A stretch of DNA of 48,701 bases from Bacteroidia bacterium (GTDB lineage: Bacteria > Bacteroidota > Bacteroidia > DATLTG01): NCBI GenBank assembly GCA_039924845.1, contig JBDTAC010000062.1:1-48701 (forward strand), written 5' to 3'. Shown here piece after piece: positions 1-48,701 of the stretch. The stretch's first letter is position 1. Every line of letters starts with the position of its first letter. Below the pieces are notes generated by a model. That model saw nothing but the letters and a program-made list of their open reading frames with translations, had not been told where the DNA came from and ran no database searches. A program made the translations under genes and the position numbers.

Positions 1-17
1 CGACTAAAATAAATCAA

Positions 18-1211
18 ATGGAAAACAAACAAGACAATCCAAAAACTCTAAAAAAATATATACCGACTGCTGAATTTTATAGCCAAATAATTGACAGCTT
101 ACAAGATTATTCAATTTTTACGTTGGACAAAGAATTCATCATTAATAGTTGGAGTTCTGGCTCGACAAAAATATTTGGTTACGAAACGAAGGAAGTGGTT
201 GGAGAACCTTTCGATTTAATATTTACAGAAGAGGATATAAAAAATGGTATTCCAAAAAGAGAAATTGAAACAGCTTTAAAAGAAGGCAGAGCAACAGATA
301 ATAGATGGCACATTGCTAAAGACAAGAGTCTGTTTTATGCTTATGGGTTAGTTTTTCCACTCATCAGTTTAGACGGTGAGATGTTGGGTTATGTTAAAAT
401 TTTGCGCGACTTGACATACAGGAAACAATCGGAGGATGCCATTAAAAAATATATAAGAGAATTGGAAGAACTTAATACTCATAAGGAGAGCGTTCTTGCT
501 ATACTTTCACACGATTTAAGAAGTCCACTGTCTGCTATTATTGGAACAACAAAATATTTGAAAGAAAATTTTCGTAAAATGAAGCCTGATGCTGTTCAGG
601 AAATGCTTGACTTACTTTATAAATCATCAACGGATGAATTAGCTATGTTAGACTATTTAGTAGAATGGGCAAGAATAAAATATGCATCGGACGCTTTTTC
701 TCCTACAACAATAAAACTAACCGAATACATTAATAAAGTATTTGAAACTTTAAACGAAACTGCTTCAATAAACACAATAAGTCTTCATCACGAAATCGAG
801 GAGAATACTTCTGTATTTGCAGATGGTAAAATGTTAATTTCCATCATTCAAAACATCGTTTCAAATGCAATAAAACATACCGGAAAAGGTGGAACAATAA
901 TGATTTCAGCGAAGACCAAAGACGATAAAATTATTATTCAGATTAAGGATACTGGAATTGGAATGTCCAATGAAATAATTGAAAAACTTTTTACACCACA
1001 AACGAAAATTCTTTCAGAAAAAAGAATAAAGAATAAAGGCGCTGGTATTGGATTATTATTAGTAAAAGGGTTTTTGGAAAAAAATGGGGGAGAAATATGG
1101 GTAGAAAGTATTGAAGGTGAAGGTTCCTCGTTTTACTTTACATTACCCATTGAGAAACCTTTATATAAAATAGGCAGTTCAGACCAAATTATGTTTGATG
1201 AAAGTGCATAA
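18..1211 (+). CDS. PAS-domain sensor histidine kinase
   Basis: The protein (397 aa) has an N-terminal PAS-like domain (about residues 20-135) and then a coiled linker. A HisKA domain follows with the H-box LSHDLRSPLS, whose phospho-acceptor is His165. The HATPase_c domain shows the N-box around Asn283, DTGIGMS at 311-317 and GAGIGLL at 341-347. No membrane segment is visible, so it is probably a cytoplasmic kinase sensing through the PAS domain. No response regulator lies next to it within the window. The start has little sequence before it, so upstream context cannot be judged. Family assignment is firm; the signal is unknown. Confidence 0.93.
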   Translation: MENKQDNPKTLKKYIPTAEFYSQIIDSLQDYSIFTLDKEFIINSWSSGSTKIFGYETKEVVGEPFDLIFTEEDIKNGIPKREIETALKEGRATDNRWHIAKDKSLFYAYGLVFPLISLDGEMLGYVKILRDLTYRKQSEDAIKKYIRELEELNTHKESVLAILSHDLRSPLSAIIGTTKYLKENFRKMKPDAVQEMLDLLYKSSTDELAMLDYLVEWARIKYASDAFSPTTIKLTEYINKVFETLNETASINTISLHHEIEENTSVFADGKMLISIIQNIVSNAIKHTGKGGTIMISAKTKDDKIIIQIKDTGIGMSNEIIEKLFTPQTKILSEKRIKNKGAGIGLLLVKGFLEKNGGEIWVESIEGEGSSFYFTLPIEKPLYKIGSSDQIMFDESA

Positions 1212-1280
1212 TACAAAGACTGATTAATGACATTTATATGAACAAATCGACTAACTTTGAAATAACCACAGCGTACAACA

Positions 1281-1402
1281 GCGGTTTGGTAAATTGGCGG
1301 TTCAGGGCTAAATTCAAGTTCAGCTTTTCAATTAAAGTTTAATGATTCGATTTCCGCCACCTTCGCCAAGCCCGAAACCGTTAAAAGAAAGCCAAACGGC
1401 GG
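1281..1402. repeat. Imperfect inverted repeat, attC-like
   Basis: GCGGTTTGG...TTGGCGG (1281-1300) is mirrored by CCGCCA...GCCAAG...GAAACCG (1354-1380), and a further GCCAAACGGCGG lies at 1391-1402. The single strand could fold into a long bulged hairpin like recombination sites of integron-type cassettes. The canonical core sites are not exact, so the comparison is tentative. It fills most of the gap between the kinase and the next small gene. Confidence 0.4.
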
Positions 1403-1430
1403 ACAAATAAATAATTAAAATAAAAACAAA

Positions 1431-1661
1431 ATGGGACACTGTCAACACTTACAAGAAATAGTAATATCGCTTATGCCTTTAATCATTTTTCTGATTATTT
1501 GGGAACTGATTTGGAAATTAATTGCCTTGTGGAAAGCAGGACGGAACAATCATCTGGCTTGGTTTATCTGCATTGCGCTTATTAACACAGGAGGAATTTT
1601 GCCAATCATTTACATTTTACGACATCGGAAAAAATCCGAATCAGAAAAGGTAACTGTATAA
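1431..1661 (+). CDS. Small DUF5652/PLD-N-type membrane protein
   Basis: The protein has 76 aa with two hydrophobic segments (about residues 13-33 and 43-63) and a basic tail ending HRKKSESEKVTV. The pattern WKLIALWKAGRNN...AWF...NTGGILPIIYI matches the small PLDc_N/DUF5652 family of two-helix membrane proteins. Its function is not known. It lies directly after the inverted repeat at 1281-1402, which hints that it could be a cassette-like gene. The start is the first ATG after an A-rich leader. Confidence 0.75.
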   Translation: MGHCQHLQEIVISLMPLIIFLIIWELIWKLIALWKAGRNNHLAWFICIALINTGGILPIIYILRHRKKSESEKVTV

Positions 1662-1683
1662 CTGACCTTAGTAAAGACAATAT

Positions 1684-1734
1684 TGTTTTGAATTATTTAA
1701 TCCTCCCGCCAAAGCTATAGGCAATTCAAAAACA
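1684..1734. terminator. Possible terminator stem
   Basis: TGTTTTGAATT (1684-1694) pairs with AATTCAAAAACA (1723-1734), with one extra base on one arm. It lies between two convergent genes. The loop is long, so this is weak. Confidence 0.3.
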
Positions 1735-1773
1735 GGTTTAGTATGATACACGTTATTTCTCATTAATTATTCT

Positions 1774-1788
1774 CAAAAAATTATTTTG
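1774..1788. repeat. AT-palindrome copy
   Basis: CAAAAAATTATTTTG overlaps the end of the minus-strand hydrolase gene at a convergent junction. It is a member of the dispersed family described in the findings. Confidence 0.6.
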
Positions 1789-2461
1789 CAAGCAGCGAAA
1801 ATACGATTGGAAAAATAATTTTTTCCCAAAGTGCATATTCTTCTGCCGAAGGATGCAATCCATCTTTGGAAGTTAAAACAGTATTTCCTTTCATTTTTTG
1901 AGTTGTTGGATAAATATCAACGCAAAGTAAATTTCTTTTTTTTGCTTCCGCGATAATAATCGAATTAAAAGCTGCAATTCCTGCTGCAATGTCTCTGCCA
2001 TTGCTGTACATCGCGCCAGTAGGTGTTACGCCAAAATCAGGAATGGTAATTAAAACCAAGTTTTTTTTGTTCGGTAAAATAAGTTCTACTTTATTTAAAA
2101 TGTACATCAAGTTTTTGTGAAACGTTTCTGAATCTACACCTTGAACCCAATCGTTTACACCAATCAACAAGGTAACAAAATCAGGTTTTAATTTTTCGCA
2201 AACAGATAATTCGTTGTCAATTAAATCTTGCGTTGTCCAACCTGTTTTGCTCGGATTGGCAACCAGTTCCGTTTTTACACCGCGTTTATTTAATTCATTC
2301 GTCAATAAAACGGGCCAGGATTCTTCCCGTTTCGCACCTTCGCAAATCGTATATGAATCGCCCAAGGCGACGTATTTAATCGTATGTTTTTGCGCCATCA
2401 AAGAATTTCCCATAAATAATGTGGTGGATAAAAGTCCGAATAATAGAATATTTATTTTCAT
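1781..2461 (-). CDS. SGNH/GDSL-type esterase, secreted
   Basis: The protein (226 aa) has a signal peptide ending near residues 23-24 (MAQ). The SGNH blocks are clear: GDSY at 34-37 with nucleophile Ser36, GVND at 101-104, and DGLHP near 200-204 with the catalytic Asp200/His203 pair. It is probably a periplasmic or lipid-anchored esterase or acylhydrolase; the substrate is unknown. Residues 213-217 (EKIIF) are encoded by a copy of the AT palindrome at about 1808-1828. The gene is divergent from mutY. Confidence 0.92.
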   Translation of the reverse strand: MKINILLFGLLSTTLFMGNSLMAQKHTIKYVALGDSYTICEGAKREESWPVLLTNELNKRGVKTELVANPSKTGWTTQDLIDNELSVCEKLKPDFVTLLIGVNDWVQGVDSETFHKNLMYILNKVELILPNKKNLVLITIPDFGVTPTGAMYSNGRDIAAGIAAFNSIIIAEAKKRNLLCVDIYPTTQKMKGNTVLTSKDGLHPSAEEYALWEKIIFPIVFSLLAK

Positions 2462-2533
2462 CTTTTACATTTACGTAATGCGCGAGGAAATAGATTGCTT
2501 GAATAAATTTTATCTGTTATATCATTAAAAATG

Positions 2534-2541
2534 TACATTTG
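2534..2541 (+). promoter_or_regulatory. TAnnTTTG -7 box (mutY)
   Basis: TACATTTG matches the Bacteroidota -7 consensus and ends 16 nt before the mutY ATG. No convincing -33 TTTG is seen at the usual spacing. Confidence 0.5.
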
Positions 2542-2557
2542 ATTTTTCCGAAAACCG

Positions 2558-3634
2558 ATGAAAACCTTCTCCGAAAAAATAATTTTTTGGTACGATAAAA
2601 ACAAGCGCGATTTACCTTGGCGCAACACGAAAAATCCGTATTTAATTTGGCTTTCGGAAATTATTTTGCAGCAAACACGCGTGGAGCAAGGCATGGATTA
2701 TTATCTGCGTTTCGCGAAAGAATTTCCAACGGTAAAAAAGTTAGCCGAAGCTTCGGAAGATAAAGTTTTGAAATTGTGGCAAGGACTCGGCTATTACTCG
2801 CGTGCGCGCAATCTTCACGCAAGTGCAAAATTTATTCATGAAAAATGCAAAGGGAAATTTCCGGAAACGTACTCGGAAATTCTTCAATTAAAAGGCGTTG
2901 GCGATTATACCGCTTCCGCGATTTCTTCTTTCGCTTTTGGCGAAGCGCAGCCTGTTGTAGATGGAAATGTTTTTCGTGTATTGGCACGTGTTTTCGGTAT
3001 AAAAACAGCGATTGATTCAGGCGCCGGAAAAAAAGTTTTTCGAGAAACAGCTTTTCAATTATTGGATAAAAAAAATCCTGGAAAATACAATCAAGCTATT
3101 ATGGAATTTGGCTCGCAGCAATGCAAACCGCAAAATCCAGATTGTAAAAATTGTGTTTTAAATACGATGTGTTTCGCTTACGAAAATAATGCGCAGCAAC
3201 AATTTCCTGTGAAAGAAAAAAACACGAAACAGCGCAATCGTTATTTTAATTATTTCGTTTTTACGCATGCCGAAAAAATAATTTTTCGGAAGCGTTCCGG
3301 AAAAGATATTTGGAAAAATTTATACGATTTTCCTTTATTAGAAACAGATACAGAGATTGCTGAGAAAATATTTTTTGAAAATAAGGCTTTGAAAAATTAT
3401 TTTTCGGAGCTTCGTATTTCGAGTAATTACAGTGTCGAAAAAGTTTCGTCTACACACAAACACATTCTCAGTCATCAAAAAATTCATGCGCGTTTTTGGA
3501 AAATAAATTTAAAAAAAATGCCTTCGGAAACCATTTTGAAAAAAAATAATTTCAGTTGTATTCCGAAAAAAAAATCTTCGCAATTTGCCGTTCCCAGACT
3601 GATTGACATTTATTTAAAAGAAGAAAAAAATTAG
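2558..3634 (+). CDS. mutY: A/G-specific adenine glycosylase MutY
   Basis: This 358-aa base-excision repair enzyme removes adenine mispaired with 8-oxoguanine. The catalytic Glu34 lies in SEIILQQT, the helix-hairpin-helix LKGVGDYTA is at 111-119, and the catalytic Asp135 is in VDGNV. Four cysteines at 189, 196, 199 and 205 (spacing C-x6-C-x2-C-x5-C) ligate the [4Fe-4S] cluster. The C-terminal part is the NUDIX-like 8-oxoG reader. Three AT-palindrome copies lie inside the gene, at about 2573-2588 (EKIIF, residues 6-10), 3270-3289 (EKIIF, 239-243) and 3391-3407 (KNYF). Confidence 0.97.
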   Translation: MKTFSEKIIFWYDKNKRDLPWRNTKNPYLIWLSEIILQQTRVEQGMDYYLRFAKEFPTVKKLAEASEDKVLKLWQGLGYYSRARNLHASAKFIHEKCKGKFPETYSEILQLKGVGDYTASAISSFAFGEAQPVVDGNVFRVLARVFGIKTAIDSGAGKKVFRETAFQLLDKKNPGKYNQAIMEFGSQQCKPQNPDCKNCVLNTMCFAYENNAQQQFPVKEKNTKQRNRYFNYFVFTHAEKIIFRKRSGKDIWKNLYDFPLLETDTEIAEKIFFENKALKNYFSELRISSNYSVEKVSSTHKHILSHQKIHARFWKINLKKMPSETILKKNNFSCIPKKKSSQFAVPRLIDIYLKEEKN

Positions 3635-3652
3635 TTTACTTTTGCAGTAAAC
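3634..3652 (+). promoter_or_regulatory. Promoter box inside an inverted repeat
   Basis: GTTTAC (3634-3639) and GTAAAC (3647-3652) flank TACTTTTG (3637-3644), a TAnnTTTG -7 box. The box lies 22 nt before the ATG of the outer-membrane protein gene. An operator overlapping the promoter is possible. Confidence 0.4.
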
Positions 3653-3666
3653 TCTAAAAATAAAAC

Positions 3667-5061
3667 ATGAAATTCAGAAAAATTACTTTGTTTGCCTTTG
3701 TTTTTTTAGCCTTTCAAACAGTAAATGCGCAAATAGATTTGGCTACGCCAATGGCAGTAAGCAAAGGTGGTGCAGCAACGGCTATCGTAAAAAATTGGGA
3801 GGCCATTGGCATCAATCCTGCCAATTTGGGATGGAAAAATAACTATAGGTTTTCCTTGAGTATTCTCAATGCCGGCATTAATTTGCAATCCAAAGCACTC
3901 GATTTTCAATCGCTGGAAAATGCTGTTAGCAATCCTAATCAAACATTTACACCTGAACAGAAAAAACAATACGCTTCCCTTTTTACCACTTCGGACGGAT
4001 TAAATTTAGAAGCCGATATTACTTGGTTGGCAGCATCCGTAAGCATTCCTAAGGTAGGAGGTTTTGCAATTAATGTACGCGATCGTATGATTGGACATAT
4101 TGGGTTGAGCCAAAATGCAGCAGATATTTTATTCAACGGAGTCAATTCCCAAGCGTATCAAGACAGTAACATTACCTCTAAATTGATTTCTCAAGAGTTG
4201 GCAGGAACCAATATCAGCTATTATCATTACCGCGAATTAAATATAGATTACGGAAGAAAATTATTTTCTCTTGGCGATTCAGCAAGCGGAAAAGGCATTG
4301 ATATTTTCGGAGGACTTGGTTTTAAATATTTATGGGGATTGGGCGATTTGGAAACGAATATAACGGATGCAGGCGTGGATGCACATTCGTCTTTTTCCAC
4401 TATTTACAATATTGATTATGGATCTATTCAAAATTTTTCTCCGCAAAATGCAGGCAATTTATTTAACAGCGTTGGACATGGAACTGCTTTTGACTTGGGC
4501 TTAAGTGCCGTCATTCACAATAAATTAACCGTGGGAATTTCTGCTACTGATTTAGGACAAATTCATTGGACACATAATTTATTAACGGCTGTTGATACCA
4601 CAATGCCGAAATTAAATTCTGGTAACAATGGCTTGGAATCTTGGAATTTTGGTAATTCCGGATTTACGCTAGGGAATAATAGCATTGTTGATTTTAAATC
4701 AGGACCCGATTACAATATCGCACTTCCTTCTAAACTACGTATGGGAGCCAGTTTTCAGCTAACATCTAAAATAATTATTGCCTCAGATGCAGTTTTTCCG
4801 CTCAATACTGTTGGTGGAAATTTAGAAAACCCATATTACGCTTTGGGCGGAGAAATTACCTTGAATAGTTTTTTTAAATTCAGTACAGGCGTTGCCGGAA
4901 ATAGTAATTACGGAATTTCAGTGCCGATAGGAATTACGTTGAGTGCACATAATTTTATCGAATTTTTTCTCGCCACGGACGATGTTCTAACGTATCTTGA
5001 AAAAAGCAAAAATCCTCATATTTCAATGGCAATTGGAGTTTTAAGATTCAACATCAAATGA
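3667..5061 (+). CDS. Outer-membrane beta-barrel protein, DUF5723-like
   Basis: The protein (464 aa) has a signal peptide ending near residue 21 (VNAQ). The N-terminal segment SKGGAATAIVKNWEAIGINP, followed by alternating polar and aromatic strands, resembles the DUF5723/FadL-PorV-like barrels of Bacteroidota. It is probably an outer-membrane protein; no substrate can be inferred. The stop overlaps the next start by 4 bp (ATGA), so it is translationally coupled to the dehydrogenase. It likely has its own promoter at 3637-3644. Confidence 0.75.
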   Translation: MKFRKITLFAFVFLAFQTVNAQIDLATPMAVSKGGAATAIVKNWEAIGINPANLGWKNNYRFSLSILNAGINLQSKALDFQSLENAVSNPNQTFTPEQKKQYASLFTTSDGLNLEADITWLAASVSIPKVGGFAINVRDRMIGHIGLSQNAADILFNGVNSQAYQDSNITSKLISQELAGTNISYYHYRELNIDYGRKLFSLGDSASGKGIDIFGGLGFKYLWGLGDLETNITDAGVDAHSSFSTIYNIDYGSIQNFSPQNAGNLFNSVGHGTAFDLGLSAVIHNKLTVGISATDLGQIHWTHNLLTAVDTTMPKLNSGNNGLESWNFGNSGFTLGNNSIVDFKSGPDYNIALPSKLRMGASFQLTSKIIIASDAVFPLNTVGGNLENPYYALGGEITLNSFFKFSTGVAGNSNYGISVPIGITLSAHNFIEFFLATDDVLTYLEKSKNPHISMAIGVLRFNIK

Positions 5062-5852
5062 TTTTAAAAGACAAAGTAATTTGGATTACTGGAGCTTCTT
5101 CCGGAATTGGAGAAGCGCTTGCAATAGGACTTTCCAAAGAAGGTGCAAAAATTATTTTTTCGGCGCGAAGAGAAGAGGAACTGTTGCGCGTGCAAAAAAA
5201 ATGTCAGTTAAATGATAAAAATAGTTTGATTTTACCTTTAGATTTAGCCGATACAAGCAACGTAAATATGCTCGTCGAAAAAATAATTTTTCAATTCGGA
5301 AAAATAGATCTTCTCATTAATAACGGTGGTGTTAGTCAGCGTTCATACGCAAAAGACACTCCTTTGTCCATCGATCGAAAAGTGATGGAAGTAAATTTTT
5401 TCGGAACCATTGCCGTAACCAAAAGTGTTTTGCCTTATTTATTGAAACAGAAATCAGGAATGATTGTGGTAACGAGCAGTATTTCTGGAAAATTCGGTTT
5501 TTATTTGCGTTCCGCTTATTCTGCATCCAAACACGCTTTACACGGATTTTTTGAATCCTTGCGGATGGAAATTTTTAACGACAATGTGAAAGTGTTAATA
5601 GTTTGTCCGGGCAGAATCCAAACCAATATTTCCTTGAATGCCATCAATGAAAAAGGAGAAAAAAATAATGTGATGGACGCTTCGACGGCTGCAGGAATGC
5701 CGGCTTCGGAATGTGCCGACCTCATTATAGAAGCAATGAAAGAAGAAAAGGAAGAGATTTTTATGGGCGGCAATGAACTACAAGCTGTTTACATAAAACG
5801 TTTTTTTCCGAAGTTATTTTCAAAACTTATTCGCAAGCAAAAAATAGAATAA
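5058..5852 (+). CDS. Short-chain dehydrogenase/reductase
   Basis: This is a 264-aa classical SDR. The cofactor motif TGASSGIG is at 11-18, NNGG (usually NNAG) at 88-91, catalytic Ser140/141, and the YxxxK pair at Tyr154 and Lys158. The substrate is unknown. Residues 74-78 (EKIIF) come from an AT palindrome at 5277-5292 with the canonical core intact. The gene overlaps its upstream neighbour by 4 bp. Confidence 0.93.
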   Translation: MILKDKVIWITGASSGIGEALAIGLSKEGAKIIFSARREEELLRVQKKCQLNDKNSLILPLDLADTSNVNMLVEKIIFQFGKIDLLINNGGVSQRSYAKDTPLSIDRKVMEVNFFGTIAVTKSVLPYLLKQKSGMIVVTSSISGKFGFYLRSAYSASKHALHGFFESLRMEIFNDNVKVLIVCPGRIQTNISLNAINEKGEKNNVMDASTAAGMPASECADLIIEAMKEEKEEIFMGGNELQAVYIKRFFPKLFSKLIRKQKIE

Positions 5853-5872
5853 TATTTTTTGCTAAAAACAGA

Positions 5873-5893
5873 TTTAAAAAAATAATTTTTCGA
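5873..5893. repeat. AT-palindrome copy
   Basis: The core AAAAAAATAATTTTTCG lies between the SDR stop and the next start codon. It ends only a few bases before the GTG at 5896. Confidence 0.7.
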
Positions 5894-5895
5894 GC

Positions 5896-6852
5896 GTGGA
5901 AAATCAAGATCAAAAAAAAATTCTTTTTATAGATTCCAATCATCCTTTACTTCATGAAACACTTGAAAAAAAAGGCTTTCAATGTGATTTAAAATACAAT
6001 TGGACATTGGAGGAAATCGAAAAAAATATTTTCGTCTACCATGGAATCGTTATTAGAAGTCGCATAAAAATTACGCAATCGCTCATCGAAAAAGCAACAA
6101 AGCTTGAATTTATTGCGCGTGCTGGTGCCGGAATGGAAAATATTGATGTTGCATTCGCAGAAAAAAAAGGAATTAAATGTATTCACGCACCCGAAGGAAA
6201 CCGAGATGCAGTAGGCGAACAAGCAGTTGGAATGTTGTTGGCACTTTTCAATAATTTATGCAGAGCCAATAAACAAGTACGTGAAGGAAAATGGATTCGT
6301 GAAGGAAATCGTGGAATTGAATTGGGCGGAAAAACAATCGGAATTATCGGGTACGGAAACATGGGAAAATCTTTTGCCAAAAGGCTTTCTGGCTTTGGTG
6401 TGAAAACCTTAGCGTACGATAAATACAAAACAAATTTCTCGGATGAGTTTGCAAAAGAAAGTTCGCTGGAAACTCTTTTTGAAAGTGCCGACGTCATTAG
6501 TTTGCATACGCCATTGACGGAAGAAACAGATTATTTAATGAACGATAATTTCTTTAATCGTTTCAAGAAAAATATTTTTGTCATTAATACTGCGCGAGGG
6601 AAATGCCTAAACACAGCCGATTTAGTAAAAAATATAATTTCAGGGAAAGTGAAAGGCGCTTGTTTGGATGTATTGGAATACGAATCCACTTCTTTAGAAA
6701 ATCTTGAAAAATCAGCCTTTTCTGAAGCATTTACGTATTTAACACAATCCGAAAAAGTAATTTTAACGCCTCACATTGCCGGCTGGACACACGAAAGCAA
6801 TGAGAAAATTGCGCGTGTGCTTGCGGAGAAAATTATTGCTTTTTATGAATAA
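5896..6852 (+). CDS. D-2-hydroxyacid dehydrogenase, SerA-like
   Basis: The protein (318 aa) starts at GTG. The NAD-binding motif GYGNMG is at 152-157, the catalytic Arg234 in NTARG, an acidic partner near Asp258/Glu261, and the catalytic His293 in TPHIAGW. It lacks the C-terminal ACT domain of long phosphoglycerate dehydrogenases, so either 3-phosphoglycerate or another 2-hydroxyacid could be the substrate. The AT palindrome immediately before the start leaves no room for a Shine-Dalgarno sequence. Confidence 0.92.
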   Translation: MENQDQKKILFIDSNHPLLHETLEKKGFQCDLKYNWTLEEIEKNIFVYHGIVIRSRIKITQSLIEKATKLEFIARAGAGMENIDVAFAEKKGIKCIHAPEGNRDAVGEQAVGMLLALFNNLCRANKQVREGKWIREGNRGIELGGKTIGIIGYGNMGKSFAKRLSGFGVKTLAYDKYKTNFSDEFAKESSLETLFESADVISLHTPLTEETDYLMNDNFFNRFKKNIFVINTARGKCLNTADLVKNIISGKVKGACLDVLEYESTSLENLEKSAFSEAFTYLTQSEKVILTPHIAGWTHESNEKIARVLAEKIIAFYE

Positions 6853-6887
6853 AAAATATTTTAATTGCTTTTTTGCCATATGCAGCA

Positions 6888-6912
6888 GATTCAGAATCAT
6901 TTCGGAATGACA
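6888..6912. repeat. Dispersed GATTC-GAATCA-TTCGGAATGACA repeat, degenerate
   Basis: A degenerate relative of the repeat at 7614-7640, in the same orientation. Together the two flank the GIY-YIG-like gene. The rest of 6853-7008 shows nothing else. Confidence 0.55.
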
Positions 6913-7008
6913 CGCTTCTTTCATTGTCAATTTTACATTTTCAATTATTTACCTTCCCTCATTCTTTTTTAATCCTTTAAATTATAGGCTTTCTGAAATT
7001 ATTATTAA

Positions 7009-7371
7009 TTATTTACGACCTGTAACATTAAGTATTTCATATTTCCCTTCTTTATCAAATTCGGTAATGAGATGCTCTTCTAATGCTGATACAAAGCAAG
7101 TCATCCCTTTTATCTCGAAAGGAATTAAAGTTATTGCTTCTATATTGTACGGATCTCCGTTACTACTTGTTTTGACAATCTGTCCATTTTCATCAAAGGC
7201 ATATCTGAAATGAGACCACAGTCTTCTTCCAGTTGTGCTATTAAATGATGCCTTTCCAATGTAAACACAAATCTTATCTGGATTAGATCTCGAATATCCA
7301 AAGTAAAAATATACACCACCAACCACGCACTTATCAGGAAAACTAATATCCTCCCACTTTTTTCCATTCAA
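7009..7371 (-). CDS. GIY-YIG-like nuclease domain protein
   Basis: The pattern GGVYFYFG...VYIGKAS...GRRLWSHFR resembles the GIY-YIG fold, with the paired tyrosines and the catalytic arginine. The codon at 7369-7371 is TTG, used as a nominal start. The same frame stays open upstream to 7512 and reads like real protein (an INKEISVFNEFLKDNY-type helix), but contains no ATG, GTG or TTG further upstream. Either an ATT codon (7498-7500) is used or the 5' end is damaged. It stands alone between two copies of a repeat. Its role is unknown, and a selfish or defence nuclease is possible. Confidence 0.7.
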   Translation of the reverse strand: MNGKKWEDISFPDKCVVGGVYFYFGYSRSNPDKICVYIGKASFNSTTGRRLWSHFRYAFDENGQIVKTSSNGDPYNIEAITLIPFEIKGMTCFVSALEEHLITEFDKEGKYEILNVTGRK

Positions 7372-7613
7372 ATTGAGTAAAGTATCATCTAATATGCACT
7401 CTTTTTCTAATAAAGCAACTTTGTAATTATCTTTTAAGAACTCGTTGAATACCGAAATTTCTTTGTTTATCTCTTCAATAACTGCTAAATAGTTTTTAAT
7501 TTTTTTATATTTTTAATAAGTATGAAACGCAAATATAAATATAAATAAATGCAAATATTATGACAGCCGTGCCGACTGCAGTGTAAGTAAGCCAGACCAC
7601 CATCCCACGCGCA

Positions 7614-7640
7614 GATTCCGAATCAAGTTCGGAATGACAA
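7614..7640. repeat. Dispersed repeat with TTCCGAA-TCAAG-TTCGGAA palindrome
   Basis: 7616-7634 is a perfect inverted repeat with 7-bp arms and a 5-base loop, followed by TGACA. It is related to 6888-6912. The rest of the 7513-7704 gap shows no gene. Confidence 0.6.
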
Positions 7641-7704
7641 TACCTAAATTACTTAATCACCTCATCTCTTATTTCAATATCAATTATTTCCGTTAATTTG
7701 CGAC

Positions 7705-8730
7705 ATGAAATTACAGAACGATTTATTGCTTCGTGCAGCGAGAGGTGAAAAAACAGAACGCACTCCTGTTTGGCTGATGCGCCAAGCAGGACGCATACTT
7801 CCGGAGTACCGCGAAGTGCGCGCCAAAATGGGCGGATTTAAAGAATTAGTAGAAACACCTGAATTTGCAGCAGAAGTTACCATTCAGCCCGTAGATATTT
7901 TAGGTGTGGATGCGGCAATTATTTTTTCGGATATTTTGGTTATTCCCGAAGCAATGGGCTTACCTTACCAAATGATTGAAAGTAAAGGTCCTTGGTTTGA
8001 AAATACAATAAAAACAAAAGCGGATGTCGAAAAATTACGCATTGCAAATGGCGAAGATTTACACTACGTAACGGATGCCATAAAACTGGTAAAAAAAGAA
8101 TTAAACGGTCGTGTGCCTTTGATTGGTTTTGCAGGCGCGCCTTGGACAATTTTCTCATATATGATAGAAGGAAGTGGCTCGAAAACATTTTCGAAAGCAA
8201 AGAAAATATTGTACACACAACCGCAATTATCGCATCAATTATTGAATAAAATTACGCAAAGCACCATTCATTATTTAAAAGCACAAGTAGCTGCAGGTGC
8301 TGATTTAATTCAAATTTTCGATTCTTGGGCAGGTATTTTATCGCCTCAGCAATATTCTGAATTTTCATTGCATTACATTTCTGAAATTTGCAATGCCATA
8401 ACAGAAGTGCCCGTTACCGTTTTCGCGAAAGGTGCTTTTTTCGCTTTGGAAGAAATGAAAAAATTAAATTGCGCCACCATCGGTTTAGATTGGAATATGG
8501 ACATTGCCGCCACAAAAAAAATTTTCGGAGACACAAAAACATTACAAGGAAATATGGATCCGTGTTTGTTGTATTCCGATTTTTCAGAAATCAAAAAAGA
8601 AACAGAAAAAATGTTGCGTGCATTTGGTCCGCAAAGATATATCGCCAATCTCGGACATGGCGTTTATCCTGATATAGAAAAAGACAAAGTAAAATGTTTT
8701 GTGGATACGGTTAAAGAATTTCGGTTTTAA
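7705..8730 (+). CDS. hemE: Uroporphyrinogen decarboxylase HemE
   Basis: The protein (341 aa) is the usual family length. It converts uroporphyrinogen III to coproporphyrinogen III in heme synthesis. The signature [12 protein letters not shown] lies at 19-30, with the substrate-binding arginines in RQAGR and following residues. IIFSDILV and the C-terminal [10 protein letters not shown] are also characteristic. An AT palindrome follows the stop by about 6 bp. Confidence 0.97.
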
Positions 8731-8735
8731 AATGG

Positions 8736-8757
8736 TTTTAAAAAAATAATTTTTCGA
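8736..8757. repeat. AT-palindrome copy abutting a start codon
   Basis: TTTTAAAAAAATAATTTTTC and two or three more bases run directly into the ATG at 8758. It is both the 3' element of hemE and the ribosome-binding region of the next gene. Confidence 0.75.
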
Positions 8758-10131
8758 ATGGAAAAAGACAATAAAAAAATCATTACCGCTTGGGCATTTT
8801 ACGATTGGGCTAATTCCGTTTATCCGCTCGTTATTACGTCCACCACATTTCCCATTTATTACCTTGCCGTTACCAGTTCGAAAGGCTCCAGCCTTATTCG
8901 ATTTATGGGAATCAATTTTAATAATTCAGCTCTTTTAACGTATGCACTTTCCTTCGCTTATTTAGTAATTGCGGTGCTTTCACCTTTACTTTCGGGTATT
9001 GCCGATTATAGCGGAAGCAAGAAAAAATTCATGCAATTTTTTTGTTATCTCGGAGCGGCTTCTTGTTCCTTGATGTATTTCTTTACGAGCCAAACGCTTT
9101 CGCTTGGAATCGTTTTAATTATTTTGGCGTGCATCGGTTATTCGGGAAGCATTGTTTTTTACAACGCTTATCTTCCTGAAATTGCCACAGAAGAAAATCA
9201 AGATCGCGTAAGTGCAAAAGGCTTTGCGATGGGCTATATCGGAAGTTCTATTTTACTTATTTTAAATTTGATTGTTGTTTTATATCCGCAATATTTTTTC
9301 GATGTAGATACAAAAATGAAACAAATTATGGCGCAACACGCTGGCATTTTACAAACAGAAGCTTTGCAACAAGCCAAAGATTCTTTCGCTGGAATCGCCT
9401 CTCGTTTGGGCTTTCTGGCAGTTGGTATTTGGTGGATTGTCTTTGCACAAATTACTTTTTATTACGTTCCGAGTAATCCAACCAACCGAAAACCCGAAGG
9501 AAATTATTTATTTCGTGGCTATCAAGAATTAGTAAAAGTGTGGCATCAATTAAAACACACCACTCGCTTAACGCGATTTTTAGCAGCATTTTTTGTTTAT
9601 AGTATGGGCGTTCAAACAATTATGATGGTGGCTACTTTGTTCGGAAGCGACACGCTTAAATTGGAAAGCGGGCAACTCATTATTACCATTCTCGTTATTC
9701 AATTTGTTGCCATTGCAGGATCGTATTTGTTTTCTTATTTATCGAAATTAATCGGAAACATTGCCACCTTAAAAATTGCAGTAGTGATATGGATTTTATT
9801 GTGTATTGGCGCGTATTTCACAACAACCGCCACACAGTTTTACATTCTTGCCGGCGTAGTTGGCTTAGTAATGGGCGGCATTCAATCCTTGTCGCGCTCC
9901 ACGTATTCTAAAATGTTGCCCGAAACATTGGATCACGCTTCGTTTTTCAGCTTTTTTGATGTATGCGAAAAAGTAGGCATTGTACTCGGAACAGCTTTAT
10001 TTGCAAGCATTACACAAATGACGAGCGATATGCGAAACGCTGTAGTTTCATTGGTTCTTATTTTTGTTGTTGGATTACTTTTGTTGATGCGCGTACCGAA
10101 AATACAAAAAACTGAAAGTGCATCTTCCTAA
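8758..10131 (+). CDS. UMF1/Atg22-type MFS transporter
   Basis: The protein (457 aa) has about 12 hydrophobic helices. The N-terminal WAFYDWANSVYPLVITSTTF is typical of the UMF1 (Atg22-like) branch of the major facilitator superfamily. SLSRSTYSKMLPE in the C-terminal half is also a family hallmark. The substrate is unknown; yeast Atg22 exports amino acids from vacuoles. It lies in a run of same-strand genes with hemE and the LutA-like gene, each separated by an AT palindrome. Confidence 0.9.
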   Translation: MEKDNKKIITAWAFYDWANSVYPLVITSTTFPIYYLAVTSSKGSSLIRFMGINFNNSALLTYALSFAYLVIAVLSPLLSGIADYSGSKKKFMQFFCYLGAASCSLMYFFTSQTLSLGIVLIILACIGYSGSIVFYNAYLPEIATEENQDRVSAKGFAMGYIGSSILLILNLIVVLYPQYFFDVDTKMKQIMAQHAGILQTEALQQAKDSFAGIASRLGFLAVGIWWIVFAQITFYYVPSNPTNRKPEGNYLFRGYQELVKVWHQLKHTTRLTRFLAAFFVYSMGVQTIMMVATLFGSDTLKLESGQLIITILVIQFVAIAGSYLFSYLSKLIGNIATLKIAVVIWILLCIGAYFTTTATQFYILAGVVGLVMGGIQSLSRSTYSKMLPETLDHASFFSFFDVCEKVGIVLGTALFASITQMTSDMRNAVVSLVLIFVVGLLLLMRVPKIQKTESASS

Positions 10132-10139
10132 AAAAGGTG

Positions 10140-10161
10140 TTCGAAAAAATAATTTTTTGAA
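10140..10161. repeat. AT-palindrome copy
   Basis: TTCGAAAAAATAATTTTTTGAA with paired TTC/GAA flanks begins 9 bp after the transporter stop codon. Confidence 0.75.
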
Positions 10162-10172
10162 GTACTAAAATC

Positions 10173-10892
10173 ATGATTGTAGATATTTTTATTCCGTGTT
10201 ATATCGACCAAATTTATCCTGATACAGGATTTAATATGGTGAAAATTTTAGAAAAAGTGGGTTGTGGAGTCAATTACAATCCGGAGCAAACGTGTTGCGG
10301 GCAACCTGCATTTAACGCAGGCTATTGGGACAATTGCAAAGAAGTGGGCGAAAAGTTTATTCGCGAATTTCAAAATGATCGTTACATTGTTTGTCCTTCG
10401 GCTTCGTGCGTTGGAATGATCAAAAATTATTATCCCGAAATGTTTCACAATTCGGCTTTACACAACGAGTACAAACAAATTCAAAAAAATATTTTTGAGT
10501 TCAGCGATTTTATGGTGAACATTCTTAAGATTGTAAATCTCGGAGCTGAATTAAATGGCGTTGCCACATATCACGATTCCTGCGCGGCTTTGCGCGAATA
10601 CGGTATCAAGCGCGAACCACGAGTATTACTCGAAAAAGTAAAAGGTTTGGAATTACGTGAAATGAAAGACACCGATGTTTGCTGCGGTTTCGGCGGTTCT
10701 TTCGCTACAAAAATGGAACCGATTTCTATCGGGATGGGAAATGATAAAATTGCGAATGTATTGGAAACAGGCGCCGAATACCTTATTTCTACTGATACTT
10801 CCTGCCTGATGCACTTAGATGGAATCGCGAAAAAGCAACACAAAAATATCAAAATGATGCACTTGGTAGATGTACTCGCATCTGGCTGGTAA
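10173..10892 (+). CDS. LutA-like iron-sulfur (CCG domain) protein
   Basis: The protein (239 aa) has two cysteine-rich CCG domains. Cys9 and CCGQPAFNAG (41-50) form the first; DSC (135-137) and CCGFGGSFATK (170-180) form the second. These fit the LutA/YkgE family, a subunit of the L-lactate oxidation complex, and heterodisulfide reductase-like proteins. The partner genes lutB and lutC are not adjacent, so the lactate role is an inference. It is the usual length for LutA. Confidence 0.88.
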   Translation: MIVDIFIPCYIDQIYPDTGFNMVKILEKVGCGVNYNPEQTCCGQPAFNAGYWDNCKEVGEKFIREFQNDRYIVCPSASCVGMIKNYYPEMFHNSALHNEYKQIQKNIFEFSDFMVNILKIVNLGAELNGVATYHDSCAALREYGIKREPRVLLEKVKGLELREMKDTDVCCGFGGSFATKMEPISIGMGNDKIANVLETGAEYLISTDTSCLMHLDGIAKKQHKNIKMMHLVDVLASGW

Positions 10893-10901
10893 GGAAAATA
10901 A

Positions 10902-10927
10902 GGCTTCGAAAAATTATTTTTTTAAAG
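10902..10927. repeat. AT-palindrome copy
   Basis: Core GAAAAATTATTTTTTT, starting about 15 bp after the LutA-like stop, with CTTC/AAAG flanks. Confidence 0.7.
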
Positions 10928-10952
10928 ACTTTTTTTATGCAAAATTTTATGC

Positions 10953-10974
10953 CTCGAAAAATTATTTTTTCAAA
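10953..10974. repeat. AT-palindrome copy
   Basis: Exact core GAAAAATTATTTTTTC (10956-10971). It is the second of three copies in the same spacer. Confidence 0.75.
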
Positions 10975-10989
10975 TCTGTTTTTTATCAT

Positions 10990-11051
10990 AACTCCGTAGG
11001 AGTTAAATTGTAATAGTTAATTGCAGAAATAAAAATTAGCTCCGTAGAAGC
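10990..11051. repeat. CTCCGTAG-type dispersed repeat pair
   Basis: AACTCCGTAGGAGTT (10990-11004) is a palindrome with 6-bp arms. A related AGCTCCGTAGAAGC follows at 11038-11051. I see no gene in this spacer. Confidence 0.5.
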
Positions 11052-11063
11052 GAAATAATATTT

Positions 11064-11085
11064 ATTTCGAAAAATTATTTTTTAT
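11064..11085. repeat. AT-palindrome copy
   Basis: Core GAAAAATTATTTTTTATT; third copy in the 10893-11185 spacer. Confidence 0.6.
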
Positions 11086-11185
11086 TGATTAGATTTAAGT
11101 CGAATTTAAAATCGTTCTAATTATAGAGAGGCGCACATTAAAAATGCACAACAAATCTGAATACACAAAGTAAACCAGTACAAAA

Positions 11186-11593
11186 ATGAAAAAGATAAGA
11201 TACGGATTTAGAGCAATTGTTTTCTTATTGTACCGCTATTACAGTACAGGAGCCCAAGAATCAATCAAATTTATGTCAGCAAAGACAATAGTTACTTTCG
11301 TTCTTTGGTTTCAATTATTTGTAATACAAACAATCTTCCTACATAAATTTGCCATGCAAACTGTTGATCAAACTCTTAGGTTTGGTCCTTTAGTCTCAAG
11401 AATATTACTTATTCCGCAATTTGCAATTGTTTTTGTATTTGTAAGCCTTTACACAGGCAAGGAAGACGTAATGAAAAATTTTAAATGCGATGAAGCCAAA
11501 TTGCAAAAAATAAAAACAATTACTATCGTTTATGTTGTAGTACTTTTTGCTTTCTTTTTTGTTACAAATTATAACCGTTGGTACATCAGTTAA
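11186..11593 (+). CDS. Hypothetical three-helix membrane protein
   Basis: The protein (135 aa) has three hydrophobic segments, at about residues 34-52, 69-86 and 110-127, separated by charged loops. I do not recognise a family. It is a single gene with a 293-bp repeat-rich spacer before it and a convergent rhomboid gene after it, so it looks like an accessory insertion. The start ATG is preceded by an A-rich leader. Confidence 0.75.
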   Translation: MKKIRYGFRAIVFLLYRYYSTGAQESIKFMSAKTIVTFVLWFQLFVIQTIFLHKFAMQTVDQTLRFGPLVSRILLIPQFAIVFVFVSLYTGKEDVMKNFKCDEAKLQKIKTITIVYVVVLFAFFFVTNYNRWYIS

Positions 11594-11613
11594 ACAATCA
11601 TTAAAAAATGAGG

Positions 11614-11632
11614 TAAAAAAAATATTTTTTCA
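11614..11632. repeat. AT-palindrome variant
   Basis: AAAAAAATATTTTTT core with a shorter centre, between the convergent membrane-protein and rhomboid genes. Confidence 0.5.
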
Positions 11633-11665
11633 AACACAAAATCTGCACATTTTCAAATTCGTAAA

Positions 11666-12292
11666 TCACTCAAATTCCGGTTCTTCGTAAGGTTCGTTCT
11701 CGTCGTCGTCTTCAAAATTATAATGTTCGTTTGACGGACCTTCTTGACGAAAATAATACGCTGTAATTATTCCAGCGAAAGAGCCCATTAAATGTGATTC
11801 CCAAGATATTTGCGGCATCATCGGAAAAACTCCCCAAACCATACTTCCATAAAAAAAAGTTACGAAAAGTGAGAGCGCCAACAGTGATTTATTTTTTCGG
11901 AAAACGCCGCTAAAAAAAACAAAACACACAAATCCGTAAACTAATCCGCTGGCTCCAATGTGATATGCTTCGCGCGCAGCTACCCAAACCCAAACATCTG
12001 TAATTAAATAAATCCAAAAAAATATTTTTACGGCAATGCTTCGGTAGAAATAAAAAATGGTGATTCCTAAAATTAATAAAGGAATAGTATTGGAAATTAA
12101 ATGTTCCCAACCTGCGTGTATCAAGGGCGCTGTAACAATTCCAATCAGTCCTTTTTCGGTACGCGGATAAATTCCGAATTGCGCAAAACTGATGTTAAAA
12201 GCCACTTCCACCGTTTTAATTATCCATAATAAAAGGACAAACGAACAAGGGAAAAAGAGGCTTCCGAGAAATTTTTTTTTATCGGTGTTCAA
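11666..12292 (-). CDS. Rhomboid-family intramembrane serine protease
   Basis: The protein (208 aa) has about six membrane helices. The catalytic Ser115 lies in GASG (113-116) and His167 in SWESHLMGSFAG. His64 and Asn68 (HLISN) supply the oxyanion site. The acidic C-terminal tail (EDDDENEPYEEPEFE) is cytoplasmic or periplasmic by topology. The codon at 12290-12292 is TTG, and the start falls inside an AT palindrome; no ATG lies upstream in frame before the neighbour. Membrane proteolysis is likely; the substrate is unknown. Confidence 0.9.
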   Translation of the reverse strand: MNTDKKKFLGSLFFPCSFVLLLWIIKTVEVAFNISFAQFGIYPRTEKGLIGIVTAPLIHAGWEHLISNTIPLLILGITIFYFYRSIAVKIFFWIYLITDVWVWVAAREAYHIGASGLVYGFVCFVFFSGVFRKNKSLLALSLFVTFFYGSMVWGVFPMMPQISWESHLMGSFAGIITAYYFRQEGPSNEHYNFEDDDENEPYEEPEFE

Positions 12293-12309
12293 AAAATTAT
12301 TTTTTTGAC
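12287..12309. repeat. AT-palindrome copy
   Basis: GTTCAAAAAATTATTTTTTT with GTTC/GAC flanks. It lies just after the TerB-DnaJ stop and overlaps the first codons of the rhomboid gene. Confidence 0.75.
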
Positions 12310-12312
12310 GCG

Positions 12313-13047
12313 TTAATTCATGCCGCGTTTTTTGCGGATTTTTTCGTAGGCTTGTTGCACTTTCTGAAATTTTTCTTTCGCAGCATTCTGAACGTCTTCG
12401 CCCAAACTGCTCACTTTATCAGGATGAAATTTAATTGCCAATTGTCGGTATGCTTTTTTTATTTCATCATCACTTGCGTTAGGCGAAACATCTAAAATCT
12501 TGTATTCGCTTTCCGCATCCTTGTAAAACATGGCTTTTATCGAATTAAAATCGGCGGTGCTTACGCCAATAAAATTGGTAATCATGGCAAGCATATTTAA
12601 TTCGGCAGTCTGAATTTCTCCATCCGCATTTGCAATTCCAAATAAAAAATGTACCAATTGTAATTTCGAGGAAAGCGCCATTTGCTGCCGAATTTGGAAA
12701 CAAACTTGTTGCAAAGGAATTTCGCCTTCTAAATTTTGTTTTAATTTTTGTAAGAGAATATTTGTTTGATCGATACCGAAATTTTGAATGAAAAATTTTT
12801 TCACATAATCCAATTCCGTTTTCATAATCTTACCGTCCGATTTCATAACGGCGGCAGATAAAACCAATAAACTATTGCTAAAATCATTTGGCTGAAAGCT
12901 TTGTCGCACATACGAACTTTGCGCTCCAGTACTCACCGTTACAGTGGCAGATTCATCAATCAAATAACCCAAAGCAAAACCAATTACACCGCCAACAGGT
13001 CCATCCAACGCCCAGCCCAAAATGCCGCCAATCCATTTAACAATCAT
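12313..13047 (-). CDS. TerB-like and DnaJ-domain protein (DjlA-type)
   Basis: The protein (244 aa) starts with a glycine-rich membrane segment (residues 5-28, [20 protein letters not shown]). A TerB-like helical domain follows (about 60-165), then a C-terminal J-domain (about 180-244) with the HPD motif at 208-210. This is the DjlA architecture: a membrane-anchored co-chaperone that stimulates DnaK. It is encoded just upstream of the rhomboid gene on the same strand. Confidence 0.92.
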
Positions 13048-13068
13048 TCTTCCATTCTATTTAAAATG

Positions 13069-13095
13069 AAATCCCTCCGTTGCCAAGAGGGATTT
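13069..13095. terminator. Hairpin, probable terminator
   Basis: AAATCCCTC (13069-13077) pairs perfectly with GAGGGATTT (13087-13095) around a 9-base loop. It sits between the TPM operon and the TerB-DnaJ gene. T-runs are present on both strands but are stronger on the plus strand. Confidence 0.55.
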
Positions 13096-13124
13096 TTGTC
13101 ATTTATTTTTGTCCTATTTTTTAC

Positions 13125-13146
13125 TTTGAAAAAATAATTTTTCAAA
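13125..13146. repeat. AT-palindrome copy
   Basis: TTTGAAAAAATAATTTTTCAAA with perfectly paired TTTG/CAAA flanks, 8 bp after the stop of the TPM operon. Confidence 0.8.
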
Positions 13147-13153
13147 ACTATTT

Positions 13154-13993
13154 TTACCAGCTCCCTCCTGCTCCACCACCGCCAAATCCGCCGCCACCAA
13201 ATCCTCCAAAACCACCACCGCCGCCTCCAAAAGATCCACCACCACCACCGAATCCGCCGCCACCCATTCCAAAAAACATTCCGGCTGCGCCCATGGTTGC
13301 ACTTCCGCCGCCAGTACGTTTTTGCGAAGCCGAACGGAAGAAAATAAAAACACAAAACAGCACCCAAAAAATAAAAAAGAGAGTTCCGGAACTCATTCCT
13401 TGCGATGCTTTTTGTGCGTATTGTTTCGCGTTAATTTCACCTTTTGCTAAGGAAATCAATACATCCGTCGCTTTGTTCAACGCCACATCATTTTGATTTT
13501 GTTTGAAATTCGGAATCATTTCATTTTCCACAATTTCCTTACACGTCGCATCCGGAATAGCGCCTTCCAAGCCGGAACCAGCAGCAATAAAAACTTGTTT
13601 TTGTCCTTGTCCGCCAGTTGGTTTGATTAAAACAACCACGCCGTTATCAAATTTTTTCGTACCAACGCCCCACTTTTGCCCCAATCGTGTAGCATAATCG
13701 TACGGCTCAAAACCTTTTAAATCGTCTACAATCACAATGGTGATTTGATTGGAAGTGCTGTCGCTAAAGCGATCCAACTTGTATTCCAATTGTTGTGTTT
13801 CGGCAGGAGAAATAAAATTGGGAAATTGTTTCGATAAATTATTCACCAATCTCGGTGGATTTGGCCTGTCCGGAAGACTATCGTTTTGCGCTTTTATCGG
13901 CTGAAAAGCAAAGCTCAAAAACAGTGTCAGGAAAAATATTTTTTTGACGTTCGAAAAAATAATTTTTTGAACGCTCTTTTTTAGGTAGATCAT
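13154..13993 (-). CDS. TPM-domain (YgcG-like) membrane protein
   Basis: I place the start at the ATG read from 13993, which gives 280 aa and avoids overlap with the upstream gene. A signal peptide (FFLTLFLSFAFQPIKA) precedes the TPM domain. A single membrane helix follows (FFIFWVLFCVFIFF), and a strongly glycine-rich tail ends the protein. It probably acts at the envelope together with LemA and the second TPM protein. The signal-peptide region contains an AT palindrome with GTTC/GAAC flanks (13949-13972), read as QKIIF. Confidence 0.9.
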   Translation of the reverse strand: MIYLKKSVQKIIFSNVKKIFFLTLFLSFAFQPIKAQNDSLPDRPNPPRLVNNLSKQFPNFISPAETQQLEYKLDRFSDSTSNQITIVIVDDLKGFEPYDYATRLGQKWGVGTKKFDNGVVVLIKPTGGQGQKQVFIAAGSGLEGAIPDATCKEIVENEMIPNFKQNQNDVALNKATDVLISLAKGEINAKQYAQKASQGMSSGTLFFIFWVLFCVFIFFRSASQKRTGGGSATMGAAGMFFGMGGGGFGGGGGSFGGGGGGFGGFGGGGFGGGGAGGSW

Positions 13994-14003
13994 TTTTTCA
14001 GAA

Positions 14004-14450
14004 TCAAGCATTGGTATCAAAAGAAATATCGTCTGGCAATTCATTCGTGTCGGAATCCGTGTGTGGAAAATTTTTTTTCAAATGATCGCCAGCCATCCTA
14101 ATGCCTTCGCACAAACCTTCCGTAAATTTGGATTCTTTAAATCGTTTAATAATGTGCTCTTTCACATCGTCCCAAAAATTTTCAGGAACGGTTGCGTGAA
14201 CACCTTCATCACCCACAATCGCAAATTTGCGATGACTTAAAGCAACGTAAAAAAGCACGCTGTTGCGATGATTTGTTTTGTGCATTTCCAATTTATGAAG
14301 CACCAGAACAGCACGCTCCATCGCATCTCCAGAACATTTATTTTCTAAATGTACCCGAATTTGCCCGGATGTTTGATGCTCCGCATCGACAATTGCTTTC
14401 TTAATTTCTTCCTGTTGTTCAACAGAAAAAAAAGTTTTTACGTCTGCCAT
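14004..14450 (-). CDS. TPM-domain protein, soluble
   Basis: The protein (148 aa) has a single TPM_phosphatase domain with the family patterns SGQIRVHLE, VLFYVALSHRKFAIVGD and HATVPENFWDD. It has no signal peptide or membrane segment. It is the middle gene of a lemA-TPM-TPM operon found across Bacteroidota. The biochemical role of such domains is uncertain. Confidence 0.9.
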   Translation of the reverse strand: MADVKTFFSVEQQEEIKKAIVDAEHQTSGQIRVHLENKCSGDAMERAVLVLHKLEMHKTNHRNSVLFYVALSHRKFAIVGDEGVHATVPENFWDDVKEHIIKRFKESKFTEGLCEGIRMAGDHLKKNFPHTDSDTNELPDDISFDTNA

Positions 14451-14452
14451 TT

Positions 14453-15049
14453 TTATTTACTAAAATTGATATCGGGCGCAGTAGCTGCACCTTGCTGTGC
14501 TTCAAAATAAGCGTGACGTTGAAATCCAAACATGCCTGCAAAAATATTGGTAGGGAAAGTACGGATGTATGTATTAAATTGTTGCGCAGCATCGTTAAAA
14601 CGACCTCTTTGCGTAGCAATTCTATTTTCCATTCCTTCGTATTGTGCTTGAAAATCGCGGAAAGCTTGTACCGATTGCAACTGCGGGTAATTTTCCGAAA
14701 TCGCCATCAAACGTCCAAGTGATGAACCGAAAGCAGATTGCGCTTTGTCGAATGCCGCTAATTTTTCAGGCGTTAAATTAGTTGGATCAATTTGTATGCT
14801 GGTTGCTTTTGCGCGTGCTTCCACAACTGCCGTTAAAGTACTTTTTTCGAAATTAGCAGAACCTTGTACAATCGCCATCAAATTTTTGGTTTTATCCATA
14901 CGCGCTTGATATGCTACTTCTACTTGTTTCCATTGTGCGGTAACGCCTTCATCCATTGTTACCAAACCATTGTAAGTATTCATCACCCACATGACGATAA
15001 TGAAAATAAACAGTACAACTACGCCCAATGCGATTAATCCTTTTTTCAT
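14453..15049 (-). CDS. lemA: LemA family protein
   Basis: The protein (198 aa) has one N-terminal membrane helix (residues 5-25). A long helical domain follows with the LemA pattern YNGLVTMDEGVTAQWKQVEV and, near the end, FNTYIRTFPTNIFAGMFGF. It is the first gene of the LemA/TPM/TPM operon, with 2 bp to the next gene. The function is not established; the conserved pairing with TPM proteins suggests an envelope complex. Confidence 0.94.
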   Translation of the reverse strand: MKKGLIALGVVVLFIFIIVMWVMNTYNGLVTMDEGVTAQWKQVEVAYQARMDKTKNLMAIVQGSANFEKSTLTAVVEARAKATSIQIDPTNLTPEKLAAFDKAQSAFGSSLGRLMAISENYPQLQSVQAFRDFQAQYEGMENRIATQRGRFNDAAQQFNTYIRTFPTNIFAGMFGFQRHAYFEAQQGAATAPDINFSK

Positions 15050-15105
15050 ATTGTTTTCGGTTTTAAATTATTTTTCAGTTTATCGAAATGTAAAAGTAAT
15101 TTATT

Positions 15106-16932
15106 TTAATCAATCAATTCCAAACTGCGTTTTACAAATGTTGTTAATGCTTCTCCTTTTAATAAATTCTGAGAAAGCATGGCTAAATCAGCTGTTTGTT
15201 TCAGTAATTTTTTTTGTTTTTCTTTGTCTTTTTCTGCACTAATTTTCGAGATAATCGGATTGTTGGAATTGACAATCAAATTATACATTTCCGGCATATT
15301 TCCCATAAAATTCATTCCTCCGCCTCCACCCATCGCGCTCATATCTTTCATTCGGCGCATAAATTCGGGTTGTGTAATAATCATCGGGTTTTCTGTTTCG
15401 CTCATGTTTTCAAACGACACCGAAAATTTTTCTTTCGGAACCACTTCTTCAATAATCGGTTTCAACTGGTTTATTTGCTCTTCACTTAATTTAGAAGGAA
15501 TTGTTTCGTCTTTTTGAATCAATTTATCCACCGTATCAGCATCCACCCGAACAAAAGAAATATTTTCCATTTTCTGTTCTAAAAAATTAATAAAATGCGG
15601 ATCAATCGGCGTATCCATTACCAATACATCGTATCCTTTATCTTTCGCAGATTGAATAAAGCCGTGCTGTTCCAAAGGATTATTTGTGTAGAGATAAACT
15701 ACTTTTTTATCTTTATCCATTTGAGAAATTTTAATTTTCTCGGCGTATTCTTCGAAAGTAAATAAAGTGTTTTCGGTGTTTTTAAAGAGTGCTATTTTCT
15801 GCACTTTATCGAAAAATTTTTCTTCGGAAAGCATTCCGTATTCAATAAAAACTTTGATGTCTTCCCATTTCGCTTCAAAATCTTTACGATCATTTTTAAA
15901 AAGATCTTCCAATTTATCGGCTACTTTTTTGGTGATGTGCGCACTTATTTTTTTGACGTTGGAATCACTTTGCAAATAACTTCTCGAAACATTTAAGGGA
16001 ATATCCGGAGAATCAATAACGCCGCGTAAAAGCGTTAAGAAATCAGGAACAATATTTTCGACCGAATCAGTTACAAAAACTTGATTGCAATACAATTGAA
16101 TTTTATCTTTTTGTACTTCAAAACCTTTTTTCAATCGCGGAAAATAGAGTATTCCCGTAAGGTTAAACGGATAATCTACATTCAAATGAATGTGAAAAAG
16201 TGGCTCTTCGGAAAAAGGATATAATTCGTTGTAAAAATTCTTGTAATCTTCTGGCGATAAATCTGCTGGTTTCTTTGTCCAAGCAGGAGTGGTATTGTTA
16301 ATGACTTTTCCGTCAAATTTTATTTCGACAGGTAAAAATTTACAATATTTTTTGAGCAAGGTTTCGATGCGTGCATTCTCCAAAAACTCTTCCGAATCTT
16401 CTGCAATGTGCATGATGATTTCGGTTCCTCTTTCCTTTTTAGTTGTCTCTGTTAATTGGTATTCCGGACTTCCATCACATTCCCATTTCACTGCTTTTTT
16501 CGCAACTGTTTCTTTAAAAGATCTACTGATTAATTCCACTTTTGCAGACACCATAAAAGCCGAATAAAAACCCAAACCAAAATGTCCTATAATGGCATTT
16601 CCTTCCGCTTTGTCTTTGTATTTTTGCACAAATTCTTCCGCGCCTGAAAAAGCAATTTGGTTGATGTATTTCTCCACTTCTTCTGCCGTCATACCAATCC
16701 CTTTGTCTTTTACGGTAATCGTTTTGGCTTTTTTATCTACACTTATTTCGATGCTTACATCTCCTAATTCTGTTTTTGCTTCGCCTAAAGCAACTAATGT
16801 TTTTAGTTTTTGTGTAGCATCTACGGCGTTGGAAACAAGTTCTCTCAAAAAGATTTCGTGATCGGAGTACAAAAATTTTTTAATGATGGGGAAAATATTT
16901 TCCGTCTGTACATTTATTTTGCCTGTTTGCAT
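15106..16932 (-). CDS. htpG: Molecular chaperone HtpG (Hsp90)
   Basis: The protein (608 aa) is close to the usual HtpG length. The GHKL ATPase site is complete: ELVSNAVDA (31-39), DKGIGMT (76-82) and GHFGLGFYSAF (116-126). Middle and C-terminal dimerisation domains follow. It is a cytosolic stress chaperone. It is divergent from a small secreted-protein gene; the 129-bp spacer has no recognisable CIRCE element. Confidence 0.97.
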   Translation of the reverse strand: MQTGKINVQTENIFPIIKKFLYSDHEIFLRELVSNAVDATQKLKTLVALGEAKTELGDVSIEISVDKKAKTITVKDKGIGMTAEEVEKYINQIAFSGAEEFVQKYKDKAEGNAIIGHFGLGFYSAFMVSAKVELISRSFKETVAKKAVKWECDGSPEYQLTETTKKERGTEIIMHIAEDSEEFLENARIETLLKKYCKFLPVEIKFDGKVINNTTPAWTKKPADLSPEDYKNFYNELYPFSEEPLFHIHLNVDYPFNLTGILYFPRLKKGFEVQKDKIQLYCNQVFVTDSVENIVPDFLTLLRGVIDSPDIPLNVSRSYLQSDSNVKKISAHITKKVADKLEDLFKNDRKDFEAKWEDIKVFIEYGMLSEEKFFDKVQKIALFKNTENTLFTFEEYAEKIKISQMDKDKKVVYLYTNNPLEQHGFIQSAKDKGYDVLVMDTPIDPHFINFLEQKMENISFVRVDADTVDKLIQKDETIPSKLSEEQINQLKPIIEEVVPKEKFSVSFENMSETENPMIITQPEFMRRMKDMSAMGGGGGMNFMGNMPEMYNLIVNSNNPIISKISAEKDKEKQKKLLKQTADLAMLSQNLLKGEALTTFVKRSLELID

Positions 16933-17045
16933 TTTTATTGATTTTAATGTTGAGTTCGCTCGCGTTAGTCAAAGTGTATGCCATTGCACAAAAACTGACA
17001 AAGTGGCAAAATAAATATCTTTTTTTTGATTTGAACTTACTTTAC

Positions 17046-17053
17046 TACATTTG
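17046..17053 (+). promoter_or_regulatory. TAnnTTTG -7 box
   Basis: TACATTTG lies 8 nt before the ATG at 17062, with a TTTG at 17025-17028. The spacing falls within the looser Flavobacterium range. The transcript would be nearly leaderless. Confidence 0.45.
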
Positions 17054-17061
17054 TACCCGAA

Positions 17062-17334
17062 ATGAAAAGCAAAAAATATTTTTTCGCAACACTTTTTTTA
17101 TTCTTGTCTGTTTTTGTCGGACAAGTTAAAGCGCAATGTTCCGTTTGCGCCGCATCCATTCAATCTAATTTACAACACGGCGGCACAACAGGTGCAGGCT
17201 TAAATCACGCTATTTTATATTTGATGGCTATACCCTATTTGGTTGTGAGCACTTGTTTGTTTTTTTATTTCAAAGACGAAATTTTTGAAAAATTCAGAAT
17301 TTTAAAAGCGAAATATAGTTCGCACAAAGTATAG
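17062..17334 (+). CDS. Small exported membrane protein with CxxC
   Basis: The protein (90 aa) has a signal peptide ending near residue 24 (VKAQ). CSVC follows, then a second hydrophobic helix (about 48-68) and a basic tail. I do not recognise a named family, although similar short proteins are common in Bacteroidota. The CxxC next to the cleavage site could bind metal or form a disulfide. It lies between htpG and the metH riboswitch but is probably not part of the methionine unit. Confidence 0.8.
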   Translation: MKSKKYFFATLFLFLSVFVGQVKAQCSVCAASIQSNLQHGGTTGAGLNHAILYLMAIPYLVVSTCLFFYFKDEIFEKFRILKAKYSSHKV

Positions 17335-17350
17335 TTCTTTTAAATTAATT

Positions 17351-17552
17351 GCTTATCCAGAAAGGCTGAGGGACTGTGCCCGATGAAGCCTTGGCAACCC
17401 TTTTCTACTTTCGTAATTTTACGAAGGAATAAAAGAAGGTGCCAACTCCTGTTCCGTATTTTTTTACGGAAAACGATAAGTCGGAAAATAAAAAAGATTT
17501 AGAAATATTCATTTATCAAATCTCTTCCGACTTCCGGGAGAGATTTTTTTTT
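17351..17552 (+). promoter_or_regulatory. SAM-I riboswitch with terminator, metH leader
   Basis: The SAM-I (S-box) core is clear: GGCTGAGGGACTG...CCGATGAAGCC..GGCAACC, then AAGGTGCCAACTCC. P1 pairs CTTATC (17352-17357) with GATAAG (17475-17480). AAGTCGGAA (17478-17486) is complementary to TTCCGACTT (17525-17533) and forms the antiterminator. The terminator pairs AAATCTCT (17518-17525) with AGAGATTT (17539-17546) before nine T. SAM binding stabilises P1, frees the terminator and shuts off metH. Confidence 0.95.
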
Positions 17553-17573
17553 ATAAAAAGATTGAATTGAATC

Positions 17574-17598
17574 GTTCAAAAAAATAATTTTTCAAAAC
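17574..17598. repeat. AT-palindrome copy
   Basis: GTTCAAAAAAATAATTTTTC and its right flank lie between the riboswitch terminator and the metH ATG. Confidence 0.7.
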
Positions 17599-17606
17599 GA
17601 AAAACA

Positions 17607-20600
17607 ATGAGTGATATACGAAAAGAACTCGAAAAAAAAATTTTAGTGATTGACGGTGCAATGGGCACTATGATTCAGCAATACAAGCTCGAAGAAAAAG
17701 AATATCGCGGGACACGTTTTGCCGATTTCCATAAAGATTTAAAAGGCAACAATGATTTGCTTTGTCTTACCCAACCCGTTATTATCAAAACCATTCATAA
17801 AGAATATTTAAAAGCTGGTGCAGATATTATTGAAACCAATACGTTCAACGCGCAAAAAATTTCTTTGGTAGATTACGACATGCAAGATTTAGCGTACGAA
17901 CTTAATTTCGAAGCCGCCAAAATTGCCAAACAAGCTGTTGCCGAATTTAATGCTGAAAATCCAACTCTCGCAACACCAAAATTTGTAGCAGGCGCCATCG
18001 GACCTACAAATCGCACCCTTTCACTTTCTCCTGATGTAAATGATCCAGGTTTTCGCGCTATTACTTGGGATGAATTAGTGGATGCGTACACCGAACAAAT
18101 TCGCGGACTTATTGATGGCGGTGCGGATTTGCTCCTCATCGAAACTATTTTTGATACCTTAAATGCAAAAGCCGCGCTTTTCGCGATACAAAATTATTGC
18201 GAAAAAATTAATCGCAAATTTCCAGTGATGGTTTCTGGAACTATTACAGATGCCAGTGGCAGAACGCTTTCTGGACAAACTACCGAAGCCTTTTTAAATT
18301 CTATTTCGCACGTTGATTTATTAAGCGTTGGTTTAAATTGCGCGCTGGGTGCGAAAGAAATGCGTCCGTACATTGAAGAGATGTCTGCAAAATCTCCTTT
18401 TTTTGTGAGTGCTTATCCCAATGCCGGTTTGCCGAATCAGTTTGGCGAATACGATCAAGATGCGCATCAAATGGGACATCAAATCGAAGATTTTTTGCAA
18501 TCCGGATTTTTAAATATTGTCGGTGGATGTTGCGGAACAACACCTGCTCACATTAAAGAAATCGCTGAACTTGCGAAAAAAGCAAAGCCACGCAAACCGG
18601 TTTCTGCGGATACTTTAATGCACCTCAGCGGCTTGGAACCAGTAACGTTGCGACCTGAAAGTAATTTTATGAATATCGGAGAACGCACCAATATCACTGG
18701 TTCTAAAAAATTCGCCAAACTAATTATTGATGGAAAATACGAAGATGCACTCGCTATCGCCAAAGATCAAGTAGACGGCGGCGCGCAGGTGATTGACATC
18801 AATATGGATGAAGGAATGTTGGACAGCGAAGCCGTGATGGTTAAATTTCTAAACCTAATTGGTTCTGAACCTGACATCTGTAAATTGCCCATTATGATTG
18901 ATTCTTCGAAATGGAATGTGATTGAAGCCGGATTAAAATGTGTACAAGGAAAAGCGATTGTCAATTCTATTTCGATGAAAGAAGGCGAAGATATATTTCG
19001 CGAACAAGCACGTAAAGTAAAAAAATACGGAGCTGCTGTAATCGTGATGGCATTTGACGAAGCGGGACAAGCTGATACCTTACAAAGACGTATTGATATT
19101 TGCAAACGCGCTTATGATATTTTAGTAAACGAAGTAAAATTTACGCCACAAGATATTATTTTCGATCCTAATATTTTTCCCGTTGCAACGGGAATGGACG
19201 AACATCGCAGAAATGCCATTGATTATTTTGAAGCTACAAAATGGATTAAAAAAAATCTTCCATTCGCGAAAGTAAGCGGAGGCGTTAGCAATGTTTCTTT
19301 TTCTTTTCGCGGAAACGATACCGTTCGCGAAGCCATTCACTCCGCATTTTTATATCACGGCATCAAAGCCGGAATGGATATGGGAATTGTGAATCCAGGA
19401 ATGTTGCAAGTGTATGATGATATTCCGAAAGAATTATTGGATTTAGTAGAAGACGTTTTACTTGATCGTCGCGAAGACGCTACTGAACGATTACTTGTTC
19501 ATGCAGAAACATTGAAAAATGTCGGAATACAAAAATCTGTAAAAGATGAAGAATGGCGAAAAGCTCCAGTAGAAGAGCGTTTATCGCACGCATTGGTAAA
19601 AGGAATTGTTGATTTTATTGAAGCAGATACCGAAGAGGCCAGAAATAAATTTCCGCAAGCTTTACACGTAATTGAAGGTCCGCTGATGGACGGAATGAAC
19701 ATTGTGGGCGATTTATTCGGCAGCGGGAAAATGTTTTTGCCGCAAGTGGTAAAAAGTGCGCGCGTTATGAAAAAAGCAGTTGCGTATTTATTACCATTTA
19801 TGGAAGAAGAAAAACGCAAAAATGGAACAGTTGCAAAAAACAATGGAAAAATTTTAATGGCGACTGTTAAAGGCGATGTTCACGACATCGGAAAAAATAT
19901 TGTAGGCGTTGTATTGGCTTGCAACAACTACGAAATTATTGATTTGGGCGTGATGGTTACTTGCGACAAAATATTAGACGAAGCGATAAAACAAAACGTG
20001 GACATTATCGGATTAAGCGGATTAATCACGCCATCTTTAGATGAAATGGTACACGTTGCAAAAGAAATGGAGCGACAAAAATTTACGATTCCTTTATTGA
20101 TTGGCGGAGCGACAACTTCGCGCGTTCATACTGCTGTAAAAATTGCTCCACATTATTCGCACGCTGTTGTTCACGTGAACGATGCGAGTAAATCGGTTCC
20201 CGCAGCTTCCAGTTTAATTTCCGAAATTTTACGTCCGGATTTTATGAAAAAAATTAATGCCGATTATGCACATGTCCGCGAACAAAATAAAAATGCACAA
20301 TCTGCCAATAAATTTATTTCCTTGGAAGAAGCTCGAAAAAATAATTTTCCGGTTGATTGGAATTCCACAAAAATTGCGAAGCCCACGTTTACTGGAAATA
20401 AAATTTTCATTGATTATCCCATCGCTGAAATTGCAACCTATATTGATTGGACACCATTTTTTCATGCTTGGGAAATGAAGGGTTCGTATCCTAAAATTTT
20501 TAATGATCCGACACGTGGCATCGAAGCAAAAAAATTATTTGACGATGCACAAAAAATGATACAGCGTATCATCAACGAAAAAATGTTGCAAGCAAATGCC

Positions 20601-21284
20601 GTTATCGGAATTTATCCTGCGAATGCAGTTGGAGATGATATTGAACTCATTAACAACGAAAACGAAAAAATATTTTTTCACACACTTCGTCAGCAAACAA
20701 AAAAGCCTGCAGGACAATACAATGTAGCTTTATCAGATTTTATTTTACCGAAAAATACCTCTTCTAATACAACAGATTATTTGGGAGGTTTCGCGGTTAC
20801 GGCAGGAATCGGGATTGAAAAATGGTTAGAAAAATTTGCAAAAGATTTTGACGATTATTCTTCTATTATGTTGAAAGCTCTTGCAGATAGGCTTGCAGAA
20901 GCATTTGCAGAATTGATGCACAAAAAAGTGCGGAAAGAATTTTGGGGATATGCGAAAGAAGAAAATTTATCAAACGATCAATTGATAAAAGAAGAATATG
21001 CCGGAATTCGTCCGGCTCCTGGCTATCCTGCGCAACCTGATCATACTGAAAAAATTGAATTGTTTAATTTATTAGATGCCGAAAAAAATGTCGGAATTAT
21101 TCTTACTGAAGGTTTGGCAATGGTTCCCACAGCGGCTGTCAGCGGATTGTATTTAGCACATCCACAAGCACATTATTTCGGACTTGGAAAAATTACCAAA
21201 GAACAAGTGAAAGATTATGCGAAACGAAAATCAATGAGTGTAGAAGAAACAGAACGTTGGCTGGGTTCGAGCTTGGGATATTGA
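17607..21284 (+). CDS. metH: Cobalamin-dependent methionine synthase MetH
   Basis: The protein (1225 aa) is full length with all four modules. The homocysteine domain (1 to about 330) has zinc cysteines in GLNC and GGCCGTT. The pterin domain (about 350-620) begins [16 protein letters not shown]. The B12 domain has GDVHDIGKN with the cobalt-ligand His759. The C-terminal activation domain contains [12 protein letters not shown]. It makes methionine from homocysteine and methyl-tetrahydrofolate. Two AT-palindrome variants lie within the gene at 20334-20352 (KNNF) and 20665-20682 (EKIFF). It is controlled by the SAM riboswitch upstream. Confidence 0.98.
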
Positions 21285-21290
21285 TGCTCC

Positions 21291-21308
21291 GAAAAATTAT
21301 TTTTTTGA
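21291..21308. repeat. AT-palindrome copy
   Basis: GAAAAATTATTTTTTTGA, 6 bp after the metH stop and between convergent genes. It may help end both transcripts. Confidence 0.7.
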
Positions 21309-21321
21309 AAAAGAATTTCAG

Positions 21322-21341
21322 CGTTGAAAAATTATTTTTCT
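21322..21341. repeat. AT-palindrome copy
   Basis: GTTGAAAAATTATTTTTC is the second copy in the metH/DUF1501 convergent spacer. It touches the DUF1501 stop. Confidence 0.65.
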
Positions 21342-22533
21342 ATACGAAATCTAATTTCTGAAAATTATGCGGAAGAATGGACACATCGTTTACGCCAAGC
21401 CATTTATCAAGTATTGTAGCATAAATACTTCTAAAATCAATTTGAAAATTAAGATCGCCCATGCTCAAATCGTTTAAATCAGGCGCAGCGTTGTAAAAAC
21501 CTTTTTTCGAAATTTTTCCGCCCATTAAAAAAACATTGTTTGCCGTTCCATGATCGGTTCCATTGCTGGCATTTTGCTCCACTCTTCTGCCAAATTCAGA
21601 AAAAGTCATCACCAAAGTGTCATCCAATTTTCCAGTATTTTTCAAATCTTTTAAAAAACAAGAAATGCCTTCGGAATAATCGCGCAATAATTTTTCTTGA
21701 CGTCCTTTTTGGTCAACATGTGTATCAAATCCGCCCAAAGAAACATAATACACTCTGGTTTTTAATCCAGAATTGATGAACGTAGAAATATTTTTCAAAT
21801 CTTTTGCAAATGCAGAATTCGGATAAACGCAAGCATTTGAATATGTTTTAGAAGTTTCAAAAATATATTGCGCCGAAGAATTTGTTTCGAGTACAGTTTT
21901 ATAGAGATAACCGAGATTATCTTCATTCAAATTTTCATCTTTACAATGTGCCGCCAAGTTTTGAAAAAAAGGATCGCGCGTTTCCTGAAAAAGTTGTTGC
22001 GCATTTTTTACGGCTAAACCATTTCTCGCTTCTCCTTTCATAGCAAGCGAAAGCGTGTCATCTACTTCAATCGCATTAAACGCATTTTTACAATCTGTAC
22101 AATCGGAATCTAAATAACGACCAATCCATCCAGACGAAAGATATTCGTTGCTATCGCTGGCGGAATGCCAAATATCCATGGAACGAAAATGCGAACGATC
22201 GGGATTTGGATAACCCACGCTGTTCATAATACTCATCCAACCGTTGTCGAAAATTTCATGTAAATTTTTCATAGATGGATGAAAACCGAGCGCATCATTC
22301 AATGGAATTACATCGCTTTTATTGAGGGCTAATTGCGGGCGCTTTTGATAATACAAATCATTGCTGTACGGAACAATCGTGTTTAGCCCGTCGTTACCGC
22401 CCGAAAGCTGAATAACAACCAGATTTTTATATCCATTTCCATCCGATAAATATTGAAATGGTTTTAAAAACGAAGGCACAAAAAACATTCCCGATGCCAA
22501 CAACGAATTTTTTATAAAATCACGTCTTTCCAT
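21340..22533 (-). CDS. DUF1501 protein with Tat-type signal
   Basis: The protein (397 aa) opens MERRDFIKNSLLASGMFF, a twin-arginine signal. QLSGGNDGLNTIVPYSNDLY, the SHFRSMDIWH segment and a C-terminal TFSEFGRR...GTDHGTANN are diagnostic of DUF1501, an exported sulfatase/phosphatase-like family. It is paired with DUF1800 upstream, as in many Bacteroidota and Planctomycetota. The biochemical role is unknown. Confidence 0.93.
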   Translation of the reverse strand: MERRDFIKNSLLASGMFFVPSFLKPFQYLSDGNGYKNLVVIQLSGGNDGLNTIVPYSNDLYYQKRPQLALNKSDVIPLNDALGFHPSMKNLHEIFDNGWMSIMNSVGYPNPDRSHFRSMDIWHSASDSNEYLSSGWIGRYLDSDCTDCKNAFNAIEVDDTLSLAMKGEARNGLAVKNAQQLFQETRDPFFQNLAAHCKDENLNEDNLGYLYKTVLETNSSAQYIFETSKTYSNACVYPNSAFAKDLKNISTFINSGLKTRVYYVSLGGFDTHVDQKGRQEKLLRDYSEGISCFLKDLKNTGKLDDTLVMTFSEFGRRVEQNASNGTDHGTANNVFLMGGKISKKGFYNAAPDLNDLSMGDLNFQIDFRSIYATILDKWLGVNDVSILPHNFQKLDFV

Positions 22534-22540
22534 TTTATTG

Positions 22541-22564
22541 GTTTTAAAAAATTATTTTTTCAAC
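22541..22564. repeat. AT-palindrome copy spanning a stop codon
   Basis: GTTTTAAAAAATTATTTTTT plus CAAC. It contains the DUF1800 stop and sits between two co-transcribed genes. Confidence 0.7.
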
Positions 22565-23954
22565 ACAGCTGATATTGCGGTGTAGAAAGCAATTGAATGG
22601 TAATGTCTTTTATTTTTTCTTTTGAAAATGGATCCAATAATTGTTCCATATTTTTTGATAAATCTGGCATTAAAATAAAAGCGATTAATTCTTTTTGAGA
22701 AATATTCGCAGGAAGCGTATTTAAAAAACTGTTCCAATCCACTATTGTTTGGACCTTTTTCTGCACTTTTTGTTGAATTTTATGCTCTTGTTCCATCATC
22801 ATCATAAAATCTTCGGGCATATCATTTTTCACTTCCATATTAATGATACCGGAGTTTAAAACAATAGAAGCCAATTTTATTCGGAACATTAACGACGAAC
22901 TATCAATCCAACTTTTTCCGCCTTTCCAACCGCTCACATTGGGCGGATAAAACAATACTTGTCCGAGTAAGCGCTGCATGTACAACAGCACTTTCGGATC
23001 TTGATACATCACAGAAAATAATTTATTGGTGCCTACAATTAACTCTGTCGGAGATTTTATTTTCGTTCCTACATTTTGCCTTTCGTAAAACCAATTCGAC
23101 GAAAAAATATTTTTCAGCAAGCTTCCAATATCGTATCCAGAATTAAAAAAAGATTCCGAAAGCTCCGTTACGCGGCTTTCATCCACGTCATCATTTACTA
23201 AAAAGGCATATATTTTTTTGGTGATAAAATGTGCCGTTTGTATTTGTTGCAAAATAATTCCCAAGATATCATCGCCGTTAAAATTGCCGGTTTTGCCCAT
23301 AAATGTTTTACTTCCGTCGTCGTGAATTCTTTCCACAAACTCAAATTGTCCATCTTTATTAAATCTCCAACCAGTATACGCTCTGGCGGATTCACGAATA
23401 TCTTGTTCCGAATAGTTGTCTCTGCCGATGGTAAATAATTCCATTACTTCGCGCGCAAAATTTTCGTTTGGATGATCTTTTTTATTTTGTTGATTGTTCA
23501 AGAACTGAAGCATCGCAGGCGATTTAGAAACTTCCGACAACATTTTTTTGAAATCTCCTAAAGCATTTGCGCGTAAAATATTGTTGAGATCTTGTAAAAA
23601 AAGCGGATTGTCAATTCTACAAGCAAAATGTCCGTGCCAAAACAAGGTCATTTTTTCGCGCAATTGCGCATTGTCGTTGGCCATTTTTAAGAACCAAGTG
23701 GTATTTAGTTCTTGTACCTTTTCGCGAAGCTGTTTTTTAAATTCTTTTTTTTCTTCTCCTTTTAAATCTTTGATTTTTTTCTTCGTCATATCTTCATCAA
23801 CCACTGACAAATTGCTGTAATTAGCGGAATCATCAAAAAGTTGTTGAATATTTTTTTCGATGGAATTTTCAGAAAAACGTTGCCACGATTTATAATCGAT
23901 GCCAAATCCTGCACGCGCATATAAATGGAGAATTTTTTTTTGAGCTTGCGACAT
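22560..23954 (-). CDS. DUF1800 protein
   Basis: I choose the ATG read from 23954 (464 aa), because the longer frame begins in repeat sequence. HLYARAGFG near the start, LFWHGHFACR, NQQNKKDHPNENFAREVMELFTIG and YPPNVSGWKGG are DUF1800 hallmarks. It is encoded upstream of DUF1501 in a two-gene operon. Its function is unknown, and exported polymer or carbohydrate roles have been suggested only by context. A palindrome variant at 23098-23116 encodes part of LKNIFSSN. Confidence 0.93.
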   Translation of the reverse strand: MSQAQKKILHLYARAGFGIDYKSWQRFSENSIEKNIQQLFDDSANYSNLSVVDEDMTKKKIKDLKGEEKKEFKKQLREKVQELNTTWFLKMANDNAQLREKMTLFWHGHFACRIDNPLFLQDLNNILRANALGDFKKMLSEVSKSPAMLQFLNNQQNKKDHPNENFAREVMELFTIGRDNYSEQDIRESARAYTGWRFNKDGQFEFVERIHDDGSKTFMGKTGNFNGDDILGIILQQIQTAHFITKKIYAFLVNDDVDESRVTELSESFFNSGYDIGSLLKNIFSSNWFYERQNVGTKIKSPTELIVGTNKLFSVMYQDPKVLLYMQRLLGQVLFYPPNVSGWKGGKSWIDSSSLMFRIKLASIVLNSGIINMEVKNDMPEDFMMMMEQEHKIQQKVQKKVQTIVDWNSFLNTLPANISQKELIAFILMPDLSKNMEQLLDPFSKEKIKDITIQLLSTPQYQLC

Positions 23955-24022
23955 AAAATTATTTTTTTTAGTTCGACAGAAGTCGTACAAAATAGTTTAA
24001 AATAAAGCCTCTCAAAAATAGG

Positions 24023-24044
24023 TTTGAAAAATTAATTTTTCAAA
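24023..24044. repeat. Perfect 22-bp AT palindrome
   Basis: TTTG/CAAA arms around AAAAATTAATTTTT. It lies in the 23955-24322 divergent spacer. Confidence 0.8.
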
Positions 24045-24082
24045 GCGAAAAAAATTCTTCATTCAAAAAACAAAAAAAGAAG

Positions 24083-24090
24083 TACATTTG
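24083..24090 (+). promoter_or_regulatory. TAnnTTTG -7 box
   Basis: TACATTTG lies about 230 nt upstream of the PAS-SpoIIE gene and directly before the structured leader. No clear -33 element. Confidence 0.45.
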
Positions 24091-24322
24091 TCGCTGAAGC
24101 GATGGAAATTTATTTTCAAAAATCGCTCCAAAAATAATAATGGCAAATATAATAACATACGTTATTTCTTATGTTTCTCCGATGCACTCAAGCATTGGAA
24201 TGCGCCATTGTATGCATAATAGAAAGCGATTTACGAATTGCATTTCTATTAACAGATAAAAAATCTGTAAAACAAAATTTCCCTTTTTTATTCATCCAAT
24301 TTTTCTTCAAAAAATTATTTTT
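24091..24322 (+). promoter_or_regulatory. Possible structured leader RNA
   Basis: AAATCGCT (24120-24127) can pair with AGCGATTT (24225-24232), or ATCGCT with AGCGAT (24098-24103); TCGCT (24091-24095) can also pair with AGCGA (24098-24102). Inside are two mutually exclusive hairpins (ATAAC/GTTAT 24152-24165 and AACATA/TATGTT 24154-24175). ATGCA/TGCAT (24182-24186/24213-24217) encloses GCATT-GG-AATGC. ACAGAT/ATCTGT follows at 24252-24268. I recognise no known riboswitch class. An AT palindrome at 24305-24322 ends at the start codon. Confidence 0.4.
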
Positions 24323-25480
24323 ATGTCATTAGTTACAGATGCTATACTCGAAAAAATAAACAGCTTAATTATAGTTGTGAGCCAAAAAGGCGAAGTGGAA
24401 TATGTGAGTCCTTCTGCGAAACGAATTTTAGGTTTTGAACCAGAACAATTAATGGGCAACGGTTGGTGGAATTTAACCCGCGACACGGATGCAACGCGAA
24501 ACGACATCAAAGAATTGGTGAATCGGCAACTGAAACAGGACACCCTTTTGGAAACAATTCCGTACGAACAATTATTAAAAACGGGCAATGGTGGCGAACG
24601 TTGGATTTTATGGAATACTTCGAAAGGTCCGCTAAATACCTTGGTTGGAATCGGACACGATATTACGGAAAGGAAAAATGCCGAACAACAATTGCTCGAA
24701 AAAAACAAAATACTTTTTCAGCACAACAAAGATATGTTGGACAGTATCCAATACGCGAGCCGAATACAGGCTGCGATTTTGCCAGATATCGAAAAAATTA
24801 AAAATAAATTTAACGACGCATTTGTATTGTATCAGCCGAAAGACGTGGTGAGTGGCGATTATTATTTTTTTCACACAAAAGGAAAAAAGGTTTTTGTGGC
24901 TGCCGTAGATTGCACCGGACACGGAGTTCCCGGTGCATTGATGTCGGTTATTGCGAATTCGATTTTGAAAGAAGTAATCGTAAAAAAAGGAATTGAAGAA
25001 CCTTCGGAAATTTTATACGCATTGGACGAAGAATTATTTTTGGCATTGAACAAACAAAACAATGATATCACGAACGACGGAATGGATGTTTCGATGGGTG
25101 TTTTTGATTTCGAAAAAAATATTTTTTCGTATTCTGGCGCATTCCGTCCGCTTTTAATAGTGCGCGATTCCGATATTATCGAATTAGAATCGAATCGTTA
25201 TCCGATTGGTTTTTATGCTGATTTAGAAAAAAAATTTTCATCTATAGAAATAGAGATAAAACCGAATGATAGTTTTTATTTTTTTACCGACGGTTATTGC
25301 GATCAATTTGGCGGAGAGAAAAAAAAGAAATTCAATCGGAAACGTTTTAAAGAATTATTGCTTTCCGCACAATCCATGGAAATGAATGAGCAAGAATCTT
25401 TTTTACAATATGCTTTACTTAATTGGCGGCAAGAGGAGCCACAAGTGGACGATGTATTGGTATTGGGAATAAAAATTTAA
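24323..25480 (+). CDS. PAS-domain SpoIIE/PP2C-type serine phosphatase
   Basis: The protein (385 aa) has a PAS domain (about 5-118) ending GHDITERKNAEQ, a short coiled coil, and a SpoIIE/PP2C phosphatase domain (150-385). Metal-binding residues are visible: Asp179 (VVSGDY), Asp196 (DCTGHG) and Asp323 (FTDG), with a closing QVDDV. It probably dephosphorylates an anti-sigma antagonist or a similar regulator in response to a PAS signal. No partner is adjacent. The leader is long and may be structured. Confidence 0.93.
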   Translation: MSLVTDAILEKINSLIIVVSQKGEVEYVSPSAKRILGFEPEQLMGNGWWNLTRDTDATRNDIKELVNRQLKQDTLLETIPYEQLLKTGNGGERWILWNTSKGPLNTLVGIGHDITERKNAEQQLLEKNKILFQHNKDMLDSIQYASRIQAAILPDIEKIKNKFNDAFVLYQPKDVVSGDYYFFHTKGKKVFVAAVDCTGHGVPGALMSVIANSILKEVIVKKGIEEPSEILYALDEELFLALNKQNNDITNDGMDVSMGVFDFEKNIFSYSGAFRPLLIVRDSDIIELESNRYPIGFYADLEKKFSSIEIEIKPNDSFYFFTDGYCDQFGGEKKKKFNRKRFKELLLSAQSMEMNEQESFLQYALLNWRQEEPQVDDVLVLGIKI

Positions 25481-25483
25481 GCA

Positions 25484-25525
25484 AAAAAAGATGTTTGAAA
25501 AATTAATTTTTCAAACATCTTTTTT
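25484..25525. terminator. Perfect 42-bp palindrome, bidirectional terminator
   Basis: Six A, then GATGTTTG, then the core AAAAATTAATTTTT, then CAAACATC and six T form a perfect palindrome centred at 25504.5. It lies 4 bp after the phosphatase stop and 15 bp before the convergent aminotransferase stop, so it could terminate both. Confidence 0.8.
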
Positions 25526-25530
25526 ACAAA

Positions 25531-25552
25531 TTCAAAAAATTATTTTTTTCGA
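25531..25552. repeat. AT-palindrome copy
   Basis: TTCAAAAAATTATTTTTTTC plus GA, overlapping the last codons and stop of the aminotransferase. Confidence 0.7.
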
Positions 25553-26739
25553 TCAGGATAAACTTCCAATGCTTTTTTCAAACAAATCATTGCATTTTTC
25601 AAGGCATCTTTATTCAGAACATACGCCAAACGAACTTCGTCTTTTCCAGTATTGGGCGTAGAATAAAAACCTGTAGCTGGCGCCAACATGAGCGTTTGGT
25701 TTTCATGCTGAAAAGATTCGAGCAACCATTTACAAAATACATCGGCATCATCAATCGGTAAACGCGCAATACAATAAAACGCACCACTCGGCATCGGGCA
25801 AAACACGCCGTCTATTTTATTTAATTCAGCTACCAAAAAGTTTCTGCGTTCTTCGTATTCTTTTTTTACGGCAGCAAAATAAGAAGGGGGTGTATCAATA
25901 GCGGCTTCTCCGGCTATTTGTCCGAAAGTTGGCGGACTTAATCTTGCTTGTGCGAATTTAATTGCCGCATTCATTACTTCTTTGTTTTTTGAAATAAGTG
26001 CTCCAATTCTCGCGCCACAAGCACTGTATCTTTTCGAAATAGAATCCAACAATACTACATTTTCTTCGACTCCTTTGATGTGCATTACGGATGTATATGT
26101 TTTATTGTCATAACAGAATTCTCTGTAAACTTCGTCAGACAAAAGAAAAATATTATGCTTTTTAACCAATGCCGCCAAGGATTCTATCTCTTCTCGTGTA
26201 TACAAATAACCCGTAGGATTTCCAGGATTACAAATCATGATTCCTTTTGTTTTCGGCGTAATTAATTTGTCAAATTCGCTAATCGGCGGAAGTGCAAAAC
26301 CTGTTTCGATACTGGATTTAATTGGTTTTATCACCACGCCCGCAGCGCAAGAAAAACCATTGTAATTGGCATAAAATGGTTCGGGAACAATCAATTCATC
26401 TCCTTCATTAAAACACGTCATCAACGCAATTTCTATGGCTTCAGAACCACCCGTAGTAACCATGATTTCTTCAAAATCCAAATCAATCGAATATTTTTTA
26501 TAATATGTGGTTAATTTTTTTCGATAAGATTCAATTCCAGCGCTGTGGCTGTATTCCAATATTTTTCCTTTGAAATTTCTTACTGCTTCGAACATAATTT
26601 CTGGCGTTTCAATATCCGGCTGACCGATATTCAAATGATAAATAATACGTCCGTCTTGTTTCGCTTTATCTGCAAACGGAACTAATTTCCGAATGGGCGA
26701 AGCAGGCATTTCTATTGATTTTTTTGATATTTTAGGCAT
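25540..26739 (-). CDS. PLP-dependent aminotransferase, class I
   Basis: The protein (399 aa) is a fold-type I aminotransferase of the aspartate/aromatic group. NPGNPTG lies at 171-177, DEVY at 202-205, the PLP lysine Lys236 in SISKRYS, and the carboxylate-binding Arg370 in VRLAY. The exact amino-acid substrate cannot be read from sequence. It stands as a single gene between a palindromic terminator and a canonical terminator. Confidence 0.93.
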   Translation of the reverse strand: MPKISKKSIEMPASPIRKLVPFADKAKQDGRIIYHLNIGQPDIETPEIMFEAVRNFKGKILEYSHSAGIESYRKKLTTYYKKYSIDLDFEEIMVTTGGSEAIEIALMTCFNEGDELIVPEPFYANYNGFSCAAGVVIKPIKSSIETGFALPPISEFDKLITPKTKGIMICNPGNPTGYLYTREEIESLAALVKKHNIFLLSDEVYREFCYDNKTYTSVMHIKGVEENVVLLDSISKRYSACGARIGALISKNKEVMNAAIKFAQARLSPPTFGQIAGEAAIDTPPSYFAAVKKEYEERRNFLVAELNKIDGVFCPMPSGAFYCIARLPIDDADVFCKWLLESFQHENQTLMLAPATGFYSTPNTGKDEVRLAYVLNKDALKNAMICLKKALEVYPDRKK

Positions 26740-26763
26740 TGTGTATCGATTTAAAATAAAAAA

Positions 26764-26784
26764 GTCCCGACTAAAAGTCGGGAC
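26764..26784 (-). terminator. Intrinsic terminator of the DUF1573 genes
   Basis: GTCCCGACT (26764-26772) pairs with AGTCGGGAC (26776-26784) around AAA, and a T-run follows on the minus strand. It is a conventional GC-rich terminator and is not part of the AT-palindrome family. Confidence 0.85.
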
Positions 26785-26813
26785 AAAGATTGCATTTTTT
26801 TTACTAAAATTAA

Positions 26814-27257
26814 TTATTTTGCTGCAGGTGCAACTGGTGTTGGTTTTGGAGCATCAGGCTTTACTGTTCCCATAATGTGCAATACAACAGTTTCGTTTTT
26901 TGCATTGCTGTTTACAGTTACTGTTTTCACAAATTGTCCAACTCTATCTGTTGCATAATGTACTTTAATTTCAGAAGTTTCGCCCGGTTTAATCGGATCT
27001 TTTGGATAAGTTGGAATAGTACAACCACATGATCCATGTGCTTCTTTAATAATCAATGGTTCTTTTCCAGTATTCGTAAATTTGAAATATCTGTATCCAT
27101 CTGCATTGTGCTCAATCGTTCCATAATTAATGGTATCTTGAACAAAAGTCATCACAGGAGCATTTGGATCCGGAGGAGCAGGTGTTACTGCATTTTGAGC
27201 TTTCCCTACAAAGGCGATGCACATCATCATTCCGAGGGATAAAATTACTTTTTTCAT
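26814..27257 (-). CDS. DUF1573 secreted protein
   Basis: The protein (147 aa) has a signal peptide ending in KAQ near residue 21. An immunoglobulin-like DUF1573 domain follows with FTNTGKEPLIIKEAHGSCGC, TYPKDPIKPGE and the closing IMGTV. The tail is Pro/Ala-rich. It is a paralogue of the next upstream gene and close in sequence, so they are a tandem duplication. It is probably exported; its function is unknown. Confidence 0.93.
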   Translation of the reverse strand: MKKVILSLGMMMCIAFVGKAQNAVTPAPPDPNAPVMTFVQDTINYGTIEHNADGYRYFKFTNTGKEPLIIKEAHGSCGCTIPTYPKDPIKPGETSEIKVHYATDRVGQFVKTVTVNSNAKNETVVLHIMGTVKPDAPKPTPVAPAAK

Positions 27258-27300
27258 AGTGTTTGTTTTTAGGTTAATTTTTGTACTTATTTAGTTTAGA

Positions 27301-27771
27301 TTAATTTTCAGTGGATGGAGAATATGGAGCTGCTTTATCGGTTCCAGTTCCCGGAAAAACATCGGCTGCAGGGACTGCTACTACTTTTCCTTTAATAGTG
27401 ATAATATTTTGTTCTGGATTAGCATTGGATTGAAGTGTAACCGTTTTCACAAAAGCACCTATTCTGTGCGTATCATACGTTACTTTTATCACAGATTCTT
27501 TTCCAGGAGCAATCGGATCTTTGGGCCAACTCGGAACCGTACAACCGCATGATCCATGAGCTTCTTTAATGATTAATGGTTCTTTTCCGGTATTCTTAAA
27601 TTTGAATTCGTAGGTTCCATTGCCATTTTGATCAATGGTTCCGAAATCATGCAAACTCGTTTCAAAAACAAGTATTGGTGCATTCGGATCAACTGTTTTC
27701 GTCGCATTTTGAGCTTGCGCACCTAAAAATGCTATTAATACAATGACAGAAGTAAAAATTATTTTTTTCAT
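27301..27771 (-). CDS. DUF1573 secreted protein, paralogue
   Basis: The protein (156 aa) has a signal peptide (MKKIIFTSVIVLIAFLGAQAQ) and a DUF1573 domain with KNTGKEPLIIKEAHGSCGC and SWPKDPIAPGKES. The first codons coincide with an AT-palindrome variant (about 27755-27770). It is the first gene of the tandem pair; TACTTTTG on the minus strand (27800-27807) is a likely -7 box. Confidence 0.93.
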   Translation of the reverse strand: MKKIIFTSVIVLIAFLGAQAQNATKTVDPNAPILVFETSLHDFGTIDQNGNGTYEFKFKNTGKEPLIIKEAHGSCGCTVPSWPKDPIAPGKESVIKVTYDTHRIGAFVKTVTLQSNANPEQNIITIKGKVVAVPAADVFPGTGTDKAAPYSPSTEN

Positions 27772-27799
27772 GCTATTATTCCTTTTAAAAAATGTGTTG

Positions 27800-27807
27800 C
27801 AAAAGTA
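27800..27807 (-). promoter_or_regulatory. TAnnTTTG -7 box (DUF1573 pair)
   Basis: Reads TACTTTTG on the minus strand, 28 nt before the start codon. Confidence 0.45.
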
Positions 27808-27910
27808 TTTAATAAAAACAAGGTTTCAAAACAATTCGTTTTTCTTGGAAAGATAACTACTAAAATCATGCCATTTTTAAATTTCTCTCAAAATACATCC
27901 GAAAAGTATT

Positions 27911-27926
27911 GAAAAATTATTTTTTC
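27911..27926. repeat. AT-palindrome copy
   Basis: Exact core GAAAAATTATTTTTTC, 3 bp after the stop of the 27930-29048 gene. Confidence 0.8.
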
Positions 27927-27929
27927 GAG

Positions 27930-29048
27930 CTACAAAAAACAAATCCCTAAGCCAGCATAAAAACCGTTAAAAAGTACTGGATTAGTTCCTAAAACTGCTT
28001 GATTTCCTTCTCGCCATAAAGGTTTTGAAATCGGTACATAAACGCCTGCATTAAAAAAAACAGAGGTTCCTGTATCGCTATTGACCGCACTCGAAAAAAA
28101 AACAGGTTTATCTATATCCATTTCAAAGCCCGCTTTTAAAGCCCAATTGTTCGTTGTTCGAAGCATTCCGTTGCCAATATACATAGCTGTTGAGTTGTAG
28201 TAAACAATGCCTTTTGCAGCATAAAAATTAAATTTTTGGTTGATATTTACAATACCTAACTGCGGAATGAGCGACCAGTTTTGTTTTTTCAATAATGCGT
28301 AATTGAAAAGAAAAGAATAATTACTTCCAAAAACACTTCTCAAGTAAGGCGTTTCGGAGTTTGCAAGCAAATCAAAGTCTATGCCTAAAGAAGCAAAAAG
28401 AGATTTGGTATTTCCATAAAGTAAACCACCTCCAAAAACAATACGTGCCGGAAAAATATTTTTGAATCCGAACTGTTGCAATTCATTGTTCAACGTTCCG
28501 AAATTATAATACGAACTACCACTGGAAACATAAAATCCTATTTTAGAAAGTTTCAAGGATGAAAAATTATTTTTTTCAAACACCATTTCTTTCTTTCCAT
28601 TTTTGTATTTTACTTGTTTCACAAGGGCTCCATCGGTATTCCAATATTTCCAAATATGATTTTTTTCGCCGCTTTTATAACTCCCCCTTTCCGCCATTAA
28701 GCCACTTTCGTAAGCACTTAGATAGGTTCCCGACAAAACAGTTGTTTTATACTGCCCGATTCTTTTTATTTTCCCATTTTGCCAAAAAATAATGAGCGAC
28801 GATCGGTTATTTAATTTTTCATACACAAAAGCAGGCTTTGTGGTATCGGAAGCATAATATCCCCAATACGTTCCGTTGGGAATGGAATCAAAACGCCTTA
28901 TGTCAATTGAATCATTGGCTTGAATATTTTTCGAATAAATATCAGTGTTTTTTTCTGGTTGTTCATTTTGAGAAAAGGCATAAAAACAATTTCCAAAAAA
29001 AACAAATAGCACTATAAAAAATCGAATAAATGAAGGTATTTTCTGCAT
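27930..29048 (-). CDS. Envelope protein with MORN-like motifs and a barrel-like half
   Basis: The likely start is the ATG read from 29048 (372 aa), directly followed by a signal peptide ending AFSQ. The N-terminal half carries short MORN/YwqK-like repeats (GSYKSGEKNHIWKYWNTDG, VKQVKYKNGKKE). The C-terminal half has alternating strands and ends in LGICFL, like an outer-membrane barrel. I recognise no named family. An AT palindrome (28559-28581) encodes EKNNFS at the junction of the two halves. Confidence 0.78.
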   Translation of the reverse strand: MQKIPSFIRFFIVLFVFFGNCFYAFSQNEQPEKNTDIYSKNIQANDSIDIRRFDSIPNGTYWGYYASDTTKPAFVYEKLNNRSSLIIFWQNGKIKRIGQYKTTVLSGTYLSAYESGLMAERGSYKSGEKNHIWKYWNTDGALVKQVKYKNGKKEMVFEKNNFSSLKLSKIGFYVSSGSSYYNFGTLNNELQQFGFKNIFPARIVFGGGLLYGNTKSLFASLGIDFDLLANSETPYLRSVFGSNYSFLFNYALLKKQNWSLIPQLGIVNINQKFNFYAAKGIVYYNSTAMYIGNGMLRTTNNWALKAGFEMDIDKPVFFSSAVNSDTGTSVFFNAGVYVPISKPLWREGNQAVLGTNPVLFNGFYAGLGICFL

Positions 29049-29134
29049 AAGAATAGCGTGCAATTTAAACTAAATTTTTTACATCCTTTTTTTGTTTGGC
29101 ATGTTATTTGGAAATCTATGTGTAAATTGAAGCC

Positions 29135-29905
29135 ATGAAAAAAATAATTTTCGCATTGCTTTTTACTGGCATGCTGCCCACTGTAAAAGCACAAGAATTA
29201 CGAAACGAAAACGTAAGTGCATTTAAACGTGGCGAAATTTTAAATTACCGCATCCATTATGGCTTTATTGATGCCGCAACTGCCAGCATTGAAGTAAAAA
29301 ACGAAAACACATTGATTGGCGGCAGAAACACTTTTCACATTGTAGGAATTGGTGTTTCCAATACTAATTTCGATTGGTTTTTTAAAGTGCGCGATCGGTA
29401 CGAGACATACATTGATGAAAAAGCATTGGTGCCTTGGCTTTTTATCCGCAGAGTAAATGAAGGCGGTTACATCATTAACCAAAACATGGTTTTTAATCAA
29501 TTAAAACATACTGTCAATAGTAATGGAAAAACGCTTAACGTTCCGCCCAATATTCAAGATATGATTTCCTCTTTTTATTATGCCAGATGTTTTGATTTTT
29601 CAAAAGCAAAAAAAGGTGATTTGTTTGATGTACCCAGCTTTGTGGACGATAAATTATTTAATCTTCAAATAAAATTTTTAAAAAGAGAAACCATTACAAC
29701 CACTTTCGGAAAAATAAAATGTTTGGTGTTTGTACCCGTTTTACAAACCGGACGTATTTTTAAACACGAAGAAGATATGAAAGTGTGGATAACCGATGAT
29801 GCCAACCACATCCCTATTCGCGCAGAAGCAGATATACTTTTCGGTTCTTTAAAAATGGATTTACAATCGTATTCCGGTTTAGCTAATCCGATTACATTCC
29901 ATTAA
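29135..29905 (+). CDS. DUF3108 secreted protein
   Basis: The protein (256 aa) has a signal peptide ending KAQ near residue 20. FKRGEILNYRIHYGFIDAATASIEV, the RDRYETYID segment and VWITDDANHIPIRAEADILFGSL are typical of DUF3108, a periplasmic family of unknown function. It is divergent from the previous gene and convergent with DUF3467. Confidence 0.92.
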   Translation: MKKIIFALLFTGMLPTVKAQELRNENVSAFKRGEILNYRIHYGFIDAATASIEVKNENTLIGGRNTFHIVGIGVSNTNFDWFFKVRDRYETYIDEKALVPWLFIRRVNEGGYIINQNMVFNQLKHTVNSNGKTLNVPPNIQDMISSFYYARCFDFSKAKKGDLFDVPSFVDDKLFNLQIKFLKRETITTTFGKIKCLVFVPVLQTGRIFKHEEDMKVWITDDANHIPIRAEADILFGSLKMDLQSYSGLANPITFH

Positions 29906-29909
29906 TTTC

Positions 29910-29937
29910 GACTTCGGAAAATTATTTTTTTGAAGTC
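29910..29937. repeat. AT palindrome with GACTTC/GAAGTC arms
   Basis: Six-base arms GACTTC (29910-29915) and GAAGTC (29932-29937) pair around the A/T core. It lies 5 bp after the DUF3108 stop at a convergent junction. Confidence 0.8.
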
Positions 29938-29961
29938 TAAAAAACTATCAAAATAAGTACG

Positions 29962-29981
29962 TTGAAAAAATATTTTTTCAA
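29962..29981. repeat. Perfect 20-bp AT palindrome
   Basis: TTGAAAAAATATTTTTTCAA, overlapping the DUF3467 stop. It is a centre-shortened variant and the second copy in this spacer. Confidence 0.75.
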
Positions 29982-30295
29982 GCTTGCGCTGTCGGCCCAC
30001 CGAAATTAAGCGGCAAAGCGTTTGGCATTTCAGTATCTTTTATTGGTCCGTGAATGGATTCGAATTTCGCTACATTTTCTTTTAATGCTTTCACTAATCT
30101 TTTCGCATGTTGCGGCGTTAATACGATGCGCGATTTTACTTTTGCTTTTGGCGTTCCTGGCATTATTTTAATGAAATCAATTACAAATTCTGAATTGGAA
30201 TGTGTAATAATAGCAAGATTAGAATACACGCCTTCCGCCATTTCTTCGCTCAATTCAATGTTTAATTGATTGGGATTTTTTTCTTGTTCGTTCAT
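29978..30295 (-). CDS. DUF3467 protein
   Basis: The protein (105 aa) has the family pattern YSNLAIITHSNSEFVIDFIKIMPG then SRIVLTPQHAKRLVKAL. It is small, soluble and of unknown role. It is commonly found downstream of rpoC in Bacteroidota, as here, although a strong terminator and three AT palindromes separate it from rpoC. Confidence 0.93.
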   Translation of the reverse strand: MNEQEKNPNQLNIELSEEMAEGVYSNLAIITHSNSEFVIDFIKIMPGTPKAKVKSRIVLTPQHAKRLVKALKENVAKFESIHGPIKDTEMPNALPLNFGGPTAQA

Positions 30296-30302
30296 GATTT
30301 TT

Positions 30303-30327
30303 GTTTTGAAAAATTATTTTTTTGAAC
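30303..30327. repeat. AT-palindrome copy (1 of 3)
   Basis: GTTTTGAAAAATTATTTTTT and its right flank, just upstream of the DUF3467 start codon. Confidence 0.75.
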
Positions 30328-30339
30328 TGCTTATTTACG

Positions 30340-30361
30340 CTGAAAAAATTATTTTTTCGAG
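30340..30361. repeat. AT-palindrome copy (2 of 3)
   Basis: CTGAAAAAATTATTTTTTCG plus AG; middle copy of a tandem array spaced about 37 bp apart. Confidence 0.75.
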
Positions 30362-30376
30362 CCTTGTTTTTCTATG

Positions 30377-30400
30377 TTTGAAAAATTATTTTTTTGAAAA
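30377..30400. repeat. AT-palindrome copy (3 of 3)
   Basis: GTTTGAAAAATTATTTTTTT plus GAAA, directly after the rpoC terminator. Confidence 0.75.
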
Positions 30401-30433
30401 AGAAGGGACGCACATTGCTGCCGTCCCTTCTTT
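30399..30433 (-). terminator. Intrinsic terminator of rpoBC
   Basis: AAAGAAGGGACG (30399-30410) pairs with CGTCCCTTCTTT (30422-30433) in a perfect 12-bp stem around an 11-base loop. It lies about 20 bp after the rpoC stop and has a U-rich tail on the minus strand. Confidence 0.85.
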
Positions 30434-30454
30434 ATATGCTTCAAAAAAAAGTTT

Positions 30455-33400
30455 TTAGACCTCTTCTTCTACATCTGCTTCTTTTTTAGAAGCCATCAAA
30501 CGATTGTATTCTTCTTGAGAACCGACAATCATTTTGTCGTAATCTCTCAAGCCTGTTCCGGCAGGAATTAAATGTCCAACAATTACGTTTTCTTTCAATC
30601 CTGATAAATCATCTACTTTTCCGCTGATAGCCGCTTCGTTCAATACTTTTGTTGTTTCTTGGAAGGAAGCCGCAGACATAAAGCTATTGGTTTGCAAAGA
30701 TGCTCTGGTAATACCTTGCAACACTGAATTGGACGTTGCAGGAACAGCATCTCTCGCTTCCGCTACTTTCATATCTTTACGTTTCAACAAAGAATTTTCA
30801 TCTCTCAATTTACGCGCAGAAACAATTTGTCCCGGTTTAAATTCTGCAGAATCTCCTGCATCAATCACCACTTTATTACCGTACAAACGATTATTTTCTT
30901 CCATGAAATCAAGCTTGTTAGCCATTTGTTTTTCAAGGAAAATAGTATCTCCTGGATCTTCGATGTTCACTTTGCGCATCATCTGACGAACAATTACTTC
31001 GAAATGTTTATCGTTTAGTTTTTGTCCTTGCAAACGATAAACCTCTTGAATTTCATTCACCAAATATTCTTGAACAGCCGTTGGTCCTTTAATCGCTAAA
31101 ATATCTGCAGGTGTTATTGCTCCGTCAGAAAGCGGCTCTCCAGCTTTTATAAAATCATTTTCTTGAACCAAAATATGTTTGGACAATTGAACTAAATAGC
31201 GTTTTTGTTCGCCAGTTCTTGATTCTACAATCACTTCACGATTTCCGCGTTTAATTTTTCCGAAAGAAACAATTCCGTCAATCTCAGAAACAACAGCAGG
31301 ATTAGAAGGATTACGTGCTTCAAACAATTCGGTTACACGAGGTAAACCACCCGTGATATCACCTGATTTTCCGCTCATTCTCGGGATTTTCACCAAAATT
31401 TGTCCTGTTTCAATTTTCGATCCAGAACTAATCATAATGTGAGCACCAACTGGAATGTTGTACGAACGTAATGTTTCTTTTTTATCAACGATTTTGATAA
31501 CCGGATTTTTTGTTTTATCTCTCGATTCGATGATTACTTTTTCCTTAAAACCTGTTTGTTCATCGGATTCTTCACGGAAAGTGATACCATCTTCGATGTT
31601 GTCAAATTCTGCTTTACCAGCAAATTCTGAAACGATAACCGCATTGTATGGATCCCAATCGCAAATCAAATCACCTTTTTTCACTTTACCGCCATCTTTC
31701 ACATACAATTGAGAACCGTAAGGAATATGAGCAGTTGTAAGTGTAATTCTTGTATTTGCATCGATAACGCGTATCTCTGCAGAACGTCCGATAACTAAAT
31801 TTACCGTTATGCCATCTGCATTTTTACGTTGTACCGTTTTTAATTCGTCTATTTCTAAAATACCATCGTATTTCGCTTCAATTTTAGAAGATGCTGCTGT
31901 GTTAGAAGCAGTACCACCCACGTGGAATGTACGAAGTGTCAGCTGTGTACCCGGCTCTCCAATAGATTGAGCTGCAATAACTCCTACAGCCTCCCCTTTT
32001 TGCACCATTCTGCCAGTAGCCAAGTTACGTCCGTAGCATTTTGCACAAACACCCATTTTCATTTCGCACGTAAGCACTGATCTGATTTCAACCGATTCTA
32101 TTGGCGATTTCTCAATCAATTTAGCGATGTCTTCTGTAAACTCCAATCCAGATTCAATCAATAATTTTCCAGTTAATGGATCGTGAACATCATGAACAGT
32201 GGTTCTTCCAAGAATTCTTTCGTAAAGTGATTCTACAACTTCATCATTCTTTTTAAGTGGAGTAGCAACCAATCCGCGTAATGTACCACAATCTTCTCCT
32301 GTAATAATAACGTCTTGCGCCACATCCACGAGTCTTCTGGTAAGGTAACCAGCATCCGCTGTTTTCAAAGCAGTATCCGCCAAACCCTTACGCGCACCGT
32401 GAGTAGAGATAAAATATTCTAAGATGGAAAGTCCCTCTGTAAAGTTTGAGATAATCGGATTTTCGATAATCTCACCACCTGTAGATCCAGATTTCTGAGG
32501 TTTTGCCATCAATCCACGCATTCCGCTTAACTGACGAATTTGTTCTTTAGAACCCCTCGCACCAGAATCAAGCATCATGTAAACAGGATTAAAACCTTGT
32601 CTATCACTGGAAAGTTGATCCATTACCTTTTTAGTAATTCTTGAATTTGTATGTGTCCAAATATCAATGATTTGATTGTAACGCTCGTTGTTGGTGATAA
32701 AACCTAAATTATAATTGTTTACCACTTCGTCCACTTGCGTATTCGCGTCTGCAATCATTTTTGTTTTATCAGATGGAGTAACCACATCTCCTAAATTAAA
32801 TGAAAGTCCGCCTCTGAAAGCCGCATTAAATCCAAGACTTTTAATCTCGTCCAAGAATTTAGCCGTTTTAGCCATTCCAGTCTCTTTCATGATATCACCA
32901 ATGATATCACGCAAAGACTTTTTGGTCAATAATTCATTGATGTAACCAACTTCTTTGGGAACTACTTGGTTAAAAATAATTCTTCCCACAGTCGTTTCAA
33001 AAAGTTTAGAAACGAACTTTCCATTTTCCTTTATATTGTGCAATTTTACGTGCACCCAAGCGTGTAAATCTACTTTTTTCTCATTGTAAGCAATAATAGC
33101 TTCTTCAGGAGAATAAAATTTCAAGCCTTCTCCTTTCACAGGATTTCCCTTTTCGCTCTTTCTCCCTTTGGTCATGTAATACAAGCCCAATACCATGTCT
33201 TGTGAAGGTACTGTAACTGGAGCTCCGTTAGAAGGATTTAAAATATTATGCGAAGCAAGCATCAATGTTTGTGCTTCCAAAATAGCTGCATTTCCGAGTG
33301 GAAGATGCACCGCCATTTGATCTCCATCAAAATCCGCGTTAAACGCAGTACAAACCAATGGATGTAATTGAATTGCTTTTCCTTCAATTAACTTTGGTTG

Positions 33401-34753
33401 GAAAGCTTGAATACCCAAACGATGTAAGGTTGGAGCACGATTCAATAATACAGGATGTCCTTTCAAAACATTTTCTAAGATATCCCAAACAACAGGATCT
33501 TTTTTATCTACAATTTTCTTAGCAGATTTAACCGTTTTCACGATTCCTCTTTCAATCATTTTACGAATGATGAACGGTTTAAATAACTCTGCTGCCATAC
33601 CTTTTGGCAAACCGCATTCGTGCAATTGCATTTCAGGACCTACAACAATTACGGAACGTGCAGAATAATCTACTCGTTTACCTAATAAATTTTGGCGGAA
33701 ACGACCTTGTTTTCCTTTTAAGGAATCCGAAAGTGATTTTAATGCTCTGTTTGAATCTGTTTTAACGGCATTTGATTTTCTTGAATTATCAAACAAAGAA
33801 TCTACAGATTCTTGTAACATCCTTTTTTCATTCCGTAAAATAACATCTGGAGCTTTTATTTCAATCAATCTTTTTAGACGATTGTTACGAATGATAACCC
33901 TTCTATACAAATCATTTAAATCAGAAGTTGCAAAACGTCCACCATCCAAAGGAACAAGAGGACGCAATTCTGGAGGAATAACTGGAACTACTTTCACAAT
34001 CATCCATTCAGGGCGATTTTCAACATGGTCATTTGCGTGGCGAAATGCTTCTACCACTTGCAAACGTTTCAATGCTTCGTTTTTACGTTGTTGAGATGTT
34101 TCCGTATTTGCTTTATGTCTCAAGTCGTACGACAATGTGTCTAGTTGAAGACGAGAAAGCAATTCGTGAAGTGCCTCAGCACCCATTTTGGCAATAAATT
34201 TATTTGGATCGTTATCATCCAAATATTGATTGTCTTTTGGTAGAGTATCTAAAATTTCAAGGTATTCTTCTTCTGTTAAAAAATCTAAATAATTAACACC
34301 ATCGCTTGCTTTTACACCTGCATTTACCACTACATAACGCTCGTAGTAAATAATCATGTCTAACTTTTTGGTAGGAAGTCCTAACAAATAACCAATTTTA
34401 TTAGGTAAAGATTTGAAGTACCAAATATGCGCTACAGGAACCACCAAACTGATGTGCCCCATACGTTCTCTCCTCACTTTTTTCTCCGTAACCTCAACTC
34501 CGCAACGATCGCAAACAATACCTTTGTATCTGATTCGTTTGTATTTACCGCAATGACATTCCCAATCTTTAACCGGACCGAAAATACGTTCGCAAAATAA
34601 ACCATCTCTTTCTGGTTTATAAGTACGATAATTGATTGTTTCTGGCTTTAAAACTTCACCACTGGAGCGTCCTAATATTGCTTCTGGTGAAGCTAAGCTG
34701 ATAGTAATTTTTGTAAAATTACTTTTTAGTTTATTATCTCTTTTGAAAGCCAT
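30455..34753 (-). CDS. rpoC: RNA polymerase beta' subunit RpoC
   Basis: The protein has 1432 aa. The zinc site is formed by Cys66, Cys68, Cys81 and Cys84. The catalytic NADFDGD is at 472-478, with Mg-binding Asp474, Asp476 and Asp478. A second cysteine cluster ([13 protein letters not shown]) lies in the C-terminal half, followed by the conserved [18 protein letters not shown]. It ends in an acidic tail and is co-transcribed with rpoB. Confidence 0.98.
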
Positions 34754-34784
34754 TTTTTTTTGTTTATCGTTAAAAATTTTTTTT

Positions 34785-34799
34785 CAAAAATTATTTTTT
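34785..34799. repeat. AT-palindrome copy inside rpoBC
   Basis: CAAAAATTATTTTTT lies in the rpoB-rpoC spacer, about 20 bp after the rpoB stop. It cannot be a full terminator if rpoC is transcribed from the rpoB promoter. Confidence 0.6.
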
Positions 34800-34820
34800 A
34801 CAACACATGGTTGTCGGTCG

Positions 34821-37800
34821 TTAATCTAAGGAAATATTTAATCCCAATCCTCTTAGCTCGTGTAACAATACGTTGAAAGATTCCGGTATTCCGGGAGTTG
34901 GCATGTTTTCGCCTTTTACAATGGCTTCGTATGCTTTTGCTCTTCCAATTACGTCATCCGATTTAATAGTAAGGATTTCCTGAAGAATATTGGCTGCACC
35001 AAATGCTTCCAATGCCCAAACCTCCATCTCACCAAAACGCTGACCTCCAAACTGAGCTTTACCACCCAATGGTTGTTGTGTAATAAGCGAATAAGGTCCG
35101 ATGGAACGTGCGTGCATTTTATCATCCACCATGTGTCCAAGTTTCAACATATAAATAACGCCTACAGTTGCCGGTTGTTCAAAACGCTCACCTGTACCGC
35201 CATCGTAAAGATACGTTCTTCCATTTCTTGGAACGCCTGCTTTATCAGTATATTCATTGATTTGATCCATGGTTGCGCCATCAAAAATAGGTGTTGAAAA
35301 TTGCATTCCTAATTTTTGTCCTGCCCAACCTAAAACGGTTTCATAAATCTGACCCAAGTTCATACGAGAAGGTACGCCTAATGGATTCAATACAATATCA
35401 ACGGGAGTTCCGTCTTCCAAAAATGGCATATCTTCATCTCGAACAATTCTCGCAACAATACCTTTATTACCATGGCGACCAGCCATTTTATCACCTACTT
35501 TTAATTTACGTTTTTTAGCAATGTAAATTTTAGCAAGTTGAATAATTCCAGCTGGTAATTCATCTCCTACTTTTATTGCGAATTTTTTTCTCTTATAAGC
35601 TCCAAGTAAATCGTTGTATTTAATATGGAAATTATGCAACAAAGTTTTGATAAGATCATTTTTATCCTTGTCTGTTGTCCAACGACTTGGATTTACAGTG
35701 ATATAATCAATTTTTTCAAGAATTTTTTGAGTAAATTTTGTACCCTTTGGAACAATTTCTTCTTTCAAACTGTTGTGAACACCTTGAGAGCTTTTTCCAT
35801 TTACTAATACAAATAATTTATCCACTAATTTGGATTTTAACTCACCAACAGCCAGGTTATGATCTTTTTCTATTTTATCGAGAATTCCTTTTTCGTCCCC
35901 TTTTGTTTTCTTGTCTTTTACTACTCTCGAAAATAATTTTTTATCAATTACCACACCACGTAAAGACGGAGTAGCCTTTAAGGATGCATCTTTCACATCA
36001 CCGGCTTTGTCTCCAAAAATAGCTCTCAATAATTTTTCTTCTGGCGAAGGGTCTGTTTCTCCTTTTGGAGTAATTTTTCCGATTAGAATATCACCTTCTT
36101 TTACTTCAGCACCCACACGAATTAAACCATTTTCATCCAAATCTTTCGTTGCCTCCTCACTCACGTTCGGAATATCAGAAGTTAATTCTTCCAAGCCTCT
36201 TTTTGTATCTCTCACTTCTAATGAATACTCATCAATGTGTATAGAAGTAAAAAGATCTTCGCGACCTACTCTTTCCGAAATAACAATCGCATCCTCAAAA
36301 TTATACCCTTTCCAAGGCATAAATGCTACTTTCAAGTTACGACCCAAAGCAAGCTCTCCGTTTTGAGTAGCATATCCTTCGCATAAAACCTGACCTTTTG
36401 TTACTTTTTCTCCTTTTTTAACAATTGGTTTTAAATTAACACACGTATTTTGATTGGTTTTCCTGAATTTAATGAGTTTATATCGTTTCGTATCATCGTC
36501 AAAACTAATTAATTTTTCTTCCTCAGTTCTGCTATATCTGATAACGATTTCAGAAGCATCAACATATTCTACAACGCCTTCGCCTTCTGCATTTACAAGT
36601 ACGCGGGAATCTCTCGCAACCAAACCTTCCAATCCTGTCCCTACTACTGGAGATTGTGGGCGCAACAATGGCACTGCTTGACGCTGCATATTTGATCCCA
36701 TCAAAGCACGATTGGCATCATCGTGTTCCAAAAATGGAATAAGTGATGCAGCAATGGAGGCAATTTGATTCGGAGCAACGTCCATTAAGTGTACGTTATC
36801 CGGGTCTACAACAGGAAAATCTCCTTCGTAGCGTGCTTTTATTTTTGCATCTGTAAGAGCCCCTTTGTCGTTTATAGATGCATTTGCTTGAGCAATTATT
36901 TTTTGATCTTCCTCTTCAGCCGTCAAATAAATAATAGGATCATTCATATCTACTTTACCATTACTAACGGTTCTGTAGGGAGTTTCGATAAATCCGAGTT
37001 TATTGATTTTTGCAAAAACACAAAGCGAAGAAATCAATCCAATATTAGGACCTTCGGGTGTTTCAATTGTACATAAACGTCCGTAATGTGTGTAATGAAC
37101 GTCACGTACCTCAAATCCAGCTCTTTCTCTTGAAAGTCCACCAGGCCCGAGTGCCGACAATCTTCTTTTGTGCGTAATTTCAGCCAAAGGATTGGTTTGA
37201 TCCATGAACTGAGAAAGTTGATTCGTTCCAAAAAATGAATTGATGACAGATGATAATGTTTTTGCATTAATCAAATCTGTTGGCGTGAACACCTCATTAT
37301 CACGAACGTTCATACGTTCACGAATTGTACGTGCCATACGTGCCAATCCTACTCCAAATTGTGAGTATAATTGCTCTCCAACGGTACGAACTCTTCTGTT
37401 ACTTAAATGGTCAATATCATCCACATTTGCTTTTGAGTTAATCAACTCAATCAAATATTTGATAATTGCGATGATGTCTTCTTTTGTAAGAACTTTAACA
37501 TCTTCGGGAGTTTGCATCCCTAATTTTTTATTGATTCTGTAGCGACCGACTTCTCCAAGATCATATCTTTTGTCAGAGAAAAATAATTTGTCGATAATGC
37601 CTCTTGCCGTCTCTTCATCAGGTGGTTCAGCATTTCTCAATTGGCGATAAATTTGTTCTACCGCTTCTTTTTCTGAGTTAGAAGTGTCTTTTTGAAGTGT
37701 ATTGTAAATAATTGCATAATCAGCAGCATTTACATCTTCCTTATGAAGAATAACAGATTTTACGTTGGCATCCACAATCATATCAATGTGATGATCTTCC

Positions 37801-38630
37801 AATATTGTTTCGCGATCAATAATCACTTCGTTACGCTCAATAGAAACAACTTCTCCAGTATCTTCATCCACGAAATCTTCCACCCAAGTTTTTAAAACTC
37901 TGGCAGCAAGCTTACGTCCTTCTGCTTTTTTCAAAGCCACTTTGCTCACTTTTAACTCGTCAGCAAGGTTAAATATTTCAAGTATTTGTTTATCACTTTC
38001 GAAACCGATAGCTCTCAAAAGTGTTGTAACAGGTAATTTCTTTTTACGATCAATGTATGCGTACATCACACTGTTGATGTCTGTTGCGAATTCTATCCAA
38101 GAACCCTTGAAAGGAATAACACGGGCAGAATATAATTTTGTGCCATTTGCATGACGACTTTGTCCGAAAAACACTCCTGGAGAGCGATGTAATTGGGAAA
38201 CAACAACTCTTTCAGCACCGTTGATACAAAAAGTACCTTTAGGTGTCATATAAGGAATTGTTCCTAAATATACATCCTGAACGATAGTTTCAAAATCTTC
38301 GTGTTCAGGATCTGTACAATATAATTTTAATTTGGCTTTCAGCGGAACGCTGTATGTCAAACCTCTTTCAATACATTCGTCAATCGAATATCTTGGAGGA
38401 TCTACGAAATAATCCAAAAATTCGAGCACAAAATTATTTCGCGCATCTGAGATTGGAAAGTTTTCGCTGAAAACTTTAAAAAGACCTTCTTTTTTCCGAT
38501 TCTCGGAAGTAGTTTCAAGTTGAAAAAAATCTTGAAAAGATTTTATCTGAATATCCAGAAAATCGGGATAATCAATCTGATTTTTTATAGATGCAAAGTT
38601 AATTCTTTGCGCTTTTTTATTCTGAGCCAA
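34821..38630 (-). CDS. rpoB: RNA polymerase beta subunit RpoB
   Basis: The protein has 1269 aa, the usual Bacteroidota length. The rifampicin region is intact ([20 protein letters not shown], then [14 protein letters not shown]). Later conserved segments include [13 protein letters not shown] and the C-terminal [23 protein letters not shown]. It is the first polymerase gene after the L10-L12 genes and is preceded by a hairpin that may act as an attenuator. Confidence 0.98.
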
Positions 38631-38684
38631 GGTGCGTGAGTTTAAAGGTTAAAAAACAAGATAAAACTATAAACAACAAAAGGA

Positions 38685-38716
38685 ACAGACCTCATTCCCT
38701 AAGGAAAAGAGGCTGT
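38685..38716 (-). terminator. rplL-rpoB attenuator-like hairpin
   Basis: ACAG (38685-38688) plus CCTC (38690-38693) pair with GAGG (38709-38712) plus CTGT (38713-38716), with one bulged A. TTCC pairs with GGAA inside. It sits between rplL and rpoB, where many bacteria partially terminate to lower polymerase relative to L7/L12. Confidence 0.6.
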
Positions 38717-38741
38717 ACCTTATGATTGTATTTAGAAGAGC

Positions 38742-39113
38742 TTATTTAACTTCAACCTCAGCTCCTGCTTCTGTTAATTGTGCTTTAATAGATTCTGCTT
38801 CTTCCTTTGCAATACCTTCTTTTACTGGTTTTGGTGCACCATCAACAAGATCTTTTGCTTCTTTCAAGCCTAAGCCAGTGATTTCTTTTACTATTTTAAC
38901 AACACCTAATTTTGCTGCACCTGCACTTTTCAAAATAACATCAAATGTTGTTTTTTCTGCTGCCGCTGCTGCTCCACCGCCACCAACTGCAACTGCAACT
39001 GCTGCTGCTGCTGGTTCGATACCATGCTCATCTTTTAGGATTTTTGCTAATTCTTGTACTTCTTTTACTGTCAAGCTAACCAATTGGTCCGCTAATGTTT
39101 TTACGTCTGCCAT
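38742..39113 (-). CDS. rplL: Ribosomal protein L7/L12
   Basis: The protein (123 aa) has an N-terminal dimer helix, an Ala/Gly-rich hinge ([20 protein letters not shown]) and the C-terminal domain with [19 protein letters not shown]. It forms the stalk of the 50S subunit with L10 and lies directly after rplJ. Confidence 0.98.
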
Positions 39114-39161
39114 TTTTATTGTTTTTTAATTGATTAATTACTAAGTTTAATTATAAAATTT

Positions 39162-39686
39162 TTATTCTGATCTTTCGGATAATGTTTTCACTACACCTGC
39201 AATTGTATTTTTACCTGATTGAAGTGCAGAAATAACATTTTTAGCTGGAGATTGTAATAAGCCGATAATATCTCCAATGAGTTCATTTTTAGATTTAATA
39301 CTTGCTAATGCTGTTAATTCATTGTCGCCTAAATAAGCTGATTGTTCTACAAAAGCAGCTTTCAAAAGAGGTTTGTCTTTCGTTTTTCTGAACTCTTGAA
39401 TTACTTTTGCAGGCTCGCTCGCTGATTCGCAAAACATTATCGCAGTAGCGCCTTTAAGTGCACTATATAAAGGTTGAAATTCTGCATCGTTTTGTTTTTC
39501 CATTGCTTTTTGAAGCAAGGTATTTTTCACAACTTGCAAATGAATCTTTTTACTATAACACATTCTTCTCAATTTATTAACGCTTTCTACGCTCAAACCG
39601 GAAGTATCTGTCAAATAGAAATTTTTGTTATTGGCGAGTTGCTCTACCATTAACTCTATTGCTTTATTTTTGTCTTCTTTTTTCAT
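39162..39686 (-). CDS. rplJ: Ribosomal protein L10
   Basis: The protein (174 aa) is the stalk base that binds L7/L12 dimers. FYLTDTSGLSVESVNKLRR near the N-terminus and the later KNTLLQKAME are typical. It follows rplA on the same strand; the L10 leader between them is very short, so an E. coli-like long regulatory leader is not evident. Confidence 0.97.
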   Translation of the reverse strand: MKKEDKNKAIELMVEQLANNKNFYLTDTSGLSVESVNKLRRMCYSKKIHLQVVKNTLLQKAMEKQNDAEFQPLYSALKGATAIMFCESASEPAKVIQEFRKTKDKPLLKAAFVEQSAYLGDNELTALASIKSKNELIGDIIGLLQSPAKNVISALQSGKNTIAGVVKTLSERSE

Positions 39687-39733
39687 GTTTTTTTATCTGT
39701 ATTTTTGCATTTTATCAGCAAAAACGATTAAAA

Positions 39734-40426
39734 TTATAGCCCTAAGGATTTTGTTTCAATTTGTACACTCGGGCTCATCGTGCTCGACATGTACACACTT
39801 CTAACATAAATGCCTTTAGCGGAAGCAGGCTTTAATTTTATAATTGATTGTAACAATTCATTTGCATTTTCGGCAATTTTTTGTGCATCAAAGGATGCTT
39901 TTGCAACAGAAGATTGAATGATTCCGGCTTTGTCTACTTTAAAGTCGATTTTACCACCTTTTGATTCCATTACAGCTTTTCCCACTTCCATAGTAACAGT
40001 TCCTGTTTTCGGATTCGGCATTAAACCTCTTGGTCCTAAAACTCTTCCTAAAGCTCCTACTTTTCCCATTACACTTGGCATTGTGATTATCACGTCCACA
40101 TCTGTCCAACCACCTTTTATTTTTTCAATATATTCATCTAAACCTACAAAATCAGCACCTGCAGCTTTCGCTTCTGCTTCTTTATCAGGCGTACATAAAA
40201 CCAAAATTTTATTTGTTTTTCCAGTTCCGTGAGGTAAAGTTACAATACCTCTTACCATTTGATTGGCCTTACGAGGATCAACTCCTAAGCGGATACTCAA
40301 ATCCACTGAAGAATCAAATTTTGTATTTGTAATTTCTCTTATAATCTTAGATGCATCCGCTAAACTATAAGATTTTTCACTATCGTATTTTGTTAACGCT
40401 GCTTTTCTTTTTTTGCTAATTGCCAT
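39734..40426 (-). CDS. rplA: Ribosomal protein L1
   Basis: The protein (230 aa) contains the L1 signature [20 protein letters not shown] and the start [20 protein letters not shown]. It binds 23S rRNA in the mobile stalk and often represses the rplKA operon. It follows rplK. Confidence 0.97.
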
Positions 40427-40485
40427 TTTATTGTTTTTTTGATGTGCAAACGTTTACAAAAAGCAAACTCCATCAGGTTTATATT

Positions 40486-40929
40486 TTATTTTTTTAAAGG
40501 AGATTCGCCGTCAACGGTGATACCCATACTTCTTGCAGTTCCAGCCACCATACTCATTGCTGAATCCATTGTAAAACAATTCAAATCCGACATTTTTTCT
40601 TCAGCAATCGCTTTTATTTGATTCCAATTTACGGAGGCCACCTTTTTTCTGTTTGGTTCAGCAGACCCTGATTTCAACTTTGCAGCATCTTTCAATTGCA
40701 CAGCAACTGGAGGTTTTTTAAGTATAAAATCAAACGATTTATCTGAATAAACAGTAATAATAACGGGTAATACTTTACCTGCTTGATCTTGGGTTCTTGC
40801 ATTGAATTGCTTGCAAAAATCCATGATATTTACACCTTTTGCACCTAATGCAGGACCAATTGGAGGAGATGGATTAGCCGCTCCGCCTTTTACTTGCAAT
40901 TTTACAACTCCTGTTATTTCTTTAGCCAT
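40486..40929 (-). CDS. rplK: Ribosomal protein L11
   Basis: The protein (147 aa) has the L11 features [20 protein letters not shown] and the C-terminal [14 protein letters not shown]. It binds the GTPase-associated centre of 23S rRNA. It lies between nusG and rplA in the conserved order. Confidence 0.98.
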
Positions 40930-41021
40930 TTTTTATTTGTTTTTAAATGTTGAATGTGAATTAGAATTTACGAATGGAAGCTCTAAAAATTCATCCTTCT
41001 TAATTCATCATTTAATGATTG

Positions 41022-41585
41022 TTATTTTTCTTTCTCAACTTGCATGTAACTCAATTCGAGTGGTGTTTTCCGCCCAAATATTTTCACCATAACTTTCAGC
41101 TTTTTCTTCTCTTCATTGATTTCTTCAATGATTCCAGAAAAACTATTGAATGGTCCATCTATTACTTTCACTGTTTCTCCAACAATAAACGGAATATTTA
41201 TCTCTGCATCACTTTCCGCCAACTCATCTACTTTTCCTAAAATACGATTTACTTCTGCTATTCTCAAAGGAACAGCTTCTCCTCCTTTGGTTCCTAAAAA
41301 CCCAATCACACCAGTAATATTTTTAATGATATGCGGTACTTCTCCCACCAACGCTGCTTCAATCAAAACATAACCTGGAAAAAAGTTTTTTTCCTTACTC
41401 ACTTTTTTTCCGTTACGAATTTGATATACTTTTTCAGTCGGAATCAGAACTTGCGAAACATAATCTTTCATTCCAAGCAAGCCGATTTCAGACTCAATAT
41501 ATTGTTTTACCTTTTTCTCCTGACCGCTCACAGCCCTCACAACGTACCATTTTCTAACGGGGGTATTGATAACTTTATCGCTCAT
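41022..41585 (-). CDS. nusG: Transcription factor NusG
   Basis: The protein (187 aa) has an NGN domain starting KWYVVRAVSGQEKKVKQYIE and a C-terminal KOW domain (VGETVKVIDGPFNSFSGII). It couples RNA polymerase with ribosomes or Rho. It is co-transcribed with secE, which ends just upstream. Confidence 0.97.
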   Translation of the reverse strand: MSDKVINTPVRKWYVVRAVSGQEKKVKQYIESEIGLLGMKDYVSQVLIPTEKVYQIRNGKKVSKEKNFFPGYVLIEAALVGEVPHIIKNITGVIGFLGTKGGEAVPLRIAEVNRILGKVDELAESDAEINIPFIVGETVKVIDGPFNSFSGIIEEINEEKKKLKVMVKIFGRKTPLELSYMQVEKEK

Positions 41586-41607
41586 TGCTGCTTTTTTCGA
41601 TTAAAAA

Positions 41608-41802
41608 TTATTGAAAAATATGGTAAAATTGTTCCATTATAAAGTTAAAAGATCTATCCATACCAAAAACAATCATTGCGATAATAACAGAAGTAATCAT
41701 CACAACCACAGAGCTGCTTTGAAGTTCACTCAACGTAGGCCATGATACTTTATGAAAAAGTTCATTGCTTGCGTCTTCTAAATAGTCTTTTATTTTACTC
41801 AT
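41608..41802 (-). CDS. secE: Protein translocase subunit SecE
   Basis: The protein (64 aa) has the single-helix form: an amphipathic N-terminal part with VSWPTLSELQSSS and one membrane helix (about 33-57). It stabilises SecY in the inner membrane. The position between tRNA-Trp and nusG is the classic one. Confidence 0.96.
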   Translation of the reverse strand: MSKIKDYLEDASNELFHKVSWPTLSELQSSSVVVMITSVIIAMIVFGMDRSFNFIMEQFYHIFQ

Positions 41803-41823
41803 TTTTTTTCTTTAATTCCATTG

Positions 41824-41896
41824 CACGGGTGGAGAGACTCGAACTCCCAGCCAATGGTTTTGGAGACCACTACTCTACCAATTGAGCTACACCCGT
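41824..41896 (-). tRNA. tRNA-Trp (CCA)
   Basis: It folds as a full cloverleaf of 73 nt with anticodon CCA, a GTTCGAG-type T-loop and discriminator G. No 3' CCA is encoded. It lies between tuf and secE, a typical Bacteroidota arrangement. Confidence 0.97.
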
Positions 41897-41900
41897 ATTC

Positions 41901-41958
41901 GTTAGCAATTGGCAGCAGGCAACCGCATTGTAGCGGTTGCCAACTGGAAACTGTTAAC
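41901..41958. repeat. 58-bp imperfect palindrome between tuf and tRNA-Trp
   Basis: The core GGCAACCGC-ATTGTA-GCGGTTGCC is perfect. The outer arms pair in blocks (GTTA, CA, TT, CAG), giving a long bulged hairpin. There is no U-run, so RNA processing or a dispersed repeat is likelier than termination. Confidence 0.65.
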
Positions 41959-43152
41959 TTATTTTATAATTGAAATTACTTGTCCTGCACCTACTGTTCT
42001 TCCACCTTCACGGATAGCGAAACGCAATCCTTTATCCATCGCAACAGGTACAATCAATTTCACGGTAATTGTAACGTTATCACCAGGCATAACCATTTCA
42101 CGTCCTTCCGGAAGTGTAATTTCCCCCGTAACATCTGTTGTTCTCAAATAAAATTGAGGACGATATTTGTTATGGAATGGAGTATGACGGCCACCTTCTT
42201 CTTTTTTCAATACATAAATCTCTGCTGTAAATTCAGTGTGAGGAGTGATAGAACCAGGTTTAGCAACAACCATACCTCTTCTGATATCTTTTTTATCAAT
42301 ACCTCTCAACAATAAACCAACGTTATCTCCAGCTTCACCTCTGTCCAATATTTTACGGAACATCTCAACACCTGTAATGGTTGATTTAAGTTTTGTTTCT
42401 TGCTCTTGCATACCGATGATTTCAACATCTTCTCCAGAGTTGATAACACCTGTTTCAATTCTTCCTGTTGCAACAGTACCACGACCAGTGATAGAGAATA
42501 CATCCTCTACTGGCATCAAAAAGTTTTTATCAATTTGACGAACTGGAATTGGAATAAAAGAATCCACCGCATCCATCAATTCCATAATTTTTTCTACCCA
42601 TTTTGCATCACCATTCAAACCACCCAAAGCAGAACCTCTGATGATAGGAATTTTAGCTCCGTCAAAATTATAGAAACTCAATAATTCGCGAATTTCCATT
42701 TCAACTAAATCCAACAATTCAGGATCATCCACCATATCCACTTTGTTCATAAACACAACAATTTGTGGAACGCCTACTTGACGAGCCAAAAGAATGTGTT
42801 CACGTGTTTGTGGCATCGGACCATCCGTAGCAGCAACAACTAATATAGCACCGTCCATTTGAGCAGCACCTGTAACCATGTTTTTCACATAATCCGCGTG
42901 ACCTGGACAATCAACGTGCGCATAGTGGCGATTCGCGGTAGAATATTCTACGTGAGATGTATTAATAGTAATACCTCTTTCTTTTTCCTCAGGAGCATTA
43001 TCGATAGAATCGAACGATCTTTTTTCTGACAATCCCTTACTAGCTAATACTGTTGTAATAGCAGCAGTTAAGGTTGTTTTACCGTGGTCAACGTGACCAA
43101 TAGTTCCGATGTTTACGTGTGGTTTGGAACGATCAAATTTTTCTTTAGCCAT
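41959..43152 (-). CDS. tuf: Elongation factor Tu
   Basis: The protein (397 aa) has GTP-binding motifs GHVDHGKT (19-26), DCPGHADY and NKVD, and the three-domain layout. It delivers aminoacyl-tRNA to the ribosome. It sits in a tRNA-flanked locus: four tRNAs upstream, tRNA-Trp downstream, matching the tufB-type arrangement. Confidence 0.98.
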
Positions 43153-43229
43153 AGCTATATTGGGTTTTTAAATTTATTGTTATTATTTATTTATTACTAA
43201 TATTTCACTTTCATTCACTTCTGAAGCAG

Positions 43230-43301
<72 letters not shown>

Positions 43302-43370
43302 TTTTTATTTTGCCGTTCTAACTTTTCATCTTTCAAAAGAGCGTTTACCTCGTCCTCAATTATCTTTAAG

Positions 43371-43443
43371 AGCAGAAGACCGGGCTCGAACCGGCCACCC
43401 TCAGCTTGGAAGGCTGACGCTCTACCAAATGAGCTACTTCTGC
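43371..43443 (-). tRNA. tRNA-Gly (UCC)
   Basis: A 73-nt cloverleaf with anticodon TCC in the loop CTTCCAA and acceptor GCAGAAG/CTTCTGC. CCA is not encoded. Confidence 0.96.
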
Positions 43444-43500
43444 TTAATTTTTTTTAATCTTTTAAAAATCTCAATGAACGTTATTCTTCTTCTATTTTTT

Positions 43501-43528
43501 AGTCTTGAAAAATTAATTTTTCAAGACT
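43501..43528. repeat. Perfect 28-bp AT palindrome between tRNA genes
   Basis: AGTCTTG/CAAGACT arms around AAAAATTAATTTTT, followed by eight T. It lies between tRNA-Tyr and tRNA-Gly, where a full terminator would cut the tuf operon. Confidence 0.8.
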
Positions 43529-43551
43529 TTTTTTTCTATAATAGTTGTTTG

Positions 43552-43634
43552 TGGGGAGAGAAGGATTCGAACCTTCGAAGTCGTAAAACAACAGAGTTAC
43601 AGTCTGTCCCATTTGGCCACTCTGGTATCTCCCC
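43552..43634 (-). tRNA. tRNA-Tyr (GUA)
   Basis: An 83-nt class II tRNA with anticodon GTA and the long variable arm expected for Tyr. Acceptor GGGGAGA/TCTCCCC is perfect. Confidence 0.96.
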
Positions 43635-43658
43635 TGCCAAATTCACATTACATTATAG

Positions 43659-43732
43659 AGCCGATGGAGGGATTCGAACCCCCGACCAGCTGATTACAAA
43701 TCAGCTGCTCTGGCCAGCTGAGCTACATCGGC
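43659..43732 (-). tRNA. tRNA-Thr (UGU)
   Basis: A 74-nt cloverleaf with anticodon TGT in the loop TTTGTAA and perfect acceptor GCCGATG/CATCGGC. It is the first gene of the Thr-Tyr-Gly-Thr-tuf run. Confidence 0.96.
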
Positions 43733-43782
43733 AAGACTTTCTCACCACTTTTTTTCAAAGAACAAATCAATCTAAATCGACA

Positions 43783-43816
43783 CAAAAAAGCAGTCCCCTT
43801 TTTTAAAAAGGACTGC
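43783..43816 (-). terminator. Terminator of the HPF gene
   Basis: GCAGTCC (43790-43796) pairs with GGACTGC (43810-43816), with an inner T/A stem and a six-T tail on the minus strand. It separates the HPF gene from the tRNA-tuf unit. Confidence 0.75.
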
Positions 43817-43880
43817 AAAGTTATAACTAATTTAATTAGTTACAAAATAAATTTATTTTTTTTCTAAGAAAAAAGCATAT

Positions 43881-44180
43881 TTATACACCTCTCAATTTTT
43901 CTTTGTGCTTTTTTACTTGCTTTGTGAGTGCTTCTATACTTGTATCCACAGCTTCTTCAAAGGTTTTACATTGTTTTTTCGCAAACAAGTCGTTACCGGG
44001 AATTAATATTTTTATTTCGGCTACTTTGTTTTCTGCAGCATCAGATTTATCCAACCGTAAAAAAACTTCACTACCAATAATTCCATCGTAAAAATGTCCG
44101 AGTTTATCAACTCTTTCCTGCACAAACTCTAATAGTTTTTTGTCCGCAGTAAAATGTATGGACTGAATTTCTGTTTTCAT
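43881..44180 (-). CDS. hpf: Ribosome hibernation factor HPF, short form
   Basis: The protein (99 aa) starts MKTEIQSIHFTADKKLLEFV and has the beta-alpha-beta HPF/RaiA core with AEIKILIPGNDLFAKKQCKTFEEAVD. There is no C-terminal extension, so it is the short HPF type. It binds the 30S subunit and silences ribosomes in stationary phase. It follows the Xer gene in a conserved order. Confidence 0.93.
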   Translation of the reverse strand: MKTEIQSIHFTADKKLLEFVQERVDKLGHFYDGIIGSEVFLRLDKSDAAENKVAEIKILIPGNDLFAKKQCKTFEEAVDTSIEALTKQVKKHKEKLRGV

Positions 44181-44190
44181 GATTTCCTCC

Positions 44191-44213
44191 TTTTTAAAAA
44201 TTATTTTTTTGAA
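44191..44213. repeat. AT-palindrome copy
   Basis: TTTTTAAAAATTATTTTTTT plus GAA, between the Xer stop and the HPF start. Confidence 0.65.
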
Positions 44214-44242
44214 TGATATTTATAGTGATTCTATTGTAAATA

Positions 44243-45124
44243 CTATGCTTTCGGATGTGCTTGCTGATATACCTTTTTTAATTTTTCTACTGTATTATGC
44301 GTATAAATTTGTGTTGCTGCCAAATTCGCGTGTCCCAATAATTCTTTCACTGCATTCAAATCGGCGCCGTTGTTAAGCATGTGTGTCGCAAAAGTGTGTC
44401 TCAATACATGAGGGCTTTTTTTATCAATTGTTGTAACCTGCGCCAAATAAAGTTTTACAATGCGATAGACCATTTTTGGATATATTTTCTTTCCTTTATC
44501 TGTAACGAACAAAAAACCTTTTTCGTATTCGATGTTTAAATTATTTTTTTCAACGATATACTTTTCAATTTTATTTTTGAGTTCCGCATGAATCGGCAGA
44601 ATCCGTTCTTTATTTCTTTTTCCCAACACTTTCAAGTTTCCCGAAAATAAATCAATGTCTTTTTCTTTCAAATTCACCAATTCCGACAAACGAATACCTG
44701 TGGCATAAAATAATTCGATGATTAATTTATTTCTGATGCCCTCAAAATTATCAGTAAATAAAACATTATCCAACAAAATAGTCATTTTCTTTTCTTCCAC
44801 AAAAACGGGCAATTTTTTTGACGTTTTTGGAGCAATTACTTTCAACGTCGGATTGATCTCAATTATTTTTTCTCGAAACAAAAATTTGTAAAACGATTTC
44901 AGCACCGTTAATTTCCGATTCACTGTGCGGCTACTGTTTTTTTCTTGCATCAACTCCGCCATCCACAAACGAATGGAGGAAAAATCAGCCTTAATAATGT
45001 TTGTGGAATTTATTTTTTCGAGAAACAATTGAAATTGTTTCAAATCATTTTTGTAAGCGGTAAGGGTGTGAGGCGAAAACCGTTTTTCGTACTGTATATA
45101 GTGGAGAAATTTTTCTTGACTCAT
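44243..45124 (-). CDS. Tyrosine recombinase, XerC/XerD-like
   Basis: I place the start at the ATG read from 45124 (293 aa), because the longer frame runs through a structured leader. In this numbering the catalytic residues are Arg145, Lys169, His239, Arg242, His265 and Tyr274. The N-terminal SAM-like domain is intact. Its fixed place between rpsU and HPF argues for the chromosomal dimer-resolution enzyme and against a mobile-element integrase. A degenerate palindrome near 44540 encodes EKNNLN. Confidence 0.94.
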   Translation of the reverse strand: MSQEKFLHYIQYEKRFSPHTLTAYKNDLKQFQLFLEKINSTNIIKADFSSIRLWMAELMQEKNSSRTVNRKLTVLKSFYKFLFREKIIEINPTLKVIAPKTSKKLPVFVEEKKMTILLDNVLFTDNFEGIRNKLIIELFYATGIRLSELVNLKEKDIDLFSGNLKVLGKRNKERILPIHAELKNKIEKYIVEKNNLNIEYEKGFLFVTDKGKKIYPKMVYRIVKLYLAQVTTIDKKSPHVLRHTFATHMLNNGADLNAVKELLGHANLAATQIYTHNTVEKLKKVYQQAHPKA

Positions 45125-45130
45125 AAGAAA

Positions 45131-45200
45131 CGGGAGAAAACTTACTTGTTTCAACGAATACAATTTTAAAAAGTTGTATCGAAAAGTAAATTTTCTCCCG
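45131..45200 (-). promoter_or_regulatory. Structured leader before the Xer gene
   Basis: On the minus-strand RNA the arms at 45185-45200 and 45131-45146 form 16 consecutive pairs including one U-G wobble. The 38-base loop holds a second hairpin (ATACAA/TTGTAT). The stem ends 6 nt before the start codon, so it could block initiation. Confidence 0.55.
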
Positions 45201-45212
45201 CAAAATTTTTAT

Positions 45213-45231
45213 TGGGAAAATTATTTTTTTG
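45213..45231. repeat. AT-palindrome copy, weak
   Basis: GGGAAAATTATTTTTTTGC, 1-2 bp after the rpsU stop. Confidence 0.5.
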
Positions 45232-45232
45232 C

Positions 45233-45424
45233 TTAAGCTTCTGCTTCTTGCATTTTTTGTTTGTAAACGGCTTTGATACGCGTTTCTCTAAATTTCACGG
45301 ATGGTTTCGTGAATTTTTGTCTTTCTCTCAATTCTCTTACAACACCTGTTTTTTCAAATTTCTTTTTGAATTTTTTAAGTGCTTTTTCAATTGGTTCGCC
45401 TTCTTTTATCGGTACAATAATCAT
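45233..45424 (-). CDS. rpsU: Ribosomal protein S21
   Basis: The protein (63 aa) has the S21 pattern EGEPIEKALKKFKKKFEKTG then RELRERQKFTKPSVKFRE. It is a small basic 30S protein near the anti-Shine-Dalgarno end of 16S rRNA. TACATTTG on the minus strand at 45457-45464 is a likely -7 box, 32 nt upstream. Confidence 0.97.
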   Translation of the reverse strand: MIIVPIKEGEPIEKALKKFKKKFEKTGVVRELRERQKFTKPSVKFRETRIKAVYKQKMQEAEA

Positions 45425-45456
45425 TTTTAATGTTTTTTAGTTTTTAAAACGGATGG

Positions 45457-45464
45457 CAAATGTA
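45457..45464 (-). promoter_or_regulatory. TAnnTTTG -7 box (rpsU)
   Basis: Reads TACATTTG on the minus strand. Confidence 0.5.
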
Positions 45465-45480
45465 AAAATTAAAAATCAGT

Positions 45481-45502
45481 TTTCAAAAATTATTTTTTTG
45501 AA
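45481..45502. repeat. AT-palindrome copy
   Basis: TTTCAAAAATTATTTTTTTG plus AA, 4 bp after the acyl-CoA dehydrogenase stop. Confidence 0.75.
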
Positions 45503-45506
45503 GCCC

Positions 45507-46682
45507 TTATTTTAAGATTTCTCTTGCGATAACTATTTTTTGAATTTCGGATGTTCCTTCGCCAATGGTACAAAGTTTTGCATCACGATAAAATTTCTCC
45601 ACTGGAAAATCTTTTGTATAACCGTATCCGCCAAAAATCTGAACGGCTTCATTCGCTGTTCTCACAGCCACTTCCGAAGCATAATATTTCGCGAAAGCAC
45701 TTTCTTTGGTTACTTTTTTGTGTCTATTTTTAAGGTCTGCCGCTTGATATGTTAATAATTCTGCCGCTTCTATTTCGGTTGCCATATCTGCTAATTTAAA
45801 GGCAATTCCTTGAAATTCTGAAATTGCTTTTCCAAATTGTTGGCGTTCTTTCGAATATTTTACCGCTGCTTCAAATGCGCCTTTCGCGATGCCTACAGAT
45901 AATGATGCAATCGAAATTCTACCGCCATCCAACACTTTCATTGCTTGTATAAAACCTTCGCCGATATTTCCCATCAACTGATTTTTATGAACTCTGCAAT
46001 TGTCAAAAATTAATTCGGTGGTTTCGGAAGCACGCATTCCTAATTTATTTTCTTTTCTGCCACTCGTAAAACCTGCAGTTTCTTTTTCAACAATAAAAGC
46101 AGACATTCCGTGCGAATCACCTTTTTCTCCAGTGCGCACAATTACAACGGCTACGTTTCCAGATTTCCCGTGTGTAATAAAATTTTTCGATCCGTTTATC
46201 ACGAAATAATCTCCGTCAGCAACCGCTGTGGTCATCATTCCGCCTGCATCCGAGCCTGTTCCAACTTCTGTTAAACCCCAAGCTCCAATCCATTCGGCTG
46301 TTGCTAATTTTGGTAAATATTTCTTTTTTTGTTCTTCGTTTCCGAATGCTAAAATATGTCCCGTACACAATGAATTATGTGCTGCCATTGATAATCCGAT
46401 AGAACCGCATATTTTAGAAATTTCAACAATTGCAGTAACATATTCTGTGTATGAAAATCCGGAACCACCATATTCTGTTGGCACCAAAACGCCCATCAAC
46501 CCCAATTCTCCGAGTTTTTTAAAAACCTCTACCGGAAAAATTTGAGCTTCGTCCCACTCCATCATTTTCGGTTTAATATGTTCTTCGCCGAATTTGCGAA
46601 TCATATCCGCAATCATGCGTTGGTTTTCATTAAACTCGAAATTCATTTGTGCGGTATGTTCCATCGTTTGGTGTTCCATCAT
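45507..46682 (-). CDS. Acyl-CoA dehydrogenase
   Basis: I choose the ATG read from 46682 (391 aa). The longer frame starts upstream of a TAnnTTTG box and encodes a Lys/Arg-rich stretch unlike the family. GAWGLTEVGTGSDAGGM, SKNFITHG, ASETTELIFDNCRV and IFGGYGYTKDFPVEKFYRD are diagnostic. The likely catalytic glutamate lies in IGEGTSEIQ. It is an FAD enzyme of fatty-acid or branched-chain acyl-CoA oxidation; the chain specificity is not clear. Confidence 0.95.
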   Translation of the reverse strand: MMEHQTMEHTAQMNFEFNENQRMIADMIRKFGEEHIKPKMMEWDEAQIFPVEVFKKLGELGLMGVLVPTEYGGSGFSYTEYVTAIVEISKICGSIGLSMAAHNSLCTGHILAFGNEEQKKKYLPKLATAEWIGAWGLTEVGTGSDAGGMMTTAVADGDYFVINGSKNFITHGKSGNVAVVIVRTGEKGDSHGMSAFIVEKETAGFTSGRKENKLGMRASETTELIFDNCRVHKNQLMGNIGEGFIQAMKVLDGGRISIASLSVGIAKGAFEAAVKYSKERQQFGKAISEFQGIAFKLADMATEIEAAELLTYQAADLKNRHKKVTKESAFAKYYASEVAVRTANEAVQIFGGYGYTKDFPVEKFYRDAKLCTIGEGTSEIQKIVIAREILK

Positions 46683-46708
46683 TATAATGTATTTTGTTTT
46701 TGAGGCTG

Positions 46709-46716
46709 CAAATTTA
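46709..46716 (-). promoter_or_regulatory. TAnnTTTG -7 box (acyl-CoA dehydrogenase)
   Basis: Reads TAAATTTG on the minus strand, 26 nt before the chosen start. It supports the shorter start. Confidence 0.45.
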
Positions 46717-46729
46717 GCTTTATTTTTTC

Positions 46730-46757
46730 CGTTTGAAAAATTATTTTTTTGAAGACG
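46730..46757. repeat. AT palindrome with CGT/ACG outer bases
   Basis: The core GAAAAATTATTTTTTT is flanked by CGTTT on the left and GAAGACG on the right. It lies upstream of the acyl-CoA dehydrogenase promoter. Confidence 0.65.
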
Positions 46758-46764
46758 TTTTCTT

Positions 46765-46927
46765 GTTCTTTTTGTCTTATAAACAAAAAGAACCAAAAAA
46801 TTCAAGGCTGGGATTTCTCATTTCATTTTAGCTTCCTGAAACCTATTCGTCGGGTGATTTCCTCATTACTTTCGGAACTTCCCAAACTCATCACGCTTTC
46901 ATTTTGCTAAAATTTTATTTGAAATCC
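46765..46927. repeat. Dispersed intergenic repeat, long copy
   Basis: It starts with the hairpin GTTCTTTTTGT/ACAAAAAGAAC and contains CTCATTTCATTTTAGCTT (46817-46834) and TTTATTTGAAATCC (46914-46927). Both blocks recur in order at 48065-48082 and 48098-48111. It fills most of the 46683-47075 spacer and I see no gene in it. Confidence 0.6.
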
Positions 46928-46972
46928 TATGCCGCAAAAAAGTGTCTCAAAAAAGAAAACTTATAGAAAATA

Positions 46973-46998
46973 GTTTTGAAAAATTATTTTTTTGAACG
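46973..46998. repeat. AT-palindrome copy
   Basis: GTTTTGAAAAATTATTTTTT and a GAACG flank. Confidence 0.75.
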
Positions 46999-47014
46999 CC
47001 TTTTTCAGACATAC

Positions 47015-47047
47015 AAAAAGCCGCAAACAATGACGTTTACGGCTTTT
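47015..47047 (-). terminator. Terminator of the collagen-like gene
   Basis: AAAAGCCG-C-AAAC pairs with GTTT-A-CGGCTTTT (one mismatch), with a T-run on the minus strand. It is GC-containing and lies beside an AT palindrome. Confidence 0.75.
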
Positions 47048-47067
47048 GAAAAATTATTTTTTCGAAT
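47043..47067. repeat. AT-palindrome copy
   Basis: TTTTGAAAAATTATTTTTTC plus GA, 9 bp after the collagen-like gene's stop and directly before its GC terminator. Confidence 0.75.
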
Positions 47068-47075
47068 ACTCTTTT

Positions 47076-47582
47076 TTAATCTTGTAAATGAAACGCGTTA
47101 CGCACGGCATTGTAATCTTTAAAATTTAAGTTTGGATGTTGTTTCATCATTGCAGGAGGAATAACTACCACTTTAAAAAGAAGGGTAACCGATGGAGCAG
47201 ACGAGAATTCGTACGCTAACCTTATAGTACCATTTTGGAAAACAGGTACCATATTATCTCCATTATTTAATACATGTGTACATGGTAACCCTAACCATTG
47301 TCCAGAATTTGAGCTAATATACGCGAGAACTCCGTCAGTATTTACATTTGTGAGAGCCGGCTCAGAAATATTAACAATATAATAAGTAGCAAACGAAGTC
47401 CATGAGCTGGTATTTATTGTGTCTATTTTAGTTGAAATGTTTGTACCATTTGTTCCGTTTGTACCATTTGTTCCCGCTGCTCCTGAAGGACCCGTTACTC
47501 CCGGTGCGCCATCTTTACCCGAGCAAGAAGCTAAAAATAAAGTTACAGAAGCTGCATAAAATAATAGTTTAAATTTTTTCAT
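47076..47582 (-). CDS. Lipoprotein with short collagen-like repeat
   Basis: The protein (168 aa) has a lipoprotein signal peptide with lipobox LASC (lipid Cys20). Nine Gly-x-y triplets follow (residues 22-48), ending in four GTN units. The rest is a beta-rich domain I do not recognise. It is probably surface-anchored. TACTTTTG on the minus strand (47636-47643) is a likely -7 box. The repeat DNA invites length variation. Confidence 0.85.
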   Translation of the reverse strand: MKKFKLLFYAASVTLFLASCSGKDGAPGVTGPSGAAGTNGTNGTNGTNISTKIDTINTSSWTSFATYYIVNISEPALTNVNTDGVLAYISSNSGQWLGLPCTHVLNNGDNMVPVFQNGTIRLAYEFSSAPSVTLLFKVVVIPPAMMKQHPNLNFKDYNAVRNAFHLQD

Positions 47583-47635
47583 AATTTTTTATTTTTAATT
47601 GCGCCTACTCGTAATCTTTTCGGCATCCGCTTTGG

Positions 47636-47643
47636 CAAAAGTA
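47636..47643 (-). promoter_or_regulatory. TAnnTTTG -7 box
   Basis: Reads TACTTTTG on the minus strand, 53 nt upstream of the collagen-like lipoprotein. Confidence 0.4.
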
Positions 47644-47726
47644 TGTATTATTTTAAGAGATGTCAAATATGATACCTTTTTTAAACTAAAAATCCTGTTT
47701 CATTGTATCGAGATTTCGCTACAATA

Positions 47727-47962
47727 ATGACTGCCGCAGAAAAAGAAAAAATAAAATTTTTACTGAAATTCGGAGAACATCTGCGCAAAGCGAGATTGAA
47801 AAAAAATATTTCGCAGGCGAATTGGCGCGAAGATGTTATATGGACAAACCCAATTTATTCCGAATAGAAAAAGGCAGAGTAAATACGTCTATCTTTATTA
47901 TCAACAGATTGTTGGAAGCACTAGAAATAAGTTTCGAAGATTTTTTTCGCGATTTTAATTGA
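47727..47962 (+). pseudogene. XRE-type HTH regulator, frameshifted
   Basis: Frame 1 gives MTAAEKEKIKFLLKFGEHLR, continues KARLKKNISQAN, and then hits a stop. After about 47823 a second frame reads LARRCYMDKPNLFRIEKGR and continues to SFEDFFRDFN and a stop at 47962. Joined, they form a complete small HTH_XRE domain of about 78 residues. The length (236 bp) is one base short of whole codons, so a single-base deletion near 47820-47823 explains it. It is either a pseudogene or a sequence error. Confidence 0.8.
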
Positions 47963-47974
47963 TCATTTTCGTAT

Positions 47975-47993
47975 TCGAAAAATTATTTTTTAA
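47975..47993. repeat. AT-palindrome copy
   Basis: ATTCGAAAAATTATTTTTTA, 13 bp after the broken XRE gene. Confidence 0.7.
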
Positions 47994-48010
47994 AGCTATT
48001 TTTATGTTTT

Positions 48011-48111
48011 TCTATTGTCTTGAAACAAATGAAAGTAACAAAGAAAAATTCAATGTTTGGATTCCTCATTTCATTTTAGCTTTCAGGAAGCAAAAAATTT
48101 ATTTGAAATCC
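48011..48111. repeat. Dispersed intergenic repeat, deleted copy
   Basis: It shares CTCATTTCATTTTAGCTT (48065-48082) and TTTATTTGAAATCC (48098-48111) with the copy at 46765-46927 but lacks about 65 bp between them. A degraded version of the leading hairpin is also visible. Confidence 0.6.
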
Positions 48112-48123
48112 GATGTCGAAAAA

Positions 48124-48155
48124 AAGGCTTCAAAAAATTAATTTTTTGAAGCCTT
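48124..48155. repeat. Perfect 32-bp AT palindrome
   Basis: AAGGCTTC/GAAGCCTT arms around AAAAAATTAATTTTTT, centred at 48139.5. Confidence 0.8.
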
Positions 48156-48178
48156 AAAAATGAGCTTAAATAAAAGTG

Positions 48179-48200
48179 CTTGAAAAATTATTTTTTCAAC
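48179..48200. repeat. AT-palindrome copy
   Basis: CTTGAAAAATTATTTTTTCA plus AC, 6 bp after the lpd stop. Confidence 0.75.
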
Positions 48201-48206
48201 ACTATC

Positions 48207-48701
48207 TTACAGATGAATCACTTCTCCGTAAGCCGCTGCTGCTGCTTCCATAATAGCTTCGCTCATTGTTGGATGCGGATGAATGGTTGTCAATAATTCG
48301 TGTCCTGTTGCTTCCAATTCTCGCGCCATTACAATTTCTTCAATCATTTCAGTTACGTTAGCTCCTATTAAATGTGCTCCTAAAATTTCACCATATTTCG
48401 CATCGAAAATTAATTTTACGAAACCATCTTTCGCACCTGCTGCACTTGCTTTTCCAGAAGCCGAAAAAGGAAATTTACCTACTTTAATTTCATAACCTGC
48501 TTGTTTGGCTTTTGCTTCTGTAAAACCTACGGAAGCAATTTCTGGCTGACAATACGTACATCCCGGAATGTTATTATAATCCAACGGTTTTGGATGATGT
48601 CCTGCAATTTTTTCCACACAAATAATTCCTTCTTTACTTGCTACGTGCGCCAATGCTTGTCCGCCAACACAATCGCCAATGGCATAAATACTCGGAATAT
48701 T
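48207..48701 (-). CDS. lpd: Dihydrolipoyl dehydrogenase, C-terminal part
   Basis: The frame runs off the right edge; 165 residues are visible. It begins within NIPSIYAIGDCVGGQALAHV, the second FAD/NAD segment, and continues into the dimerisation domain with GFTEAKAKQAG. The catalytic His-Glu pair is in HPHPTMSEAI. It is the E3 subunit of the pyruvate or 2-oxoglutarate dehydrogenase complexes. The N-terminus with the redox cysteines lies outside the window. Confidence 0.95.
   Translation of the reverse strand, partial: NIPSIYAIGDCVGGQALAHVASKEGIICVEKIAGHHPKPLDYNNIPGCTYCQPEIASVGFTEAKAKQAGYEIKVGKFPFSASGKASAAGAKDGFVKLIFDAKYGEILGAHLIGANVTEMIEEIVMARELEATGHELLTTIHPHPTMSEAIMEAAAAAYGEVIHL

Follow-up and report, generated by a model that had tools for sequence, protein, structure and literature searches.

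The leader peptide TnaC of the Escherichia coli tna operon is arrested at its own stop codon, which keeps Rho from loading on the site that follows (PMC8429421). TnaC and the ornithine sensor SpeFL are each encoded by a short upstream open reading frame (uORF) ahead of one gene or operon. A different arrangement is found in toiL, upstream of E. coli topAI, in which stalling anywhere in the uORF refolds the leader and opens the downstream start (PMC12121999). Amino-acid attenuators of the trp, his and leu type have a leader peptide, hairpins that follow it and a single regulated transcript, and a flavobacterium is reported to regulate amino-acid operons, not signalling genes, by leader-peptide attenuation (PMC9723704). 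Here we report the analysis of a 48,701-nucleotide (nt) stretch of DNA from a Bacteroidia bacterium (hereafter referred to as the window), in which 232 nt (24091–24322) lie directly upstream of a PAS–SpoIIE phosphatase gene. Control of SpoIIE-type signalling phosphatases is usually attributed to their own sensor domains. The 232-nt stretch is likely to be the 5′ leader of the phosphatase mRNA, with a short ORF as its working part, and we think it probable that this leader and its relatives form a new family of regulatory leader peptides, working like TnaC or toiL. A conserved translated leader ahead of a SpoIIE phosphatase would tie ribosome status to a signalling switch.

The leader resembles TnaC and SpeFL in its short uORF (23–45 codons among the leaders studied here, 24 in TnaC) upstream of one gene, in the spacer after the uORF stop codon and in the peptide-based sensing that we propose. 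It differs from both in having no recognized sequence similarity to them and in its target, a signalling phosphatase rather than a catabolic or decarboxylase gene, and from TnaC in that the peptide varies freely in sequence while its composition is kept. With toiL it shares a structured leader containing a uORF, in which the position of the ribosome is thought to decide the fold; however, phylum and target differ, and the leaders showed no conserved pairing that covers the phosphatase start. Unlike the amino-acid attenuators, whose general layout it shares, the leader precedes a non-biosynthetic gene, and both classical attenuator features, a run of codons for one amino acid and a terminator with a U-run and an antiterminator, were not found in the leaders. 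Like the Rfam cis-regulatory families of Bacteroidota, such as the SAM riboswitch, it is a cis-acting leader before one gene, but no Rfam model attained the gathering score in it or in 16 relatives, and looser thresholds yielded no credible match either. The leader is without a match in Rfam, Pfam or NCBIfam and is previously undescribed; the openly licensed full texts that were searched contained no account of a leader of this kind ahead of a SpoIIE phosphatase. The initial annotation, which had suggested a regulatory leader of no known class at this position, is supported in this respect, and the leader is conserved across many families.

The components of the locus are listed in Table 1. 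The box that had been noted ahead of the leader, TACATTTG, is present, and we take it to be a putative promoter from established knowledge of Bacteroidota promoters; no clear −33 element accompanies it. The uORF of the window begins 49 nt from this box, and the interval contains a stretch that is absent from close relatives and a mini-ORF whose distance from the box is about that usual for the uORF. The extra 32 nt and the mini-ORF could alter initiation at the uORF of the window.

Table 1 Positions of the leader components and neighbouring genes in the window
Feature	Position	Strand	Evidence or remark
DUF1800 gene, divergent, on the other side of the leader	22560–23954	−	
Promoter −7 box, Bacteroidota type (TAnnTTTG): TACATTTG	24083–24090	+	Recurs ahead of uORFs in relatives
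Window-specific stretch, about 32 nt, between box and uORF	24096–24128	+	Absent from close relatives (alignment A1)
Mini-ORF, 11 codons, MEIYFQKSLQK-stop	24102–24137	+	Window-specific, ahead of the conserved uORF
Stem A: 24137–24144 (ATAATGGC) with 24204–24211 (GCCATTGT)	24137–24211	+	Minimum free energy (MFE) fold; start-region stem in folds of relatives
Conserved uORF (candidate leader peptide), 39 amino acids, MANIITYVISYVSPMHSSIGMRHCMHNRKRFTNCISINR-stop	24140–24259	+	Counterpart in 45 of 46 orthologous leaders
Hairpin B, TCCGATGC/GCATTGGA, within the uORF	24178–24199	+	Covariation in alignment A4; alifold pair probability up to 1.0
Hairpin C, TAATAGAAAGCGATT/AATTGCATTTCTATTA, within the uORF	24217–24251	+	Inner part covaries in alignment A4
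Hairpin D, ACAGAT/ATCTGT, flanking the uORF stop codon	24252–24268	+	MFE fold; similar hairpins in several close relatives
G-poor spacer, uORF stop to phosphatase start, 63 nt	24260–24322	+	Base composition across leaders
PAS–SpoIIE (PP2C-type) phosphatase gene, 385 amino acids	24323–25480	+	Pfam SpoIIE 1.6e-21, PAS_9 9e-10; orthologues class-wide

Other families of the class carry orthologues of the phosphatase, with identities from 79% down to 42%, whose upstream regions share one order of elements: a TAnnTTTG box, usually 15–19 nt, a start codon, an ORF of 23–45 codons, a spacer and the phosphatase start. This box–uORF–spacer–phosphatase architecture was found in 45 of the 46 orthologues with usable upstream DNA, representing eight families in an uneven phylogeny, so that the sequence counts given here do not equal independent events. 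In the lone exception (L058), another gene extends up to the phosphatase start. TTG and GTG each serve as the start codon in two of the 45 uORFs, and TAnnTTTG or a near form lies 5′ of the uORF in 42 leaders, mostly 15–19 nt from the ATG. A suitable ORF is present in 33 of the 36 leaders with a near box, whereas 200 shuffles gave 2.9 on average and 7 at most, and for an ORF free of acidic residues the contrast is greater (32 of these 36 leaders, as opposed to 1.1 in shuffles). The position of the short ORF in the 5′ leader is therefore conserved together with the downstream gene, as is characteristic of a regulatory uORF. Few other box-driven short ORFs of similar composition emerged from a scan of the loci examined. 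A search of genome contigs with the phosphatase returned no close relative, and comparison of the leader DNA with other genomes gave short AT-rich matches only.

The encoded peptides have an unusual composition. Asp and Glu together account for 3 of 1234 uORF codons, as compared with 58 expected from base composition, which is a simple null. This avoidance is specific to one frame: Asp and Glu codons do occur in the other two frames and in the spacer, and GA dinucleotides are found 3, 56 and 70 times at codon positions 1–2, 2–3 and 3–1 of the uORFs, respectively. In that frame only, Met (4.1-fold), Trp (2.8-fold) and Cys (1.7-fold), as well as Ile, Asn, His and Arg, are enriched, while Leu, Val and Ala are depleted. 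The peptides are also polar in their arrangement, with Ile, Thr, Ser and Asn early, Met, Cys, Trp and His in the middle, and Arg and Ile at the end. Of 41 peptides, 24 end in Arg or Lys, these being concentrated in three families (f1, f20 and f33), and 24 have Ile or Leu at position −3. Synonymous changes exceed the neutral expectation clearly in the g114/33 group (54 versus 25.5), moderately in g191 (27 versus 18.6) and weakly in g20 (70 versus 58.4), indicating that the uORF sequence is only loosely constrained. From the loss of GAN codons in a single frame and the synonymous excess in two of the three groups, we infer that the uORF is translated.

These features bear on what the peptide may do. 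One reading, a more specific form of the leader-peptide explanation, is that the uORF senses a general shortage of charged tRNA: codons for the scarce residues Met, Trp, Cys and His would slow the ribosome as amino acids become limiting, which amounts to classical attenuation distributed over many amino acids. The enrichment of residues correlates negatively with their frequency in the proteins of the window (Spearman −0.58, p 0.007), the common residues Asp, Glu, Ala, Val, Leu and Lys being depleted and Cys, His, Trp and Met enriched. However, the near-total loss of Asp and Glu far exceeds that of the other common residues, the enrichment of Cys and Trp–His is partly due to the pairing of stem A with the start region, and neither a terminator–antiterminator pair nor, by eye in the 45 peptides, a long run of one amino acid was found; we regard this reading as possible but less likely than not. 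Alternatively, the ORF product could be a small protein acting in trans, the phosphatase and the membrane being two conceivable sites of action, and some purifying selection on the ORF and the hydrophobic first half and basic end of some g20 peptides are in line with this. Yet the peptides can barely be aligned across families, many have no hydrophobic stretch, and none matches Pfam or NCBIfam, making a function in trans improbable. A transmembrane small protein was rejected, as most peptides lack a hydrophobic stretch.

Between families, then, the peptide sequence is poorly conserved while its composition is kept, and a uORF conserved in this manner would be missed by sequence-based uORF searches. 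The acid-free peptide rich in Met, Cys, Trp and His, with its frequent C-terminal Arg or Lys, suggests that sensing occurs through arrest of the nascent chain or slow decoding, although the C-terminal Arg or Lys (24 of 41) is only suggestive as a sign of arrest at the stop codon. A more far-reaching possibility, which we consider less likely than not, is that the leaders constitute a new class of nascent-peptide sensors in Bacteroidota, in which the peptide sequence drifts, its chemistry (acid-free, with Met, Cys, Trp and His in the middle and end and often Arg or Lys ahead of the stop codon) is maintained across families, and many inputs that slow the ribosome, either general stress on translation or a tunnel-binding metabolite, are wired directly to a PAS–SpoIIE partner-switching phosphatase.

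The leader of the window is strongly folded on the + strand (−51.2 kcal/mol, z −4.80, with none of 200 shuffles as low), while the minus strand folds less markedly (z −2.09); the median z values over 43 leaders are −2.4 and −1.2, respectively. In the window and its f20 relatives, stem A joins the uORF start region to codons 22–25 and encloses hairpin B, and in the predicted fold it would keep the uORF start codon inaccessible as long as the RNA is unbound. In alignment A4, of close relatives, stem A is paired in 67% of cells, with changes on both sides in two of its nine pairs, and is weaker than hairpin B (82%, four of nine pairs) and the inner part of hairpin C (82%, four of eight pairs). 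The covariation model that was counted, comprising A, B and C and leaving out hairpin D, has 76.9% of cells paired and 20 cells changed on both sides, as compared with 8.6 in shuffled controls and 3–8 when the partners were slid. Its covariation score exceeds those of all 500 shuffles, mostly owing to B and C. The hairpins vary by lineage: distant families retain the uORF with little structure, and in one such family (f41) the leaders are short and weakly folded.

In the initial annotation, the leader was read as a possible riboswitch with mutually exclusive folds, which would make it a metabolite-binding RNA with an incidental ORF. All of the competing segments can be located, namely TCGCT (24091 and 24123), AGCGA (24098 and 24225), ATCGCT (24122), AAATCGCT (24120) and AGCGATTT (24225), and the pairs ATAAC/GTTAT (24152/24161), AACATA/TATGTT (24154/24170) and GCATT/AATGC (24192/24199). 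Perfect inverted repeats of this kind are, however, no more frequent than in shuffled sequence, with 85 against 80.6 ± 14.4 at 5 bp, 25 against 26 at 6 bp and 4 against 2.8 at 8 bp, so mutually exclusive stems are uninformative here. The TCGCT/AGCGAT/ATCGCT set is not conserved, being built on the stretch of about 32 nt that is missing in relatives and holds one of its arms; furthermore, its first stem starts right after the box, close to the transcript start expected in Bacteroidota, and its 5′ arm may lie outside the RNA. Of the noted elements, GCATT overlaps the conserved hairpin B and GCGATTT the conserved hairpin C. The covariance modelling that had been recommended supported hairpins B and C, as described above, but no conserved exclusive folds: the alifold ensemble of close relatives contains no well-supported competing helix, its strong elements being the local hairpins B and C only. 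The strong + strand fold and the covarying hairpins would suit a riboswitch. By contrast, Rfam matches are absent in the window and in relatives, the noted stems occur at chance level and depend on window-specific DNA, the element most widely kept is the short ORF rather than any structure, which changes between families and includes no conserved aptamer with conserved exclusive folds, and the frame-specific residue bias marks the ORF as translated. A riboswitch is therefore very unlikely.

Between the uORF stop codon and the phosphatase start, spacers measure 38–166 nt in relatives, mostly 46–100 nt. Across leaders they contain 18.8% C and 9.2% G, as compared with 15.5% and 13.5% in the start regions upstream of other genes at the same loci (p 2e-9). 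This excess of C over G after the uORF would fit a Rho site as in TnaC, as a compositional comparison rather than a site test, and the low G content could also be an ordinary trait of weakly structured start regions. No conserved canonical intrinsic terminator was found in the leader; the hairpins after the stop codon are short, and in most leaders the U-run is displaced or missing. The spacer length also bears on the possibility that the uORF tunes translation passively, through reinitiation or as an initiation 'antenna', with no sensing. Short leader genes are common and have been proposed to raise expression through reinitiation, for which the preferred distance in Bacteroidetes is 11–14 nt (PMC4833913). 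The spacers are mostly much longer than this, and passive tuning leaves the acid-free, Met-, Cys-, Trp- and His-rich peptides and the covarying hairpins unexplained; we consider it unlikely.

Taken as a regulatory leader peptide, the uORF would act through the ribosome that translates it, by means of which the cell probably senses something, the progress or arrest of this ribosome setting phosphatase expression. During normal translation, the ribosome would finish and leave, exposing the structured leader and the C-rich, G-poor spacer, and phosphatase expression would be low owing to Rho-dependent termination, poor initiation or both. A ribosome that is slowed or arrested, most likely in the C-terminal half of the uORF or at its stop codon, would instead shield the spacer or cause the hairpins to refold, and expression would rise. 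Candidates for the signal are a metabolite that binds in the tunnel, translation stress in general and a shortage of charged tRNA for rare amino acids; both the direction of control and the identity of the signal are guesses. Against the leader-peptide explanation counts the lack of a conserved competing helix or intrinsic terminator, so that the switch itself is not visible. Further points against it are the poor conservation of the peptide sequence between families, in which it differs from TnaC, the concentration of C-terminal Arg or Lys in three families, a genome of the model's genus that has the uORF but no match to the structural model, the weak folds of distant families, the extra DNA ahead of the uORF in the window and the ordinary reading of the G-poor spacer given above.

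A covariance model of the leader (R1) links the structure to the phosphatase gene. Within genus g20, 11 of the 36 genomes carry a phosphatase orthologue (E ≤ 1e-110), and ten of these have a strong R1 match (E ≤ 2e-13), in each case directly upstream of the phosphatase. In the remaining orthologue-bearing genome (G245), which belongs to the genus of the model, the uORF is present but the modelled structure is not matched. None of the other 25 genomes has a strong match, and one (G397) has a weak match (E 0.024). One of the strong matches, that of G019, lay outside the set from which the model was built, and the phosphatase start follows it at a contig end. The genome of the window contains one R1 copy, and its paralogous SpoIIE genes have no R1 match.

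The leader is a single-copy sequence and not a repeat; dispersed sequence is confined to a palindrome upstream of it and to its AT-rich 3′ end. The 22-nt AT-rich palindrome, TTTGAAAAATTAATTTTTCAAA, occurs at 24023–24044, 25494–25515, 13125–13146 and 12 more sites in the window (15 versus 0.09 expected), and the phosphatase gene lies between two perfect copies. Across the 2.66-Mb genome, when up to two mismatches are allowed, it is matched 543 times on the forward and 562 times on the reverse strand, corresponding to several hundred places since a palindromic site scores on both strands, whereas the reversed control has none. Some copies form tandem arrays (L044), and the palindrome may be a binding site or an element of the REP type. 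This dispersed AT-rich motif is resembled by the final 25 nt of the spacer (AATTTTTCTTCAAAAAATTATTTTT, 24298–24322), just ahead of the phosphatase gene, and exact 18-nt copies from them are present at many genome sites. Elsewhere in the window, a SAM riboswitch (RF00162, 80 bits) at 17350–17482 lies directly 5′ of a metH-like gene (17607–21284), and five tRNA genes recognized by the Rfam tRNA model, four of them within about 500 nt, are located on the minus strand at 41824–43732.
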